NCBI GenBank assembly: GCA_016214125.1
Contig: JACRPC010000012.1
Span: 62,001-126,000, forward strand
Length of the DNA: 64,000 bases
Direction of reading: 5' to 3'
Source: Rhodospirillales bacterium
GTDB taxonomy: Bacteria > Pseudomonadota > Alphaproteobacteria > Rhodospirillales > WMHbin7
The notes beneath the pieces were generated by a model that worked only from the letters and a program-made list of their open reading frames with translations, ran no database searches and had not been told where the DNA came from. The position numbers were made by a program, and so were the translations under genes. Below, one piece after another: positions 1 to 64,000 of this stretch (position 1 is the stretch's first letter; every line of letters starts with the position of its first letter).

Positions 1-327
1 ATTGATGTCTTTAATGGTTCCGGTCTCAATTAACGAACTGTATTCGGATGAATTGATATCAAAATGCAACAACACGGGCTCTTTTCTTTTTACGAAATAA
101 TTTTTCTCCCCCATGCCATGTTTGCTTCGTGAAGATGACCTGACGATCCGTTCGGCGATGACGTGGTCTGGATGCTGGCGAAGCAAATATTTCGCCACGC
201 GTTGCTGGCGGGATGTCCGTTCTGGATCGTCGAAACCGAATAAGACCCCGTCGGTGCAGGCGGCCAGCGCCAACGCCCCTAGCAACGGGCCAAGAATGGC
301 AAGGGCCATCCGGCTACGAAAATTCAT
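1..327 (-). CDS. Putative lipoprotein, partial (runs off the left edge)
   Basis: An open frame of 109 codons reads leftward from ATG at 327 to position 1 with no stop, so the C terminus lies outside the window. The N terminus is a short basic segment (MNFRSR), then a hydrophobic stretch ending in the lipobox LAAC with Cys at about residue 24, so it is predicted to be a periplasm-facing lipoprotein. The rest is charged and polar with no family I recognise. Its ATG overlaps the TGA of the upstream HlyC-like gene (ATGA, 327-324), so translation is probably coupled. It is the last visible gene of a four-gene accessory operon. Function unknown. Confidence 0.7.
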   Translation of the reverse strand, partial: MNFRSRMALAILGPLLGALALAACTDGVLFGFDDPERTSRQQRVAKYLLRQHPDHVIAERIVRSSSRSKHGMGEKNYFVKRKEPVLLHFDINSSEYSSLIETGTIKDIN

Positions 328-506
328 CCGGCCGCCCCCGTGGTTTTCGGAGGCGTGCGATGGCCTAGCCTTTCGGCAAATTTCTGCGCGTCTTCCCGAA
401 TATCCTTGCCTCCCCCAAAGGGCGCCACGACATCGACGATGCGCAGGCGATCGCCCGAGCGCCATTCGGTGGGGCCGCTTGCTCGGGCGACCTTGTACAT
501 GATCAC
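324..506 (-). CDS. 60-aa peptide with the C-terminal signature of HlyC-type toxin acyltransferases
   Basis: Seen: a 60-codon ORF starting with GTG, whose residues about 14-32 read EWRSGDRLRIVDVVAPFGG. Known: full HlyC-family lysine acyltransferases (about 150-170 aa) end in a closely similar block (W-S-G-D-x-x-W-x-I-D-x-x-A-P-F-G), where the Asp of SGD is one of the two catalytic residues. The catalytic His lies in the N-terminal half, which is missing here, and an in-frame stop at 539-537 excludes a longer form. It overlaps both neighbours by 4 nt (GTGA with the 50-aa ORF, ATGA with the lipoprotein). That neat coupling argues for a maintained small gene, but a remnant cannot be excluded. Activity is not predicted. 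Confidence 0.55.
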   Translation of the reverse strand: MIMYKVARASGPTEWRSGDRLRIVDVVAPFGGGKDIREDAQKFAERLGHRTPPKTTGAAG

Positions 507-655
507 CCCTCCCGCCGCGCGAATTTGAGCAAGGTTTCAACGGTGTGAAGCGCCAGCGCCACGCAGATGCCAAATAAATGCGGAATAAAAAACGAAAAAA
601 ACATTGGCATTCCACTCATTAATATCAATATTCCCTCGGAATTGAACCTGTTCAT
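503..655 (-). CDS. 50-aa single-pass membrane peptide
   Basis: A 50-codon ORF lies exactly between two neighbours, with its ATG overlapping the upstream TGA (ATGA, 655-652) and its own TGA overlapping the next GTG (GTGA, 506-503). The product has one long hydrophobic segment at about residues 9-38, with several Phe and Met residues, followed by a basic tail (KFARREG). Base composition is clearly AT-richer than the surrounding core genes. No family is recognised. The double overlap is the main evidence that it is real. It probably acts with the large membrane protein encoded just upstream. Confidence 0.6.
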   Translation of the reverse strand: MNRFNSEGILILMSGMPMFFSFFIPHLFGICVALALHTVETLLKFARREG

Positions 656-1488
656 TTTATGAATACCATTGTCATCTTTTCCAAAATCAAATACGATATA
701 ATAATACTCAATAAAAAAAACATGATGCCGGCCATGCGGCCAAACAATACCAATAATTTAATTTTTGCAATTATCATATATTGGCGATGAATTCTTTTGG
801 CGCTGAATGACTGACAGATCGAATGAGTCAGCGTTATCCAGGCCGTGGCGACTACGACAACCGCCTGGAAATGGTAGAAAATGTCGATCATGTGGCTCAT
901 ATTGTCTCGGCGCATATCGATCAGCCAGCGCGCGAAAACCTCGTCGAGCAACGGCACATGGCTCCTCAGGAAATCGTTCAAGGGAACCGTGTAATACAGC
1001 CAGACGCTCCGCTGGACGTGGCTCGCCATGCCGAAGCCGATGAGGAAGATGGCGTAGAGAAACAACAGGCCGGTCGTCCCCAGCATGATGTCGTAGCCCC
1101 ATTTGTTGGCGATGGCCTCGGCGCTCCCAGGAGCCGGAGCATCTGCGGATTTCCATTCGTGCCGTCGCCGCCAAGCCTCGATGGCGGCGCCCACCCCCGC
1201 CCCCATCGGACCGCCGGCCAGAAAGCCCAACCCGGCGCCCCCGATACGAGCATCCTTGGGCGCCCCCTCCGCCGCCTTGGGCGGTTGCGGAGCCAGCGGG
1301 TTGTAGGGCGGAAATTCGGTGCAGTATCGGATCGCAGCCTTCCCCAATCCAAGCAAACCTTCCTCCCAAAACAACCGCAAAACGGCCACCAGGAAGCGCC
1401 ATACCTTGGACCCGAAAGAAGGATTGCTCGTCGCCTCTTCGGTCTTGCCGGTGATCGGAGGGTCGGGGGCGTGCGGGGCCGCCGTCAC
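652..1488 (-). CDS. Membrane protein with glycine-zipper segment, unknown family
   Basis: I start this at GTG 1488 because AAGGAG lies 6 nt upstream (1500-1495); a further in-frame ATG at 1548 has a poorer site. The product is about 278 aa. A soluble, Pro-rich N-terminal part is followed by a Gly-rich block at about residues 80-100 (GGAGLGFLAGGPMGAGVGAA) resembling glycine zippers of pore-forming or membrane-inserting proteins. At least three strongly hydrophobic helices occupy the C-terminal half. The 3-prime third is AT-rich, suggesting horizontal origin. It is the first gene of the four-gene overlapping operon. No catalytic motif is visible. A role in secretion, immunity or toxin delivery is only guesswork. 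Confidence 0.65.
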   Translation of the reverse strand: MTAAPHAPDPPITGKTEEATSNPSFGSKVWRFLVAVLRLFWEEGLLGLGKAAIRYCTEFPPYNPLAPQPPKAAEGAPKDARIGGAGLGFLAGGPMGAGVGAAIEAWRRRHEWKSADAPAPGSAEAIANKWGYDIMLGTTGLLFLYAIFLIGFGMASHVQRSVWLYYTVPLNDFLRSHVPLLDEVFARWLIDMRRDNMSHMIDIFYHFQAVVVVATAWITLTHSICQSFSAKRIHRQYMIIAKIKLLVLFGRMAGIMFFLLSIIISYLILEKMTMVFIK

Positions 1489-1705
1489 GATCCGCTCCTT
1501 CGATTGCGAGAACGCGGCGACATGCGAATTACCCCCCTTCTTAAGCATTCATCGACCGTCCGGCGTGCTGCACCTAAAACGGTAATCCACCGCAACCAAA
1601 AGTCAACACCAGCTCGCATTTGGATTGCAATCGGATTTCCAAATTGGTCCGGCGAAGTAGTGATCGGCGCCTCAATCTCCTTCCCCGCTTTGGCCCAATT
1701 CGTGG

Positions 1706-1729
1706 ATGCCCGGCGCGAAGGCCGGGCAT
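1706..1729. repeat. REP-like palindrome
   Basis: ATGCCCGGC and GCCGGGCAT form perfect 9-bp arms around GCGAAG. The phrase of a GC-rich palindrome flanked by tggatgcc and catgacg is a familiar intergenic repeat of alphaproteobacterial genomes. It lies in the 1549-2003 gap upstream of the mini-HlyC operon and downstream of higA. Apart from this palindrome, the nearby gtgtc-rich stretch (1818-1850) and the direct repeat at 1936-1976, I see nothing coding in that 455-bp gap. Confidence 0.6.
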
Positions 1730-1935
1730 GACGATGGGAGAGATCGGCGCGAAGGCCAAGGGATCGCCAAACGCCATCGGCATCACGAAGCGCCAAGGCA
1801 TTGCCCCCTTCATCCGTGTCGATCCGTGTCCACCCGTGTCCGATGTCACCATCGCCCCCGACATGGATCGGCATCGACAAACCCCGATGTGCCAATGGGC
1901 GGCTGAGAAACCTGGTCCGTTTGACCCTGACCTTG

Positions 1936-1976
1936 GAAATTCGGTGACAGGATACCGAAATTCGGTGACAGGATAC
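1936..1976. repeat. Tandem 20-bp direct repeat
   Basis: Two identical copies of GAAATTCGGTGACAGGATAC (1936-1955 and 1957-1976) are separated by one base, and followed by GAATTTC, the inverse of the repeat start. The TTCGGTGACAG core is reminiscent of short sequences found near REP-associated transposases, but no transposase is present. It could be a mobile-element footprint or a protein-binding site. Confidence 0.7.
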
Positions 1977-2003
1977 GAATTTCTGCCCCTCTTCCCTACC
2001 CCC

Positions 2004-2300
2004 TCACGCCGCTTTTCTTGGCCGGATTTCCGCCTTGATGGCCTTGCCCAGTCGGTCGCGGGCGCTTTCCAGATCGTAGGTGGCCTGCATGCCCACCCAA
2101 AACTCGGCGCTGGTGCCGAAATAGCGGGCCAGCCGAAGCGCGGTGTCGGGCGTGATCGCCCGCTTGCCGTTGACGATGGCGCTCACCCGCATTTGCGCCA
2201 CGCCAATCGCCTTGGCGAGCGCGTATTGGCTCATGCCCAGGGGCTTCAGGAAATCCTCGCGCAACACTTCGCCGGGATGGGCTGGGGGGAAATCGGCCAT
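2004..2300 (-). CDS. higA: HigA-type antitoxin (Xre family)
   Basis: A 98-aa protein beginning MADFPPAHPGEVL, which is the typical opening of HigA/VapI antitoxins, followed by an Xre helix-turn-helix at about residues 23-60 (MSQYALAKAIGV then RVSAIVNGKRAIT) and the usual FWVGMQATYDLE segment. It should neutralise the toxin encoded just upstream and repress the operon through its HTH. The start is set by an AAGAAGGA site about 10 nt upstream that lies directly behind the toxin stop codon. Toxin-before-antitoxin order is characteristic of higBA. Confidence 0.92.
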   Translation of the reverse strand: MADFPPAHPGEVLREDFLKPLGMSQYALAKAIGVAQMRVSAIVNGKRAITPDTALRLARYFGTSAEFWVGMQATYDLESARDRLGKAIKAEIRPRKAA

Positions 2301-2314
2301 GCTTCCGATCCTTC

Positions 2315-2596
2315 TTAATGATAATCGACGATCTCGACCTCGTGGGCGTCGCCCTGATGCCAACGAAAGCACACGCGCCAGCGATCGTTGATGCGGATGC
2401 TGTGTTGGCCCAGGCGGGCGCCCAGCAAGGCCTCCAGCCGGTTGCCGGGCGGCGCCCGAAGGTCGTCAAGCGAGCGGGCGTTGTGAAGTTGCAACAGCTT
2501 TCGGTTGGCGGTCTTAAGGATGTCGTTGGGAACGCCCTTGACGAAGCGGCGCTGCCAGGCGGCCTCGGCAAGGGCATTGCGAAACGACCGGATCAT
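2315..2596 (-). CDS. higB: HigB/RelE-family toxin
   Basis: A 93-aa protein beginning MIRSFRNALAE with the family hallmarks KGVPNDILKTANRKL, the LDDLRAPPGNRLEALLG region and the C-terminal RINDRWRVCFRW motif. RelE-superfamily HigB toxins cleave mRNA on the ribosome. I choose the ATG at 2596 because family members start MI.SF. The predicted -10 hexamer (2607-2602) places the transcription start at or next to this ATG, so the message would be leaderless; an upstream in-frame ATG (11 codons longer overall frame) is less likely. It is followed after 14 nt by higA. Confidence 0.9.
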   Translation of the reverse strand: MIRSFRNALAEAAWQRRFVKGVPNDILKTANRKLLQLHNARSLDDLRAPPGNRLEALLGARLGQHSIRINDRWRVCFRWHQGDAHEVEIVDYH

Positions 2597-2601
2597 GGCC
2601 C

Positions 2602-2639
2602 ATTCTATCGTCATCCGGTAGCTAACGCAAGGCGTTAGC
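2602..2639 (-). promoter_or_regulatory. higBA promoter and operator
   Basis: On the minus strand TTGCGT (2630-2625), a 17-bp spacer and TAGAAT (2607-2602) make a good sigma70-like promoter. A perfect palindrome, GCTAACGC-AAG-GCGTTAGC (2621-2639), covers the -35 element, as expected for an autorepression site bound by HigA. Confidence 0.7.
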
Positions 2640-2867
2640 ATGCCGCCCCGACGCGCCTCTCCCCCTCCCATCCATTGTTTTCCGTAAATTCCGGCGCGCC
2701 AGCCAATTATTTCCTTGACACCGGCCTTGATTGTGGGTACATTACGGCAACAATATTCCGGCCTAACCTTGGCCGCGCTGTAAAAACCGTGCAGAATCAA
2801 TCCCCCGCCCCGCACTCCGGGCTGGCCGCGCCTCCGGCTTGGGTGTTGTTGCGAGTCCGTCGCAAAA

Positions 2868-3063
2868 TGACGGAAATTCATTCGCCACATCAAGGCGCTA
2901 ACACGAAAAATGCTAAAAGATTGCGCCGGAATTGGGTGTGAATCGAACAAGATCAACGACTTACTTGAGTCAAAGCGGCGCAAACCGGGGCATGATCGGG
3001 CAACAAGCGGCGTCAATCGGGCGCAGATCGGCGCCAATCGGGACATTCCCGGCGCCTGTCCGC
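2868..3063 (+). repeat. Dispersed repeat, copy 1: conserved AT-rich block plus phased CAA..CGG array
   Basis: This stretch aligns with the reverse complement of 33892-34077. Shared blocks in order include TGACGGAAATTCAT, GGCGCTA, GAAAAATGCTAAAA, TGCGCCG, GTGAATCG, ATCAACGACTTA and TCAAAGCGGCGC. The 80 bp after GGCGCTA align without gaps. The second half is a degenerate array of units like CAATCGGGCG repeated every 10-12 bp. It sits between higBA and the 3-prime end of msrQ, in the same orientation relative to the neighbouring gene end as copy 2 is to the soxW-like gene. The rest of the 2640-3101 gap shows nothing else I can name. Confidence 0.75.
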
Positions 3064-3101
3064 CCCCGCCGGTCCACCCGCCTTCCCCTCCCCCGCCCCC
3101 G

Positions 3102-3716
3102 TTACGGCCTCACCCGCTCGCCCAGGCGCGACGCACCCCTTAGGGCCCAGACCAGCCTTGCCGCCAACAGCACCGCCACCGCCAGGGCGTAAAGGGCGGG
3201 CTCGATGCCGAACTTGACCTTCACCATCATGAAGTAATGCAGGCAGGCCAGGATCGCCGCCGGAAAGACGAGCCGGTGCAGCCTTTTCCAATTGCGCCCG
3301 CCCAGCCTGCGCACCATGGCGTCGGTCGAGGTGACGGCCAGCGGCAGCAGCAGCAGGAACACCGTCATGCCCACCGTGATGTAGGTGCGCTTGGCGATGT
3401 CGCGGCCGATCTCGCCCCAATCGAAAAACTGGTCGAGCCCCACATAGCTGCTCACATGCGCCAAGGCGTAGAAGAAGGCCGCCAGGCCCATCATGCGGCG
3501 ATAGGAGCGCAGAACGCCCAGGCCGGGGACCAGGCGCGCCGCCGGCGTGATCGCCAAGGTGAGGATCAGCAGGCGCAGCGCCCAATCGCCCAGGAAGCGG
3601 GTGATGGCCTCGATCGGGTTGGCGCCCAGGCCCCACAGCAGCGCCTTGGCCGCCAGCCAGACGAGCGGCAGGAGCAAAGCCGCCAGCAGCCACCGCTTGC
3701 GTCCGGCGACCGACAT
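3102..3716 (-). CDS. msrQ: MsrQ, haem-binding membrane subunit of the periplasmic Met-sulfoxide reductase
   Basis: A 204-aa integral membrane protein with five or six hydrophobic helices and the ferric-reductase-like layout of MsrQ/YedZ. His residues suited to haem ligation occur in YALAHVSSY, LHRLVFP and CLHYFMM. MsrQ passes quinol electrons to the molybdoenzyme MsrP, which repairs oxidised methionines in periplasmic proteins. It starts 3 nt after msrP stops, so the two are co-transcribed and probably coupled. Length matches the family. Confidence 0.95.
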   Translation of the reverse strand: MSVAGRKRWLLAALLLPLVWLAAKALLWGLGANPIEAITRFLGDWALRLLILTLAITPAARLVPGLGVLRSYRRMMGLAAFFYALAHVSSYVGLDQFFDWGEIGRDIAKRTYITVGMTVFLLLLPLAVTSTDAMVRRLGGRNWKRLHRLVFPAAILACLHYFMMVKVKFGIEPALYALAVAVLLAARLVWALRGASRLGERVRP

Positions 3717-3719
3717 CCG

Positions 3720-4619
<900 letters not shown>

Positions 4620-4668
4620 GGCCTAACAGTTGGGCTTTCCCGGTTGCATTGCAAGATGCCCGGAAGGG

Positions 4669-4697
4669 TTTACAGCCTGGGACCAGCCTGTTAAATA
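4669..4697 (+). promoter_or_regulatory. prs promoter
   Basis: TTTACA (4669-4674), a 17-bp spacer and TAAATA (4692-4697) form a sigma70-like promoter. Transcription would start near 4704, leaving a leader of about 27 nt before the prs ATG at 4731. Confidence 0.6.
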
Positions 4698-4730
4698 GGG
4701 GCCCGCTTTCCGCTAGCCCCGAGTCGGCCG

Positions 4731-5663
4731 ATGAAGCTTCTAGCCTGCAACAGCAATCGCCCGCTGGCCGAGGCCATCTCGGCCTATCTCGGCCTGCCGC
4801 TCACCAAGGCCACCATCCGTCGCTTCAACGACATGGAGGTCTTCGTCGAGATCAACGAGAACGTGCGCGGCGAGGATGTGTTCGTCGTCCAATCGACCTG
4901 CTACCCGGCCAACGACCATCTGATGGAGCTTTTGGTCACGCTGGACGCGCTGAAGCGCGGCTCGGCCAAGCGGATGACCGCGGTGATGCCCTATTTCGGC
5001 TACGCCCGCCAAGACCGCAAGACCGGACCGCGCACGCCGATCTCGGCCAAGCTGGTGGCCGATCTGATCACCGTGGCCGGGGCGCACCGGGTGGTGACGG
5101 TCGATCTGCATTCCGGCCAGATCCAAGGCTTCTTCGACATCCCGCTCGACAACCTCTACGCGGCGCCCGTCTTCACCAACGACATCCGCGAGCGCTTCGG
5201 GGCCGACAATCTGGTCATCGTCTCGCCCGACGTGGGCGGCGTGGTCCGCGCCCGCGCCATCGCCAAGCGCATCGATGTCGGGCTGGCGATCATCGACAAG
5301 CGGCGCGAGCGCGCCGGCCATTCCGAGGTGATGAACATCATCGGCGAGATCGAGGGCCGCAATTGCGTGCTGGTCGACGACATCGTCGATTCGGCGGGCA
5401 CGCTGTGCAACGCCGCCACCGCGCTCATGGAGGCGGGCGCCCTGTCGGTGTCGGCCTACGTCACCCATGGCGTGCTCTCGGGCGGCGCGGTGGCCCGGGT
5501 CGCCGCCTCGCCCTTGAAGCTCTTGGTCACCACCGACAGCATCCCGGCCACCGAGGCGGTGCGCGCCGCCCCCAACATCCGCCAGCTCACCATCGCGCCC
5601 CTGATGGCGGAATCGATCCAGCGCATCGCCGAGGACCGCTCGGTCTCCAGCCTGTTCGATTAA
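4731..5663 (+). CDS. prs: Ribose-phosphate pyrophosphokinase
   Basis: A 310-aa PRPP synthetase that converts ribose 5-phosphate and ATP into PRPP for nucleotide, His, Trp and NAD synthesis. Family motifs are clear: [12 protein letters not shown] at the start, the [11 protein letters not shown] flexible loop, [11 protein letters not shown] in the middle, and the PRPP-binding loop [13 protein letters not shown] near residues 212-224. Length is normal. It heads a core block read in the same direction (rplY, pth, ychF). Confidence 0.97.
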
Positions 5664-5780
5664 CCGCTTTTCGCCCTTTTTCGCTGGATTTTCCGCCCCG
5701 TCTGTGCGAGAAGAGCGCCTTCGCGACGTCCGGGCACCCCTGGAGGCCGGCGTTTGCCTGTTTGTTCAAGGAGTTGAGCC

Positions 5781-6554
5781 ATGACCCAGATCAGCACCCT
5801 CGAGGCCCAGCCTCGGGAGCGGGCCGGAAAGGGGGCCGCCCGCGCCACCCGCAACAGCGGGCTGGTTCCCGCCGTCATCTATGGCGACAAGAAGCCGCCG
5901 GTGATGATCGCGCTTACCCCCAAGGCCCTGGCGGCCGAGATGAGCCGCACCGGTTTCCGCACCCGCCTGTTCGATCTCAAGGTGGGAAGCGAGACCCAGC
6001 GCTGCCTTGCGCGTGACGTCCAGACCCATCCGGTCACCGACCGGCCGCTGCATGTCGATTTCATGCGGGTGGGCAAGGATTCGGTTATCCATGTCGGCGT
6101 GCCGGTGATCTTCATGAACGACACCAAATCGCCCGGCATCAAGCGCGGCGGCGTGCTCAACGTCGTGCGCCACGAGGTCGAGCTGGTCTGCCGTCCCGAC
6201 AACATCCCCGAAAAGCTGGTGGTCGACCTCACCGGTCTCGACATCGGCGATTCGGTCCATATCAGCCACATCAAGCTGCCCGAAGGGGTGCGCCCCTTCA
6301 TCACGGATCGCGATTTCACCGTCGCCACCGTGGCGCCGCCCACCTTGATGAAAACGCCCGAGCAGCAGGCGGCCGAAGATGCGGCGGCGGCAGCGGCGGC
6401 AACCGCTGCTGCCGGCGCGGCGGCTGCGGCCGGCACGGCGGCTCCGGCGGCCGGCGCCAAGGGTTCGGCTCCGGGCCAGGCGGCTCCGGCGGCCGGCGCC
6501 AAGGGTGCCGCTCCGGCGGCGGCCCCGGCGGCCAAGGGCAGCGGCAAGAAGTAA
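5781..6554 (+). CDS. rplY: Large ribosomal subunit protein bL25, Ctc form with Ala-rich tail
   Basis: A 257-aa 5S rRNA-binding ribosomal protein. The N-terminal L25 domain (residues 1-95) includes the basic start RERAGKGAARATRNSG and DVQTHPVTDRPLHVDF. The TL5/CTC C-terminal domain follows to about residue 195, with GVPVIFMN and HISHIKLPEGV. The last 60 residues are an Ala/Gly/Pro/Lys tail built from short repeats, typical of alphaproteobacterial bL25. AAGGAG lies 7 nt before the ATG. It is followed after 9 nt by pth, a common arrangement. Confidence 0.96.
   Translation: MTQISTLEAQPRERAGKGAARATRNSGLVPAVIYGDKKPPVMIALTPKALAAEMSRTGFRTRLFDLKVGSETQRCLARDVQTHPVTDRPLHVDFMRVGKDSVIHVGVPVIFMNDTKSPGIKRGGVLNVVRHEVELVCRPDNIPEKLVVDLTGLDIGDSVHISHIKLPEGVRPFITDRDFTVATVAPPTLMKTPEQQAAEDAAAAAAATAAAGAAAAAGTAAPAAGAKGSAPGQAAPAAGAKGAAPAAAPAAKGSGKK
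6437..6506 (+). repeat. 28-bp direct repeat inside the rplY tail
   Basis: An identical 28-bp sequence beginning GGCGGCTCCGGCGGCCGG occurs at 6437-6464 and 6479-6506, a period of 42 bp (14 codons). It encodes AAPAAGAKG twice in the low-complexity tail of bL25. The repeat keeps frame, so its copy number can vary without breaking the gene. Confidence 0.8.
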
Positions 6555-6563
6555 GGCCCGCCG

Positions 6564-7217
6564 ATGTTCCTGGTGGTCGGGCTGGGCAATCCCGGTCCCG
6601 GCTACGCCGGGAACCGGCACAATATCGGCTACATGGCGGCGGACCTTCTGGTCCGCCGTCATGGCTTCGGGCCCTGGAAAAAGAAATTCCAGGGCCTGCT
6701 GGCCGAAGGCAGCATCGGCGCCGAACGCGTGCTGGTCCTCAAACCGGAAACCTGGATGAATCTTTCGGGCCAATCGGCGGGCGAGGCGGCGCGCTTCTAC
6801 AAGATCCCGCTCGCGCGCATCATCGTGCTCCACGACGATCTCGATCTGGCGCCGGGCAAGGTTCGGGTGAAGAAGGGCGGCGGCGCCGGCGGCCATAACG
6901 GGCTTCGCAGCCTCGACGACCATCTGGGCCCCGATTACCGCCGGGTGCGGCTAGGCGTCGGCCATCCGGGCGAGAAGGACGCGGTCACCGGCCATGTGCT
7001 CGACGATTTCGCCAAGGCCGACAAGGCCTGGCTCGATCCGCTGCTCGACGCGCTGGCCGAGGCCTTTCCGCTGCTGCTGGCCGGCGACGACAACGGCTTC
7101 ATGAACAAGGTGGTGGTGAAGACCCAGCCGCCGCGCGAGAAGAAGACTCCCCCCTCGCCACCATCCTCCGCCACGCCCCCGCCCCCCGCCCCCAAGGACG
7201 AACAGAAGGTCGATTAA
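6564..7217 (+). CDS. pth: Peptidyl-tRNA hydrolase
   Basis: A 217-aa enzyme that recycles peptidyl-tRNA by cleaving the ester bond. Catalytic features are present: Asn9 in GLGNPG, His19 in NRHNIGY, the HDDLDL Asp near residue 93, and [13 protein letters not shown]. The catalytic core ends near residue 185. The last 30 residues are a Pro/Lys-rich tail, longer than the E. coli enzyme but common in alphaproteobacteria. ychF begins one base after its stop. Confidence 0.97.
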
Positions 7218-7218
7218 G

Positions 7219-8319
7219 ATGGGTTTCAATTGCGGCATCGTCGGCTTGCCCAATGTCGGCAAGTCGACTCTCTTCAACGCGCTCACCCAGACCGCCGCCG
7301 CCCAGGCCGCCAACTATCCCTTCTGCACCATCGAGCCCAATGTCGGGCGCGTCGCCGTGCCCGACGGGCGGCTCGAGGTGCTGGCCAAACTCGGCAAATC
7401 GGCCAAGATCCTGCCCACCCAGCTTGAATTCGTCGACATCGCCGGGCTGGTGCGCGGCGCCTCGAAGGGCGAAGGGCTGGGCAATCAGTTCCTGGCCAAC
7501 ATCCGCGAGGTCGATGCCATCGCCCATGTGCTGCGCTGCTTCGAGGACCCCGACGTCACCCATGTCGAGGGCTCGATCGATCCGGTGCGCGACGCCGAGA
7601 CGGTGGAGACCGAGCTTCTGCTGGCCGATCTGGACAGCGTCGAGAAGCGCGTGATGGCCGCCCAGAAGAAGGCCAAGGGCGGCGACAAGGAAGCCAAGGA
7701 TTTGCTGGCCGTGCTGGAGCCGGTGCTGGCGGCCCTGCAGGCCGGGCGGCCCGCCCGCCTGGCCGAACTCGACCCGTCGCTAAAGCCGGCCCTAGCCCGC
7801 CAGCAGCTCCTGTCGGCCAAGCCGGTCGTCTATGTCTGCAATGTCGAGGAAGGGGCGGCCGCCTCCGGCAACGCCCAATCCAAGCGCGTCGCCGAATTCG
7901 CCGCCAAGGAGGGCAATGTGGCGGTGGTGATCTCGGCCGCCATCGAGGCCGAAGTGGCGCAGCTTTCCGATCCGGCCGAGCAGCGGGAATTCCTGGCCTC
8001 GCTGGGGCTTGCGGAAACCGGGCTGGCCCGCGTCATCCGCGCCGGCTACGAGCTGCTGCATCTCGTCACTTTCTTCACCGTCGGCCCCAAGGAGGCCCGC
8101 GCCTGGACGGTGCGCAAGGGCGCCAAGGCGCCCGAGGCGGCCGGCGTCATCCACACCGATTTCGAAAAGGGCTTCATCCGCGCCGAGACCATCGCCTTTG
8201 ACGATTTCGTCGCCTGCGCCGGCGAGGCGGGCGCCAAGGAAGCGGGCAAGATGCGCCTGGAAGGCAAGGAGTATGTCGTCCAGGACGGCGATGTCTTCCA
8301 CTTCCTGTTCAACGTGTGA
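7219..8319 (+). CDS. ychF: YchF/Obg-family P-loop ATPase
   Basis: A 366-aa cytosolic ribosome-associated ATPase. The G1 motif GLPNVGKST is at residues 9-17, DIAGLVRGA is G3, and the G4 position reads NVEE rather than NKxD, the change that gives YchF its ATP preference. The TGS domain closes the protein. It ends with the normal tail [11 protein letters not shown] diverged second copy of the last 33 bp lies at 9479-9511, beyond an inserted gene. Confidence 0.97.
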
Positions 8320-8326
8320 AGGCACG

Positions 8327-9475
8327 ATGCGCCTCATCGACACGCATCATGGATTTAAAGCTGCGGTCGACGATCTCGAGTTTCCCCTGGTATCGGATAT
8401 TGTCCTGGTCGAACAGCAAGGCTGGTTCGAGCCCGAGGTCGATTTCATTGCGGCGCTGGCAAAGCTGACCGGCGGCACGATGATCGATGTCGGCGCGAAT
8501 GTCGGCGTCTACGCTTTGACGTGGTGCGCGCGGGGCGGGCGGCAGGCTTTTGCCGTTGAACCCAATCCCGTTCTCCTTAAACGCCTCGAAGCGAACAAGG
8601 CCGCCAACCACGCCCCTTTGGAAATCTTCCCCATTGCCCTGGCCGAAGTGGCCGGAAGGATGGGTTTCATCCCTTCGGACACCGCGGGGCGGCTTGCCGC
8701 GCCGGGCGAGGGGATCAACATCGAAGTGCAGACGCTCGACAATCTTTTCGCGGCCAGGGATATCGCCATGCCGATCGTTCTGAAGATCGATGTCGAAGGT
8801 GCGGAATCGCGCGTGCTGGCTGGCGGAAACCGCCTCGTTCGAGACCGCGATCCGCTCGTCATGGCGGAACGGTCTTCGCAGGCGGCCGCGGCTCTTGCCG
8901 CCCTGGGGCTGGACCTCTACCGCCTCCTTCCCGGGCTGGGATGCCTGGTACCCGAGGCCAATGACCATGACATGATCAATCTGTTTGCTTTCGGCCCGGC
9001 CTGGAGAGAGAGGCTGATCCCATCCGGCCTTCTCGCCGATTCCGCCGGTGGTCCGGAGATGCCTCTCGACTTATCGAACGGCCGCGACCTCCAATCGGCT
9101 CTGCACGCCTGGCCTTCCGGCGGGCGCAGCCTCAGCGCCCTGAGCAAAGCCTACTTGGCCGGCATCCATCTACTCAAGCAGGGGCCGAGCTTCGCGGATC
9201 TTCTCGCCTTCTCCAGGGTCGCCATGGATTTCGGCCTGCGCCGTCAGGCCTTTTCGGCGGCGAGCGAGGCTTTGAACCGCGCCGCCACGCTTGAAGAACG
9301 GGTGTTGTCACTGGAAGCGGTGGAAATCAGCCGCTGCTGGTCGATCGCCTTCGGTGGCACGTGGACCCGGCCGAGTTTGGAAGAGATCGCGAAGGACGAC
9401 GCGCTTACGCCGATGTTGGCCCATCGCCTCGACCTGATGCGAAAACTCGAAAAACTTGGGCGCCTGCCGATCTGA
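8327..9475 (+). CDS. FkbM-family methyltransferase with C-terminal extension
   Basis: A 382-aa protein. Residues about 50-215 form an FkbM SAM-dependent methyltransferase domain, with MIDVGANVGVYAL at 52-64, AVEPNP after it, and the acidic motif VLKIDVEGAE. FkbM enzymes usually O-methylate sugars or small molecules in surface polysaccharide or secondary metabolite pathways. The substrate is not evident here. Residues about 240-382 are a helical extension I do not recognise. The ATG at 8327 lies 7 nt after the ychF stop. The gene is bracketed by two versions of the ychF 3-prime end, so it looks inserted. No glycosyltransferase neighbours are present. Confidence 0.85.
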   Translation: MRLIDTHHGFKAAVDDLEFPLVSDIVLVEQQGWFEPEVDFIAALAKLTGGTMIDVGANVGVYALTWCARGGRQAFAVEPNPVLLKRLEANKAANHAPLEIFPIALAEVAGRMGFIPSDTAGRLAAPGEGINIEVQTLDNLFAARDIAMPIVLKIDVEGAESRVLAGGNRLVRDRDPLVMAERSSQAAAALAALGLDLYRLLPGLGCLVPEANDHDMINLFAFGPAWRERLIPSGLLADSAGGPEMPLDLSNGRDLQSALHAWPSGGRSLSALSKAYLAGIHLLKQGPSFADLLAFSRVAMDFGLRRQAFSAASEALNRAATLEERVLSLEAVEISRCWSIAFGGTWTRPSLEEIAKDDALTPMLAHRLDLMRKLEKLGRLPI

Positions 9476-9478
9476 ATC

Positions 9479-9511
9479 GGCGACGCCGTCCGCTTCCTGT
9501 TCAACGTGTGA
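9479..9511 (+). pseudogene. Duplicated, diverged ychF 3-prime end (33 bp)
   Basis: This segment would encode GDAVRFLFNV followed by TGA, in the same codon phase as the genuine ychF end at 8287-8319 ([13 protein letters not shown]). The last 19 bp (9493-9511) are identical and five mismatches lie upstream. It is free of any start codon, so it is a remnant or recombination scar marking the edge of the inserted FkbM segment. Confidence 0.7.
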
Positions 9512-9521
9512 CGACGGCGCC

Positions 9522-9896
9522 TTACAAGGTTGGCTCGACTTTATCCAGGAACTGGCGCGCCCGCGCCAGGATATCGGCGCACTCGTCGATCGACACGTCC
9601 CGATCGGTTCGATAATCGGAAATATCCTTATAGTCGTAGGCGCGACTCAGCAGCCGTCCGAGGTCCTCGCCCAAGGCCGGCTCGGCCATCGCCAAGCGGG
9701 CGAAGCGCTGCTGAACGCCGGAATGGGTTTTGGGAACCTTGCCCTCGCGCTCATGAATCAGCGCCTGCGCGGCATGGAAGACCGCCATATAGGCCTCCCG
9801 CGCCGCAACCATTGCCACCCCGGCCTTCAAGATGATTTCGCCGTTCGCCAGCGACTGCCTGGCCTTGCGCATCAGATCGACCGCAACCGGAGTCAA
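9522..9896 (-). CDS. HEPN-domain protein (toxin/antitoxin partner of MNT)
   Basis: A 124-aa HEPN protein. It begins at TTG 9896 (LTPVAVDLMRKARQSL), overlapping the MNT stop as TTGA; the family usually opens MTPEA, which supports this start over the internal ATG at 9872. Residues about 31-45 carry AREAYMAVFHAAQALI, with the Arg and His of the HEPN RNase motif, then KTHSGVQQRF and YDYKDISDYR. HEPN/MNT pairs act as toxin-antitoxin systems, commonly with the HEPN subunit as an RNase and MNT as an AMP-transferring antitoxin. It lies in the islet behind ychF. Confidence 0.85.
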   Translation of the reverse strand: MTPVAVDLMRKARQSLANGEIILKAGVAMVAAREAYMAVFHAAQALIHEREGKVPKTHSGVQQRFARLAMAEPALGEDLGRLLSRAYDYKDISDYRTDRDVSIDECADILARARQFLDKVEPTL

Positions 9897-10222
9897 ACCG
9901 GAACGCCTTCCTGGCGAATGACTTCCATGAGAAGCGACGGCCGCCCGTAATCGCCCGCAGCGAAGGCCTTGGCGGAAAGAACGACGCCGTGGTCGCGCAC
10001 CATTTCCCAACCGAGATCGGCCAGTTGGTCCGCCTCATGGCGCGGGTCGTCGAGGTCTTTGAGAAAAATGGCGACGTCGTAATCGGAGTCGGGGCGCGCG
10101 ACGCCCGCCGCCCGCGAACCATAGAGCAGCACGCGCGCCAACCTGGAGCCGTACAGGGTCTCCAAGCGCCGCTTGACCAACGCCAGCACGGGGTCTTGGC
10201 CTGTGCTCAACGGCTCGCCCAT
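9893..10222 (-). CDS. MNT-type nucleotidyltransferase
   Basis: A 109-aa minimal nucleotidyltransferase. The core motif LLYGSRAAGVARPDSDYDVA at residues 32-51 contains GS plus the two metal-binding Asp residues (Asp47, Asp49). MNT antitoxins transfer AMP to a Tyr of their HEPN partner. The start at ATG 10222 is set by GGAGGT 4-9 nt upstream; the longer frame to 10282 lacks such a site. It is coupled to the HEPN gene by a 4-nt overlap. Confidence 0.87.
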   Translation of the reverse strand: MGEPLSTGQDPVLALVKRRLETLYGSRLARVLLYGSRAAGVARPDSDYDVAIFLKDLDDPRHEADQLADLGWEMVRDHGVVLSAKAFAAGDYGRPSLLMEVIRQEGVPV

Positions 10223-10294
10223 CCCGACCTCCCGACATTCGACGCCCCAAGAATAACCGGAATCGCAATCGAAAACAAACACCGCCCCCGGCGG

Positions 10295-10927
10295 CTATTC
10301 CCTTGCCCGCATCGCGGCACCCACCGCCCGCTCGCCAGGATGGTCGGACGCCGCCAAGCCGGCGACAACGCCCGCCCGATCCTCGGCGGTCCGGTTCTGG
10401 CTGAGCTTCCACTTGCCCTCCAGACGCGTCAGGCGCAGTTCGACGCCGACGATGCTCTTCATCATCGTCAGGCGATAATCTTGGGGAGCATCGGTCACCT
10501 TCCAGGGATGCGGCTGGCCGGCCTCGTGGCGATCGGTGAGACGGGTTAGAATGTCTTCCAGCTCCGCCGCATCCTCGATAAGACGCAATTCGCCATAGGC
10601 GTGAAGGGCGACATAGTTCCAGGTCGGCACCGCCTTGCCCGCCACCGCCTTCGACGGATAATAATTGGGCGAGACATAGGCGTCGGGCCCCGGAAAGATC
10701 GCCAGCGCCGTTTGCCCCGCCGCCAGCCCCTGGATTTGCGGATTGGCGCGCGCCAGATGGCCGATCAGCCGGCCCTGCGGCGCCGGATCGGCCATTCGGA
10801 TGAAGGGCAGATGGCTCGCATAGGGCAGGCCATCCTTGACCGTCACCAGCGTCGCCAGGCCGCTGGCGTCGATGAGGTGGTTGAGGATTTCCGGCCGCTC
10901 CTCGGCGAAATGTTGGGGCAGATACAT
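10295..10927 (-). CDS. PaiB-like FMN-binding family protein
   Basis: A 210-aa protein of the PaiB / FMN-binding split-barrel family. It opens MYLPQHFAEERPEILNHLID and contains ASHLPF, LIGHLARANPQ, VSPNYYPSK, VPTWNYVALHAYG and the SIVGVEL block near the end. B. subtilis PaiB was described as a negative regulator of sporulation and protease genes. Here the role is unknown and an FMN-linked oxidase or detoxification role is equally possible. AAGGAG lies about 10 nt before the ATG, so it is translated separately from acs, with a terminator between. Confidence 0.9.
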   Translation of the reverse strand: MYLPQHFAEERPEILNHLIDASGLATLVTVKDGLPYASHLPFIRMADPAPQGRLIGHLARANPQIQGLAAGQTALAIFPGPDAYVSPNYYPSKAVAGKAVPTWNYVALHAYGELRLIEDAAELEDILTRLTDRHEAGQPHPWKVTDAPQDYRLTMMKSIVGVELRLTRLEGKWKLSQNRTAEDRAGVVAGLAASDHPGERAVGAAMRARE

Positions 10928-10948
10928 GGCTCGAGGCTCCTTCTCGCC

Positions 10949-10980
10949 AAAAAAAACGGCGGGGCCAGGCCCCGCCGCTT
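10949..10980 (-). terminator. Rho-independent terminator after acs
   Basis: CGGCGGGGC-CTG-GCCCCGCCG on the minus strand, followed by eight T residues, is a textbook intrinsic terminator. It lies 22 nt beyond the acs stop codon and before the PaiB-like gene. Confidence 0.9.
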
Positions 10981-11001
10981 CGTTCGTCCCTTGGGGGCCG
11001 A

Positions 11002-12942
<1,941 letters not shown>

Positions 12943-13142
12943 AACGGCTGGTTCTCCCCTTCCTCGGATTGGCAACGGGCGCGCCGGCTCGATCTCCCGC
13001 GATTACCGGAGCCCCAAACGCGGCGGATTATGGCAGAAAACCAAGGTCTGGCAAGCCTGGGGAGACCCCTTAGAGAGCCATGCGACGGGCTTTACGGCCG
13101 GCGCGTCTTGGCCCAAAATGCCCGGGCAACGAGGAGGTTGGA

Positions 13143-13466
13143 ATGGTCGATATCAAGAAGTCGAGTGCGTCCCAAGAGGCGTCCCACGCCAAGAAGGAAG
13201 AATTGGAATTCAAGGTCGTCGCCCGGCGCAACAAGATGGCCGGCCTGTGGGCGGCTGAACTGCTGGGCCTGATCGGCCAAGCCTCGAAAGATTATGCCCG
13301 CGAGGTCATGCACGCCGATTTCGAGGAAAAGGGCGACGAAGACGTGGTCCGCAAGCTGGCCAAGGACCTGCACGGCAAGGCCGACCACCAGACAATCCGC
13401 CAGAAGCTGGCCGACTTCCTACACATCGCCAGGAAGGAAGTGCACGACGAGCATAAGGGGTCGTAG
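13143..13466 (+). CDS. DUF1476 protein, ATPase inhibitor subunit zeta
   Basis: A 107-aa helical protein with the family signature FKVVARRNKMAGLWAAELLG, then YAREVMHADFEEKGDEDVVRK. In alphaproteobacteria such as Paracoccus, the zeta subunit binds the F1 ATP synthase and blocks ATP hydrolysis through its N terminus. The start at 13143 follows a strong GAGGAGG site; the longer frame from 13080 is unlikely. The first 20 residues (MVDIKKSSASQEASHAK), the region used for inhibition, differ from the short MTTFDDREKAFE form I recall for other members. Confidence 0.9.
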   Translation: MVDIKKSSASQEASHAKKEELEFKVVARRNKMAGLWAAELLGLIGQASKDYAREVMHADFEEKGDEDVVRKLAKDLHGKADHQTIRQKLADFLHIARKEVHDEHKGS

Positions 13467-13484
13467 ACCCCGCTCGTCACCCCC

Positions 13485-15872
13485 CTACCCCCGGAGCGCC
13501 GCGCCGGTGGCCTTGGTCACCGCCGCCACGATCTTGGCCGAAACGGCCTCGATCTCGGCGTCGGTCAGAGTCTTGTCGGTCGGCTGCAAGGTGACGGCCA
13601 GGGCCAGCGACTTCTTGCCCTCGCCCACTCCCTTACCTTCATAGAGGTCGAAGATTTCGACCTTGGCGATCAGGTTCTTGTCGGCGCTTTTGGCCGCCTT
13701 GACCAAGGCCTCGGCCAGCACGCCCGCCTCGACCACGAAGGCGAAATCGCGCACCAAGGGCTGGAAGGGCGAGAGTTTGGCCAGCGGCCGGGTCTTGGTC
13801 GGCCGGGCCTTGGGTTCGGGCAGGGCGTCGAGGAAGAGTTCGAAGCCCACCATCGGTCCCTTGACGTCGAGACCCTTCAGCGCGCGCGGGTGAAGCTCGC
13901 CGAACCAGGCCAGCACCTTGGGGCCAAGCTTGAGGCTGCCCGAGCGGCCGGGATGATACCAGCCGGGCGCGTCGGCAAAGACGTTCAGATTCTCGATCGG
14001 CGCCCCCGCCGCCGCCAGCGCCGCCAGCGCATCGGCCTTGGCGTCCAAGGCATCGACCGGACGGGCCGGCTGGGCCCAGTGGCGCCCGCTGGCCAGACCG
14101 GCGCGCAACCCCACCGCCATCATCGCCTGATCCTGGGGCCGGTCGCCCGCATAGTGCGGGCCGACTTCGAACAGGCCGCAATCGGCCAGGCCGCGATCGG
14201 CGTTACGCCCGGCGGCCAGCATCAATTGCGGCAGCACCGAGGGCCGCATGGTGTCGAGATCGGCGCTGATCGGGTTGGCGAGCCGAAGGGCCGCCGCGCC
14301 GCCGCCGAACAGCTTGGCCTGGGCCTCGGACAGGAAGGACCAGGTGACGCATTCGACCAGGCCGCGCGCCGCCAAATGGCGCCGCACCCAACCGCGCCGC
14401 TTCTGAGCCAAGGTCAGCACCGGCCGGGTGGTGGGCGCCAGGCGCGGCATCGACACCGCCGGCACGTTGTCATAGCCATTGACGCGGATGATCTCTTCGA
14501 CCAGATCGTGCTCGGCCTCGATGTCGGCCCGCCAGGAAGGCGGGCTGACCAGAATGCCATGCCCGTGCTCGGCCACACTGCAGCCGAGATCGGCCAGGAT
14601 GCGTTCGATCTCGTCCACCGGCACCTCGATGCCGCCATGCTGGGCAACGCGCATCGGGCGCAACACGAAGCTTTTCCGCCAGTCCGGCACATGGCCGGCG
14701 ATCTCGACATGCGAAGGCTCGCCGCCGCACAATTCCAGGATCAGGCGGGTGGCGATCTCCATGCCCGGGCGGGCGAATTCGGGATCGACCTGGCGTTCGA
14801 AGCGGTAGCGGGCGTCGGACTCGATGGCGTGCTTGCGCCCGGTGTTGGCGGTGCGCCTGGGATCGAACAGGGCCGATTCGACGAAGACGTTGACGGTGCG
14901 CTCGGTGCAGCCCGAAGGCGCGCCGCCGATCACCCCGGCCAGCGCCTCGGGCCCGCGCGCGTCGGCGATCACGGTTTCCGAACCGTCCAGTTCATAGGTC
15001 TTGCCGTTCAGCGCCGCCACCGTCTCGCCCGGCTTGGACAGGCGAGCGCGGATCGGGCCTTCGACCGTGTCGGCGTCGAAGACGTGCAGCGGGCGGGCGA
15101 GATCGAAGGTGACGAAGTTGGTGATGTCGACCAGAGCCGAGATCGGTCTTAGCCCGATGGCGGTGAGCCGGTCCTTGAGCCATTGCGGGCTTTCGCCGTT
15201 CTTGACGCCCCGGATGTAGCGGCCGACGAAAAGCGGGCAGGCCTCGGGCGCCTCGGTGCGCACCTTGAGCGGGCTTTCGAAACGGCCGGGCACCGGCTCG
15301 ACCGTGAGCGGCTTGAGCCGGCCCAGCCCCGAGGCGGCGAGATCGCGGGCGATGCCGCGCACGCCCAGGCAATCGGCCCGATTGGGCGTGATCGCCACGT
15401 CGATCACCGGATCGAAGGTGAGCACCGAGGCCAAGGGCGCCCCCACCGGGGCTTTGGCATCGAGTTCGATGATGCCGTCATGATCGGCGCCCAGCTTCAA
15501 TTCGCGGTACGAGCACATCATGCCCTGGCTCTCGACGCCGCGGATCGAGCCCTTCTTCAGGGGCTCGCCGGTTTCGGGAATGATGGTGCCGACGCGGGCC
15601 AAGGCCACCTTCAAGCCGGCGCGGGCGTTGGGGGCGCCGCAGACCACCTCGAGGATTTCCAGGCCGGTATCGACCGTGCAGAGCTTCAAGCGGTCGGCGT
15701 TGGGATGCGGCTTGGCCTCGCGGACATGGCCGACGATGAAGCCGGCCAGATTGGCGGCGGGGTCTTCGATCCCTTCGACCTCGAGGCCCAGCATGGTGAG
15801 CCGATCGCCGATCTGGGAGAGCGAGGCGTCGGTGTCGAGATGCTCCTTGAGCCAGGCAAGGGTGAATTTCAT
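13485..15872 (-). CDS. pheT: Phenylalanine-tRNA ligase beta subunit
   Basis: A 795-aa beta subunit of the tetrameric enzyme. In order: an N-terminal substrate-binding part, the EMAP-like tRNA-binding domain at about residues 39-150, B3/B4 editing region, B5 and the catalytic-like core. A C-terminal ferredoxin-fold anticodon-binding domain closes the protein ([19 protein letters not shown] onward). The ATG at 15872 overlaps the pheS stop (ATGA), giving translational coupling; a long in-frame extension to 16052 is spurious. Confidence 0.97.
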
Positions 15873-16948
15873 CGCGCCAGCCCTCCGGCCATGGTCGGCA
15901 CATCCAAGGGCAGGAAGCCATAATGCCTGAGCCAGCGCAGATCGCTTTCGAAGAAGGTGCGCAGATCGGGAATGCCGTATTTCAGCATCGCCAGGCGCTC
16001 CACCCCCATGCCGAAGGCGAAGCCCTGGTAATGCTCGGGATCGATGCCGCAATTCCTGAGCACGTTGGGATGGACCATGCCGCAGCCCAGAATCTCCAGC
16101 CAGCCTGCGCCATGGCCGATGCGCAGCTCGCCGCCCTCGCGCGAGCAGCCGATATCGACCTCGGCCGAGGGTTCCGTGAAGGGGAAGAAGGAGGGGCGGA
16201 ATCGCACCGGTACATCCTCGATCTCGAAGAAGGCGCGGACGAAATCGATCAGGCAGCCCTTCAAATGGCCGAAATGGGTGACGGTGTCGACCACCAGACC
16301 CTCGACCTGATGGAACATCGGCGTGTGGGTCATGTCGGAATCGCAGCGGAAGGTGCGGCCGGGAATGATCACCCGGATCGGCGGCTTCACGCTTTGCATG
16401 GTCCGCACCTGCACCGGCGAGGTGTGGGTGCGCAAAAGCATGCGCGAGCCATCGGCCTTTTCGGGGAAGAAGAAGGTGTCGTGCATCTGCCGCGCCGGAT
16501 GGTCGGGCGGGAAATTGAGCGCGGTGAAATTGTGGAAGTCGTCCTCGATGTCGGGCCCCTCGGCCACCGTGAAGCCCATCTCGGCGAAGATCGCCGTCAC
16601 CTCCTCGATGGTCTGGCTGATCGGATGGACGCGCCCCTCGGCCTCGGGCCGAGGCGACAGGGTGACGTCGATCCGCTCGGCCCCCAGGCGGGCATCGATG
16701 GCGGCCGATTCCAGCGCGGTCTTGCGGGCCTCGATCGCCGCTTCGAGGCGGTCCTTGACGCCGTTGATGCGGGCGCCGAAGGCCTTGCGCTCCTCGGGCG
16801 CCAGGCTGCCCAGGGTCTTCATCAGGGCGGTGAAGCTTCCCTTCTTGCCCAGCGCGCCGACGCGCGCCCGATCGAGCGCGTCGAGATCGGCCACGGCCGC
16901 GATTTCGGCCAGCACGGCCTCGCCCAATTGTTCCGGATTGTCCATCAC
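15869..16948 (-). CDS. pheS: Phenylalanine-tRNA ligase alpha subunit
   Basis: A 359-aa alpha subunit. It has an N-terminal coiled coil (about residues 1-85) and a class II catalytic domain with motif 2 around [18 protein letters not shown], the [12 protein letters not shown] block and motif 3 [14 protein letters not shown]. It charges tRNA-Phe together with PheT. It follows rpmI-rplT in the classical order, with a strong hairpin (16967-17002) in the gap after rplT. Confidence 0.97.
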
Positions 16949-16966
16949 GCCATCCCCCAGAAACGG

Positions 16967-17002
16967 GACGGGGGCCTGATCCGCCTCGGACCGGCCCCCG
17001 TC
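16967..17002 (-). terminator. Hairpin between rplT and pheS
   Basis: GACGGGGGCC and GGCCCCCGTC form a perfect 10-bp stem with a 16-nt loop, without a following T run. It lies 18 nt upstream of the pheS start. It could be an attenuator, a processing site or a Rho-independent-like stop. A Phe-rich leader peptide was not found. Confidence 0.6.
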
Positions 17003-17027
17003 GACCTTTGTTGCCGTCTTGGCTCCC

Positions 17028-17387
17028 TTAAGCCTTGAGAGCCGCCTGCGCTTGGTCGACCAGGGCCTTGAAGGCCTGGGGTTCCCTGATCGCCAGATCC
17101 GACAGCACTTTGCGGTCCAGCGCGACCCCTGCCTTCGCCAGGCCGTTGATAAATCGGGAATAGGTGAGGCCGTGGGCGCGTACGCCGGCGTTGATGCGCT
17201 GAATCCACAAAGCGCGGAAATTGCGCTTTTTGACGCGCCGGTCGCGGAAGGCGTATTGCAGCCCCTTCTCGACCTTTTGCAAGGCGACGCGATAGCAGGT
17301 GCTGGCCCGGCCGCGATACCCCTTGGCCAGCTTGAGGATCTTCTTGTGGCGGGCGTGGGTGGTGGTGCCCCGTTTGACGCGCGACAT
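17028..17387 (-). CDS. rplT: Large ribosomal subunit protein bL20
   Basis: A 119-aa basic protein starting [20 protein letters not shown], with the family block [18 protein letters not shown] in the near-identical form [16 protein letters not shown]. It is needed for early 50S assembly. It follows rpmI by 11 nt. Confidence 0.98.
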
Positions 17388-17398
17388 GGCGGGCCTCC

Positions 17399-17596
17399 TT
17401 AGCGATAGGGCATGAAGGTTTTGACGATGCCGGCGTCACCCTCGAAGAGGATGAAGGTGCCGCGCGCCTTGCGCTTCATCTTCTGCGGGCGCTTGCGCAG
17501 ATTGTGGCGCTTGAAGGCCACCGCGCCCTTCACCTTGCCCGAGGCCGTCAGCGAAAATCGCTTCTTGACCGCGCTCTTGGTCTTCATCTTGGGCAT
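17399..17596 (-). CDS. rpmI: Large ribosomal subunit protein bL35
   Basis: A 65-aa protein, [20 protein letters not shown] onward, with the standard length. The ATG at 17596 follows AAGGAA and is the canonical start; the longer frame to 17746 is spurious. infC, normally directly upstream, is absent here, and a promoter of its own lies at 17694-17722. Confidence 0.98.
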
Positions 17597-17693
17597 TTTA
17601 CGTTCCTTTCCAACGAGTTGGTTGACCCGCCTGGGCATGCCCTTGGGAAACGGATACCCGCCCCATAAGCCCGGCCGGCCGAATGAGCGCCGC

Positions 17694-17722
17694 TTTATAG
17701 TCCGCTTTGCAAAGGTTTGCAA
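17694..17722 (-). promoter_or_regulatory. rpmI-rplT-pheST promoter
   Basis: On the minus strand TTGCAA (17722-17717), a 17-bp spacer and TATAAA (17699-17694) give a near-consensus sigma70 promoter. The leader to the rpmI ATG is about 90 nt, enough for regulation of the kind known for bL20 operons, but no specific bL20-binding structure was worked out. Confidence 0.7.
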
Positions 17723-17847
17723 GGGTCGGCCATGCCGGATCGGCATGGGCGGACGGAACCGAATTTGCTATACTGATCGGGCGCGAACAGCGGGGGATGT
17801 TCGAGCGGGATCGTTAATGCCATGTCCTTTGCGAAGGGAGCAAGGTC

Positions 17848-18039
17848 ATGCGACCGCTTGAGATGCAAGTCGAGATCAGTTCCCATGTTTGGCTGCTCAA
17901 CCGGGTGAAGGAGCTTCTGACCCGCGAGGGTCTGATGCCCGAAAACGCCTCGCGCGAGGAAGTCCGCACCGCGCTCACCGCCTGGGTCGATTTCGTCGCC
18001 GAGGCGCAGACCCGCTGCGGCGAGGTCCAGCCCCATTGA
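17848..18039 (+). CDS. Small hypothetical protein, 63 aa
   Basis: A 63-codon ORF starting MRPLEMQVEISSHVWLLNRV, with an AAGGGAG site about 10 nt upstream of the ATG. The product is acidic and predicted to be mostly helical, with one Cys near the end. It has no domain I recognise. It is read in the same direction as mogA, 72 nt downstream. The good ribosome site and codon use like the core genes suggest it is real. Confidence 0.65.
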   Translation: MRPLEMQVEISSHVWLLNRVKELLTREGLMPENASREEVRTALTAWVDFVAEAQTRCGEVQPH

Positions 18040-18111
18040 GTCGGAACCGGGAACCGATTATGTAACGTCCGACCGCCCGTCCAAGGGCGCAACCGTCGGA
18101 GTGTTCCCATC

Positions 18112-18651
18112 GTGAGCGATAATCCCTGCCCGATCGGCATCCTCACCGTCTCGGATCGGGCCAGCCGGGGCGTTTATCAGGATTTGGGCGGCCCGGCCAT
18201 CGACGCCGAACTCAAACGCTATCTGGCCAGCCCTTGGCGGGCGGTGGCGCGCCTGGTGGCTGACGAGCGTCCGCTGATCGAGGCGGCGCTGGTCGACCTA
18301 TGCGACCGCGAAGGCTGCGCCCTGGTGGTAACCACCGGCGGCACCGGCCCGGCGCCGCGCGACGTGACGCCCGAGGCGACCGAGGCGGTGTGCGAAAAGA
18401 TGATGCCGGGCTTCGGCGAACTGATGCGCCTGGAAAGCCTGAAGGTGGTGCCGACCGCCATTCTGTCGCGTCAGACCGCCGGCATCAGGGGCCAAAGCCT
18501 GATCGTCAATCTGCCGGGCAAACCCTCGGCGATCGCCGATTGCCTGAAGGCGGTCTTTCCCGCCATTCCCTATTGCATCGATCTGATCGGCGGGCCGCGC
18601 CTGGAAACCGATCCCGCCGTCTGCAAGGCCTTCCGCCCCAAGGGGGCGTGA
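18112..18651 (+). CDS. mogA: Molybdopterin adenylyltransferase
   Basis: A 179-aa MogA/MoaB-type protein that adenylylates molybdopterin before molybdenum insertion by MoeA. Motifs are LTVSDRASRGVYQDLGGP at the start, TTGGTGPAPRDVTPEAT in the middle and NLPGKPSAI near the end. The start codon is GTG at 18112. It lies apart from the other cofactor genes in the window, the mobB-moeA-moaD-moaE operon at 23764-26157. Confidence 0.94.
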   Translation: MSDNPCPIGILTVSDRASRGVYQDLGGPAIDAELKRYLASPWRAVARLVADERPLIEAALVDLCDREGCALVVTTGGTGPAPRDVTPEATEAVCEKMMPGFGELMRLESLKVVPTAILSRQTAGIRGQSLIVNLPGKPSAIADCLKAVFPAIPYCIDLIGGPRLETDPAVCKAFRPKGA

Positions 18652-18658
18652 GGGGGCG

Positions 18659-19126
18659 CTACGCCGCCGCCTTGGCCGCCTTGGCCGATTTGCGGATCGC
18701 CTCGTAGCCGCGACAGGCCAGCATCACCGTGCGCGGAATCATGTGGCGGCCTTCCTCATAGTATTTGACCATGCGCCCGCTGATTCCCAGCGCCTTGGCC
18801 GCCCCGGCCTGGCTTAGGCCCAGCCGCTGCCGCCAAACCCGAAAATCCTGTGGGGCGAGGGTGTCGCCGGCCTGGAGCCGAGCCAGGCGAAACAGATGCG
18901 TGGCGTCGATTTCCAGCCCCCGACCCCAATCGACCGTCCAGCCATAGTCGCCGACTTGTGCCTTCGCGAATCGTTTAGCCTGACGAAGGGCAGCCAAGCC
19001 TTGCCGTGCGGCGATCAAATCCGCAAGGTCGACCGCATCCTCCTTGCCGTCCGCCCATGCGAGATGAAGGCGAAGGCCAGGAAGCGCGCGAACCGCAGCG
19101 ACATTGGGGGGCTTGGCACGCGACAT
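18659..19126 (-). CDS. DUF2442 protein with C-terminal helix-turn-helix
   Basis: A 155-aa protein with an N-terminal DUF2442 domain at about residues 8-75 (LHLAWADGKEDAVDLADLI, then the DWGRGLEID segment). A C-terminal Xre-like helix-turn-helix follows (FRVWRQRLGLSQAGAAKALG then GRMVKYYEEG). The start at ATG 19126 has AGGAG 6 nt upstream. It follows the DUF4160 gene by 9 nt. DUF4160/DUF2442 pairs are widespread and often listed as possible toxin-antitoxin-like modules, with the HTH protein as the likely autorepressor. Function is not established. Confidence 0.85.
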   Translation of the reverse strand: MSRAKPPNVAAVRALPGLRLHLAWADGKEDAVDLADLIAARQGLAALRQAKRFAKAQVGDYGWTVDWGRGLEIDATHLFRLARLQAGDTLAPQDFRVWRQRLGLSQAGAAKALGISGRMVKYYEEGRHMIPRTVMLACRGYEAIRKSAKAAKAAA

Positions 19127-19135
19127 GATCAACTC

Positions 19136-19360
19136 CTATCCATTCAGGCCATGCCAAACCGACCAAAGTTGCACGGCATGGCCACGCGCCCAATCGAGAA
19201 TGGACGCCAATTCGCTTTCCGTGGCGTTTCCTTCGATGATCTCGAACGTTCTGAGATCAACGACGACCGCGATGTCGGGTCCCAAGATATGGAAATGCGG
19301 CGGATTGTGGTCAAAGAAGATCGCCAAGCGCCGCTTTCCAAAGCGCCGAACCGTGGTCAT
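19136..19360 (-). CDS. DUF4160 protein
   Basis: A 74-aa protein, MTTVRRFGKRRLAIFFDHNP onward, with the DUF4160 hallmark of a His-rich turn (NPPHFHILG) followed by an alternating hydrophobic strand and a C-terminal helix ending in a WHGLN segment. It is the first gene of the pair with the DUF2442-HTH protein. A sigma70-like promoter with a perfect palindrome in its spacer lies directly upstream. Role unknown; a toxin-like role is inference from the arrangement. Confidence 0.82.
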   Translation of the reverse strand: MTTVRRFGKRRLAIFFDHNPPHFHILGPDIAVVVDLRTFEIIEGNATESELASILDWARGHAVQLWSVWHGLNG

Positions 19361-19378
19361 GCCCGGATTCCGATCCTC

Positions 19379-19407
19379 AGCATAGTGAAATCATTTCACC
19401 ATGGCAA
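19379..19407 (-). promoter_or_regulatory. Promoter and operator of the DUF4160/DUF2442 pair
   Basis: On the minus strand TTGCCA (19407-19402), a 17-bp spacer and TATGCT (19384-19379). A perfect 15-bp palindrome, GTGAAAT-G-ATTTCAC on this strand (19385-19399), fills the spacer, so a bound repressor would block RNA polymerase. The HTH domain of the DUF2442 protein is the obvious candidate. Confidence 0.7.
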
Positions 19408-19418
19408 GGCCGCCCCCC

Positions 19419-20912
19419 CTACCCCGCCACCACCTTGATCGGCTTGCCGATGGGCAGGGTCTGGCCGGGCTCGATGTCGTTCAACAGCCGAAGCCAATCG
19501 GCGTTGAACTGCTCGTAGGGCAGGCTGGCCGCCAGCTTCTGCGGCGTGTCGCCCTCGCGCACCTTGGTGACGATCAGGCGCAGCGGCTTGACCAGCGCCG
19601 CCTCGGCCGGGCTGATCCGCTTGAAGCTGTAGGCCATCTGGCGCAGATCGCCATCGAGCGCCCCGGCCTTGGCCTGGGGCGCCATCAGCATGAAGCGGAA
19701 GACATCGCCCTGGTCGCCCCGGATCGCCACCAGGCGGATGGCGATCGTCTGGTTGTTCTTGGTGTGGGCCCGGGTGGTGGCGGTGGCGGCCTCGAGGGTG
19801 TTGATGCGAATGGCCTCCAGCCCGACCAACTGCGCCTGCGGCGCCCATTCGCGCGCCAGATAGGCGCGCATGTCGCCGCCCTGGCGTTGCTTGGCGCCGT
19901 CGAAGACGAAGACCACGCCCTCGGGATGGCGGCCGACGATGTTGCGCGGCGTGTTGCTGGCCCGGAATCCGGGCGGCAGGTCGAACTGGAAACGCAGGCC
20001 GGGATGGGTGAAGCGCCGGTTCTTGAGCACGCCCTGTTCGGGATCGTCGCCGAACAAAAGGCCGTTGACCTGATCGAGATACGAGTCGCGGCCGTACCGC
20101 AACTCGCCCGGCGACGCCACCTTGGCCTGCTCCATCGCCTTCTGCACCCGGTCGATGGTGCGCGGATGGGTGCTCATCATGTGGTATTCGTCGACGCTGT
20201 TCTCCGGCCGCCCGGCCATCCGCGCCTCGAGGCGCGAGTGGTTGCGCAGCGTGTCCAAGAAATTCACCATCGCCTTGGGATCGTAGCCGACCCGCGTCAT
20301 GTACCGCACGCCCAGGAGATCGGCCTCGAATTCGTTCTCGCGCGAGTAGCTTTGCAGATAGGCCGCCGCGCCATATTGGGCCATCTCGACCACGTTGGAG
20401 CCCAGGGCGCCGGCACCCAGGATCGCCAGCCCGATGCTGGCCACGCCCAAGCCGATGTTGGCGGCCATCGCCTTCGAGTAGCGCTGGGCGGAATGGCGGG
20501 CGTTGATGTGACCCAATTCATGGCCCAGCACCCCGGCCAGTTCCGCCTCGTCGGAAACCAGCGCGATCAGGCCCCGGCTGATGCAGACTGGACCGCCTGG
20601 AAGAGCGAAGGCGTTGACGATCTCGGAATTCAAGACCGTGAAGGTGTAAGGCAGATTGGGCTTCTCGGTGCGCTGGGCCAGGCTCTGGCCGATCGAATTG
20701 ACGTAGGAGGCGATCCGTTGGTCACGATACTCGCCGCCGAATTCGGCCACCAGCTTGGGCAGTTCGGTGCGGCCGATCTTCAGCTCCTCCTCCTCGCTCA
20801 TGAAGGCGGTGAAGCTGCTTTGGCCGGTTGACGGATTGACGGCGCAGCCGGAAAGTCCGGCCAGGGCCGTACCGGCCAACAATCCGGCGGTGAAATGGCG
20901 GCGGCTGAGCAT
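19419..20912 (-). CDS. M48-family metalloprotease lipoprotein, BepA-like
   Basis: A 497-aa protein with a signal peptide and lipobox (LSGC, Cys23). The M48 peptidase domain spans about residues 60-260, with zinc site HELGH at 131-135 and the third ligand in ENEFEADLLG near residue 193. A middle domain follows, and residues about 440-497 look LysM-like (REGDTPQKLA, then PGQTLPIGKPIKVV). Such proteases act in outer-membrane protein quality control. BepA itself carries TPR repeats, which are not obvious here; the LysM-like end may hold it at peptidoglycan. Confidence 0.9.
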   Translation of the reverse strand: MLSRRHFTAGLLAGTALAGLSGCAVNPSTGQSSFTAFMSEEEELKIGRTELPKLVAEFGGEYRDQRIASYVNSIGQSLAQRTEKPNLPYTFTVLNSEIVNAFALPGGPVCISRGLIALVSDEAELAGVLGHELGHINARHSAQRYSKAMAANIGLGVASIGLAILGAGALGSNVVEMAQYGAAAYLQSYSRENEFEADLLGVRYMTRVGYDPKAMVNFLDTLRNHSRLEARMAGRPENSVDEYHMMSTHPRTIDRVQKAMEQAKVASPGELRYGRDSYLDQVNGLLFGDDPEQGVLKNRRFTHPGLRFQFDLPPGFRASNTPRNIVGRHPEGVVFVFDGAKQRQGGDMRAYLAREWAPQAQLVGLEAIRINTLEAATATTRAHTKNNQTIAIRLVAIRGDQGDVFRFMLMAPQAKAGALDGDLRQMAYSFKRISPAEAALVKPLRLIVTKVREGDTPQKLAASLPYEQFNADWLRLLNDIEPGQTLPIGKPIKVVAG

Positions 20913-21053
20913 CGGGACCTCGCGAATCTATGCCAACACGTTGGATTCATAGCCCTAACCCATCCTTCTTGCAAACTTAAGGAATTATCACCAGATTACT
21001 GGACAAGGTGGGAAACCGCGGGTAGAAATACCCCTAAGTTTGTAAGGATTCTT

Positions 21054-21500
21054 ATGCGTCCCTTTGAAGTACTGCTTGTCGAGGACAACGAGGCCGACGC
21101 CCGGCTGGTGGCGGAAGCTTTCAAGGATGCCGACGTGCCGAGCGCCCTCACCCGGGTCGAGGACGGCGTGCATGCCATGGACTATCTGCTGGCGCGCGAC
21201 GGCTATACCAACCGCAAATTTCCCGATCTGGTGCTCCTCGATCTCAACATGCCGCGCAAGGATGGGCGTCAGGTGCTGGCCGAGATCCGCAAGGAGCCCA
21301 ACCTGGCGAAATTGCCGGTGATCGCGCTGACCACCTCGGAGGCGCGGCGCGATGTCGATGCCTGCTACGAGCTGGGCGCCAACGCCTACATCGTCAAGCC
21401 CAACGATCTCGACACCTTCCTCGATGCCGTGCGGGCGCTGCGCCAGTTCTGGCTGGAAGTCGCCACCTTGCCCCGTCACCTTCTGCCCCAGGCCGGTTGA
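21054..21500 (+). CDS. Single-domain response regulator (Rcp1-like)
   Basis: A 148-aa receiver domain without output domain. The acidic pocket is Glu10/Asp11, the phosphoacceptor is Asp63 in LVLLDLNMPRKDG, then TTSEARRDV and the conserved Lys in YIVKPND. This subtype partners phytochrome-like or hybrid kinases; no kinase gene is adjacent. The ATG at 21054 follows AAGGAT; the longer frame upstream is not family-like. The C terminus is about 20 residues longer than CheY. Confidence 0.9.
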   Translation: MRPFEVLLVEDNEADARLVAEAFKDADVPSALTRVEDGVHAMDYLLARDGYTNRKFPDLVLLDLNMPRKDGRQVLAEIRKEPNLAKLPVIALTTSEARRDVDACYELGANAYIVKPNDLDTFLDAVRALRQFWLEVATLPRHLLPQAG

Positions 21501-21567
21501 CATTTCGCGGCCTCGGGGGCAAGCATGGCCCCCTTGTTTTCCGTTCTAACCGAACCCAGGGGAGCGC

Positions 21568-22551
21568 ATGAGCTTCACGATCGTCGAGCCGGCCCGATTC
21601 CGCTTGAACCGCAGCCAGTTGTTCGTGCCCGGCATCCGGCCTGAACTGCTGCCCAAGGCCGCCAAGGGGGCCGCCGACATCATCAACATCGACCTTGAGG
21701 ATTCAGTGCCGGTGGCCGAGAAGCCGAAGGCGCGCGCCAACGTGGTCAAGGCGCTTTCCGAAGTCGATTTCGGCGACAAGACGGTGTCGGTGCGGATCAA
21801 CGCCTGCGACACCCATTTCATGTATCGCGATCTGGTCGATCTGATCGAGGGCGGCGGCGAGCGGCTCGACCTGGTTATGCTGCCCAAGATCGGCACCCCG
21901 GCCGACATCTACGCCGTCGACATGCTGGTCACCCAGATCGAAGCCGCGGTGGGGCGCAAGAAGAAGCTGGGCTTCGAGATCATCATCGAATCGGCCTTGG
22001 GCATGGCCAATGTCGAGGCGATCGCGGCCGCTTCGCCCAGGAACGAATCCCTTCATTTCGGGCCGGCCGACTACGCCGCCTCGATCAAGGCGCGCACGGT
22101 GGGCATCGGCGGCTTCAACGCCGATTACGCCATGCTGGCCGACGCCCAGCCCGACGGCAGCCGCCCGCTCCATTTCGGCGATCCCTGGCATTTTGCGCTG
22201 TCCAAGATCGCGGTGGCGGCCCGCGCCCGCGGCCTGCGCGCCGTCGACGGCCCCTACGGCAATTTCTCGGACCCCGAAGGCTTCAAGGCCCAGGCGCGGC
22301 GTTCGGTGTCGCTGGGCTATGAAGGCAAATGGGCGATCCATCCCAGCCAGGTGGCGCTCGCCAACGAAATGTTCAGCCCCACCGAGGCCGAAGTGGGCCA
22401 AGCCAAGCGCATCCTGGACGCCATGGAGCAGGCCCGCAAGGACGGGCTGGGCGCGGTGACGCTGGACGGCAAGCTGATCGATCTGGCCTCGATCCGCCAG
22501 GCCCAGGTGATGGTGCAGGCCAGCGCGATCATCGCCGGGCGCGGGGCCTAG
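21568..22551 (+). CDS. mcl: L-malyl-CoA / beta-methylmalyl-CoA lyase
   Basis: A 327-aa CitE-like lyase. It closely resembles Rhodobacter Mcl1 in layout: [14 protein letters not shown] at the start, [20 protein letters not shown], the [15 protein letters not shown] strand, [11 protein letters not shown], and [15 protein letters not shown] near the end. It cleaves malyl-CoA to glyoxylate and acetyl-CoA and beta-methylmalyl-CoA to glyoxylate and propionyl-CoA. This fits acetate assimilation by the ethylmalonyl-CoA route; acs and accA are in the same window. Other genes of that route are not seen. Confidence 0.88.
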
Positions 22552-22567
22552 GGAAGGAATCGGGGAC

Positions 22568-23521
22568 ATGAACTTCCTCGACTTCGAGAAGCCGATCGCC
22601 GAACTCGAAGGCAAGATCGAGGAATTGCGCCATCTCGCCAATGGCGGCGATCTCAACATCGCCGAGGAAGTGGCCAAGCTGCAAGGCAAGGTCGACAAGC
22701 TGATGCGCGCCACCTACGGCAAACTGACGCCCTGGCAGAAGACCCAAGTGGCCCGCCATCCCGACCGGCCGCACGGCCTCGACTACATCGACGGGCTGAT
22801 CGACGAATTCATGCCCCTGGCCGGCGACCGCGCCTTCGCCGACGACAAGGCGATCATCGGCGGGTTGGGCCGCTTTCGCGGCCGTTCGGTGGTGGCGATC
22901 GCCCAGGAAAAGGGCCGCGACACCGACAGCCGCATCCGCCACAATTTCGGCATGGCCAAGCCCGAGGGCTACCGCAAGGCGCAAAGGCTGATGAGCCTGG
23001 CCGACCGTTTCGGCCTGCCGCTGCTCACCTTCATCGACACCGCCGGCGCCTATCCCGGCATCGACGCCGAGGCGCGCGGCCAGGCGGAAGCCATCGCCCG
23101 CGCGATCGAGGCCGGGCTCGACCTCCGGGTGCCCTTTGTCGCCACGGTGATCGGCGAGGGCGGCTCGGGCGGCGCCATCGCGCTGGCCACCGGCAACGCC
23201 GTGCTCATGCTCGAGCACGCCATCTATTCGGTGATCTCGCCCGAGGGCTGCGCCTCGATCCTCTGGCGCTCGGGCGACCAGGCCAAGGAGGCGGCCGAGG
23301 CCCTGAAGCTCACCGCCCAGGATCTGCACAGGCTGGGGGTGATCGACGCCATCGTCCCCGAACCGCTGGGCGGCGCCCATCGCGGCCCGGCCCAGACCAT
23401 CGGCGCGGTCGGCGACGCCATCGCGCGCGCGCTGGACGGGCTGGAGGGCGTGGAAGGCGGCCTGTTGCGCGCCAAGCGGCGCGAAAAATTCCTCGAAATG
23501 GGCCGCGCCGCCGGGGCGTGA
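22568..23521 (+). CDS. accA: Acetyl-CoA carboxylase carboxyltransferase subunit alpha
   Basis: A 317-aa subunit that works with AccD to transfer carboxyl from biotin to acetyl-CoA. Family motifs include [64 protein letters not shown] and [11 protein letters not shown]. It starts 16 nt after mcl and is probably co-transcribed with it. Confidence 0.97.
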
Positions 23522-23535
23522 GGCCCCTTCTCCCC

Positions 23536-23601
23536 TGTGACCATCGTCACAATCCTTCTGTGCGTTTGGTCACAGAAATGCCATCGAATCGTCCCTAATC
23601 T
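23536..23601 (+). promoter_or_regulatory. Tandem CRP-like sites and class II promoter
   Basis: TGTGA-CCATCG-TCACA (23536-23551) matches the CRP consensus exactly in both arms. TGTGC-GTTTGG-TCACA (23559-23574) matches with one change. Their centres are 23 bp apart, about two helical turns. TAATCT at 23596-23601 can serve as -10 and puts the start near 23608, so the sites centre at about -41.5 and -64.5. The only rightward feature downstream is the 23-codon ORF at 23657. Confidence 0.65.
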
Positions 23602-23656
23602 TGTCACGATCGCGCCCTAGAAGGGGGAGGCGATGAGGCGAGAAAGGGGAAACGTC

Positions 23657-23728
23657 ATGGCCTATATCGAACGGATCGTCATGCGGGTCTGGTGCGTGCT
23701 GTCGGGTGCGCCGGGCTGCCGTTATTAA
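23657..23728 (+). CDS. Possible 23-aa peptide
   Basis: A short ORF, MAYIERIVMRVWCVLSGAPG plus CRY, with a GAAAGGGGA site 6-8 nt before the ATG. It is amphipathic with two Cys residues. It is the only ORF between accA and the convergent moaE on this strand, and it lies about 50 nt behind a predicted CRP-type promoter. It may be a genuine microprotein, a leader peptide, or incidental to a small RNA. Confidence 0.4.
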   Translation: MAYIERIVMRVWCVLSGAPGCRY

Positions 23729-23763
23729 ATTCGCGCGCGGCCGCCCCGCCAACCCCGTGCGCG

Positions 23764-24210
23764 TTAGCGCCGCCAGCGCTGGGCGGCCTGGTCGTCGGTC
23801 TCCTTGGCCTCGACCCAGCGGGCGCCGGTCTCGCTTTCCTCGTATTTCCAGAAGGGCGCCTTGGTCTTCAGCCAGTCGATCAGGAAGTGGCAGCTTTCCA
23901 ACGCCGCCTGACGGTGCGAGGCCGCCGTCATCACCAAGACGATGCGGTCGCCGGGCACCAGCCTTCCATAACGGTGAATGACCCGGCAGGCGTCGAGCGC
24001 CCAGCGGGCGCGGGCCTCGGCGGCGATGGCGTCGATCTGGCGCTCGGTCATGCCCGGATAATGCTCGAGCGTCATCGCCGCCACCTGGCCCGATTCGGCG
24101 CGCACCTGGCCCACGAACAGGGCCACCCCGCCCACATCGGTGCGCCCCGCCACGAAGCGGGCGTATTCCAGGCCAACGTCGAAATCCTCGCGCTGGACCG
24201 AGACGCTCAT
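23764..24210 (-). CDS. moaE: Molybdopterin synthase catalytic subunit
   Basis: A 148-aa MoaE starting MSVSVQREDFDVGLEYARF. Family features include ALFVGQVR, LEHYPGMTERQID, the HRYGRLVPGDRIVLV strand, ASHRQAALESCHFLIDWLK and KAPFWKYEE. It holds the active site that adds sulfur, delivered by MoaD, to the pterin precursor. Its ATG overlaps the moaD stop (24210-24207). Confidence 0.96.
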   Translation of the reverse strand: MSVSVQREDFDVGLEYARFVAGRTDVGGVALFVGQVRAESGQVAAMTLEHYPGMTERQIDAIAAEARARWALDACRVIHRYGRLVPGDRIVLVMTAASHRQAALESCHFLIDWLKTKAPFWKYEESETGARWVEAKETDDQAAQRWRR

Positions 24211-24467
24211 CCCACCCCTCCGGTCACCGGCGGAAAGAAGGCGATCTCGTCGCCGGCCCGGATCGGCGTGTCGGGCTGGGCGTAGTCCTGATTGACGGCG
24301 GCGCGCACCAGCCCCCGGTTGGCGAAGGCCTCGGCGAAGCCGCCGCCGCGCCCGGCCAGCCAATCGATCAACTGGCCGACATTCGTCACGCCCGCGGGCA
24401 GTTGGGGCACATCCTCCTCGCCCAGGCCGGTCTTGGTCTTGAGCCAGGCGAAATAGAGAATCTTCAT
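24207..24467 (-). CDS. moaD: Molybdopterin synthase sulfur carrier subunit
   Basis: An 86-aa ubiquitin-fold protein starting MKILYFAWLKTKTG. The MoaD family normally ends in PPVSGG; here the end reads FFPPVTGGVG, so two residues follow the GlyGly that is thiocarboxylated. Either the tail is trimmed or the family variant tolerates it. It is coupled by 4-nt overlaps to moeA upstream and moaE downstream. Confidence 0.94.
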   Translation of the reverse strand: MKILYFAWLKTKTGLGEEDVPQLPAGVTNVGQLIDWLAGRGGGFAEAFANRGLVRAAVNQDYAQPDTPIRAGDEIAFFPPVTGGVG

Positions 24468-25708
24468 CGCATCACCTCGGCGAAGGGGAGCACGCTTACC
24501 CAATCCCCTTCCCTTATCTGGGTATCGCCCTCGGCCATGTCGAGAAGGGCGTTCGAGGCCACCATCGAACTCAGGATGCCCGAGCCGTCGGCGGCGAAGC
24601 GGTGCGCCACCAGATCGCCCCCCTCCTCGGCCAGGCGGATGCGTTGGAATTCGCGCCGACCGGGCTTTTTGGAAAAGGCGAAGGCCGCCTTGGCGCGGTA
24701 GCGCAGCGGCGTGATGTCGGGGCAACCCGAGAGCAGCAGCAGAAGCGGGCGGGCGATGAGGGCAAAGGTCACCATTGCCGCCACCGGATTGCCGGGCAGG
24801 CCGATGAAGGGCGTTGCCCCCACCTGCCCCAGCGCCACCGGCCGGCCCGGCTTGATCGCCAGCCGCCAGAAATGCAGACGCCCCAACGCCTGGACGGCGG
24901 CCTTGACGTGATCCTCCTCGCCCAGCGAAACGCCGCCCGAGGTGACGAGCAGATCGTGATCGGCCGCCGCTTGGGCCAGGGCGTTTTGGATGGCGTCGAG
25001 ACGATCGGGCAGGATGCCGAGATCGGTGACCCGGCATCCCAGGCCGAGATCGGCCAATTGCGCCATCAGGGCATGGCGGTTGGCGTCGTAGATGCAGCCG
25101 GGATCGAGCGGCCGGCCGGCCTCGCGGATTTCGTCGCCGGTCGAGAACACCGCCACCCGAAGCGCCCGGCGCACCGCCAGACGGTCATGGCCGACCGAGG
25201 CCGCCAGCGCCAGATCGGCCGGCTTCAAGCGCCGCCCCGCCGGCAAGGCCTGCCGGCCGGCCTCGATATCCTCGCCGGCCTTTCGCCGGTTGTCGCCCGG
25301 GGCCAAATCGGGCGGCAGGCGCACGCTTTCGCCCTCGACTGTGCAATCCTCTTGCATGGCGACCGCGTCGGCCCCCTCGGGCATCGGGGCGCCGGTGAAG
25401 ATGCGGATGGCCTCGCCGGCCCGGATCGCCCGACCCAGCGGATGGCCGGCCGCCACCCGTCCGCCGATCGGCAACACCTTCCCGCCCTTGATATCCGCCG
25501 TCCGCACCGCATAGCCATCGACGGCGGAATTGTCGTGCGGCGGCACCGACATCCGGGCCAACAGCGGCTGGGCCAGCACCCGCCCCAAAGCCGCCGGCAA
25601 GGCCAGCGTTTCGAGGCCGTCGACCGGACGGATGCGCGCGGCCAGAATCGCCATCGCCTCGTCGATTGGCATCAGGCGATCGGCGGCCTGGAAGGGATCG
25701 GCGGTCAC
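24464..25708 (-). CDS. moeA: Molybdopterin molybdenumtransferase
   Basis: A 414-aa enzyme that inserts molybdate into adenylylated molybdopterin. Motifs: PPHDNSAVDGYAVR, RIFTGAPMPEGADAVAMQED, AVFSTGDEI, TSGGVSLGEEDHVKA, KPGRPVALG and FIGLPGNPVAA. The start is GTG at 25708, overlapping the mobB stop as GTGA. It is part of the uvrC-pgsA-mobB-moeA-moaD-moaE operon. Confidence 0.96.
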   Translation of the reverse strand: MTADPFQAADRLMPIDEAMAILAARIRPVDGLETLALPAALGRVLAQPLLARMSVPPHDNSAVDGYAVRTADIKGGKVLPIGGRVAAGHPLGRAIRAGEAIRIFTGAPMPEGADAVAMQEDCTVEGESVRLPPDLAPGDNRRKAGEDIEAGRQALPAGRRLKPADLALAASVGHDRLAVRRALRVAVFSTGDEIREAGRPLDPGCIYDANRHALMAQLADLGLGCRVTDLGILPDRLDAIQNALAQAAADHDLLVTSGGVSLGEEDHVKAAVQALGRLHFWRLAIKPGRPVALGQVGATPFIGLPGNPVAAMVTFALIARPLLLLLSGCPDITPLRYRAKAAFAFSKKPGRREFQRIRLAEEGGDLVAHRFAADGSGILSSMVASNALLDMAEGDTQIREGDWVSVLPFAEVMR

Positions 25709-26157
25709 GGCGTCATCCTTTGGGCCTTGGCCCAGACCAGATCGGCCAGCGCCCGTCGGTCGGCGTCGGGGCGCACCCGCGCCACCAGCTTGGCGTCGCC
25801 CGGCCCGTCCTCTCCCTCGCCCACCCGGATTTGCGGATGGGTGTGGGCGGCAAAGCCCTCGACCAGCACCAGATCGGCCGGCGCCAGCCGGCGCGCCAGG
25901 CGCTGGGGATCGCTCGGCTCGCCCGGTTGATTCTCGTGCGCCAACGCCTCCAGATGGTCGGAAATCAGGCGGACCTCGCGGGCGCCGGCCTTGCGGTGCT
26001 CGTGGGAATCCTTGCCGGGCGTGTCGGGATCGAAGCCGGCGGGCGCCTCATGGAGCGTGGCGACCGCCAGCCCGCGCCCGGCGAATTCGGCGACCAGATC
26101 GAGCAGAATCCCCCGCACCGCCGCCGGGTCCGCCCCGGATAGGCCGAACAGCCGCAT
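25705..26157 (-). CDS. mobB: MobB-like protein without a Walker A motif
   Basis: A 150-aa protein recognisable as MobB from GKDSHEHRKAGAREVRLIS, LVLVEGFAAHTHPQIRV and its position before moeA. Normal MobB opens with a P-loop (GxSGxGKT) that binds GTP while helping MobA build the dinucleotide cofactor. Here the opening reads MRLFGLSGADPAAVRGILLD, so the GKT residues are gone. It may act only as a scaffold, or be losing function. It is framed by moeA (4-nt overlap) and pgsA (3-nt gap), and the frame is intact. Confidence 0.8.
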   Translation of the reverse strand: MRLFGLSGADPAAVRGILLDLVAEFAGRGLAVATLHEAPAGFDPDTPGKDSHEHRKAGAREVRLISDHLEALAHENQPGEPSDPQRLARRLAPADLVLVEGFAAHTHPQIRVGEGEDGPGDAKLVARVRPDADRRALADLVWAKAQRMTP

Positions 26158-26160
26158 GGC

Positions 26161-26724
26161 TCAGCCCTTGCCGCGTCGGATATGGCCGAAGCCGGCCCGC
26201 CAGTAATCCCAACCGGTGATCAGGGTAAGCAGCGCCGCCGCCCACAGCCCGGTCTCGCCAATCAGGCGCACCGGCCAAGTGGGCGGCCCGGAATCGCCGA
26301 CGATCAGGAAGCCGATGGCGATCATCTGGATCGCCGTCTTCCACTTGGCCAAGCGGCTCACCGGCATGCCGACCCGAACCTCGGCCAAATATTCCCGAAG
26401 GCCCGAGACCAGGATCTCGCGGCAGAGTATGACCACGGCGGCCACGATGGTGGGCAGGCTCATGCGGTCGAAGGCGGCCAGCATGAGAAGCACCGAGGCG
26501 ACCAGAAGCTTGTCGGCGATCGGATCGAGGAAACGGCCGAAGCTGGAAATCTGGTTGCGCCGGCGGGCGACATAGCCATCGAGAATGTCGGTGAAGCCGG
26601 CGATCGAGAACACCACGCAGGCCGTCCAGCGCCAGGCATCGCCATCGATGTAGAACAGCCCGACCACCAGCGGAATGGCCAGGATGCGCGACAGCGTAAG
26701 CAGGTTGGGTAGGCTGGTGACCAT
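26161..26724 (-). CDS. pgsA: CDP-diacylglycerol-glycerol-3-phosphate 3-phosphatidyltransferase
   Basis: A 187-aa membrane enzyme of phosphatidylglycerol synthesis. The CDP-alcohol phosphotransferase motif D-x2-D-G-x2-A-R-x8-G-x3-D-x3-D is visible as DILDGYVARR followed by SSFGRFLDPIADK (about residues 47-73). About five hydrophobic helices follow. I start at MVTSLPNLLTLSRI (ATG 26724), 28 nt after uvrC stops. uvrC-pgsA adjacency is common. Confidence 0.94.
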   Translation of the reverse strand: MVTSLPNLLTLSRILAIPLVVGLFYIDGDAWRWTACVVFSIAGFTDILDGYVARRRNQISSFGRFLDPIADKLLVASVLLMLAAFDRMSLPTIVAAVVILCREILVSGLREYLAEVRVGMPVSRLAKWKTAIQMIAIGFLIVGDSGPPTWPVRLIGETGLWAAALLTLITGWDYWRAGFGHIRRGKG

Positions 26725-26752
26725 GTCGGGCTTTCCGATGCGAGAGCGGATT

Positions 26753-28600
26753 TTAGCCTTCCGGGTGGAAGTGGTCATAGATTTTTTTCGCCAACGCCCG
26801 GCTGACGCCGGTCACCGTCTGGAGTTCGTCCAAACCGGCCTCGGCCACCGCCCCGCCCGAGCCGAAACGGTGCAAAAGGGCTTTCTTGCGGCCGGCGCCG
26901 ATGCCCTCGATCTCGTCCAGGCCTGACGTCAGAAGGGCGTTGCTGCGCCTGACCCGATGGCTGCCGATGGCGAAACGGTGCGCCTCGTCGCGCAGCCTTT
27001 GCAGGAAATAAAGCGCCGGGTCGCGCGCCGGCAGGGCAAAGGGCTCGCGGCCGGCCAGGACGAAGGTTTCCTTGCCGGCGTTGCGATCGGGTCCCTTGGC
27101 GATGGCGACCAGCGTCACCTCGGCCACCCCCAACTCGTTCAGCGCGCCCTGGGCGGCGGCCAGATGGCCCTTGCCGCCATCGATCAGCACCAGATCGGGC
27201 CAATGGCCCTTGTCGCGTTCGGGGTCTTCCTTTTGCAGGCGCAGGAAGCGGCGGGTCAGCACCTCGCGCATCATGGCGTAATCGTCGCCCGGTGCGATGT
27301 CGGTGGTGCGGATGTTGAACTTGCGGTAATCGGATTTGCGCAGGCCCTCGGGGCCGGCGACGATCATCGCCCCGACCGCGCTGGCGCCCATGACATGGCT
27401 GTTGTCATAGACCTCGATCCGCTCGGGCACGGTTTCCAGACCGAACAGTTCGCCCAACTTGTCCAACAGGTCGCGCTGCTGGGCGTTCTCGGCCAGACGC
27501 CGCGCCAAGGCCTCGCGGCCGTTGACGAGCGCATGCTCGATGACGGCGCGGCGCGGTCCGCGCTTGGGAATTGCCAGCGCGACCTTGTGCCCGGCCCGAA
27601 GCGATAGCGCCTTTTCGATCAGCGACGCTTCGGCGATCTCGTGCGACAAGAGGATCAGGCCCGGCGGCGGCTTGGTGGCGTAGAACTGGCCCAGGAAGGC
27701 CGACAGCACCACCGGCGCCTCCTCGCCCTCGGCCTGGGCGGGAAAATAAGCGCGGTTGCCGAAATTCTGGCCGGCGCGGAAAAAGAAGACCTGAACGCAG
27801 GCCCGTCCGCTTGCCTGATGGATGGCGATCACGTCGGCGTCGGGCAGACCGGGCAGGCTGATGTCCTGGCGGGCCTGGATGCGCGCCAAGGCCCGGATGC
27901 GGTCGCGGTAGAAGGCGGCCTTTTCGTAATCCTGCACCTGGGCGGCCTCGTCCATGCGCGCCGCCAGGGCCTTGCTCACATCCTGGCTCTTGCCGGTGAG
28001 AAAGGCGCGCGCCTCTTCGACCAGGGCGCGATAGGCTTCGGGCGCAATCTTACCCGCGCAGGGGCCCGAGCAGCGCTTGATCTGAAACAAAAGACAAGGA
28101 CGGGTGCGCGACGCGAACACCGCGTCGGAACAGGTTCGCAAAAGAAAGGCGCGGATGAGAACATCGAGCGTCTGGTTGACCGCCAGGGCCGAGGCGAAGG
28201 GACCGAAATAGGTGTTCTTGGAATCGCGGGCGCCGCGATGCTTGACCAGACGCGGCCAAGCGTGATCGTCGGTGATGCGGATATAGGGAAAGGATTTGTC
28301 GTCTTTGAGAAGAATGTTGAAATGCGGGCGAAGCTCCTTGACCAGATTGCTTTCCAGCAACAGCGCCTCGGCTTCGGTGCGGGTCACCACCACCTCGATG
28401 GCGGCGATGCGGGCGATCATCCGTTGCAGACGAACCGGGAAACGGTCGGGCTTGGCGTAGGCGGCGACGCGCTTGCGCAGGCTTTTGGCCTTGCCCACAT
28501 AGAGAACGGCACCCTTGCCGTCGAGCATGCGGTAGACCCCCGCCCCTTGCGGAAGGGTGGGCAGTGCCGCTTCGACGATCGCCGGTCCGCTTTCGGACAT
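26753..28600 (-). CDS. uvrC: Excinuclease ABC subunit C
   Basis: A 615-aa nuclease that makes both incisions in nucleotide excision repair. It has an N-terminal GIY-YIG domain (GVYRMLDGKGAVLYVGKAK, about residues 20-40), a UVR segment near residue 215 (MDEAAQVQDYEKAAFYRDRI), the RNase H-like endonuclease part (IEVYDNSHVMG, LVLIDGGKGHL) and tandem C-terminal HhH motifs. Length is normal. It leads the operon that continues into pgsA and the molybdenum cofactor genes. Confidence 0.97.
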   Translation of the reverse strand: MSESGPAIVEAALPTLPQGAGVYRMLDGKGAVLYVGKAKSLRKRVAAYAKPDRFPVRLQRMIARIAAIEVVVTRTEAEALLLESNLVKELRPHFNILLKDDKSFPYIRITDDHAWPRLVKHRGARDSKNTYFGPFASALAVNQTLDVLIRAFLLRTCSDAVFASRTRPCLLFQIKRCSGPCAGKIAPEAYRALVEEARAFLTGKSQDVSKALAARMDEAAQVQDYEKAAFYRDRIRALARIQARQDISLPGLPDADVIAIHQASGRACVQVFFFRAGQNFGNRAYFPAQAEGEEAPVVLSAFLGQFYATKPPPGLILLSHEIAEASLIEKALSLRAGHKVALAIPKRGPRRAVIEHALVNGREALARRLAENAQQRDLLDKLGELFGLETVPERIEVYDNSHVMGASAVGAMIVAGPEGLRKSDYRKFNIRTTDIAPGDDYAMMREVLTRRFLRLQKEDPERDKGHWPDLVLIDGGKGHLAAAQGALNELGVAEVTLVAIAKGPDRNAGKETFVLAGREPFALPARDPALYFLQRLRDEAHRFAIGSHRVRRSNALLTSGLDEIEGIGAGRKKALLHRFGSGGAVAEAGLDELQTVTGVSRALAKKIYDHFHPEG

Positions 28601-28921
28601 CCGCTTTTCCTAACCCAATTGGGCCATCGCCCTTTCAAATTCCGTCCCGATTCGAGCTATCCACGAAAGCTGTGGAAAACTCTGTTGGCAAGTGCTGGTT
28701 TTTTTGCCCGGAAACCCGAAATCCGAGCCTTTGGATCGATTTGGTCGGCCTTGCCCAAGAAATGGGCACATAAAATAATATATTGATTTTATTGGATTTG
28801 GATGTTTGCAAGCGCAAACAAATCGTCACAAACGGTAAAAATGGCCCGAGATGCCGATGGACGCTACGTAAACCTCCGTGCCGTGTGAACAAGTCGGGCG
28901 CCGGTGGAAAGAGAAAACCCT
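28601..28921. other. AT-rich gap upstream of uvrC with two inverted repeats
   Basis: No gene is supported in this 321-bp gap between the folB stop and the uvrC start. It is AT-rich around 28768-28802, a plausible promoter zone for uvrC. TGTTTGC-AAGC-GCAAACA (28803-28820) is a perfect 7-bp inverted repeat suitable as an operator. TGCCCA-AGAAA-TGGGCA (28752-28768) could be a stem-loop in the uvrC leader. I found no GTTC-N7-GTTC LexA site of the alphaproteobacterial type. Confidence 0.5.
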
Positions 28922-29329
28922 TTATTTCCGGGCATTTTCCCGCTCGATTTCGACGCCGACGCTGGTGGCGTCGGCAAGGATGTCGAGCTTCTCGACCCGC
29001 ACCCGCACGGTGCGCACACGGTCATCCTCAAGGCACATGGCGGCGATGCGCTCGGCCAGCGTCTCCACCAGGTTGATATGCCCGGCCCCCACAATCGCGC
29101 GCACGCCCTCGACGATCTGCTCATAACAGACGACGTGGGCAAGATCGTCGTGCAGATCGCCTTCGGCGACCGCGAGGTCGAGATTGATGCGCACCCGTTG
29201 CGGCCGATCCTGTTCGTGGCGATGAACGCCGATGCGGCCGTCCAGCACCAGGTCGCGCACGAAGACATGGCGGATGAATTGCCTGGCGTCGGCGATGCGA
29301 AGCGGATGGACGGTGGCTTTCTTGGTCAT
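28922..29329 (-). CDS. folB: Dihydroneopterin aldolase
   Basis: A 135-aa FolB-type protein: IFVRDLVLDGRIGVHRHEQD-like opening (here VFVRDLVLDGRIGVHRHE), the QRVRINLDL strand, DLAHVVCYEQIVEGVRAIV, and the catalytic-site region HINLVETLAERIA. It cleaves dihydroneopterin in folate synthesis. It begins 2 nt after the SDR gene ends. Alternative FolX-type epimerase activity cannot be excluded from sequence alone. Confidence 0.9.
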   Translation of the reverse strand: MTKKATVHPLRIADARQFIRHVFVRDLVLDGRIGVHRHEQDRPQRVRINLDLAVAEGDLHDDLAHVVCYEQIVEGVRAIVGAGHINLVETLAERIAAMCLEDDRVRTVRVRVEKLDILADATSVGVEIERENARK

Positions 29330-29331
29330 CG

Positions 29332-30105
29332 TTATTCCTCGGGGTTCGCGGGGGCCGCCGGCTGCGCCCAACCCAGATGCTGGCCGCCATCGAGCGCGAT
29401 CATCTGCCCGGTCATCGCCGGCGCCGAAAGAATATAGCGCACCGCCTGGCAGATTTCCTCGGGGCTGGTGCCGCGACGAAGCGGCATGGCGGCGCATTGG
29501 CGGTCGAACTGGGCCTGGCTCTGGCGCGGGCTGGGCAAAGTCGGACCCGGCCCGACCGCGTTCACCCGCACCCGGGGCGCCAGGGCCAGGGCCAAGGTCT
29601 GGGTCAACGTCCACAGCCCGGCCTTGCTTAGGGTATAGCTGGTGAAATAGGGCGTCAGATTCCAGACCCGCTGGTCGATGATGTTGACGACGTTGCCGGT
29701 GAGGCCCTGGGGAAGCTGGGCGGCGAAGGCTTGGGCCAACACGAAAGGCGCCCGCAAATTGATCTCCATGTGGAGATCCCAGGATTGGCGGGTGGCGGTC
29801 TCGACCGAATCGAGTTCGAACACCGAGGCGTTGTTGATCAGACAGCCCAACGACCCCAGGGCGGCCACGGCGCGCGGCACCAGGCTGGCCACTTCGGCTT
29901 CTTTGGCCAGATCGGCGCCCAGCGCCGCCGCCCGACCGCCCAGGCCCACGATCTCGGCCACCACGGCTTGGGCCGGCGCCTGGGAGCGGTGATAGTGAAC
30001 GGCCACCGCAAAGCCCTGGCGCGCCAGATCGAGCGCCAGGGCGCGGCCGATGCGCAATCCGGCGCCGGTCACCAGCGCGGTCAAGGGGGGCGGGGCTAGG
30101 GTCAT
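29332..30105 (-). CDS. SDR oxidoreductase resembling pteridine reductase/FolM
   Basis: A 257-aa classical short-chain dehydrogenase. The dinucleotide motif is TGAGLRIGRALAL (residues 14-26); the TGxxxRIG form is typical of FolM and PTR1 pteridine reductases rather than TGxxxGIG. NNAS and the catalytic YTLSK follow. Immediate linkage to folB supports reduction of dihydropterins or monapterin. Its ATG overlaps the stop of the K+ channel gene (30105-30102). Substrate is inferred from context. Confidence 0.85.
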   Translation of the reverse strand: MTLAPPPLTALVTGAGLRIGRALALDLARQGFAVAVHYHRSQAPAQAVVAEIVGLGGRAAALGADLAKEAEVASLVPRAVAALGSLGCLINNASVFELDSVETATRQSWDLHMEINLRAPFVLAQAFAAQLPQGLTGNVVNIIDQRVWNLTPYFTSYTLSKAGLWTLTQTLALALAPRVRVNAVGPGPTLPSPRQSQAQFDRQCAAMPLRRGTSPEEICQAVRYILSAPAMTGQMIALDGGQHLGWAQPAAPANPEE

Positions 30106-31145
30106 CGGCGTTCGTCGATCTCCTCGGCGGTGAGGGTGCCATGATACCCCTCAAGGGCGCCGCCGCAATGCGGACAGACGGCGACCGCCAATCCGGACTT
30201 CGCCACCCGATGCAGGATGGCGGCGGCCTCCTCCTCGCTCATGCCCAGGGTCTCGCGCATTTCGTCCAGTTCATGGCGTTCGGCGCGGCTGATGCGGCCA
30301 TCGACCATCGCTTCCGCCACCCGCTCGCGGTATTCCTCGCGCCGCTGGCGGAGCTGCTCGGCGAAGCCGGTGGCGAGAATGCCCGAGGGCAGCGCCACCA
30401 TGCCGACGCCGGCAATCGCCACCAAGCCGGCGAACAGGCGGCCCAAGGGCGTGATCGGCGTGACGTCGCCATAGCCTAGGGTGGTGAGCGTCACCACCGC
30501 CCACCACATGGCGGCCGGAATGTCGGGGAAAGCGTTGGGCTGCGCCGGATGCTCGAAGAGATACATGACGCTGGCGCAAAACACGATCAGGATCGCCAGG
30601 ATGAACAGAATGGCGCCGACCGCCTTGACCTCCTGCTTCAAGACGGCGATCAGCATCGTCATCGCCGAGGAATAGCGGGTGAGCTTGAACACCCGGAGCA
30701 GACGCAGCACCCGCATGGCGCGCAGATCGATCTCGACGAAAATGCCGAGGAAGAAGGGCAGCACCGCCAACAGGTCGATGATCGCCAAGGGCGTCGCCAT
30801 GAAGCGCAGCCGGCCCCAGAGCGGATGATGGAAGCGCCGATCCTCGTGCTCGACCGCCGTCCAGACCCTGAGCGCATATTCGACCGAGAACACCGCCACC
30901 GAGAACAGGTCGAAATAATGGAAGACCGGGCCGTGGGCGATCTGCAGCGTCGCCACCGATTCCAGGATCACCGAGATGATGTTGAGGATGATCAGGCCGA
31001 TCAGCGCGTAATCGACCAGCTTGACCCAGGGGTCCTGATGGCCTTCGCCGCCCAGCATGTGATGGACGCGACGGCGCAGTTTCGGCCGACGCCGACCCTT
31101 GCGGAGGGCCTCGTGCGGGTTGTGGGCATGTGCTGGCGGCGTCAT
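30102..31145 (-). CDS. Voltage-gated-type potassium channel
   Basis: A 347-aa six-helix ion channel. S1 to S4 occupy about residues 40-185, with an Arg-rich S4 (RAMRVLRLLRVFKLTRYS). The pore loop carries the selectivity filter TLGYGD, and S6 follows. The cytoplasmic tail has a helical SHOCT-like stretch (DGRISRAERHELDEM) and a CPHCGG half zinc ribbon. I start at ATG 31145 (MTPPAHAHNPHE). It overlaps the downstream SDR gene by 4 nt, an odd partner for folate genes. Confidence 0.9.
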   Translation of the reverse strand: MTPPAHAHNPHEALRKGRRRPKLRRRVHHMLGGEGHQDPWVKLVDYALIGLIILNIISVILESVATLQIAHGPVFHYFDLFSVAVFSVEYALRVWTAVEHEDRRFHHPLWGRLRFMATPLAIIDLLAVLPFFLGIFVEIDLRAMRVLRLLRVFKLTRYSSAMTMLIAVLKQEVKAVGAILFILAILIVFCASVMYLFEHPAQPNAFPDIPAAMWWAVVTLTTLGYGDVTPITPLGRLFAGLVAIAGVGMVALPSGILATGFAEQLRQRREEYRERVAEAMVDGRISRAERHELDEMRETLGMSEEEAAAILHRVAKSGLAVAVCPHCGGALEGYHGTLTAEEIDERR

Positions 31146-31227
31146 CGTGGCGGCTTCCCTGTTGGGCCGACCATAACCGAAGCCCAGTCCCCGGGAAAGA
31201 ACCCATTCGGCCCGATTTGACAAGGAT

Positions 31228-32760
31228 TTAGCGTTCCATCAACTCGGGCTCGAGAAGGATATGCGCCATCAGCCGATCGACCGGGGTGAAATCGTCGGTG
31301 AGGATCGGTGTGTCGGGATCGGGCGCCAATTCGGCCTCGGGCAAGCGCCGCCAGACGCGGGGGATGCCGCGCGCCGCCGCCACCCGATCGACCGGGCTTG
31401 GCCGATCCGACGCCACCACCAGATAGGTCACCCGGTTGCCCTCGTCGTATTCCTCCTCGTCGAGCCAGGCCTCGACGGCGGCGAAGTCGAGACGCAAGGT
31501 CGCCAGCAGCGCTTTGAGGAAGCGGGGTTGGCGGCGGCTTTCGATGACGTTGATGGCGTAGAAGCCGCCGGGTACCAGACGCGCCGCGATCGCCTGGTGG
31601 AATTCGCGGGTGGTGAGATGAGGGGGGATGCCGATGTCGTGGAAGGCGTCGCCGAACACCACCTGAAAGCGCGGCCGGGCGGGAAGCGCCTGCAAGGCCA
31701 CCCGGGCGTCGCGGTGGTCGATGACGAGGCCGGGCCTTGGGTCGAGCCACAGATGCGCCTGGGCGATGCGCGTCACTGCGGGATCGATCTCGGCCACCAC
31801 CAGATCGGGGTTGGGATCGTCGGCCAGCCAGGCGCGCGGCAAGGTGTAGGCGCCGCCGCCGATGAAGAAGGCCGACCGGCCCTGGGCGCCGAAGCGGCGC
31901 TTCGCCATCTCGTCGGCCAGATGCAGATAGGGGCTGTAGAGCAGCGCCGGGCGTTCGCGGTCGTTGATGCCGTGGCCCAGATGATCGAGCACCAGCACCC
32001 GGCTTTCCCGCCCGCTCTCGGGTGAGAAATCCTGGACCCGGATGCAGTAGTAATCGCTCTCGGCCAGGCATGGGGCGCCAAGCGCTCCCGTTTTTTGCCC
32101 CCAGCCCAACAGCCCCGCCCCCGCCGCCAGCAGCGCCAGGGCGACGCCGCCGCGCCGCCCGGCAAAGAGAAGCGCCAAGAGCCCGTAGACCGCGGCCACC
32201 GCGATCACGGTCGCCGTCGAGCCCAGCCAGGAGAGGAAGAGAAGACCCGCCGCCAGCGTGCCCAGGATGCTGCCCAAGGCGCCCAGGGCGTACATGCGCC
32301 CGATCGCCGGACCGGGTGCCTGGGGCGACAGCCCCACCGCCAACCGGGTGAGGATGGGCGAGACGATGCCGGCGAACAGGCTGGGCAGCAAAAACAGCGC
32401 CCCGGCCAGAACGAGGATGGCGAGCACCGGCGGCGCGCCCGAGGCCAAGAGCGGGGCGGCGATCAGGCGCAGCAGCGGCAGGCACAAGAGACAGGCCAAG
32501 GCCGCCAGGGCGAAGGCCCAGCCGACGCGCAGCCGGGCCTGGGCGTCGTCGATCGCCGGGCCCGCCAGCCGCCCGCCCAGCCAGTGGCCGATCGACAGGC
32601 CGGCCAGCACGGTGGCGATGATCGCCGTCCAACTGTAGAGCGACATGCCGACATAGGGAGCGAGAAGCCGGCCGGCGACGATCTCCAGCACCAGGGCCCC
32701 GGCCGAGCCCAGGAACAAAGCCGCCCCGTAGCCGATCGCCGGCCAATTCCGCTTCCCCAT
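31228..32760 (-). CDS. Fused membrane domain / spermidine-synthase-like protein
   Basis: A 510-aa protein. The first half (about residues 10-220) is eight or so hydrophobic helices of the MFS-like module found in fused MFS/spermidine synthases. The second half is a methyltransferase-fold aminopropyltransferase-like domain (FIGGGAYTLPRAWL, VVAEIDPAVTRIA, VVFGDAFHD). Decarboxylated SAM-dependent activity is unproven for such fusions. I start at MGKRNWPAIGYG (ATG 32760), leaving a 73-bp divergent gap to the DsrE gene. Confidence 0.85.
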   Translation of the reverse strand: MGKRNWPAIGYGAALFLGSAGALVLEIVAGRLLAPYVGMSLYSWTAIIATVLAGLSIGHWLGGRLAGPAIDDAQARLRVGWAFALAALACLLCLPLLRLIAAPLLASGAPPVLAILVLAGALFLLPSLFAGIVSPILTRLAVGLSPQAPGPAIGRMYALGALGSILGTLAAGLLFLSWLGSTATVIAVAAVYGLLALLFAGRRGGVALALLAAGAGLLGWGQKTGALGAPCLAESDYYCIRVQDFSPESGRESRVLVLDHLGHGINDRERPALLYSPYLHLADEMAKRRFGAQGRSAFFIGGGAYTLPRAWLADDPNPDLVVAEIDPAVTRIAQAHLWLDPRPGLVIDHRDARVALQALPARPRFQVVFGDAFHDIGIPPHLTTREFHQAIAARLVPGGFYAINVIESRRQPRFLKALLATLRLDFAAVEAWLDEEEYDEGNRVTYLVVASDRPSPVDRVAAARGIPRVWRRLPEAELAPDPDTPILTDDFTPVDRLMAHILLEPELMER

Positions 32761-32833
32761 CGATCGTCCGCCACGTTTCCCCGGATGGTCGCTTATGCTA
32801 GCATGAGCCCGCCATCGGCACGGGAGGATTTCG

Positions 32834-33274
32834 ATGATGCGCGCGATCATGGGCCTGGCGCTGGCGTTGCTCCTCGCCCTTCCGGCGCAAGCCGGCGAAA
32901 CCAAGCTGGCGGAACCGAAACCCGACTGGAACAAGCCGCGCCGGATCGTCTTGCAGATGAGCCAGGCCGAGCGGGCCGACGCCATTCTCACCAACGCGGT
33001 CAACCTGCAAAAATTCTACGGCCAGGACAATGTCAAGATCGCCCTGGTGGCCTATGGCAACGGTGTGCGCGCGCTCTTGAAGGACGAGAGCAAGGTGGCG
33101 GCGCGCATCCAAAGCCTTAAGCAATACGAGGTCGAGTTCGTCGCCTGCGGCAACACGCTGGAGACCATCGGCAAGAAGGAAGCCGACCTTCTGCCCGGCG
33201 TCACCAGCACCTCGACCGGCCTGGCCGAAATCACCGAACGCGCGCTGTCCGGCTGGACGGTGCTTGTGCCCTAG
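32834..33274 (+). CDS. Periplasmic DsrE-family protein
   Basis: A 146-aa protein with a Sec signal peptide (about 20 residues, cleaved after AQA) and a DsrE/F-like fold. RRIVLQMSQAERADAILTNA is followed by VKIALVAYGNGVRALL and the single Cys in VEFVACGNTL. DsrE-like proteins bind or pass sulfur; related secreted forms are common in sox regions. GGGAGG lies 6 nt before the ATG. It is followed by a SoxW-like thioredoxin 10 nt on, so both likely serve the sulfur oxidation system. Confidence 0.88.
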   Translation: MMRAIMGLALALLLALPAQAGETKLAEPKPDWNKPRRIVLQMSQAERADAILTNAVNLQKFYGQDNVKIALVAYGNGVRALLKDESKVAARIQSLKQYEVEFVACGNTLETIGKKEADLLPGVTSTSTGLAEITERALSGWTVLVP

Positions 33275-33284
33275 GGAGGCTCTC

Positions 33285-33890
33285 ATGCGTCGCACGCCGA
33301 TCGCCCTGACTTTCGTCTTCGCCCTGCTGCTCGGGCCCACCCTGGCCCCGGCGGCCGAGCCCAAGGTCAATGACGACGGGCTCTACACCCAGGATTGGTT
33401 TAAGGCCACCAGCTTCCTTATCCTCAAGGAAGATCTGGCGGAAGCGACCGCCAAGGGCCGGCGGCTGGCGATCTTGTGGGAGCAGAAGGGCTGCCCCTAT
33501 TGCAAGGAGATGCACGCCATCAGCCTGGCCGACCCCAAGACCAGCGCCTACATCCGCGAGCGCTTCGACATTCTGCAGCTCAATCTGTGGGGCGACCGCG
33601 AGGTCGAGGATTTCGACGGCCAAAAGCTTTCCGAAAAGGAACTGGCCCGCAAATACCGCATCAACTTCACCCCCACGGTGCAGTTCTTCCCGGAAAGCCC
33701 GGCCGAGCTGGCGGGCAAGAAGGGCGAGGCGGCCGAGGTAGCCCGCCTGCCCGGATTCTTCCGGCCATTCCACTTCCTCGGCATGTTCGAATATGTGCAG
33801 GAGAAGCGCTACGCCAAGGGCCAGGACTTCCAGCGCTACATCATGGAACGAGCCGAGGCGGCAAGGGCCAGGGGCGAGCGGATTCAGTAG
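33285..33890 (+). CDS. soxW: Periplasmic thioredoxin-like protein, SoxW type
   Basis: A 201-aa protein with a signal peptide (about 24 residues) and a thioredoxin fold containing CPYC (Cys70, Cys73) in LWEQKGCPYCKEMHA. The NFTPTVQFFPE cis-Pro region and a GMFEYV segment near the end match SoxW-like reductases. It should keep SoxYZ or other Sox thiols reduced, receiving electrons from CcdA encoded downstream. I start at ATG 33285 because GGGAGG precedes it. Gene name by similarity and context. Confidence 0.8.
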   Translation: MRRTPIALTFVFALLLGPTLAPAAEPKVNDDGLYTQDWFKATSFLILKEDLAEATAKGRRLAILWEQKGCPYCKEMHAISLADPKTSAYIRERFDILQLNLWGDREVEDFDGQKLSEKELARKYRINFTPTVQFFPESPAELAGKKGEAAEVARLPGFFRPFHFLGMFEYVQEKRYAKGQDFQRYIMERAEAARARGERIQ

Positions 33891-33891
33891 C

Positions 33892-34077
33892 GATCCGCGC
33901 CCGCTTGGCGCCGCTTTGCGCCCGGTTGCGACCGCCTTGATGCCGGTCTTGGCCCGCTTGGCGCCGCTTTGAACAGATTAAGCCGTTGATATTACACGAT
34001 TCACCACGGTTTTCGGCGCATTTTTTTAGCATTTTTCTACATAGCGCCATGAAAATATTATGAATTTTCGTCACTCC
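33892..34077 (-). repeat. Dispersed repeat, copy 2
   Basis: Read on the minus strand this aligns with 2868-3063 across the AT-rich block (TGACGAAAATTCAT, GGCGCTA, GAAAAATGCTAAAA, TGCGCCG, GTGAATCG, ATCAACGGCTTA, TCAAAGCGGCGC) and then enters the same kind of array. Units such as CAAGCGGGC and CAACCGGGCG recur every 9-12 bp. It begins directly behind the soxW stop codon. A weak reading frame is shared by both copies, but most codon differences change the amino acid, so coding is unlikely. Confidence 0.75.
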
Positions 34078-34386
34078 GAGACTCGTTCACAACACCAGAC
34101 GCCGCCAACCAGATAACGCCTTATAAAGACAAGCCGAAATGAACGATTTTGACCCTGTCTTACAGCCGCCGCCAACCCTTGGGGCCGGGGCATAGTTCTG
34201 TATTTGTATTCTATTACCAGAAATTTGTCAAGTCTTTTTTCCAGCGATCTCGCCCAGATACGGAACAAAACATGGGCCTGGCTTGGGGTGCCGGCCGCCT
34301 TGCCGGGCTGGCCGGGATGCGAAGGCCTGGCGGGCGGGCAATTGGGACGAGGCCTTGGGGCCAAACAGCCTACCCCACCAGGACGC
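34078..34386. other. Non-coding gap before brnTA
   Basis: No supported gene. The stretch is AT-rich at 34190-34240 and then GC-rich (34270-34370). I see no clear repeat, hairpin with T run or RNA gene here. Together with repeat copy 2 it separates the soxW-like gene from brnTA by 530 bp. Confidence 0.5.
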
Positions 34387-34415
34387 TTGTCGGCCGATGT
34401 ATTTGTGGATACAAT
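34387..34415 (+). promoter_or_regulatory. brnTA promoter with inverted repeat
   Basis: TTGTCG (34387-34392), a 17-bp spacer and TACAAT (34410-34415). TGTAT-TTGTGG-ATACA (34398-34413) is an inverted repeat between and over the -10, suited to BrnA autorepression. The predicted start is at or beside the brnT ATG (34421), so the message would be leaderless. Confidence 0.6.
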
Positions 34416-34420
34416 AACCC

Positions 34421-34700
34421 ATGCTCACCTGGGACGAATCCAAACGCGCTCAAACGCTGGCCGAGCGTGGATTGGATTTCGCCGATGCGGAAGAGTTGTT
34501 CGCCGGTCGCCATTTCACCAGCCCCGACGAGCGAAGGAATTACGGGAGAGCCCCGATTTGTTTCCGCTGGCCGGATCAAGGGAAGCTTCATCGTCCTGGT
34601 CTGGACGCCGAGGGGAAAGAGCCGACGCATTATCTCGATGAGGTATGGACATGAATGGGAAGAGGCCCGCTACCGCGAACACCTGGACGGACCCCGATGA
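34421..34700 (+). pseudogene. brnT: BrnT-family toxin, frameshifted
   Basis: The first 42 codons (MLTWDESKRAQTLAERGLDF onward, to DERRNYG) match the BrnT N terminus. The BrnT C terminus continues one frame later: EPRFVSAGRIKGSFIVLVWT, then GKSRRIISMRYGHEWEEA. Joining the two needs removal of one base near 34540 (the A after TACGGG). BrnT is a RelE-like RNase neutralised by BrnA. As written the toxin is truncated and changed after residue 42. Either the toxin has been inactivated while its antitoxin survives, or there is a sequencing error or a recoding event. Confidence 0.8.
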
Positions 34701-34923
34701 CGCACCGGAGCTGACCGAAGCCTGGTTCGTCAAGGCCGATCTCTACCAGGGCGCCAAGCGGCTTCGCAAGGGCGGGCGGCCGAAATCGCCGGCGCCCAAG
34801 CAGGCGATCAACATTCGCTTGAGCCCCGAAGTGCTCGCCTATTTCCGCGCCACCGGCAAGGGCTGGCAATCGCGCGTCAACGCCATCTTGCAGAAATACA
34901 TGCAGGCCCATCGCGGCGGATAG
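34651..34923 (+). CDS. brnA: BrnA-family antitoxin
   Basis: A 90-aa antitoxin starting MNGKRPATANTWTDPDD (ATG 34651; another in-frame ATG lies 6 nt upstream). The middle ELTEAWFVKADLYQGAKRLR region contacts the toxin, and the C-terminal RHH-type DNA-binding part contains KQAINIRLSPEVLAYFRATG. It is intact although brnT is frameshifted, and overlaps the end of the toxin frame. It likely represses the operon at the inverted repeat near 34398-34413. Confidence 0.9.
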   Translation: MNGKRPATANTWTDPDDAPELTEAWFVKADLYQGAKRLRKGGRPKSPAPKQAINIRLSPEVLAYFRATGKGWQSRVNAILQKYMQAHRGG

Positions 34924-34931
34924 GCTTGGTC

Positions 34932-35429
34932 TTATTCCACCGGCAAGAACATCCGCCGCTCCGCGCCTTGGAGCGGCACGAGGCCATAGGCCGACCAGAA
35001 GGCGCGCACCGCATCGTCGATCGGATCGACCACCAGTGCCGCCATCGCCACATGTTCCGCCGCCCGCTTGGTGCGCAGCAACGCGTCGGCGATCAGGATG
35101 CCGCCCAGGCCTCGTCCGGCCACCGTGCGATCGACCGCCAAGCGGCCGATCAAGGCGGCCGGGATCGGATGGCGGGGCAAGCGGCGGGCCTGGTCGGGCG
35201 GCAGGTGGGCGGGCATGACCGCCACCGCGCTTAGGCTGTAGAAGCCCAAGATGCGCCGGGGTTGCCCGATGGCCGTTGCCACGAACACCCGCGCCATGCC
35301 GCGCCGCCCGTCCTGCCCGGCCTGTTGGGCAAGGTAGCGGTCGAGCGCCGCATGGCCGGAATCGAAGTCCCCGCGATCATGGCTTGGCCCCAGCGGCTCG
35401 ATCCGGATCGAATCCGGGGCGAAGCTCAC
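34932..35429 (-). CDS. GNAT acetyltransferase toxin (AtaT/TacT-like)
   Basis: A 165-aa GNAT protein. After IRIEPLGPSHDRGDFDSGHA come the DRYLAQQAGQDG segment, GFYSLSAVAV, and the acetyl-CoA-binding motif GRLAVDRTVAGRGLGGILIA. Related toxins acetylate aminoacyl-tRNA and stop translation. The start is GTG at 35429, overlapping the antitoxin stop as GTGA; the longer frame upstream overlaps the antitoxin. Pairing with a DUF1778 protein is diagnostic. The pair lies between brnA and ccdA. Confidence 0.9.
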   Translation of the reverse strand: MSFAPDSIRIEPLGPSHDRGDFDSGHAALDRYLAQQAGQDGRRGMARVFVATAIGQPRRILGFYSLSAVAVMPAHLPPDQARRLPRHPIPAALIGRLAVDRTVAGRGLGGILIADALLRTKRAAEHVAMAALVVDPIDDAVRAFWSAYGLVPLQGAERRMFLPVE

Positions 35430-35707
35430 CGACGCACGACCCGCGCATGCTGGGCCAAGGCCTTCTTGAGGCGGGCGGCCGGCTTCGGGGGATTGAGAAG
35501 CAACGCCTGAAAACGCCGCCATTCGGGGCCGGAAAGCTCGATGACCTCGTGGGCGCGCACCACCGATTCCGCCCGCTTCAGCGCGCTTTCGACCACGAAA
35601 TCGGTCACCGTCTTATCGGTGAAGGCGGCGGCCCGCTCGAGCGTGCTTTTCGATTGAGAGCTGACGCGCAGATTGATCCGTTCCGGGCGCTGGGCGGTTC
35701 TGGGCAT
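35426..35707 (-). CDS. DUF1778 antitoxin
   Basis: A 93-aa protein with an N-terminal ribbon-helix-helix (RPERINLRVSSQSKSTLERA, then DKTVTDFVVESAL) and a C-terminal toxin-binding tail (SGPEWRRFQALLLNPPKP). The start at ATG 35707 has GGAGG 7 nt upstream. It neutralises the GNAT toxin encoded downstream and should repress the operon. Confidence 0.92.
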   Translation of the reverse strand: MPRTAQRPERINLRVSSQSKSTLERAAAFTDKTVTDFVVESALKRAESVVRAHEVIELSGPEWRRFQALLLNPPKPAARLKKALAQHARVVRR

Positions 35708-35732
35708 GGCGGGCCTCCAATTCCAAGCCGGA

Positions 35733-35762
35733 AGTGTACGCCTTGAAGACGTACGCTTCAAG
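35733..35762 (-). promoter_or_regulatory. Promoter and operator of the DUF1778/GNAT pair
   Basis: On the minus strand TTGAAG (35761-35756), a 17-bp spacer and TACACT (35738-35733). The inverted repeat CTTGAAG-N7-CTTCAAG (35742-35762) spans the -35 and spacer, and GTACGC occurs twice (35736, 35751). RHH antitoxins bind such short repeats. Confidence 0.65.
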
Positions 35763-35769
35763 CGCCCCC

Positions 35770-36513
35770 CTACCCCACCTTGCCAAGCGCGGGGATGGTT
35801 TCCAAAAGCCAGTTCGACATGGCGTTCATCTTGCCCAACACGATCAACAGGCCGGTGGCAACCAGAAGCCCGCCCATGGCGATCTCGACCTTGCGGACAT
35901 GGCGGCGGAAGCGGGCGAGAAATTTGAGGAAGGGCTGGGCGGCTAGGGCGGCGCCCAAAAAGGGCAGGCCCAGCCCGGCGGCGTAGGCGGCCAGCAGCGC
36001 CACGCCCTCACCGACGCTTTCCTTGCCCGCCGCCACCAGCAAGATCGCCGCCAACACCGGGCCCACGCAGGGCGTCCAACCGAAGGCGAAGGCAAAGCCG
36101 ATCAGGAAGGCGCCCGCCAGCCCGGCCGGCCGCCTTTCCAGATGCAGCCGCTTTTCGAAATCGAGGAAGCCCAGCCGGAACAGGCCCATGTAATGCAGGC
36201 CCAAGAGGATGATGATGGCGCCGGCCAGGGGCGCCAGCCAAGTCATGTGGGCGAAGAGCAGCCGGTTGACCGCCGAGGCCCCCGCCCCCATGGCGATGAA
36301 GACAGAGGCAAAGCCGAGCACGAAGGCCAGCGCCGCCAGCACCAGGCGGCGCCCCGCCCCCTTGGCGATCCCTTCCTCGCCCGACAATTGGGCGAAGCTC
36401 ATGCCGCCCAGGAAGCACAGATAGGCCGGCACCAAGGGCAGGATGCAGGGCGAGGCGAAGGAGAGGAACCCCGCCAGCACCGCGCCCGGATAGGAGATGT
36501 CGAAAGGGTCCAT
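35770..36513 (-). CDS. ccdA: CcdA/SoxV-type thiol electron transporter
   Basis: A 247-aa six-helix membrane protein of the CcdA family. The two redox Cys residues are in SPCILPLVPAYL (about residue 22) and GWTPCVGPVLAAI (about residue 146). It carries reducing power from cytoplasmic thioredoxin to periplasmic thioredoxins. Position at the end of the sox operon suggests it is the SoxV that serves the SoxW-like and SoxS-like proteins here; cytochrome c maturation is also possible. Confidence 0.93.
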   Translation of the reverse strand: MDPFDISYPGAVLAGFLSFASPCILPLVPAYLCFLGGMSFAQLSGEEGIAKGAGRRLVLAALAFVLGFASVFIAMGAGASAVNRLLFAHMTWLAPLAGAIIILLGLHYMGLFRLGFLDFEKRLHLERRPAGLAGAFLIGFAFAFGWTPCVGPVLAAILLVAAGKESVGEGVALLAAYAAGLGLPFLGAALAAQPFLKFLARFRRHVRKVEIAMGGLLVATGLLIVLGKMNAMSNWLLETIPALGKVG

Positions 36514-36522
36514 GGCCCCGCG

Positions 36523-38208
36523 TCAGGCGCCGACGATGGTGACGGAGCGGTTTTCCTCGAGCCGCACGGTCTTTTGCCGCTCGACATGGCGCGCCACCAG
36601 ATCGTAGATCGGCGGCCCCTCGACCGCTTGGTTGACCGAGGCCCAGCCGGCCACCACATAGCGCTTGTCGGCCTCGATCGCCCGGCCGCTTTTGATCAGC
36701 CGAAGGTCGGACAGGCGCTGGCCGGCCGGCTTGGTGATGTCGATGGTGTAGGCCAGCCCGCCCGATCGCACCATGTCGCCGCCCTGCTGGTAATAGGGAT
36801 CGGGATGGAAGAGGTTGTCGGCGACGTCTTCCAGAATCTCCTTGAGTTGGGCGCCGGTCATGTCGTTGCGATAAACGGCGGGATAGGTGATGGCGGTCTG
36901 GTTGTAGATGTCTTCCATGGTGATGTTGGCGCCGGCCAGGGCCGAGCCGCCCCAGCGGAAACCGGGCGACAGCGCGATCTCGGCGTCGCGTTCGGCCAGG
37001 ATCGCCTGACAGATGAGATCGTCGAAGGTGCCGGCGAAATTGCCGCGCCGGTAGAGCAGCGTCTCGGTCTTGCCCACCACCTTGTCGAGCGCCGCCTGGT
37101 GGGGGGCGCGGATCTCGGCCACCAGCTTGGCCATCTCGGGATCGGGCGGCACCGCGTCGGCGAAGATGGGGATCAGGCGGTAGCGGAAATCGACCACCCG
37201 CTTGCCCTCGACCTTGAGATCGAGCCGGGAGAGGAACTTGCCGTGCGAGCCCGAGGCGATCAGCAGGGTGTTTTCCTCCTTGATCGCTTCCGGCACCGCG
37301 TCGTGGGTATGGCCGGTCAGGATGACGTCGATGCCCTTGACGCGCCTCGCCATCTTGCGATCGACGTCGAAACCGTTGTGGCTGGCGACGACAATGAGAT
37401 CGGCGCCGTCGGCCCTGGCCTTGTCGACCCGCTTTTGCAAGACGTCGTCGCGGATGCCGAAGCTCCATTCGGGAATCATCCAGCGCGGATTGGCGATCGG
37501 CGTGTAGGGAAAGGCCTGGCCGATGAGCGCGATCTTGAGCCCGCCGCGCTCGAAGACGGCGGTGTGGTCGAACACCTCCTCTTCCCACTGGGTGTCCTTG
37601 ACGTTGCCGCACAGGAACGGGAATTTGAGCTGGCCGATGAGTTCCTTGACGCGCGGGGCGCCATAGGTGAATTCCCAATGGGCGGTCATCGCCTCGACGC
37701 CCAGCGCGTTCATGGCGCGCACCATGTCGGCGCCCTGGGTTTTCAAGGAGGTGTAGGAGCCCTGCCAGGTGTCGCCGCAATCGATCAGGAGCGTGCGACC
37801 CGGCCGCTCGGCGCGGATGGCCTTGATCAAGGTCGCCATCCGGTCCAAGCCCCCCATCTTGCCGTATTGGCGGGCCAATTGGGCGAAGCCTTCCGAGGAA
37901 AAGGCGTAGGCTTCGGGACTGCCATATTTGAGGCCGAAGCGCTTGAGGAAGAGGCCGCCGGTCAGGTGCGGCACCAGCCCTTGCGATTCGCCCACCCCGA
38001 TGTTGATCGAGGGCTCGCGGAAATAGAGCGGCATCAGTTGGGCGTGGATGTCGGTGAAATGGAGCAGCGTCACCTGACCCAGCGGCTCGAAGCGGGTGAG
38101 GTCGCCCAGCGACAATTTCTGCGCCGCCGCCTTGGCGGGCAAGAGCGCCGGGCCGACCAGGGCGGCCGCCGCCGCCGCCGCTTGCAGGAAATCGCGCCTT
38201 GAGATCAT
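36523..38208 (-). CDS. soxB: SoxB thiosulfohydrolase
   Basis: A 561-aa dimanganese enzyme that hydrolyses sulfate from the SoxY-bound thiosulfonate. It has a Tat signal (SRRDFLQAAAAA) and the metallophosphatase-type motifs FTDIHAQ, DCGDTWQGS, CGNVKD, ASHNGFD and TGHTHD, then a 5-nucleotidase C-terminal domain. Length matches SoxB. It lies 7 nt after soxA in the sox operon. Confidence 0.97.
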   Translation of the reverse strand: MISRRDFLQAAAAAAALVGPALLPAKAAAQKLSLGDLTRFEPLGQVTLLHFTDIHAQLMPLYFREPSINIGVGESQGLVPHLTGGLFLKRFGLKYGSPEAYAFSSEGFAQLARQYGKMGGLDRMATLIKAIRAERPGRTLLIDCGDTWQGSYTSLKTQGADMVRAMNALGVEAMTAHWEFTYGAPRVKELIGQLKFPFLCGNVKDTQWEEEVFDHTAVFERGGLKIALIGQAFPYTPIANPRWMIPEWSFGIRDDVLQKRVDKARADGADLIVVASHNGFDVDRKMARRVKGIDVILTGHTHDAVPEAIKEENTLLIASGSHGKFLSRLDLKVEGKRVVDFRYRLIPIFADAVPPDPEMAKLVAEIRAPHQAALDKVVGKTETLLYRRGNFAGTFDDLICQAILAERDAEIALSPGFRWGGSALAGANITMEDIYNQTAITYPAVYRNDMTGAQLKEILEDVADNLFHPDPYYQQGGDMVRSGGLAYTIDITKPAGQRLSDLRLIKSGRAIEADKRYVVAGWASVNQAVEGPPIYDLVARHVERQKTVRLEENRSVTIVGA

Positions 38209-38215
38209 GCCCGGG

Positions 38216-39037
38216 CTATTTCCGCACCGACGGCGTTTCCACCGGCAGGCCGTTGCCGCGCCAGGCGACGTAGAGTTCGAGATTGACGTATTCGTCGGAG
38301 CCCATCGGGAAGGGCTCGGCGCGGATTTCCTCGTTGCAGCCGGCCATCCGCCGGTGCAGCGAGCCGAATTTCTGCCATTTCAGCCGGTAGGTTGGAAAGC
38401 CGTTCGACTGGCCCTGCGAGAGCAGTTCGGCACGGATGTAATTGCCCTCGTTGTCGACATGGCAATGCTTGCAGGCCAGATCGTTCAAGCCCCGGCGCTC
38501 GTAATAAAAGGCCTTGCCCTTCTCGAAGAAGGGCGCCGCCGGTCCGTCGATCGCCACATTGACCGGCAAGTCGCGCGACTGCATCTTGACGTAGCCGGTC
38601 ATCGCCAGCAGCTCGGTCGATTCGTATTTCCACTCCGGGGCCTTCATCTGCTCGGTGCGGCAGATGTTGATGCGCTGCTCGAGATTGACCAGCTTGCCCT
38701 TGGGCGCAAAGTATTTGGGATAGGTGGCGCCGACGCCCTTCATCGATTTTTCGGCCTCACCGTGGCAGGAGGCGCAGGACTTGCCGGCCGTCCCCTCGGC
38801 CTTGCTCCATATCTCCTTGCCGCGATCGACCCAGAAGAAGGAGGGGTTGTTGAAATCGTCGTCCTGGATGGCGCGGGTCTCCGGCTCGGCGTAAGTGTAG
38901 CCGGTGCGCAGCTTGCCCACCACGTATTTGGCCATCTTGGGATCGGTCGGATGGCCCGAGGCCGGTTGCTCGTCGGTGCAGGCGGCGAGCCATGCCGCCG
39001 CCCCGATCAGTGTTGCCGTCAATACCGCCCGTTTCAT
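38216..39037 (-). CDS. soxA: SoxA, dihaem cytochrome subunit of SoxAX
   Basis: A 273-aa protein with two CXXCH sites (CASCH 88-92, CKHCH 189-193) and the active-site Cys234 in RRMAGCNEEIRAEP, which becomes a persulfide ligand. SoxAX couples thiosulfate to the Cys of SoxY. The signal peptide ends in WLAAC at residues 16-20, which reads as a lipobox, so this SoxA may be a lipoprotein; SoxA is usually described as soluble. It is a dihaem form although one-haem SoxA types are also common. Confidence 0.95.
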   Translation of the reverse strand: MKRAVLTATLIGAAAWLAACTDEQPASGHPTDPKMAKYVVGKLRTGYTYAEPETRAIQDDDFNNPSFFWVDRGKEIWSKAEGTAGKSCASCHGEAEKSMKGVGATYPKYFAPKGKLVNLEQRINICRTEQMKAPEWKYESTELLAMTGYVKMQSRDLPVNVAIDGPAAPFFEKGKAFYYERRGLNDLACKHCHVDNEGNYIRAELLSQGQSNGFPTYRLKWQKFGSLHRRMAGCNEEIRAEPFPMGSDEYVNLELYVAWRGNGLPVETPSVRK

Positions 39038-39094
39038 TGTGCCTCCCCGATGTTGGCTGGTTGGGCTGGTCGGCGGAGAAAAAAGTGGCGCCTG

Positions 39095-39418
39095 TCAGCT
39101 CACCTTGATCTCGGCCTCGGCCTTGGTCACTTCGCCCTTGTCGTCGGTCCAGAAGAATTCGATCTTGCCGCTTTCGGTCGCGGTGATGAAAAAGGACAGA
39201 TAGGGATTGGCAGAGATCGCCGGATGCCAATCCGAGGCGAACACTTCGGCGCCGTTATATTTGCAGACGAACTTGTTGATGATCTGGCGCGGGATCGCCT
39301 TGCCGGCGGCGTCCTTGCGCTGGCCCGATTCCATCTCGTGCTGGACCTGGGTCTTGATCTCGATGACCTCGCCCTTCTTGGCGGTGGCGGGAACCCGCAC
39401 CTTCGCGCTGGCGGCCAT
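39095..39418 (-). CDS. soxZ: SoxZ
   Basis: A 107-aa immunoglobulin-fold partner of SoxY with family features VRVPATAKKGEVIEIKTQVQ, HEMESGQRKDAAGK, IPRQIINKF, and the closing FFWTDDKGEVTKAEAEIKVS. It has no signal peptide and is normally exported with SoxY. It follows soxY by 36 nt. Confidence 0.96.
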   Translation of the reverse strand: MAASAKVRVPATAKKGEVIEIKTQVQHEMESGQRKDAAGKAIPRQIINKFVCKYNGAEVFASDWHPAISANPYLSFFITATESGKIEFFWTDDKGEVTKAEAEIKVS

Positions 39419-39454
39419 GGTTGTCTCCTTCTCGCGTTCCGTTGCCGATCGCCC

Positions 39455-39931
39455 TCAGCCGCCGCAGCCGCCGATGGTGACCTTGATTTCCTGCTTGGCC
39501 ATGAAGACCTGGCCATCGCTCATCACCGCGATGGCGCGGATGTCCTGGGTCTGGGCCAGGCGCATGCGCATCGAGATTTCCGCCTTGCCCGAGCGCGGCG
39601 TCAGAGTGAACGAGGCGACGCCGGGCGACGGATTGCCGTCGGCAAACACATGGATCGCCTTGACGTAGTCCTTTTCGGTCATCGGGCTGTCGACCACCAC
39701 CGAGAAGGGCACCGTGTTGCCGTTCTCGGCGATCTGCGGCAGCTTGAGCGTGATCTTGCCGTCCTTGATCGGCGCGTTGCCGACCAGCTTCTTGACGGCG
39801 GCTTCGCTGTCGGCGGCCGCCGCCCGAGCGGGCCTGGCGCCCAGCGCCGCAAGCCCGGCCAGCGCCAGCGCGCCGGCGCCGCCCACCTTGATCAGGGTGC
39901 GCCGATCCATATCGCGTGCCAAATCGGTCAT
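39455..39931 (-). CDS. soxY: SoxY, sulfur carrier
   Basis: A 158-aa carrier protein. It has a Tat signal (DRRTLIKVGGAGALAL) and the C-terminal swinging arm VTIGGCGG, whose Cys holds the sulfur intermediates. I start at ATG 39931, with AAGGAG 9 nt upstream; a TTG two codons earlier is too close to that site. It travels with SoxZ through the Tat pathway. Confidence 0.96.
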   Translation of the reverse strand: MTDLARDMDRRTLIKVGGAGALALAGLAALGARPARAAAADSEAAVKKLVGNAPIKDGKITLKLPQIAENGNTVPFSVVVDSPMTEKDYVKAIHVFADGNPSPGVASFTLTPRSGKAEISMRMRLAQTQDIRAIAVMSDGQVFMAKQEIKVTIGGCGG

Positions 39932-39950
39932 CGTCAAAGGCTCCTTCCCG

Positions 39951-40406
39951 TCATTTCAGCGTCTGCAGATAAGCGATGATGTCCTCGACCTCGTCGGCCG
40001 AAAGAATGGCCTTGCCCTGCCAGGACTTCATCACCCGATTGAGGCCGTCGATCTTGTAGTAGGACGGCATCATGGTGTCGGAGTTTATCACCTTGGGATT
40101 GACGATGCGCAGCCGCATCTCGGCTGCCGTCAGGCGCGCCCCCACCTCGTCCAGCTCGGGGCCGATTTTGCCGTGGAACATCTCCTCGGGAATCGGCGCT
40201 TGATGGCAGGACAAACAATTGCCCTTGGCCGGCGTGGCGAACAGCTTGCGCCCCTTCGCCGGATCGCCCGGCTTGCCGGTCAGCGATTGCGGGATGCCAT
40301 CCTTGACGATGGTGTAGGCGACCAAATTCTGCTGCGCCTGGGCGGCCGTCGATCCGACGAGCCCCATGAAGACGGCGAGAATCAGGATGCGGGTCTTGCG
40401 CGACAT
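39951..40406 (-). CDS. soxX: SoxX, monohaem cytochrome subunit of SoxAX
   Basis: A 151-aa c-type cytochrome with a signal peptide (cleaved after AQA, about residue 24), haem site CLSCH at 64-68 and a Met ligand in SDTMMPSYY. It accepts electrons from SoxA. Start at ATG 40406 follows GGGGAGG; the longer frame to 40496 is unlikely. It leads the XYZAB block after soxT. Confidence 0.95.
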   Translation of the reverse strand: MSRKTRILILAVFMGLVGSTAAQAQQNLVAYTIVKDGIPQSLTGKPGDPAKGRKLFATPAKGNCLSCHQAPIPEEMFHGKIGPELDEVGARLTAAEMRLRIVNPKVINSDTMMPSYYKIDGLNRVMKSWQGKAILSADEVEDIIAYLQTLK

Positions 40407-40427
40407 ATTCACACCTCCCCGTAAACG

Positions 40428-40442
40428 CGGCGGTTTCCGCCG
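40428..40442 (-). other. Hairpin between soxT and soxX
   Basis: CGGCGG-AAA-CCGCCG on the minus strand is a compact perfect stem-loop without a following T run, 20 bp before the soxX ATG. It may set differential expression of soxT and the soxXYZAB part by RNA processing or partial termination. Confidence 0.5.
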
Positions 40443-40520
40443 TTCTATCGCATGCGAACAAGCCCACATGCTCTCGGTATCGAGGAACCGTAACAACCTG
40501 CCGGGTCGTGTGCAAGCGAG

Positions 40521-41624
40521 TCATGCGCGCGACAGCAGGGCCTTGAGGCCCCCGGTGACGCTGCCCTCTTCCAACGCCTTCAAGCCCCAAAGGCCGCCCA
40601 CGACGATCGAAACCAGCGCGATCAACGAACCCAAGGCCAGGGTGGAGAGGCCGGTGATGCCCTGGCCGAAGGTGCAGCCCATGGCGAGCACGCCGCCCAC
40701 CCCCATTAGGGTGGCGCCCACCAGATGGCGAAGCAGATCGTTGGCGTCGGTGAAGGATTCGAGATGGAAGCTGCCCTTGGCCTTGGCGGCCAGGAAGGCG
40801 CCCACGATCACGCCGCCCACGGCGGCGATGCCGAAATTGATCGAGGCCCCGGTGAAGGTCATCAGATATTGCAGGCTCTCGGCGGTGGGGGCGACGAAGG
40901 TGAAGGAGGCCACCGCCACCGGCTCGAAATCGTCGAACCCCAGGATGCCGGTGATCGCCCAGCCGGCCGGAATCAACAGCCCGATCAGCAACCCGCCCGC
41001 CAGATCGGCCGGCGAGCCGCGAAAGGCCGCGTCCTTGAAGCACCAGATCAGCACGCCGCCGGCCAGGATCACGGTGAGCAGGGCGCGCGCCGTGCCGATC
41101 GCCATCCCGCTCGCCTTGGCGATCATCTCGGGCATGCCCTGGCTGGCCAGCCCCATCTTGGCGAGGTTCAGCGTGGTGGCGTTCTCGATCTCCACCCGGC
41201 CTAGCGCAAACAGGCCGCGCAGCGTCATGTAGGCGGTGACGCCCATCACCAGCACCACCACCAAGGATTTCAGATTGCCGCCGCCCAACCGGACCAGCGT
41301 TTTGTTGCCGCAGCCGCCGGCCATGGTCATGCCGTAGCCGAACATCAGCCCGCCCAGAATGGCGCCCGCCCAGCCGAGATTGGGGGTGAGATAGATCGCC
41401 TTTCCCAGATCGAGCGTACCGGTCCCCACCAGAAGCTGGGTGCCCAGCATCGCCACCGCGATCGCCAGGAACCAGGCGCGCAGGCGGCGGCTGTCATTCA
41501 TGAACACCCGATCGGACAACGCCCCCATGGTGCAGAAATTGGTGTGCTGGGCGATGGCGCCCAAGGCGATGCCGGCAGCAAAGGCGGCGCTGGCGACCTT
41601 GACGGTCACGGACAGATCGGCCAC
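40521..41624 (-). CDS. soxT: YeeE/YedE-family transporter, SoxT-like
   Basis: A 367-aa membrane protein with nine to ten helices. Conserved Cys sites of the YeeE thiosulfate channel family are visible: HTNFCTMGA, MTMAGGCGNKTLVR and LAMGCTFGQGITG. These proteins import thiosulfate or another sulfur species through Cys relays. It is the first gene of the sox operon, 115 bp before soxX, and divergent from tusA. Confidence 0.92.
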   Translation of the reverse strand: MADLSVTVKVASAAFAAGIALGAIAQHTNFCTMGALSDRVFMNDSRRLRAWFLAIAVAMLGTQLLVGTGTLDLGKAIYLTPNLGWAGAILGGLMFGYGMTMAGGCGNKTLVRLGGGNLKSLVVVLVMGVTAYMTLRGLFALGRVEIENATTLNLAKMGLASQGMPEMIAKASGMAIGTARALLTVILAGGVLIWCFKDAAFRGSPADLAGGLLIGLLIPAGWAITGILGFDDFEPVAVASFTFVAPTAESLQYLMTFTGASINFGIAAVGGVIVGAFLAAKAKGSFHLESFTDANDLLRHLVGATLMGVGGVLAMGCTFGQGITGLSTLALGSLIALVSIVVGGLWGLKALEEGSVTGGLKALLSRA

Positions 41625-41671
41625 TTCCCCGTTCCTCTTCCCTTAGGCCGTGGTTTTTTTCCACGGCGCCA

Positions 41672-41708
41672 TTGACATAATATATTCGACGCATCTAATT
41701 TATGTAAA
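41672..41708. promoter_or_regulatory. Overlapping divergent promoters of soxT and tusA
   Basis: Leftward: TTTACA (41708-41703), 18-bp spacer, TATATT (41684-41679). Rightward: TTGACA (41672-41677), 18-bp spacer, TAATTT (41696-41701). The two share the same 37 bp, and ACATAA/TTATGT (41675-41680, 41700-41705) form an inverted repeat, so one regulator could control both. No soxR gene is seen nearby. A hairpin with a T7 loop, GCCGTGG-T7-CCACGGC, lies at 41645-41665 between this and soxT. Confidence 0.6.
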
Positions 41709-41796
41709 TCTGAACCACGCGTCAAGACCGTGCGTAAAGCCTCTGATGGTGGGGCGGTTCCATGCTAGGATTTGAACATCAAGGGGAGTGTTGAAC

Positions 41797-42021
41797 ATGG
41801 CCACCGTGCTCGATGTAAAGGGTTTGAACTGCCCGCTGCCGATCCTGCGCGCCAAGAAGGCGATCAAGGACGTGCCGATGGGCGAAACCTTGCAGGTCCT
41901 GGCCACCGACCCCGGCTCGGTCAAGGATTTCGACGCCTTCTGCCGCCAGACCGGCAACACGCTAGTGGAAACCAAGGAAGAGGGCGGCGTTTACAGTTTC
42001 CTGATCAAACGCGCCTCGTAA
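41797..42021 (+). CDS. tusA: TusA-family sulfurtransferase
   Basis: A 74-aa protein with the CPxP signature at residues 12-15 (LDVKGLNCPLPILRAKKAI). TusA proteins carry persulfide sulfur in the cytoplasm. Start ATG 41797 follows AAGGGGAG; a GTG three codons earlier overlaps that site. Divergent from soxT, it would accept sulfur imported during thiosulfate use. The next gene starts 6 nt later. Confidence 0.93.
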   Translation: MATVLDVKGLNCPLPILRAKKAIKDVPMGETLQVLATDPGSVKDFDAFCRQTGNTLVETKEEGGVYSFLIKRAS

Positions 42022-42027
42022 TCCGGC

Positions 42028-42381
42028 ATGCGACGCCTGGCGATCATTCTGGCGCTTCTGCCCTGTCTGGCGGCCCAGGCCGCTTGGGCCGACGAGTTGG
42101 TGATGTTCGAGCGGTCGGGCTGTTCCTGGTGCGAACGCTGGCACCGCGAGGTGGGCCAAGCCTACCCCAACAGTTCGGAAAGCGCCCAGGCGCCGCTTCG
42201 GGTGGTGAGCCTTGATCGCGCCCGACCGGGCGATCTCAAGAATCTGGGGCCGATCCGCTTCACCCCAACCTTCGTCGTCATAGCCTGCGGCCAGGAGAAG
42301 GGCCGCATCACCGGCTATCCCGGCGCCATGCATTTCTGGGGGCTTCTGGACAGCCTGCTCGAGCGCCCCGCCGCCTGCTGA
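42028..42381 (+). CDS. soxS: Periplasmic thioredoxin-like protein, SoxS type
   Basis: A 117-aa protein with a signal peptide (about 21 residues) and a thioredoxin fold with CSWC (Cys32, Cys35) in MFERSGCSWCERWHREVG, followed by GPIRFTPTFVVI and GRITGYPG. It matches the SoxS type of Paracoccus-like sox systems, which reactivates SoxY by reduction. Gene name is by motif and context. Confidence 0.82.
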   Translation: MRRLAIILALLPCLAAQAAWADELVMFERSGCSWCERWHREVGQAYPNSSESAQAPLRVVSLDRARPGDLKNLGPIRFTPTFVVIACGQEKGRITGYPGAMHFWGLLDSLLERPAAC

Positions 42382-42402
42382 AAATTTAAGGAGGAGAAGA
42401 CG

Positions 42403-42903
42403 ATGAAAACCACGGTCTGTTCGCTGGCGCTGGCCGGCACCCTGCTCGTCGCCCTGCCGGCCACGGCCGAGGACGGCACCTTCGCGCTCAAGCTGATGAC
42501 CCCGGAAACCGCCTTGAAGGCCGCCCAGGCCGCCTTGAAAAGCTGCCGCGACCAAGGCTATCAGGTGGCGGTGGCGGTGGTCGATCGCATGGGGGTGGCG
42601 CAGGTGATGCTGCGCGACCGCTTCGCCGGCACCCACACGCCCAAGACCGCCATCGGCAAGGCCTTCACCGCGGTGAGCTTCCGCACCGACACCACCGAAC
42701 TGGTGGAAACCACCCAGCCCGGCAAGCCCTCGAACGGCATCCGCAATCTGCCCAACGTCGTGGTGGTGGGCGGCGGGCTGAAGATCGAGGCGGCGGGCTC
42801 GATCATCGGCGGCATCGGCGTTTCGGGCGCGCCGGGCGGCGACAAGGACGATGTCTGCGCCAAGGCCGGCATCGCCGCCATCAAGGACCTGATCGACTTT
42901 TAA
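42403..42903 (+). CDS. Secreted HbpS/GlcG-family protein
   Basis: A 166-aa protein with a signal peptide (cleaved after ATA, about residue 22) and the HbpS/GlcG/Cob(I)alamin-type fold: VAVAVVDRMGVAQVMLRD, TAIGKAFTAVSF, and the glycine-rich GSIIGGIGVSGAPGGDKDD. HbpS proteins bind haem or degrade it extracellularly. AAGGAGGAG lies 7 nt before the ATG. Its place behind the SoxS-like gene suggests association with sulfur or haem metabolism, but the ligand is unknown. Confidence 0.88.
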   Translation: MKTTVCSLALAGTLLVALPATAEDGTFALKLMTPETALKAAQAALKSCRDQGYQVAVAVVDRMGVAQVMLRDRFAGTHTPKTAIGKAFTAVSFRTDTTELVETTQPGKPSNGIRNLPNVVVVGGGLKIEAAGSIIGGIGVSGAPGGDKDDVCAKAGIAAIKDLIDF

Positions 42904-42952
42904 CGCGACCCGCTCTTTCAACCCCGTCCAGCCTTTGCTAGGCTGGATGGGT

Positions 42953-44062
42953 ATGTCGGAATCGTTCAGCCATTTACAGAATCTGGTCGAGTTGGCGCGC
43001 GAGACCTCGGACGAGCGCCGTCGCCAGCTCCTCCAAGAAGTCACCAACCTGTTCTTCGGGGCGGGCGATGCGTTGTCGGACGCCCAGCGCGGCCTGTTCG
43101 GCGACGTGATGACCAGGATCATGCCCGACGTCGAGGCCCAGGCCCGCAAGAGCCTGGCCGAACAACTGGCGAAGGTTCCCAACGCGCCGGTCGAGGTCAT
43201 CCGCAGTCTTGCCAACGACCAAATCGACATCGCTAGGCCGGTGCTGACCGAAAGCCCGGTCCTGCAGGATGCCGATCTTCTTGCCATCATCGAGAGCAAA
43301 GGCCAGGAGCATCTGCTTTCGGTTTCCCAGCGCGCCTTGGTGAGCGAGGCGGTTTCCGATCGGCTGGTCGACAAGGGCGACGACGTCGTGGTGGAAAGCC
43401 TGATCAAGAACAAGGGCGCCGAACTGTCGCACCAGACCTTCGACAAGGTCGCCACCCGGGCCGAAACCAGCGAGCGGCTGCAAGCCCCCCTGGTCGAACG
43501 CGCCGACGCGCCGCCCGACGTGCTGCACCGGGTCTTCTGGGTGGTGCCGATCGAGCTTCGCAAGAAGATCCTCTCGACCACGTCCAAGCTGGACGCCAAG
43601 GACCTCGACCGCCTGCTGGCGGAAAGCGAAGCCCAGGCGGCGCGCGAATTGGCCGAACGCCTGGCGAAATCGGAGGACGAGGCCGAGCAATTCATCACCG
43701 GGAAGGAAGTGTTCGGCAAACTCAACCAGGCGCTGTTGATCGAGCTTCTGCGCCAGAACGATCTTCTTCATTTCGTCGCCGGTTTCGCCCGCCTGGCCAA
43801 GATGGACACCGCCACCGTGCGTTTCATCCTGGCCGACCGCAACGGCGAGGCCGCCGCCATCGCCTGCAAGGCGATCGGGCTGCATTGGGCGCATTTCTCC
43901 AATCTCATGCTGCTGGTGCGCCGGGGTAAGAATCTGGCCGAGGCCGAGCACAAGAAGCTGGTCGATCTCTACAACAAGCTGCCCGAGGAAACCGCCCAGC
44001 GCACGCTGCGCTTCTGGCGCCTGAGGCGCGACGGCGCCAAGAAGGCGGGGACCGGCGGGTAA
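42953..44062 (+). CDS. DUF2336 protein
   Basis: A 369-aa all-helical repeat-like protein of the DUF2336 family, common in alphaproteobacteria, with HEAT-like short repeats (for example IARPVLTESPVLQDADLLAI and ADRNGEAAAIACKAIGLHW). Function unknown; a protein-interaction role is likely. Start is ATG 42953, but ATG 42947 is equally possible. An inverted repeat CCAGCC-N7-GGCTGG (42928-42946) sits directly upstream and would fold over the initiation region. Confidence 0.88.
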   Translation: MSESFSHLQNLVELARETSDERRRQLLQEVTNLFFGAGDALSDAQRGLFGDVMTRIMPDVEAQARKSLAEQLAKVPNAPVEVIRSLANDQIDIARPVLTESPVLQDADLLAIIESKGQEHLLSVSQRALVSEAVSDRLVDKGDDVVVESLIKNKGAELSHQTFDKVATRAETSERLQAPLVERADAPPDVLHRVFWVVPIELRKKILSTTSKLDAKDLDRLLAESEAQAARELAERLAKSEDEAEQFITGKEVFGKLNQALLIELLRQNDLLHFVAGFARLAKMDTATVRFILADRNGEAAAIACKAIGLHWAHFSNLMLLVRRGKNLAEAEHKKLVDLYNKLPEETAQRTLRFWRLRRDGAKKAGTGG

Positions 44063-44186
44063 TCAGGCGGCGCGGGGCCGGATGGCGGCCAGGGCGGCGC
44101 CGATTTCGCGCCCGCGCTATGGGATGTCGCCGGACAACGCAACACCCCTTCCACTTAATTGAAACAAAGACATAAATTTGGCGTCC

Positions 44187-44241
44187 TTGACAACTGACCG
44201 CCGGTCAATTAAATACCCGACAAAATGACTGGCGGTCAGTT
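44187..44241 (+). promoter_or_regulatory. tetR promoter with two operators
   Basis: TTGACA (44187-44192), 17-bp spacer, TAAATA (44210-44215). Two 16-bp operators face each other: AACTGACCGCCGGTCA (44192-44207) in the spacer, and the inverse TGACTGGCGGTCAGTT (44226-44241) ending one base before the tetR ATG. Their arms differ at one base. TetR bound here would shut off the whole efflux operon. Confidence 0.8.
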
Positions 44242-44892
44242 ATGAAGCAGCGGGCGATCCAGCAAAGCGACAAGGACCAAAGGCGCCAGGACCTGCTCGA
44301 CGCCGCCCTGGCGCTTTGGCAGGCCGACCCCAATCGGCTGCGCATCGAGGCGGTGGCGAAGGCGGCCGGCGTCGCCAAGGGCACCGTCTATCTCTATTTC
44401 CGCAGCAAGGAAGAAATCCTGCTGGCGATTCACGAACGCCATGTCGCGGCCTTCTTCGCCGCCCTGCGCGCCGGCGGCGAACAAGGTACGATCACCTTCG
44501 AAACCATGATGGATTTGGTCTTCGCCCACATGGTCCGCGTGCCGGCCTTCCTGCCCTTGGCCAGCCTGTGCCACGGGCTGATGGAATCGGGCGTCGAGCC
44601 CGAGATCGCCCTTGGCCTTAAACATCGCATCGGCGAAAGGCTTGGCGAGGCCGGCCATCTTCTTCAAAGCCGGCTCGGCCTCGACTCGCCCGAGAACGGG
44701 GTGGCCTTTCTCATGCACGGCTACGGCCTGATCCTGGGGCTTTGGCAGATCCTGCATCCCAGCCCGCTGCGCGACATGGCCAAGAACGATCCTGCCATTC
44801 AAAACATCGACCGCGATTTCGAAACCGAGCTTCGCCAGGCCCTGCGGGCGCTGTGGGTGGGCGAGTTCGGACCAACCAAAGGTGCCCCATGA
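44242..44892 (+). CDS. TetR-family repressor of the efflux operon
   Basis: A 216-aa regulator. The N-terminal HTH is LRIEAVAKAAGVAKGTVYLY FRSKEEILLAI (split here for length) at about residues 33-63, followed by an all-helical ligand domain. It is first in an operon with an RND adaptor and pump, and two operator-like repeats flank its promoter, so it is very likely a local autorepressor relieved by a pump substrate. Its stop overlaps the adaptor ATG (ATGA). Confidence 0.93.
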   Translation: MKQRAIQQSDKDQRRQDLLDAALALWQADPNRLRIEAVAKAAGVAKGTVYLYFRSKEEILLAIHERHVAAFFAALRAGGEQGTITFETMMDLVFAHMVRVPAFLPLASLCHGLMESGVEPEIALGLKHRIGERLGEAGHLLQSRLGLDSPENGVAFLMHGYGLILGLWQILHPSPLRDMAKNDPAIQNIDRDFETELRQALRALWVGEFGPTKGAP

Positions 44893-45962
44893 ACGCCAAA
44901 TATTTTGCCCCGCTCCTGCTGCTTCTGCCCCTGGCCGGCTGCTTTGGCGAGCCGCCGAAGCCCGAGGAGCCGATCCGCCCGGTCCGCACCCAGAAAGCCC
45001 TGCCGGAGAGCGCCGCCATCCTGATGCGCCTGCCGGGCGAGGTGAAACCCCGCCACGAATCGCGCGCCGCCTTCCGGGTGTCGGGCAAGATGGTGGCCCG
45101 CCTGGTCGAGGTGGGGGACAGCGTCAAGCCCGGCCAGACTTTGGCCCGCCTGGAGCCCAACGATTTCCGCCTGGCCACCCAGGCCCAAGAGGCCGCGGTT
45201 TCGGCGGCCAAGACCGATCTGGACCTCGCCACCATCGAGCTGAACCGCGTTGCCGCGCTCAGACGCAACGAAGTCTCCTCGCAGGCCGAATACGACCGGC
45301 GCAGGGCGGTGGCCGAGGCCAACCGGGCCAAGCTGGCGGCGGCCGAGGCGCAGCTTAAGCAGATTCGCAATCAGGCGGCCTACGCCACGCTGTCCTCCGA
45401 TTTCGACGCCATCGTCACCGGCATCGACGCCGAGGCCGGCCAGGTGGTGGCGGCCGGCCAATCGGTGCTGCGTCTGGCTAGGCCGGAAGAAAAGGAAGTG
45501 GTGGTGGCGGTGCCGGAAAGCCGTCTGGCCGAGTTCAAGGCGGCCAAGGCCCTGGCGATCACCGTGGCCGCCCGGCCGGGCAAAAGCTGGGCAGGCACGC
45601 TGCGCGAGCTTTCGCCCAACGCCGATCCCGTCACCCGCACCTTCACCGCCCGCATCGCGCTGGCCGCCGACCCCGACGGCCCGGCCTTGGGCATGAGCGC
45701 CACCGTCGCCGTCACCGAAGAAGCCGGCCAGCCGCGCATCCGCCTGCCGCTTTCGGCGCTTTACGGCCGCAACGGCACCATGTCGGTTTGGGTGGTCGAG
45801 GCCGACAAGACGGTGCGCAAGGTCGATGTCGTCACCGACGGCGTCGAGGGCAATGTCGTGCGGGTCGCCGGCGGGCTGCAAGGCGGCGAGATCGTGGTCA
45901 CCGCCGGCGCCAACCTCTTGCGCGACGGCCAGAGCGTGCGCCTTCTGGAGACCAAGCCGTGA
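44889..45962 (+). CDS. RND efflux periplasmic adaptor subunit, lipoprotein
   Basis: A 357-aa membrane fusion protein. It has a lipobox LAGC (Cys18), a lipoyl/barrel-sandwich domain split by a helical hairpin (VGDSVKPGQTLARLEPNDF, then the coiled coil at about residues 95-165 and AGQVVAAGQSVLRLA), a beta-barrel and a membrane-proximal domain. It links the inner-membrane pump to an outer-membrane channel, which is not encoded here. Coupled by overlap to tetR and to the pump. Confidence 0.93.
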   Translation: MNAKYFAPLLLLLPLAGCFGEPPKPEEPIRPVRTQKALPESAAILMRLPGEVKPRHESRAAFRVSGKMVARLVEVGDSVKPGQTLARLEPNDFRLATQAQEAAVSAAKTDLDLATIELNRVAALRRNEVSSQAEYDRRRAVAEANRAKLAAAEAQLKQIRNQAAYATLSSDFDAIVTGIDAEAGQVVAAGQSVLRLARPEEKEVVVAVPESRLAEFKAAKALAITVAARPGKSWAGTLRELSPNADPVTRTFTARIALAADPDGPALGMSATVAVTEEAGQPRIRLPLSALYGRNGTMSVWVVEADKTVRKVDVVTDGVEGNVVRVAGGLQGGEIVVTAGANLLRDGQSVRLLETKP

Positions 45963-48900
45963 GCGAGCCCACCCCTTCCGCCAAGGCCGACCGATTCAAC
46001 CTGTCGGCCTGGGTGCTGGCGCACCGGCCGCTGGCGCTGTTCTTTCTGGCCATCGTCGCCCTGGGCGGCATCGGCGCCTATTTCCAGTTGGGCCAGCGGG
46101 AAGACCCCGATTTCACCTTCCGCCTGATGGTGGTGCGCAGCTTCTGGCCCGGCGCCACCGCCGAGCAGATCGATTTGCAAATCACCGACCGGCTGGAAAA
46201 GAAGCTGCAAGAGGTGCCGCATTTCAAGCGCACGGTCAGCTATTCGAAGCCGGGCGAATCGCTCATCTTGCTCGAACTCCTTGATTCCGCGCCCCCCAAG
46301 ACGGTGGCCGATTCCTGGTATCAGGCGCGCAAGAAGCTCGACGACATCCGCCAGACCCTGCCGCCCGAGGCGCGCGGCCCCTTCGTCAACGACGAGTTCG
46401 GCGACGTCTTCGGCTCGATCTACGCCTTCACCGGCGACGGCTTCAGCCATTCCGAATTGCGCCGCTATGTCGAGGACGTGCGCCGCGAGCTTCTGCGCCT
46501 GCCCGACGTCGCCAAGATCGAGCTGGTGGGCGTACAGGACGACCGCGTCTACATCGAGCTGTCGCATCACCGGCTGGCCGCTTTGGGCATCGATCCCGGC
46601 CTGATCGGCGCCGCCATCCGCGCCCAGAACGACATCGTGCCCTCGGGGCGGGTGGAAACCGGCTCGCACACGGTGTCCTTGTGGACCACCGGTCAGGTGG
46701 CCGACGAAGCGGCGCTGGCCGATCTCATCATCCGCGCCGACGGGCGATCCCTAAGGCTGGGCGACATCGCCGAAATCAAGCGCGGCTATGTCGAACCCGC
46801 CCAACCCAAGATGCGCTTCGGCGGCCAGGAGGCCATCGGTCTGGCGGTTTCCATGCTGCCGCGCGGCGACGTGCTCAAGCTGGGCGAGAATCTCCAGCGC
46901 CGCCTGGCGGAACTGAAGGCCGATCTGCCGATCGGCATCGAATTTGCCCAGGTCTCCAACCAGCCGGCCATCGTCAAGGCGGCGGTGGGCGAGTTCATGC
47001 GCTCGCTTCTGGAGGCGGTGGCGATCGTGCTGGTGGTGAGCTTCCTAAGCCTCGGCCTGCGCTCCGGCCTGGTGGTGGCGATCACCATTCCGCTCGTGCT
47101 GGCCGGCACCTTTCTGGCCATGCTCTATTTCGGCATCGACATCCACCGCATCTCGACCGGCGCCCTGATCGTCGCCATGGGCCTTCTGGTCGACGACGCG
47201 ATGATCGCGGTCGAGATGATGGCCCGCAAGATGGAGGAAGGCTGGGACAAGTTCCGCGCCGCCACCTTCGCCTACCGCTCGACCGCCTTTCCCATGCTGA
47301 CCGGCACCCTGGTCACCGCCGCTGGCTTCCTGCCCATCGCCACCGCCAAATCGGCGACCGGCGAATACACTTTCGCCCTCTTTTCCGTGGTGACGCTGGC
47401 GCTCTTGATCTCGTGGCTGGCCGCCGTGGTGGTGACGCCCTTGGTCGGCAGCTACATCCTGCCCACCCGGCCGCACGCCCAGATCAGCGACGCCGAGGCC
47501 GAGCGCCGGCTTTACGACACCCCCTTCTATCGTCGCCTGAGCCGACTGATCGAGCTTTGTATGGAGCGGCGCTATCGGGTCATCCTGATCACCGTCGCCG
47601 CTTTCGTGCTGGGCGGCATCGGCATGGGGCTGACCAAGAAGCAGTTCTTCCCGTCCTCGAACCGCACCGAGATCATGGTCGATCTCTGGCTGGCCGAGGG
47701 CTCCAGCCTGGAGGCGACCGAGGCCGAGGCCAAGCGGCTGGAGGCCGTGCTCGCCAAGGACCCCGACGTCGCCACGTTCGTCCTCTATGTCGGCAACGGC
47801 TCGCCGCGCTTCTTCCTTTCGCTGGACCAGCAGCTCTTCCGCAACAATTTTGCCCAGGCGATCGTGCTCACCCGCGACATCGCGGGCCGCGAGAAGGTGG
47901 TCGAGCGGCTGCGCGCCCTTCTGGCCGACGATTTCCCCGGCGTGCGTGGCCGCGTCACCCGGGTGCCCTTGGGGCCGCCGGTCAATTATCCGGTCCAGTT
48001 CCGGGTGATGGGCGACGATCCGGCCAAGCTGAAGACCATCGCCGCCGAGGTGGCCGAGGTGATGCGCCGCTCGCCGCACACCCTGGATGTCAACGTCGAT
48101 TGGGGCGACCGCGCTCCGGCGCTACGCGTCGAGGTCGATCAGGCCCGGGCCCGCGCCTTGGGCGTCTCCACCAGTTCGGTCTCGCAAACCCTGACGATGG
48201 TGACGCAGGGGGTGGCGCTGGCCCAATTCCGCGAGGACGACCGGCTGATCGACATCGTGCTGCGCGCCCCGGAAGGCGAGCGCCGCCTGCTCTCGGCGGT
48301 GACCGAGATCAACGTGCCCACCGCCAGCGGCCGTTCGGTGCCGCTGGCCCAGGTGGCCCGCGTGCAGGAATTCCTGGAAGAGCCGATCCTGTGGCGGCGC
48401 AGCCGCCTACCGACGCTGACCGCTCGGGCCGACATCGTCGATCACGTCCAGGCGCCCGACGTCGCCGCCGCGCTCGATCCGCAGATGGCGCCGATCCGCG
48501 CCAAGCTGCCGCCCGGCTACCGCATCGAGATCGGCGGCGCCTATGAGGAGAACGTCAACGCCCAGGCCTCGATCAACGCCGGCATGCCGATGATGGTGGC
48601 CGTCGTGCTCTGCCTTCTGATGATCCAACTTCAGAACGTCTCGCGGATGGTGATGGTCGTGCTGACCGCGCCCTTGGGCATCATCGGCGTGGCGCTGGCC
48701 CTTCTGGTGTCGGGCCGCCCCTTCGGCTTCGTCGCCATGCTGGGCACCATCGCCCTTTCCGGCATGATCATGCGCAACACGGTGATCCTGGTCGACCAGA
48801 TCCGCCAGGACCTCGACGACGGCGCCACGCCCTGGGACGCGGTTCGCGATTCCACCGTCCGCCGCTTCCGCCCGATCGTGCTGACCGCGGCGGCCGCCAT

Positions 48901-49042
48901 GCTGGCGATGATCCCGCTGTCCACCAGCACCCTTTGGGGGCCGATGGCCTTCGCCATCATGGGCGGTCTTCTGGTGGCGACCGCGCTCACCATCCTGGTC
49001 GTGCCGGCCCTCTACGTCGCCTGGTACCGCGTGCATCGGTGA
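45959..49042 (+). CDS. RND efflux permease
   Basis: A 1027-aa inner-membrane proton-driven pump. Twelve helices in two repeats with two large periplasmic loops; the proton-relay Asp pair is in MGLLVDDAMIAVEMM, and the first loop opens FQLGQREDPDF. Start is GTG 45959, overlapping the adaptor stop (GTGA). The sequence fits the HAE1-like group lacking a clear AcrB drug pocket assignment, so the substrate is open. No TolC gene follows. Confidence 0.95.
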   Translation: MSEPTPSAKADRFNLSAWVLAHRPLALFFLAIVALGGIGAYFQLGQREDPDFTFRLMVVRSFWPGATAEQIDLQITDRLEKKLQEVPHFKRTVSYSKPGESLILLELLDSAPPKTVADSWYQARKKLDDIRQTLPPEARGPFVNDEFGDVFGSIYAFTGDGFSHSELRRYVEDVRRELLRLPDVAKIELVGVQDDRVYIELSHHRLAALGIDPGLIGAAIRAQNDIVPSGRVETGSHTVSLWTTGQVADEAALADLIIRADGRSLRLGDIAEIKRGYVEPAQPKMRFGGQEAIGLAVSMLPRGDVLKLGENLQRRLAELKADLPIGIEFAQVSNQPAIVKAAVGEFMRSLLEAVAIVLVVSFLSLGLRSGLVVAITIPLVLAGTFLAMLYFGIDIHRISTGALIVAMGLLVDDAMIAVEMMARKMEEGWDKFRAATFAYRSTAFPMLTGTLVTAAGFLPIATAKSATGEYTFALFSVVTLALLISWLAAVVVTPLVGSYILPTRPHAQISDAEAERRLYDTPFYRRLSRLIELCMERRYRVILITVAAFVLGGIGMGLTKKQFFPSSNRTEIMVDLWLAEGSSLEATEAEAKRLEAVLAKDPDVATFVLYVGNGSPRFFLSLDQQLFRNNFAQAIVLTRDIAGREKVVERLRALLADDFPGVRGRVTRVPLGPPVNYPVQFRVMGDDPAKLKTIAAEVAEVMRRSPHTLDVNVDWGDRAPALRVEVDQARARALGVSTSSVSQTLTMVTQGVALAQFREDDRLIDIVLRAPEGERRLLSAVTEINVPTASGRSVPLAQVARVQEFLEEPILWRRSRLPTLTARADIVDHVQAPDVAAALDPQMAPIRAKLPPGYRIEIGGAYEENVNAQASINAGMPMMVAVVLCLLMIQLQNVSRMVMVVLTAPLGIIGVALALLVSGRPFGFVAMLGTIALSGMIMRNTVILVDQIRQDLDDGATPWDAVRDSTVRRFRPIVLTAAAAMLAMIPLSTSTLWGPMAFAIMGGLLVATALTILVVPALYVAWYRVHR

Positions 49043-49108
49043 TGGCGATTTCCTCCGGCTTCGGGCATTCTGGCAGGAATCCAAGACCAAGCCGGGAGCC
49101 CAGCGTCC

Positions 49109-50434
49109 ATGACCTCCTACACTTTCCCGAAGGATTTCCTCTGGGGAGCCTCGACCTCGGCCTATCAGATCGAAGGCGCGCTTGACGAGGACGGGCGCGG
49201 CCCCTGCATCTGGGACACCTTCGCCCAAGAGGGCCGCATCCAGGACGGCACCACCGCCGCCCGGGCCTGCGACCATTATCACCGCTGGCCCGAAGACATC
49301 GCCTTGATGAAGGCGGCGGGCTTCAACGCCTACCGCTTCTCGATCGCCTGGCCGCGCATCGTTCCCGCCGGCACCGGCGCCGTCAACGACAAGGGGCTCG
49401 ATTTCTACGACCGTTTGGTCGATGGCCTGTTGGCCGCCGGCATCCGCCCGATGGCCTGCCTCTATCACTGGGACCTGCCCCAGCCGCTGGAAGACCAAGG
49501 TGGCTGGCAGGGTCGCGCCGTCGTCGGCCCCTTCGCCGACTATGCGCGCATCGTGGCGGCCCGTCTGGCGGACCGGGTGAAAGACTGGATGATGCTGAAC
49601 GAGCCCAATGTGGTCGCCATCTTCGGCTATGGGCTGATTGACCAGGCGCCGGGCAAAAAGCTGGGCGAGATGGGCATCTTGAAGGCCCTGCACCACCAGA
49701 ATCTGGCCCAGGGCGCGGCGCTGCGTGCCATCGCCGCCGAGCACAAGGGGCTGACGCTGGGCACCGTCATCAACCTTCAGCCCTGCCGGGCCGAGGACGA
49801 CAAGCCCGAGAACGTCGCCGCCGCCCAGCGCTGGGACGCGGTGTGGAACCGGGTGCCGCTCGATGGGGTGATGCGGGGCCGGATTCCACCCCTTCTGGCC
49901 GAGAAGATGAAGGGCATCGTCTTGCCGGGCGACGAGGCGGCGATCCGCTATCCGATCGATCTTCTGGGCATCAATTACTATTCGCGGATGACCATGAAGC
50001 ACGAGGCCGGGCATCCCTTCGACGTCACCTGGGGCGACGCCCATTGCGATCGCTGGACCTTCATGGCCTGGCCGGTGCAGCCCGACGGGCTTTACGACCT
50101 CTTGATGGAATTCCAACGCGATTACGGCAATCCGGCGGTCTACATCGCCGAGAACGGCGCCGCCTATGACGATCAGGTCGCCCCCGACGGCCAGGTGCAC
50201 GATGCCGAGCGCGTTGCCTTCCTCAAGGACCATCTGATTGCGGTGGCCCGGGCCTGCCAGGACGGCGCCAACGTCAAAGGCTATCTGTGCTGGAGCCTCT
50301 TGGACAATTTCGAATGGGGATTCGGCCTGGCCAAGCGCTTCGGCATCATCCGGGTCGATTACGACACCCAGAAACGCACGCCCAAGGACAGTTATCGGTT
50401 CTTCAGCGACGTCATAAAAGCCGGACGGGTGTGA
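49109..50434 (+). CDS. Family 1 beta-glucosidase
   Basis: A 441-aa GH1 enzyme. FPKDFLWGASTSAYQIEGAL at the start, CDHYHRWPEDIALMK, the acid/base Glu in MMLNEPNV (about residue 165), the nucleophile Glu in VYIAENGAA (about residue 350), and WSLLDNFEWGFG at the end. No signal peptide, so it acts on imported beta-glucosides. It is followed by an ABC transporter and a second, convergent GH1 gene. Confidence 0.95.
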   Translation: MTSYTFPKDFLWGASTSAYQIEGALDEDGRGPCIWDTFAQEGRIQDGTTAARACDHYHRWPEDIALMKAAGFNAYRFSIAWPRIVPAGTGAVNDKGLDFYDRLVDGLLAAGIRPMACLYHWDLPQPLEDQGGWQGRAVVGPFADYARIVAARLADRVKDWMMLNEPNVVAIFGYGLIDQAPGKKLGEMGILKALHHQNLAQGAALRAIAAEHKGLTLGTVINLQPCRAEDDKPENVAAAQRWDAVWNRVPLDGVMRGRIPPLLAEKMKGIVLPGDEAAIRYPIDLLGINYYSRMTMKHEAGHPFDVTWGDAHCDRWTFMAWPVQPDGLYDLLMEFQRDYGNPAVYIAENGAAYDDQVAPDGQVHDAERVAFLKDHLIAVARACQDGANVKGYLCWSLLDNFEWGFGLAKRFGIIRVDYDTQKRTPKDSYRFFSDVIKAGRV

Positions 50435-50519
50435 ATGAAAAATTAACTCGTGCTACCTATCTTTGTTCTAATGGCAATGAACCATCGCCCGTCGGGAGGC
50501 GGGTGCGGGGAAATGCGGA

Positions 50520-52310
50520 ATGGCGGCTGAGACCCCTTCTGTGAAAGCGCCAAGCTTCGCCGGTCGGTTTCTGGCGTTGGCGGGCGGCTATTGGGCGGGC
50601 GAGCGGAAATGGCATGTCCGCTTCCTGACGCTCGCCCTTCTCGTGCTCACCATCGGCCAGGTGATCGTGCCGGTGCTAATCAATCTGTGGAGCCAGCAGC
50701 TTTTCGACGCCCTCGAACAACGCTCGATGGACCGCTTTCTGGTCATGGTGCTGATGGTGTTCGGCATCATCGCCTTCAACATCGTCAACACTATCTTGCA
50801 TCTTCGGGTCAAGCGGCGGCTGCAATTCGGCTGGCGGCAATGGCTGTCGCAGAAGGTGATCGACGATTGGCTGTCGCGCGGCCGCCACCACCAGATCACC
50901 TATCTGCCCGGCGATCACGACAATCCGGACGGCCGCATCGCCGAGGACGTGCGCATTTCGACCGAATACGCCATCGAGCTTGGCCATTCGCTCACCTACT
51001 GCGTTCTTTTGCTCATCAGCTTCGTCAACATTCTGTGGATTCTGTCGGGTTCGCTGGAAGTCCCCTTCGGCGACACCATCATCGAGATTCCCGGCTATCT
51101 TCTTTACATCGCGCTCCTCTACGCCGCCTCAGGCACCGCGATTGCCATGTGGCTGGGCCAGCCCTTGGTCACCACCTCGAACAACCGCCAGGGCTACGAA
51201 GCCGATTTCCGCTTCGGTCTGGCGCGCATCCGCGAAAACGCCCAGGCGATCGCCCTGCTGCACGGCGAGGCCGACGAGCGCCGACGCATGTTCGATCTGT
51301 TCTTTTGGGTCCGCAAGGGCTGGTACCGGCAGACCACCGCGCTTTCCAACATGATGGTGTTCAGCGCCGCCTATTCGGTGCTGTCGGCGGCCTTCCCCAT
51401 CCTGGTCGCCGCGCCGCGCTACATCGCCGGCACCATCACGCTGGGCGTGCTGATGCAGACCGCCCAGGCCTTCCAGCAGGCGGTGGCGGCGCTCTCCTGG
51501 CCGATCGACAATCTGCCGCGCGCCGCCGATTGGAAGGCCTCGGTCGAACGGGTGCTGGGCCTGGAGGACGCCCTGCACAAGCTCGACCAGGAAATCAATG
51601 GCGAGGGGGCCGAGCGCATCTGCGTCGACCGCCTCGACACCGAGCAGGCGCTGACCTTCCAGGGCCTGTCGATCAGCGAACCCGACGGCAAGACGGTGAT
51701 CGAGCCCTTCGACGCCGTCATCCGCCCGGGCGAACGGGTGCTGATCGTCGGCGATCCCGCCGCCGCCATTCGCCTGTTCCGCGCCGTCGCCCGCGTCTGG
51801 CCCTGGGGCTCGGGCCGCATCGGCCTGCCGTCGCACACCCGCGTCTTCTTCATGGCGCAACGGCCCTATCTGCCGCATGGGCCGCTGCGCGGCGCGCTCA
51901 GCTACCCGGCCGGGCCGGAAACCGTCGAGGACGGCGAGGCCAAGGCGGCGCTGGAGCGCGTCGGCCTCGGGCATCTGGGAGCGCGGCTCGACGACACCGA
52001 CAATTGGGACGAAATCCTGGCCGCCGCCGAATTGCAGCGCCTGGGCTTCGCCCGCCTGCTGGTCCGCCGCCCCGACTGGATCTTCATCGAGGACGCCACC
52101 GACGCCCTTGACGCGACGGGTGAGGAAGAGATGCTGCAACTGCTCGATCACGAATTCGCCCACGCCACCTTGATGACCATCGGCAGCCACATCGCGCTTG
52201 AGCCGCACCACAACCGCAAGCTGGTCTTCGAGCGCACCAACGGCTCGGTCACCATGCGCGAGGATGTCTGCAACCCGACGCCCGAGGGCATTCAAGACCC
52301 GGTGATGTAA
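50520..52310 (+). CDS. SbmA/YddA-type ABC transporter with degenerate ATPase domain
   Basis: A 596-aa fusion. Residues 1-350 are an ABC_membrane_2-type transmembrane domain (six helices; NNRQGYEADFRFGLARIREN). Residues about 380-580 have the ABC ATPase layout but lost key residues. The Walker A position reads LIVGDPAAAIRLFRAVARVW (no GKS/T), the signature LSGGE is replaced by LAAAELQRLGFARLL, and Walker B reads DWIFIEDATDALD. The frame is intact. It probably cannot hydrolyse ATP and may be proton-driven like SbmA. Substrate unknown. Confidence 0.85.
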   Translation: MAAETPSVKAPSFAGRFLALAGGYWAGERKWHVRFLTLALLVLTIGQVIVPVLINLWSQQLFDALEQRSMDRFLVMVLMVFGIIAFNIVNTILHLRVKRRLQFGWRQWLSQKVIDDWLSRGRHHQITYLPGDHDNPDGRIAEDVRISTEYAIELGHSLTYCVLLLISFVNILWILSGSLEVPFGDTIIEIPGYLLYIALLYAASGTAIAMWLGQPLVTTSNNRQGYEADFRFGLARIRENAQAIALLHGEADERRRMFDLFFWVRKGWYRQTTALSNMMVFSAAYSVLSAAFPILVAAPRYIAGTITLGVLMQTAQAFQQAVAALSWPIDNLPRAADWKASVERVLGLEDALHKLDQEINGEGAERICVDRLDTEQALTFQGLSISEPDGKTVIEPFDAVIRPGERVLIVGDPAAAIRLFRAVARVWPWGSGRIGLPSHTRVFFMAQRPYLPHGPLRGALSYPAGPETVEDGEAKAALERVGLGHLGARLDDTDNWDEILAAAELQRLGFARLLVRRPDWIFIEDATDALDATGEEEMLQLLDHEFAHATLMTIGSHIALEPHHNRKLVFERTNGSVTMREDVCNPTPEGIQDPVM

Positions 52311-52317
52311 TGTCGAC

Positions 52318-52333
52318 GGGCGCGACGGCGCCC
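52318..52333. terminator. Hairpin in the convergent gap
   Basis: GGGCGC-GACG-GCGCCC forms a perfect stem-loop 8 nt after the ABC gene stop, between it and the convergent GH1 gene. No T run follows, so it is at best a weak or Rho-assisted terminator. Confidence 0.45.
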
Positions 52334-52409
52334 GCGCGCCTCATGGCGCGAAAGCCAAGCGAGTGGGACGCGAGCGCCCGCCGCTTGAGGGGCAAAAATA
52401 AATCTCCCT

Positions 52410-53735
52410 TTACTGGGCCTTGATCAGCGCCCGATACCAATGGGCGGACTTCTTGGGCGTGCGCTTCTGGGTCTTGAAATCGACATGGACGAGGCCGAAG
52501 CGGGTGCCGTAGCCGGCGCCCCATTCGAAATTGTCCAGAAGCGACCAGACGAAATAGCCCCGCACGTCAGCCCCTTGCCGCTTCGCCTGACGCATCGCCC
52601 GCACATAGGCAGCAAGATAATCGACCCGGCGGGGATCGTCGGCCCCTTCGCCCGACCCCACGCCATAGCCGTTCTCGGTGACGTAAATCGGCAGGCGGTA
52701 GCGGGCGGTGAGATCGAGCAGCGTTTGGCGAAAGGCGTCGGGATCGATCGGCCAGCCGATATCGGTCTTGGGTAGGGATTCGGGCAGCGCGCCCCATTCG
52801 AACCCCCAGCGCATGCCGCCCGGCTCGGCCCGCACATACATGGGCGAATAGTGGTTGAGGCCGAACCAATCGAGCGGCCTGGCGATCCTCGCCATATCGC
52901 CCGCCCGCACATAGGGCTCGATCAGCCGGGCGATGCGCGGCGGATAATGGGCGAGCAATTGGGCGTCGGGGAAGCCCTTGTTCCATACCTCGTCGAACAG
53001 GGCCGCCGCCTCGACATCCTCGGCCGCTTGGCTTTGCGGCCTTGCCGGCTGGACCGAGTGGATGGCGCCGATCGCCGCGTCCGGCACCAAGGCGCGCAAC
53101 GCATCGACGGCCGCGCCATGCGCCAGATTGGTGTGATGGATGGCCTTCAGATGCTCGGCCTGGTTCGAAATGTTGGGCGCCCCCCAGCCCAGCGCGTAGG
53201 CGAAGAAGGTGAAGACCGAAAATTCGTTCATGGTGGCGAAGCGCTTCACCCGATCGCCGAAGCATTTGGCGCAGAGCGCCGCGTAATCGGCGAACCAGCC
53301 GGCCGAATCGCGATGGGGCCAGCCGCCCAGATCCTGCAGGCCCTGCGGCAGATCCCAGTGATAGAGGCAGGCCCAGGGTTCGATGCCCGCTTCCAAGAGG
53401 CCGTCGATGAGGCGGTCGTAGAAGGCGATCCCCGCCGGATTGGGGGCGCCCCGGCCGCGCGGCAACAGGCGCGGCCAGGCGATGGAAAAGCGGTAGGCAT
53501 CGAGCCCCAGCCAACGCATCAGGGCGATGTCGTCCGGCCAGCGGTGATAGTGGTCGCAGGCCGGATCGCCGCGATCGCCGTTGGCGATGCCGCCCTGGCG
53601 CGCCGCCAGCGTGTCCCAGATCGAGGGGCCGCGCCCGTCTTCCTGGGTAGCGCCTTCGATCTGGAAGCTTGAGGTCGAAACGCCCCAGACGAAGTCCTTG
53701 GGGAATGTCGCAAAGGCCTGGCCGGATTTTTTCAC
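52410..53735 (-). CDS. Second family 1 beta-glucosidase
   Basis: A 441-aa GH1 enzyme, clearly paralogous to the one at 49109 (FPKDFVWGVSTSSFQIEGAT, CDHYHRWPDDIALMR, YVTENGYG nucleophile, WSLLDNFEWGAGYG). The acid/base motif reads ATMNEFSVFTFF: the Glu is kept but the usual Pro of NEP is Phe, which may alter activity. No signal peptide. It is divergent from the opine dehydrogenase cassette. Confidence 0.93.
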   Translation of the reverse strand: MKKSGQAFATFPKDFVWGVSTSSFQIEGATQEDGRGPSIWDTLAARQGGIANGDRGDPACDHYHRWPDDIALMRWLGLDAYRFSIAWPRLLPRGRGAPNPAGIAFYDRLIDGLLEAGIEPWACLYHWDLPQGLQDLGGWPHRDSAGWFADYAALCAKCFGDRVKRFATMNEFSVFTFFAYALGWGAPNISNQAEHLKAIHHTNLAHGAAVDALRALVPDAAIGAIHSVQPARPQSQAAEDVEAAALFDEVWNKGFPDAQLLAHYPPRIARLIEPYVRAGDMARIARPLDWFGLNHYSPMYVRAEPGGMRWGFEWGALPESLPKTDIGWPIDPDAFRQTLLDLTARYRLPIYVTENGYGVGSGEGADDPRRVDYLAAYVRAMRQAKRQGADVRGYFVWSLLDNFEWGAGYGTRFGLVHVDFKTQKRTPKKSAHWYRALIKAQ

Positions 53736-53827
53736 GCTTCCCCCGCGCTTGGCACCGTTCGCCCTTTAGAATAGCGATCGCCTCCGCCCCCAGGGAGCCC
53801 CCTTTTGCAGGCCGGGACCGAACCGCC

Positions 53828-53856
53828 TTGCCAATATATGTAAATGCATATATTAT
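53828..53856 (+). promoter_or_regulatory. Cassette promoter with 22-bp palindrome (probable MarR operator)
   Basis: TTGCCA (53828-53833), 17-bp spacer, TATTAT (53851-53856). AATATATG-TAAATG-CATATATT (53833-53854) is a perfect inverted repeat covering the spacer and -10. Size and symmetry fit a MarR dimer; the MarR gene is last in the operon this promoter would drive. Confidence 0.75.
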
Positions 53857-53905
53857 CGCCGCCACACGGGAAGCCAATTCCCGGACAACAATCAGGGAGG
53901 GACCG

Positions 53906-54985
53906 ATGCGCGTTGCGGTTCTGGGGGGCGGCCATGGCGCCTATGCCGCCGCCGCCGATTTGGCCGAACAAGGCCATGCGGTGCGCCTGTGGCGGCGCGA
54001 CGCGCCATCCCTGGCGCCTCTTCTCGAACAAGGCGGCATCGCGCTCAAGGATCATCGCGGCCGCCGTTTGATCGGCATCGAGAAGGCCAGCGGCGCCATC
54101 GGCGAGGTCGTCGAGGGGGCCGAACTGATCCTGCTGCCGATACCCGCCTTTGCCCAGATCGACATCGCCCGCGCCCTGGCGCCCCATCTGGAGGACGGCC
54201 AGGTGCTGTTCCTGCCGCCCGGCAGTTTCGGCGCCTATGCGATGGCCGCCGAACTGCACCAAGCCGGGTGCCAAGCCGCGGTCCTGTTCGCCGAGACCGG
54301 CACCCTGCCCTATCTGGCGCGCAAGCATGGGCCGGCCGAAATCGCCATCACCACGCGGGCCACCCGTCTGCCGACCGGCGTTTTCCCGGCCCGGGCGGCG
54401 CCACGGGCCTTGGCGGTGATCGCCAAGGCCTATCCGGCGGTCGAACCGGCGGGCGACGCGCTGTCCGGCGCGCTGATGAATGCGGGACCGATCATCCATC
54501 CGCCGCTCATCGTGATGAACGCCGGGCCGCTCGAGCATTTCGAGCGCTGGGACATCCACAACGAGGGCACCCAGCCCTCGATCCGCCGGGTCACCGACGC
54601 ACTCGACGCCGAGCGCATCGCCGTTCGGGTGGCGCTGGGCTATGCCGCCCCCCACTTCCCGCTGTCCGACCATTACACCAGCGACCGCTGGATGTACGGC
54701 AACGTCCACGACAAGCTGGTGGAAAGCGGCGATTGGCGCGAGCACATCGATCTCACGACCCATCGCTACATGGTCGAAGACGTCGCTTACGGCCTAGCCT
54801 TCCTGGTCTCGGTCGCCGATTGGGCCCGAGTCAAGGCGCCGGTGGCCAGCGGCCTTTTGGCGATCGCCTCGGCGGTCACCGGCCGGGATTTCCGCCAAGG
54901 CCCCCGCACCCTGGAGGCGCTGGGCCTGGCCAAGCTCGACCGCGAAGCCCTGCGCCGCCGGCTCGATCAGGGCCTTGCGGGATGA
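53906..54985 (+). CDS. Opine (octopine/nopaline) dehydrogenase-family oxidoreductase
   Basis: A 359-aa NAD(P)-dependent enzyme. The dinucleotide site is AVLGGGHGAYAAAADLAEQG (residues 4-23); the C-terminal NAD/NADP octopine/nopaline dehydrogenase domain contains NAGPIIHPPLIVMNAG and the His of PHFPLSDHY. Such enzymes oxidise or form N-(carboxyalkyl) amino acids, joining an amino acid and a 2-oxoacid. Start at ATG 53906 follows GGGAGG. First gene of the cassette; coupled by ATGA to the next. Substrate unknown. Confidence 0.88.
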   Translation: MRVAVLGGGHGAYAAAADLAEQGHAVRLWRRDAPSLAPLLEQGGIALKDHRGRRLIGIEKASGAIGEVVEGAELILLPIPAFAQIDIARALAPHLEDGQVLFLPPGSFGAYAMAAELHQAGCQAAVLFAETGTLPYLARKHGPAEIAITTRATRLPTGVFPARAAPRALAVIAKAYPAVEPAGDALSGALMNAGPIIHPPLIVMNAGPLEHFERWDIHNEGTQPSIRRVTDALDAERIAVRVALGYAAPHFPLSDHYTSDRWMYGNVHDKLVESGDWREHIDLTTHRYMVEDVAYGLAFLVSVADWARVKAPVASGLLAIASAVTGRDFRQGPRTLEALGLAKLDREALRRRLDQGLAG

Positions 54986-56010
54986 ACCAACCCGCCACCA
55001 TCGCCGCCTTGGGCGCCGGTCGCATGGGGCGCGGCATCGCGCTCGCCTTCGCCTATGCCGGCCATCCGGTCTGGCTGCTCGACGTCAAGCCGCGCGATCC
55101 TGCTTCCGCCTTGGCCCGGCAGCGCGACGCCCAGGCCGAGCTTGCGGCAACGCTGGACGCCATGGTGGCGCTGGGCGCCTTTCCGGCGGCCGAGACGCCG
55201 GCCATCCTGGCGCGCATCCGTTACGCCGACCGCCCGGAATCGGCCAAAGGTCTGGCGGAAGCCGATTTCGTCTTCGAGGGCGTGCCGGAAGTGATGGGCG
55301 CCAAACGCGAGGCCTTCGCCTTCGCCGGCCCCCTGATGCGGCCCGAGGCGGTGCTGGCCTCGACGACGTCGACCATGCTGGTCACCACGCTGGCCGGACT
55401 GGTGGCAAGGCCCGAACGCTTCCTCAACGCCCACTGGCTCAACCCGCCGCACATCATCCCGCTGGTCGAGCTGAGCCCCCACCCGGGCACCGCCCCCGAG
55501 GCTCGCGCCGCCCTGATCGCGCTCTTGGAGGGCATCGGCAAGGTACCGATCGAATGCGCCGCCGCGCCTGGCTACATCGTGCCCCGCCTGCAATCGCTGA
55601 TCATGAACGAGGCGGCGCGCATGGTGGAGGAAGGGGTGGCGACACCGGAAGCGATCGACAAGGCCACCCGCTACGGCTTCGGCTTCCGCTACGCCAACAT
55701 GGGGGTGGTCGAGTTCATCGACTATGGCGGCAACGACATCCTCTATTACGCCAGCCGCTACCTTGCCCAGGCGCTGGGCAGCGAGCGCTACGCGTCGCCG
55801 CCGATCGTCGCCCGCTACATGCACGAAGGCCGCAACGGCCTGCGCGAAGGGCGGGGCTTCTACGACTTCACCGGCATCGACGTCAACGCCTACAAGCAAG
55901 AAGCGCTGGGCCGGATGCTCGGCATGCTCAACCATCTGGGCTTGCAGCGCCCCCCCGGCTCGGTGCTTCGCCAATCCCAATCGATAATAACGGAGGAACG
56001 CCATGAATAG
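54982..56010 (+). CDS. 3-hydroxyacyl-CoA-dehydrogenase-like oxidoreductase
   Basis: A 342-aa enzyme of the 3HCDH / carnitine-dehydrogenase-like group. The NAD site is AALGAGRMGRGIALAFAYAG (residues 8-27), the EADFVFEGVPEVMGAKREAF region follows, then NAHWLNPPHIIPLVELSP (His-containing catalytic area), and the C-terminal dimer domain FGFRYANMGVVEFIDYGGND. It may act on a hydroxy acid or hydroxyacyl product linked to the neighbouring opine-type enzyme. Exact substrate cannot be read. Confidence 0.85.
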   Translation: MNQPATIAALGAGRMGRGIALAFAYAGHPVWLLDVKPRDPASALARQRDAQAELAATLDAMVALGAFPAAETPAILARIRYADRPESAKGLAEADFVFEGVPEVMGAKREAFAFAGPLMRPEAVLASTTSTMLVTTLAGLVARPERFLNAHWLNPPHIIPLVELSPHPGTAPEARAALIALLEGIGKVPIECAAAPGYIVPRLQSLIMNEAARMVEEGVATPEAIDKATRYGFGFRYANMGVVEFIDYGGNDILYYASRYLAQALGSERYASPPIVARYMHEGRNGLREGRGFYDFTGIDVNAYKQEALGRMLGMLNHLGLQRPPGSVLRQSQSIITEERHE

Positions 56011-56989
56011 GATGCTCGCGCGATCGGCCTTCGCCCTGGCGGCGTTGGCGACCTTGACCATGCCCGCCTTGGCCCAGAACCTGCCCACCTTGCGGGTCGG
56101 CTGGACCATTCCGGCCGAGGAATCGAAGTACTACATGATGCGCCGTGCCCAGGAATTCCCGAGCCTCGGCAAGATCTACAAGATCGAGTGGGTGCAGTTC
56201 CAGGGCACCACACCGATGATCCAGGCGATGCTGGCCGGCGCGCTCGACTGCGCCACCATGGCGCCAATGTCGCTGGCGCAAGGCCACATCGAAAACGGTC
56301 TCAACGCCTACATCGTCGCCATGCATGTCGGCGAGCGCCCCGGCTCCTTCTCGGGCTACTGGGCGGTAAAAGAGGACTCGCCCATCAAGACCGCCGCCGA
56401 CCTCAAGGGCAAGACGCTGGGTACCAACGCCTATGGCTCGGGCGTCTATTACCACATGCTGCTGTGGCTGAAGCGCAACGGCATCGATCCCGAGCGCGAC
56501 GTCAAGATCGTCGAGACCGGCTTTCCGCCCTCCGAGGACGCCATCCGCTCGGGCCGCGTCGATGCCGGGCCGCTGGTGCAGCCCTTCGCCATCCGCGCCG
56601 AGGAAAAAGGCGGCATCCGCAAGCTGTTCTCGCTGCTCGATGTGCAGTCGCCGAACGTCCAAATCTTCGAGGGCTGCAAGAAGGAATACGCCGACGCGAA
56701 TCCGGCGGTGATCCGCCAATACGTCAAGGACCTCACCGCCTCGATCCGCATGGTGATGGCGAACAAGCCGGAAGCGCGCAAGGTGGTGTCGGAAATCACC
56801 AAAGCCCCCGAGGCCGCGCTGGAAAAGTTCCTCCTCACCGACAAGGACTTCTTCCGCGATCCCGGCGGCAAGCCCGATCTTGCCTCGATCCAGGAGACGT
56901 TCAGCCTTTATTTCAAGGCGGGCTTCCTCAAGCGCGAACTCGACGTCAAGCAATTCAGCAAGGCGGAGCTGACGGCGCCGATCGATTAG
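56003..56989 (+). CDS. NitT/TauT-type ABC transporter, substrate-binding protein
   Basis: A 328-aa periplasmic binding protein with a signal peptide (cleaved after ALA, about residue 24). LRVGWTIPAEESKYYMMRRA, CATMAPMSLAQGHIENGLN, AADLKGKTLGTNAYGSGVYY and the SEDAIRSGRVDAGPLVQPFA block fit the SsuA/TauA/NMT1 group, which binds sulfonates, nitrate, pyrimidine precursors or aromatic acids. It overlaps the upstream gene by 8 nt. GGAGG precedes the ATG. Confidence 0.93.
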   Translation: MNRMLARSAFALAALATLTMPALAQNLPTLRVGWTIPAEESKYYMMRRAQEFPSLGKIYKIEWVQFQGTTPMIQAMLAGALDCATMAPMSLAQGHIENGLNAYIVAMHVGERPGSFSGYWAVKEDSPIKTAADLKGKTLGTNAYGSGVYYHMLLWLKRNGIDPERDVKIVETGFPPSEDAIRSGRVDAGPLVQPFAIRAEEKGGIRKLFSLLDVQSPNVQIFEGCKKEYADANPAVIRQYVKDLTASIRMVMANKPEARKVVSEITKAPEAALEKFLLTDKDFFRDPGGKPDLASIQETFSLYFKAGFLKRELDVKQFSKAELTAPID

Positions 56990-57019
56990 GCCGTACCCGC
57001 CAAGGGGCCGCGTGACGCC

Positions 57020-57790
57020 ATGATCGCCATCGAAGGCCTGTCGAAGACGTTCGAGACCAGCGGCGGCGAGCCGCATCTGGCGCTCGACGGCATTTCGATC
57101 GACATCCCCAAGGGACAATTCCTGTCCATCCTTGGCCCCAGCGGCTGCGGCAAGAGCACCTTGCTCTACATCGTGGGCGGATTCGTGCCGGCCAGCGCCG
57201 GCCGAATCCGCGTCGATGGTCGGGCGATCGCCGGCCCCGGTCCCGATCGCGGTCCGGTTTTCCAGGAATTCGCGCTTTTTCCCTGGAAGACGGTGCGTGG
57301 CAACGTTCTTTACGGCCTCTTGCAGCAAGGGGTGCCCCGCGACCAGGCGGAGCGCCGGGTGAGCGAATTGCTGCAGATGGTTCATTTGAGCCGCTACGCC
57401 GATTTCTATCCCAAGGAGCTGTCGGGCGGCATGAAGCAGCGGGTGGCGATCGCCCGTACGCTCGCCTACGACCCGGCCATCCTTTTGATGGACGAGCCGT
57501 TCGGGGCGCTCGACGCCCACACCCGCACCAAATTGCAAAACGAACTGCTGTCGATCTGGGAGCGCGACCGCAAGACGGTGCTGTTCGTCACCCACAGCGT
57601 CGAGGAGGCGGTCTATCTGTCGGATCGGGTGATGGTGATGACGCCGTCGCCCGGCCGCCAGAAGGCGGTGTTCGACATCGATCTGCCCCGACCGCGCATC
57701 CGCGCCGAGTTGCTGCTCAACCGGCGCTATCAGGAATATCTGATCGCCATCGAACGGCTGGTCCAGGATGGCGGCGAGGACGAGGCATGA
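57020..57790 (+). CDS. NitT/TauT-type ABC transporter, ATPase
   Basis: A 256-aa ATPase with intact Walker A (LGPSGCGKST), Q-loop, signature LSGGMKQRVAIAR, Walker B ILLMDEPFGALD and the H-loop His in FVTHSVEEAV. It powers import of the cassette substrate. Start at ATG 57020; its stop overlaps the next ATG (ATGA). Confidence 0.96.
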   Translation: MIAIEGLSKTFETSGGEPHLALDGISIDIPKGQFLSILGPSGCGKSTLLYIVGGFVPASAGRIRVDGRAIAGPGPDRGPVFQEFALFPWKTVRGNVLYGLLQQGVPRDQAERRVSELLQMVHLSRYADFYPKELSGGMKQRVAIARTLAYDPAILLMDEPFGALDAHTRTKLQNELLSIWERDRKTVLFVTHSVEEAVYLSDRVMVMTPSPGRQKAVFDIDLPRPRIRAELLLNRRYQEYLIAIERLVQDGGEDEA

Positions 57791-58569
57791 CGCGCTGGCT
57801 TGCCCTGCCCGGCGTTCCCCCGCTGCTGGCGCTTCTGGCCTTGCTGGGGCTGTGGCACCTGGCGGCAACCTTCTTCGGCTACAACTTTTTCCCCACCCCC
57901 GGCGCAGTCTTCAAGACCCTGCCGGCCCTGTTCGGCGAGGCCGAGGCGGCGGCCAACATCGCCGCCTCGGTCAAGCGCATGCTGGCCGGCTTTGCTCTGG
58001 CGCTGGCGGTGGCGGTGCCGCTGGGGCTGATGATGGGACGCAGCCCGCTGGTCGCCAAGCTGGTCAAGCCCCTGGTGGCGACGATCTACCCGGTGCCCAA
58101 AGCGGCCCTGATGCCGATCATCATGCTCTGGCTCGGCATCGGCGATGCGGCGAAAATCTTCGTCATCTTCATCGGCGCCAGCCTGCCCTTGTTGCAGCAC
58201 AGTTTCGGCGGCGCCCTGGCGGTCGATCAGAAACTGATCTGGTCGGCCCAGGCGATGGGACTGGGGCCGGTCAAGCGCCTGTTCGCCGTCGTCCTGCCCT
58301 CGGCCCTGCCCGAGGTGATGATCGGCTGCCGGGTCGGCATCATCATGGCGTTGATCGTCATGGTCAGTTCGGAAATGATCGCCCGCCAGTCGGGCGTCGG
58401 CAACCTGCTCTTCAATTCGGCCGATATGGCGCTTTATGACACCGTCTACGCCATGATCGTGGTGATCGCCGCCATCGGCTTCGTCGCCGACGTCGCCTTC
58501 GAATTCGTGCGCCGCCGTCTCACCTTCTGGGCGGAAATCCACCAAGACCCGCTGGTGCCCAGCGCATGA
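57787..58569 (+). CDS. NitT/TauT-type ABC transporter, permease 1
   Basis: A 260-aa BPD_transp_1 permease with about six helices and an EAA-like loop around AQAMGLGPVKRLFAVVLPSA (residues 156-175). Coupled by 4-nt overlaps on both sides. With the second permease it likely forms a heterodimer. Confidence 0.95.
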   Translation: MTRWLALPGVPPLLALLALLGLWHLAATFFGYNFFPTPGAVFKTLPALFGEAEAAANIAASVKRMLAGFALALAVAVPLGLMMGRSPLVAKLVKPLVATIYPVPKAALMPIIMLWLGIGDAAKIFVIFIGASLPLLQHSFGGALAVDQKLIWSAQAMGLGPVKRLFAVVLPSALPEVMIGCRVGIIMALIVMVSSEMIARQSGVGNLLFNSADMALYDTVYAMIVVIAAIGFVADVAFEFVRRRLTFWAEIHQDPLVPSA

Positions 58570-59327
58570 TCGGCCGCGCCCTCAAATCCCTGATCCTTCA
58601 CAGCGCCTCGTTGATTCTATTGCTCGGCGCCTGGGAGGCCGTCTGCCGCGCCGGCATGGTCAGCCCGCATCTGTTGCCGGCGCCCTCGGCGATTTTCCTG
58701 CGCCTCCTCGTCCAATTGGCCGACCCGGCCTTTCTGATCCATCTGGGCCAGACCGTGCTGCGCATCGCGGTCGGCCTGGCCTTGGCGACCGCGATCGGGG
58801 TCGGCGTCGGTCTGGCGGCCAGCCGCAACCGGCTGATCGGCCGCCTGCTCGAACCCCTGGTGCGCGTTCTGGCGCCCATTCCCAAGATCGCCCTTTACCC
58901 GGCGCTGATCCTGATGCTGGGTTTCGACCATGCTTCGAAGATCGCGCTCATCGTTGCCGACGCGGTCTTTCCCATCCTGCTCGCCACCTATCACGGCGCG
59001 CGCATGGTCGAGCCCAAGCTGATCTGGTCGGCCCGAGCGGCCGGCGCCTCGGAACGCCAATGCACCTTCACCATCGTCTTGCCGGCGGCCCTGCCCTCGA
59101 TCTACACCGGCCTCCGGATCGCGCTGCTCATCGCCTGCGTGGTGGTCTTCCTGGCCGAAATGATCTCGTCCAGCGACGGGCTCGGCCATTTGCTGATCCG
59201 CGCCGCGCGCTCCTTCCGCACGCTCGACATGTTCGTGCCACTGCTCGCCGTTTCGCTGCTCGGCCTGGCGCTCAACGGCCTGGCGACCCTGGCGGGACGG
59301 CGCCTGTTGCGCGGCTTTGCGCTCTGA
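58566..59327 (+). CDS. NitT/TauT-type ABC transporter, permease 2
   Basis: A 253-aa permease of the same family, EAA-like loop ARAAGASERQCTFTIVLPAA (about residues 157-176). Having two different permease genes rather than one is less common in this ABC class and suggests a heteromeric channel. One base separates its stop from the marR ATG. Confidence 0.95.
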   Translation: MIGRALKSLILHSASLILLLGAWEAVCRAGMVSPHLLPAPSAIFLRLLVQLADPAFLIHLGQTVLRIAVGLALATAIGVGVGLAASRNRLIGRLLEPLVRVLAPIPKIALYPALILMLGFDHASKIALIVADAVFPILLATYHGARMVEPKLIWSARAAGASERQCTFTIVLPAALPSIYTGLRIALLIACVVVFLAEMISSSDGLGHLLIRAARSFRTLDMFVPLLAVSLLGLALNGLATLAGRRLLRGFAL

Positions 59328-59328
59328 C

Positions 59329-59781
59329 ATGGCCCCCTCGTCCAGGCATCCGGCCTATCCCGGACATGCGCGCTTTCTGCCCTATCTGCTCAACCGGGCC
59401 ACCGACCGGCTCAATTTGGGCTTCCAGGGCGAGTTGCGGCGCCGGCGCATGACCCTGACCCATTGGCGGGTTCTCGCCTTCCTCACCGAAACCGATGGGC
59501 TGGGCGTCAGCACCTTGGCCGAACGCACCGACACCGACCAATCTACCCTAAGTCGGGCGCTTCAGCAGATGGAGCGGCGCGGCCAGGTCGAACGGCGCGC
59601 CCGAACCGGCGACAGCCGATATGTCGAAATTCATCTCACCGCCTCGGGCCGGGCGCTGTTCAATCAAATGCTGCCCGACGCGCTCGACTATGAACGGAAC
59701 GCCCTGGCCAATCTTTCCCCCGCCGAAAAGGATGCCCTGCGCTCCTTGCTGCTGCGTTTGCTGGAGCCCGCGAAATCGTGA
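59329..59781 (+). CDS. MarR-family regulator of the cassette
   Basis: A 150-aa winged-helix regulator: LTHWRVLAFLTETDGLGVST, LAERTDTDQSTLSRALQQME (recognition region) and the wing RRGQVERRARTGDSRYVEI. MarR dimers bind palindromes of about 20 bp and release on binding a ligand. It is the last gene of the opine/ABC operon, and the perfect palindrome at 53833-53854 is its probable operator. It is co-transcribed with the genes it would control. Confidence 0.92.
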   Translation: MAPSSRHPAYPGHARFLPYLLNRATDRLNLGFQGELRRRRMTLTHWRVLAFLTETDGLGVSTLAERTDTDQSTLSRALQQMERRGQVERRARTGDSRYVEIHLTASGRALFNQMLPDALDYERNALANLSPAEKDALRSLLLRLLEPAKS

Positions 59782-59878
59782 CCGGCCTTGGTCGGGGAAA
59801 TTGTATCGCCCGACACAGACTTTCCCCGCCCGCCACCCTATATTGGTGGCATGGGAGGGGCGGATGACCACAAGAGCC

Positions 59879-60592
59879 CTAGAAATCCTCGCGGCTCAGG
59901 CGTGCCCACAGGGCGCGTTCGTCGCCGATCACCAGGGTGCGGCCTTCGCGCCGCACGATCCCCTTGCGGATCAGCGCGTTCAATTCGCGGCTGGCGGTGA
60001 CGCGCGACAGGCCGAACAGGCTGGCGATGTCCTCGAGCGAGGCGCCGGGGCGGATTTCCGTTTCGCCATTGGACCGTTTCACCCCCGCCGTCGCCGCCAG
60101 ATGACAAAGCAGCAGCGCCAGCCGCGCCGGCCCCTTGAGGAAGGCGGCGGCCTCGATCTGGGTGGCCAGGATGCGCTGGCGCCGCACCAGCACCCGCAGC
60201 GCTTCGCGCAGCATGGCGGGGTCGGCGGCCATCGCCTTCAAGACCGCCGGACGCGGGAAGACGTGGAGCGTGCAGGGGCTGAGCGCCGCCGCCGACAGAT
60301 AGGCCGGCAGGCCGTCGAAGCAGGCCGATTCGCCGAAGGTGTTGCCGGCCTCGATCAGGCTGATCACCCGCGTGCCGCCCTTGGCGCCGGTCAGGTACAT
60401 TTTCACCCGCCCCGATTCCAGATAGTAGAAGCGGTCGCAGACATCGCCCTGGCTGAAGATGATCTGGCCCTTGGCCATGCTGCGCCGCTTGGCCAGCCCC
60501 AAATGGCGCGCCCAGAAATCGGCGCCGCCTTTGCCTTGAAACGGCGAGCCGGCCCATCCCGGTTCCAGTGTGTTGGACGTCTTCGCCGCCAC
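59879..60592 (-). CDS. Crp/Fnr-family regulator
   Basis: A 237-aa protein with an N-terminal cyclic-nucleotide-type sensor barrel (IIFSQGDVCDRFYYLESGRV, GNTFGESACF) and a C-terminal HTH_CRP (ASLEDIASLFGLSRVTASRE). The recognition helix has SRVTASR, where E. coli CRP has SRETVGR, so the Glu that reads TGTGA is Val here. There is no FNR-type N-terminal Cys cluster. GTG 60592 is used. It is divergent from the IOR gene with only 38 bp between, so it may regulate it. Confidence 0.9.
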   Translation of the reverse strand: MAAKTSNTLEPGWAGSPFQGKGGADFWARHLGLAKRRSMAKGQIIFSQGDVCDRFYYLESGRVKMYLTGAKGGTRVISLIEAGNTFGESACFDGLPAYLSAAALSPCTLHVFPRPAVLKAMAADPAMLREALRVLVRRQRILATQIEAAAFLKGPARLALLLCHLAATAGVKRSNGETEIRPGASLEDIASLFGLSRVTASRELNALIRKGIVRREGRTLVIGDERALWARLSREDF

Positions 60593-60630
60593 GCCGATCC
60601 CGCCTTTGCCTTCTGTTGGGAGATTCCGTT

Positions 60631-63600
60631 ATGACATCGAACCCCGGCCGCACTCAAGCCTCGCTCGCCGATCGCTACGAGTTGGAGGACGGCACCGTCT
60701 ATCTCAGCGGCATCCAGGCCCTGGTGCGGCTGGTCGTCGACCAGAAGCGCGCCGACGCGCGGGCCGGGCTCAAAACCGGCGCCTTCATCACCGGCTATCC
60801 GGGTTCGCCCCTGGGCGGCATGGACGGCGCACTCGGCCAGGCCAAGCCGCTGCTTGACCGCTTGGGAATCATCCACAAGCCGGCGCAGAACGAGGAATTG
60901 GGCGCCACCAGCCTGATGGGCACCCAGATGATCGACGAGCATCCCTCGGCCGGTTTTGACGGGGTGGTGGGCTATTGGTACGGCAAGGGGCCGGGCGTCG
61001 ATCGTTCGGGCGACGCCATCAAGCACGGCAATTTCGCCGGCACCAGCCGCCACGGCGCGGTGGTGATCTTAAGCGGCGAGGATCACGAGGCGAAAAGCTC
61101 GAGCGTGCCCTACCAGCAGGATTTTCAGTTCGAGCATATGGGGGTGCCGATCCTCTATCCCGCCACGGTGGCCGAGTTCCTGGAGTTGGGCCGGCACGCG
61201 GTGGCGCTGTCGCGCTTCAGCGGCTGCTGGGTGGCCTTGAAACTGGCCGGCGCCCTGTGCGATGGCGGCCAGACGGTGGCGGTGAGCGGCAAGGACATGC
61301 CGATCGTTCGCCCCCAACCCACCTTCAACGGCCAGCCCTTCCAGAAGAAGGCGAATTTCAAGTTTTTCCCCGGCCTCAACATCGAAACCGAGCGTCAGCT
61401 CTACCACGAGCGTCTGGAGGCGGTGCGCGCCTATGGCCGCGCCAACGGGCTCGACCGCATCGTCGTCGAGGGCAACAAGGATCGCATCGGATTGATCGCC
61501 GCCGGCAAATCCTACACCGACATGCGCCAGGCGCTGGCCGATCTGGGCTTCGACGACGCCGCCTTGCAAGCCGCCGACATCCGCATCTTGAAGATCGGCC
61601 TGCTTGCTCCCCTCGACGAGGCGATCGTCGGCCGCTTCGCCAAAGGGCTCGAGCGCATCATCGTCATCGAGGAAAAGCGCGACTTTCTGGAACGCCAGGT
61701 GGGGGCGGCGCTGGCCCGGCTGGGCCTGGCAGTCCGCCTTTCGGGCAAGCATGACGAGGCCGGCCAAATCCAATTCCCGCAGCAAGGCGGCTTCGACGCC
61801 GACGTCATCGCCCCCATCCTCGCCCGGCGCCTGGGCTCGCACGGCGTTGCCCTGCCCGCCCGCGCCCCCGCCCGCCTGGCCGAGGTGACGGCGGTTCGCG
61901 GCCGCACCTATCCGGCGCTTCTGCGCCGCACGCCCAATTTCTGTTCCGGCTGTCCGCACAACGGTTCGATCCGTCTGGCGCCCGGCCAGCAGGCCTGGGC
62001 GGCGCCCGGCTGTCACATCTTCGCCATCATGATGAAGGACCCCCAGCGCCGGATCGAGGCCGTCACCCAGTTCGGCGGCGAGGGCATGCCCTGGATCGGG
62101 CTGGCGCCCTACACCGCCCGGCCGCACATCGTCCAGAACATCGGCGACGGTTCGCTGTTCCATGCCAGCTATCTCAACATCCGTTACGCCATCTCGCAGG
62201 GCGTTTCGATGACCTTCAAGATTCTCTACAACGGCGCCATCGCCAACACCGGCGGCCAGCCGCCGGTCTCGGCCAAGACCGTTCCCGAGCTGGCCGGCTT
62301 GTTGGCGATCGAGGGCGCGGTCCGCATCGCCATCGTCACCCGCGAGCCCCAACGCTACCGCGGCGATACCCTGCCCGCCGGCACCGAGATCCGTGATCCC
62401 GACGGTCTGGTCGATCTCCTGAAGGATTTCGAGCAGACCAAGGGCGTCACCGTCGCCATTCTGGACGGCATGTGCGCCAACGAGCGCCGCCGCCAGCAAA
62501 AGCGCGGCAAACGCCCGCCCACCACCCAATTCACCCTGATCAACGAAGAGGTCTGCGAAAATTGCGGCCAGTGCGGCGACAAGGCGAATTGCATGTCGTT
62601 GCAGAAGGTGGACACCGCGCTGGGTCCCAAGACCTTCATCCACCAATCCTCGTGCAACCAGGATCAAAGTTGCGTCGCCGCCGATTGCCCCTCCTTCCTC
62701 ACCGTCGAGACGGCGCCCGGCCAGGGGCCGCGCAAGCCCAAGCCGCCCACCCTCGACATGGCCTTGCCGGCGCCGGCGCCGGCGGCCTTGGACCGGCCCT
62801 ACCATGTCTACATCCCCGGCGTCGGCGGCACCGGCGTGGTCACCGTCAACGCCATCCTGGCCCAGGCGGCGATGCTCGACGGCCTAGCGGTGATCGGCTT
62901 CGATCAGATGGGTGCCAGCCAGAAATGGGGAACCGTGCTGTCCAGCCTCATCCTTTCCCGCCAGCCCCTGGCCGCCAGCAACAAGGTGGGGCTGGGCAAG
63001 GCCGATCTTTATCTGGTGCTCGATCCGGTGGCCGGCTCGGACGCGCTCAATCTCGATCGCTGCACGCCGGGCAAGACGGTTGCCATCGTCAACACCGACA
63101 TCCTGCCCACCGCCGAGATGGTGCGCGACGTTCACCTGGCGGTGCCGAGCCAGGGCATGCTGGCGGCGATCGACGCCGCCTCCGATCCGGCCCGCAACCG
63201 CCGGCTCGACGCCAGGCGGATCGCCGAAGCGCTGCTGGGCGATTACATGATGACCAACATGGTGGCGGTGGGCGCCGTCATTCAGACCGGCCTGTTGCCG
63301 ATCTCGCCCGCCAGCCTCGAGGCGGCAATCGGCATCAACGGCGTCCAGGTCGAAGCCAATCTGGCGGCCTTTCGGGCCGGACGCTTGAGCCAGTCCGATC
63401 CGAAGCGTCTGGCCCAGATGGTGCCGGCGCAGGCGCCGACCTTGGCCGACCGCTTTGCCCATCTCGCGCAAACCCGCAGCCCGGCCCGCCAGGCGGCGCT
63501 GGAACGCCTGACCGCCCGCCTGGGCGAGACCGACGCCGAAACGCGCGATCTGTTCCTTAAGCTGGCCGAGGATTTGATCGACTATCAGAACGAGGCCTAC

Positions 63601-64000
63601 GCCGCCCGTTTTTCCGAACGGGTGGCGATGGCCAATCGCCAGGAGCGTCAGACGCTGGGCAGCGCCGCCAACGGCCGGCTGACCCGGGCCGCCATACGCG
63701 GCCTGCACAAGCTGATGGCCTATAAGGACGAGTACGAGGTGGCGCGCCTGATGGTCCAGCCGGTCTTCCAGGAACGAATGCAGGCCCTGTTTGCGCCGGG
63801 CGCCAAATTCTCTTATCGCTTCCAGCCGCCCGCTTTGCGCCATTTCGGCTTGAAAAAGAAGCTCGCCCTTGGCTTGGGCTTCACGCCGATTCTGAAAGGG
63901 CTGGCTGGATTACGCGGCCTGCGCGGCGGCGCGCTCGATCCGTTCGCGCGCAATCCGGCAAGGCGGGAGGAACGCCGCCTGATCGGCTGGTACGAGGGAC
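60631..64000 (+). CDS. Indolepyruvate ferredoxin oxidoreductase, fused alpha-gamma form, partial
   Basis: An open frame of 1123 codons from ATG 60631 to the right edge with no stop; family members are about 1150-1170 aa, so little is missing. It decarboxylates aryl 2-oxoacids to aryl-CoA with ferredoxin reduction. Seen: TGYPGSPLGGMD near the start, SGCPHNGSIR, the TPP-binding GDGSLFHASYLNIRYA with YNGAIANTGGQ, the Cys-rich iron-sulfur segment NEEVCENCGQCGDKANC and CNQDQSCVAADCP, then the gamma domain starting IPGVGGTGVVTVNAI. It fits aromatic amino acid breakdown. Confidence 0.95.
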   Translation, partial: MTSNPGRTQASLADRYELEDGTVYLSGIQALVRLVVDQKRADARAGLKTGAFITGYPGSPLGGMDGALGQAKPLLDRLGIIHKPAQNEELGATSLMGTQMIDEHPSAGFDGVVGYWYGKGPGVDRSGDAIKHGNFAGTSRHGAVVILSGEDHEAKSSSVPYQQDFQFEHMGVPILYPATVAEFLELGRHAVALSRFSGCWVALKLAGALCDGGQTVAVSGKDMPIVRPQPTFNGQPFQKKANFKFFPGLNIETERQLYHERLEAVRAYGRANGLDRIVVEGNKDRIGLIAAGKSYTDMRQALADLGFDDAALQAADIRILKIGLLAPLDEAIVGRFAKGLERIIVIEEKRDFLERQVGAALARLGLAVRLSGKHDEAGQIQFPQQGGFDADVIAPILARRLGSHGVALPARAPARLAEVTAVRGRTYPALLRRTPNFCSGCPHNGSIRLAPGQQAWAAPGCHIFAIMMKDPQRRIEAVTQFGGEGMPWIGLAPYTARPHIVQNIGDGSLFHASYLNIRYAISQGVSMTFKILYNGAIANTGGQPPVSAKTVPELAGLLAIEGAVRIAIVTREPQRYRGDTLPAGTEIRDPDGLVDLLKDFEQTKGVTVAILDGMCANERRRQQKRGKRPPTTQFTLINEEVCENCGQCGDKANCMSLQKVDTALGPKTFIHQSSCNQDQSCVAADCPSFLTVETAPGQGPRKPKPPTLDMALPAPAPAALDRPYHVYIPGVGGTGVVTVNAILAQAAMLDGLAVIGFDQMGASQKWGTVLSSLILSRQPLAASNKVGLGKADLYLVLDPVAGSDALNLDRCTPGKTVAIVNTDILPTAEMVRDVHLAVPSQGMLAAIDAASDPARNRRLDARRIAEALLGDYMMTNMVAVGAVIQTGLLPISPASLEAAIGINGVQVEANLAAFRAGRLSQSDPKRLAQMVPAQAPTLADRFAHLAQTRSPARQAALERLTARLGETDAETRDLFLKLAEDLIDYQNEAYAARFSERVAMANRQERQTLGSAANGRLTRAAIRGLHKLMAYKDEYEVARLMVQPVFQERMQALFAPGAKFSYRFQPPALRHFGLKKKLALGLGFTPILKGLAGLRGLRGGALDPFARNPARREERRLIGWYEG

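Follow-up and report, generated by a model that had tools for sequence, protein, structure and literature searches.

The DNA between positions 53828 and 59781 of the window (the whole stretch of 64,000 nucleotides analysed here) carries a cassette that is probably an inducible unit for the uptake and oxidation of an indole-type (auxin-related) organic acid, the product of which would feed auxin catabolism. Relatives of both of its dehydrogenases, here called ODH and HBD, repeatedly adjoin auxin-breakdown genes, and the cassette therefore probably delivers an auxin-like compound into auxin breakdown.

Organization of the cassette

The features of the cassette and its downstream neighbour are as follows.

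53828–53856, + strand: σ70-like promoter TTGCCA-17-TATTAT, 10/12 consensus matches (shuffles average 0.6)
53833–53854, no strand: imperfect 22 bp palindrome AATATATG-TAAATG-CATATATT, candidate MarR operator
53906–54985, + strand: ODH, octopine/nopaline-dehydrogenase-family NAD(P) oxidoreductase, 359 amino acids (PF02317, E = 2e-26)
54982–56010, + strand: HBD, 3-hydroxyacyl-CoA-dehydrogenase-family enzyme, 342 amino acids (PF02737/PF00725)
56003–56989, + strand: substrate-binding protein (SBP) of a NitT/TauT (SsuA/TauA-like) ABC importer (NMT1_2, Phosphonate-bd)
57020–57790, + strand: ABC ATPase (PF00005)
57787–58569, + strand: ABC permease 1 (PF00528)
58566–59327, + strand: ABC permease 2 (PF00528)
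59329–59781, + strand: MarR-family regulator (PF01047)
60631–64000, continuing 161 bp beyond the window, + strand: fused 2-oxoacid (indolepyruvate-type) ferredoxin oxidoreductase (IOR), 1176 amino acids, found by a search with iad-type IOR alpha (complete ORF in L122)

The seven genes all lie on the + strand with junctions of −4, −8, +30, −4, −4 and +1 bp, and Pfam profile matches back every family assignment. The initial annotation had described enzyme and transporter genes joined by overlaps or short gaps, with marR last, and the gene coordinates and Pfam matches bear this out, as they do the two-permease NitT/TauT importer. The unit had also been called self-contained. This holds for the upstream edge, which is set by a divergent GH1 β-glucosidase gene, but less so for the downstream edge, where a CRP/FNR-like gene (− strand) and then the IOR-family gene, which begins 0.85 kb past marR and runs off the window, both lie within 1 kb. 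This oxidoreductase is a possible downstream partner of the cassette, and in two other loci (L130 and L133) a fused IOR likewise precedes ODH by about 1 kb. At about 24% identity, the window enzyme and the iad-type IOR are not orthologues, and further IOR copies occur elsewhere in the same genome, so that adjacency by itself lends weak support. An SbmA/BacA-like transporter upstream was considered as a cassette member and left out because its counterparts near ODH in L022 and L024 are just 33% identical.

The promoter is the sole σ70-like site found in the region 53700–59900. Its spacer is filled by the 22-mer AATATATGTAAATGCATATATT, as annotated initially, but the palindrome is not perfect, as had been stated there: the 8 bp arms match completely, while the 6 bp centre is asymmetric, so that 18 of the 22 positions agree. 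With the arms fixed, the pattern occurs once in the 64 kb window against an expectation of 0.01; an inverted repeat with any 8 bp arms arises in 26 of 2000 shuffles of the 170 bp leader. This element is a candidate operator to which MarR may bind.

Auxin-locus regulators rank near the top of the PDB for the cassette MarR, and its nearest solved relatives include the auxin-locus proteins 3cdh, MarR_50 (PDB entry 7kki) and IadR (PDB entry 7kfo), as judged from ranking and alignments. It is also 48–53% identical to the MarR proteins that adjoin ODH–HBD in L035 and L036. The residues of MarR_73 that contact indole-3-acetate (IAA) are Arg46 and Ser28 (PMC9613470). The carboxylate-binding arginine is kept in the cassette protein as Arg51, and Asn33 is found where IadR has the IAA-contacting Ser28.

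ODH has the fold of the opine dehydrogenases

ODH contains both the Rossmann and the Octopine_DH helical domains and scores 93 bits against PF02317 (cut-off 30). Its AlphaFold model (pLDDT 92) superposes on N-(1-D-carboxylethyl)-L-norvaline dehydrogenase (PDB entry 1bg6) with a VIA Z score of 41.5, and the two sequences are 28% identical (phmmer E = 6e-33). A histidine and an aspartate are the catalytic residues of the opine dehydrogenase family. His198 and Asp292 of ODH align with these residues of 1bg6 and are invariant among 39 homologues, as are Arg287 and the aromatic residues Trp215, Trp262, Tyr264 and Trp277. While ODH has its fold, domain make-up and His/Asp residues in common with 1bg6, it differs in its low identity, its own set of invariant aromatics and its near-constant pairing with HBD. 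The designation as an opine-type enzyme thus stands for the fold and the catalytic residues, with "opine" naming a fold and, at most, a predicted activity. Structure comparison of the model places ketopantoate reductase and D-mandelate dehydrogenase in the same fold, and opine chemistry is therefore not implied.

True opine catabolism, in which ODH would oxidatively cleave an N-(1-carboxyalkyl) hydrophobic amino acid, leaving the freed keto or hydroxy acid to be processed by HBD, without any tie to auxin, draws on this nearest structure and on the retained His/Asp pair. We consider it unlikely: the fold is broad, no amino-acid or keto-acid processing genes accompany ODH–HBD, and the linkage to auxin loci would be left unexplained.

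HBD and the importer

The 3-hydroxyacyl-CoA-like character assigned to HBD is confirmed for its 3HCDH_N and 3HCDH domains and its residues Ser130, His151 and Glu163, and the protein scores 465.6 bits against NCBIfam PRK08269 (cut-off 427). The assignment fails at the canonical active-site asparagine of the VNR/xNR motif, which is replaced by Pro201, a residue invariant in 92 of 92 homologues. The CoA-dependent structures with PDB entries 3mog, 9fbd, 6aa8 and 4kug have asparagine at this position. The 3-hydroxybutyryl-CoA dehydrogenases belong to the same two-domain family as HBD. The motif HWLNPPHIIP of HBD resembles HWSNPPHIIP of FHMPC dehydrogenase from vitamin B6 degradation (PDB entry 4om8), a member of this family (common pattern HWxNPPHIIP) with a non-CoA heteroaromatic substrate, although overall similarity to 4om8 is no higher than to the CoA-dependent members. 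Judging from these residues, HBD probably does not act on a CoA ester. A classical β-oxidation reading of the cassette was set aside.

The modelled SBP is nearest to SsuA, TauA and Thi5 folds, a result that is uninformative on the ligand. Taken at face value, the importer annotation would make the cassette a sulfonate/taurine-type utilization operon, and the SBP does match SsuA_fam (NCBIfam TIGR01728). Its 108.8 bits fall below the cut-off of 163.5, however, the cassette has no desulfonating enzyme and ODH–HBD use TRAP, Liv or MFS transporters elsewhere, which makes this explanation highly improbable.

ODH–HBD recur at auxin degradation loci

The ODH–HBD pair is conserved across Proteobacteria: among about 90 homologous loci, the two genes are neighbours almost everywhere that both are on the contig. 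The importers next to them vary between the same NitT/TauT ABC system, TRAP, Liv-type ABC and MFS transporters. In L035, which comes from another family, the gene order recurs together with both the ABC importer and the MarR. Given this order and the near-constant adjacency, unrelated regulation of the two dehydrogenases is unlikely. The initial proposal of import and two-step oxidation of an unusual acid is partly supported, as far as a co-regulated import and oxidation unit is concerned; the activity itself is predicted from the genes.

Three unrelated bacterial routes of auxin destruction are known, and ODH–HBD are found in or beside all three corresponding locus types (iaa, iad and iac) in unrelated lineages. 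For iaa, hydantoinase, IaaF, mutase, XDH and CoA transferase genes immediately precede the pair in Burkholderiaceae and Uliginosibacterium (L009–L012, L015 and L017), and also in L029. The pair lies within the same 20 kb as an iaa operon in the alphaproteobacterial genomes G194 and G287, and with hydantoinase genes alone in L077. The GGG motif that is diagnostic for IaaF (PMC8360864) is present in the IaaF copies of L012 and of the window organism. For iad, Mesorhizobium L027 contains a tight same-strand run ODH–HBD–TRAP–iadCDEFG, and linkage is also seen in L057, L080, Paracoccus L090, L036, L076 and the Bradyrhizobium-like G497 and G513; iadAB-type IOR genes adjoin ODH in L052, L054 and L074. 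For iac, the pair is linked on an Acinetobacter plasmid (L092), in Burkholderia (L094) and in the gammaproteobacterial G358. The large ORFs that follow HBD in L022, L028 and L064, considered as ferredoxin oxidoreductase candidates, proved to be histidine kinases. In the ODH tree the auxin-locus labels are scattered, requiring 16 changes. As a point against the auxin reading, 75 of the 96 rows have no auxin genes within 9–10 kb, although such flanks are short and several of these genomes have auxin loci elsewhere.

Because the pair recurs at all three locus types, an indole-type acid is favoured over an opine, a betaine or a general amino acid. This recurrence had not been foreseen in the initial annotation, which had suggested an amino-acid-derived or hydroxylated acid.

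A broader role, in which ODH–HBD would oxidize non-indolic hydroxy acids from plants or lignin (for example hydroxyphenyl compounds) and the auxin linkage would reflect clustering of aromatic genes only, fits other neighbourhoods. In Novosphingobium L059, ODH–HBD are followed on the + strand by HPPD, CoA transferase and fumarylacetoacetase genes of the homogentisate pathway, and UbiD, RPE65-type or FAD-oxidase genes lie near the pair in further loci. We nevertheless regard this alternative as rather improbable. Independent, recurrent linkage to three unrelated auxin pathways, as a tight run in L027 and operon-like in Burkholderiaceae, is more specific than clustering of a general kind, and the conservation of ODH (54–75% identity across the α, β and γ classes, with a single deep outlier at 45%) suggests a single substrate.

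Among 318 Alphaproteobacteria, IaaF is present in seven, ODH in 12 and both in four (hypergeometric p = 4e-5 with kinship ignored; p = 6e-4, likewise, without the window organism). Three of 234 Pseudomonadota have iadD, and all three have ODH (p = 1.7e-5, again ignoring kinship). These counts include genomes of the same genus (G194 and G287; G413, G497 and G513). ODH-positive genomes are also richer in Rieske-type genes as a class, in keeping with the broader aromatic role, and part of the signal may therefore reflect metabolic versatility.

Relation to known auxin systems and proposed mechanism

The iad locus, which in Variovorax, Achromobacter and Bradyrhizobium converts IAA to anthranilate, resembles the cassette in combining a MarR regulator with an ABC importer for an organic acid. 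ODH–HBD are linked to it, in Mesorhizobium J18 in one tight run with iadCDEFG. Unlike this locus, the window is without the iadCDE oxygenase: it contains no Rieske oxygenase iadDE/iacCD and no IacA, and the organism's genome yielded no iadD match nor, at E = 1e-50, any match to IacA. ODH and HBD go unmentioned in the main text of the iad studies PMC9613470, PMC12633357 and PMC10374108. The iaa operon (anaerobic conversion of IAA to 2-aminobenzoyl-CoA; Aromatoleum) ends in ODH–HBD in its Burkholderiaceae-type versions, whereas in the window organism the cassette stands apart and is equipped with an importer and a MarR of its own. The genome does have an iaa-type operon (hydantoinase pair, mutase and IaaF) at C1:205–212 kb; this operon lies about 80–100 kb from the cassette, which is therefore not part of it. 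The literature searched, with the original iaa gene papers outside its scope, yielded no paper describing the ODH–HBD pair or a pathway with this gene set, in line with the earlier remark that the combination is not recognized from a named pathway.

In the proposed mechanism MarR would repress the promoter through the palindrome between the −35 and −10 elements and would release it upon binding an aromatic acid. The NitT/TauT-type importer would carry the acid into the cell, where two NAD(P)-linked oxidation steps by ODH and HBD would generate a compound that enters IAA catabolism. In the window organism the entry route would be the distant anaerobic-type iaa pathway, perhaps via indolepyruvate and the nearby ferredoxin oxidoreductase. 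As a working guess only, the substrate may be an aryl (indole) lactate or a similar 2-substituted indole acid, with indole-3-lactate being converted to indolepyruvate.

More generally, and more tentatively, ODH–HBD might be an undescribed two-enzyme entry module that converts a non-IAA indole acid of plant or microbial origin (for example indole-3-lactate) to an intermediate of IAA catabolism. Many auxin degraders would possess this module; iaa, iad and iac loci would each have acquired it separately, in combination with different importers, and in the window it would form a stand-alone cassette for import and oxidation. We see this as possible, if somewhat doubtful. ODH–HBD are an uncharacterized enzyme pair that recurs beside all three routes of auxin destruction. 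If the proposal is true, it would explain two enzymes whose present annotations go no further than "octopine dehydrogenase" and "3-hydroxybutyryl-CoA dehydrogenase", would provide a handle on the compounds besides IAA that auxin-degrading bacteria remove, and would mean that a further indole compound, present in soil and near roots, is used by these bacteria as well.

Operon structure and promoter

The cassette (53828–59781) forms an operon of seven + strand genes with successive junctions of −4, −8, +30, −4, −4 and +1 bp, which bears out the overlaps or short gaps and the terminal marR of the initial annotation. C1 denotes whole-contig coordinates.

Genes of the cassette and its flanks
50520–52310, +, SbmA/BacA-like ABC transporter, membrane and ATPase parts fused (upstream)
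52410–53735, divergent, GH1 beta-glucosidase (upstream)
53906–54985, +, opine-dehydrogenase homologue (ODH), PF02317
54982–56010, +, 3-hydroxyacyl-CoA dehydrogenase family enzyme (HBD)
56003–56989, +, periplasmic substrate-binding protein (SBP)
57020–57790, +, ABC ATPase
57787–58569 and 58566–59327, +, two permeases
59329–59781, +, MarR regulator
59879–60592, −, CRP/FNR-like gene (downstream)
60631–64000, continuing to C1:126161, +, fused indolepyruvate:ferredoxin oxidoreductase (IOR) family gene, 1176 aa, ending 161 bp beyond the window

Two more fused IOR copies and one alpha-type copy are present in the genome. Counterparts of the SbmA/BacA-like transporter (33% identical) also lie near ODH in loci L022 and L024.

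The sole sigma-70-like promoter of the cassette region (53828–53856) holds a palindrome in its spacer (53833–53854) that occurs once in the 64-kb window. It had been described as a perfect 22-bp palindrome; its position stands, its perfection does not, as 8-bp arms surround a 6-bp centre without symmetry and 18 of 22 positions match.

Conservation of the enzyme pair

A scan of genome contigs yielded 80 loci with ODH homologues, and HBD immediately adjoins ODH in nearly all of them. The same gene order, sought elsewhere, is found in L035 (Xanthobacteraceae), including the SBP–ATP–TM–TM importer and MarR. This importer also accompanies the pair in Pseudomonas daroniae/dryadis and Bradyrhizobium-type loci; others have TRAP, Liv-type ABC or MFS carriers in its place, so the enzymes stay the same from locus to locus and the importer can be swapped. 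A malonyl-CoA decarboxylase gene sits between the SBP and permease genes of this importer in L070 (11861–13213), L043, L049 and L075. Immediately upstream of ODH in L064, L128 and L132 lies a PLP enzyme of the D-cysteine-desulfhydrase/ACC-deaminase family (assigned by profile in L064, by sequence resemblance in the other two).

Association with auxin-degradation loci

The pair is linked to all three known types of indole-3-acetate (IAA) degradation locus. In Burkholderiaceae and Uliginosibacterium (L009–L012, L015, L017) it follows iaa-type genes for hydantoinase, an acyl-CoA dehydrogenase whose L012 copy carries the GGG motif that marks IaaF (PMC8360864), a methylmalonyl-CoA-mutase-like protein, XDH-type proteins and class III CoA transferase. 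Two alphaproteobacterial genomes (G194, G287) encode fused IOR, ODH, HBD, TRAP and then a full iaa set within 20 kb. Mesorhizobium J18 (L027) has a tight same-strand run of ODH, HBD, TRAP carrier and iadCDEFG; iad genes are also close to the pair in L036, L057, L076, L080, L090 and genomes G497 and G513. In L052, L054 and L074, ODH has indolepyruvate oxidoreductase genes of the iadAB type as neighbours. The iac operon adjoins the pair in an Acinetobacter plasmid (L092), B. cenocepacia (L094) and G358.

These locus types are scattered over the maximum-likelihood ODH tree, requiring 16 changes. Among 318 alphaproteobacterial genomes, 12 have ODH, seven IaaF and four both (hypergeometric p = 4e-5, or 6e-4 minus the window's own genome; kinship is ignored and some genomes are congeneric). 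All three iadD-bearing genomes among 234 Pseudomonadota have ODH (p = 1.7e-5, phylogeny uncorrected, some genomes congeneric).

The window's own contig carries a complete-looking iaa-type operon (G000:C1:195–218 kb; L103, L104) with IaaF bearing the GGG motif, hydantoinase A and B, a mutase (C1:205042–206622, 77% identity to L012), CoA ligase, thiolase, two hydratase-like genes, two aminobenzoate-CoA-ligase-like genes, XDH-type genes and a TRAP carrier. The cassette (C1:115.8–121.8 kb) lies 80–100 kb away, and the two are therefore separate units. In this genome iadD was not found, nor was IacA matched at E 1e-50.

Novosphingobium L059 (7216–16059) encodes, all in the same direction, FAD-oxidase, ODH, HBD, CoA transferase, HPPD and fumarylacetoacetase, which ties the pair to the homogentisate pathway. 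A cluster conserved in Bradyrhizobium (L056, L071, L088, L137 and others) comprises alpha/beta hydrolase, acyl-CoA-dehydrogenase-like flavoprotein, CoA ligase (47% to the iaa ligase), ODH, HBD, a 349-aa protein without NCBIfam or Pfam match, NitT importer, dihydroxy-acid-dehydratase-like enzyme, SBP, flavin reductase and an aminobenzoyl-CoA-monooxygenase-like enzyme; it looks like an undescribed pathway for an indole or aromatic acid.

Enzymes and regulator

ODH has two domains (PF02317). Of the solved structures, N-(1-D-carboxylethyl)-L-norvaline dehydrogenase is closest (28% identity over full length), and the confidently predicted model (pLDDT 92) superposes on it with Z 41.5. Ketopantoate reductase and D-mandelate dehydrogenase share this fold, which therefore does not fix the substrate. 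Catalytic His198, Arg287 and Asp292 and the aromatics Trp215, Trp262, Tyr264 and Trp277 are invariant in 39 alpha-, beta- and gammaproteobacterial homologues (54–75% identity to the window protein, save one deep outlier at 45%), which suggests a single conserved function.

HBD scores above the NCBIfam PRK08269 cut-off, but its active site deviates from that of CoA-dependent 3-hydroxyacyl-CoA dehydrogenases. Pro201 (92/92 homologues) replaces the Asn of their xNR motif, and HWLNPPHIIP resembles HWSNPPHIIP of the non-CoA, heteroaromatic FHMPC dehydrogenase of vitamin B6 degradation (4om8) rather than HFFNPxPxMKLVE.

Among all MarR structures, the window MarR best matches 3cjn, 3cdh, MarR_50 (7kki) and the iad-type auxin regulator IadR (7kfo). 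The Arg that contacts the IAA carboxylate in IadR (PMC9613470) is kept, whereas the contacting Ser is Asn, as in the ODH-neighbouring MarRs of L035, L036 and L089. The regulator is thus probably tuned to an aromatic acid related to, yet different from, the IadR ligand. It would act as a repressor at the candidate operator 53833–53854, released by ligand.

Proposed function

The importer, ODH and HBD would take up an organic acid and turn it into an IAA-pathway intermediate. As iac, iad and iaa have IAA in common but few steps, a shared accessory module is most simply placed upstream of IAA. We consider an indolic or auxin-related substrate somewhat favoured. Indolepyruvate-oxidoreductase genes recur near ODH (the window, L130, L133, iad-type loci), and together with HPPD in L059 they speak for an aryl-2-oxo acid as a plausible product; aryl lactate oxidation follows as a working guess at the exact chemistry, albeit one that we hold to be rather improbable.

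Opine or hydroxyacyl dehydrogenases are not mentioned in the main texts searched of iac and iad papers and of iaa papers later than the original ones. We regard the cassette as an auxin-linked catabolic unit whose enzyme pair is uncharacterised.
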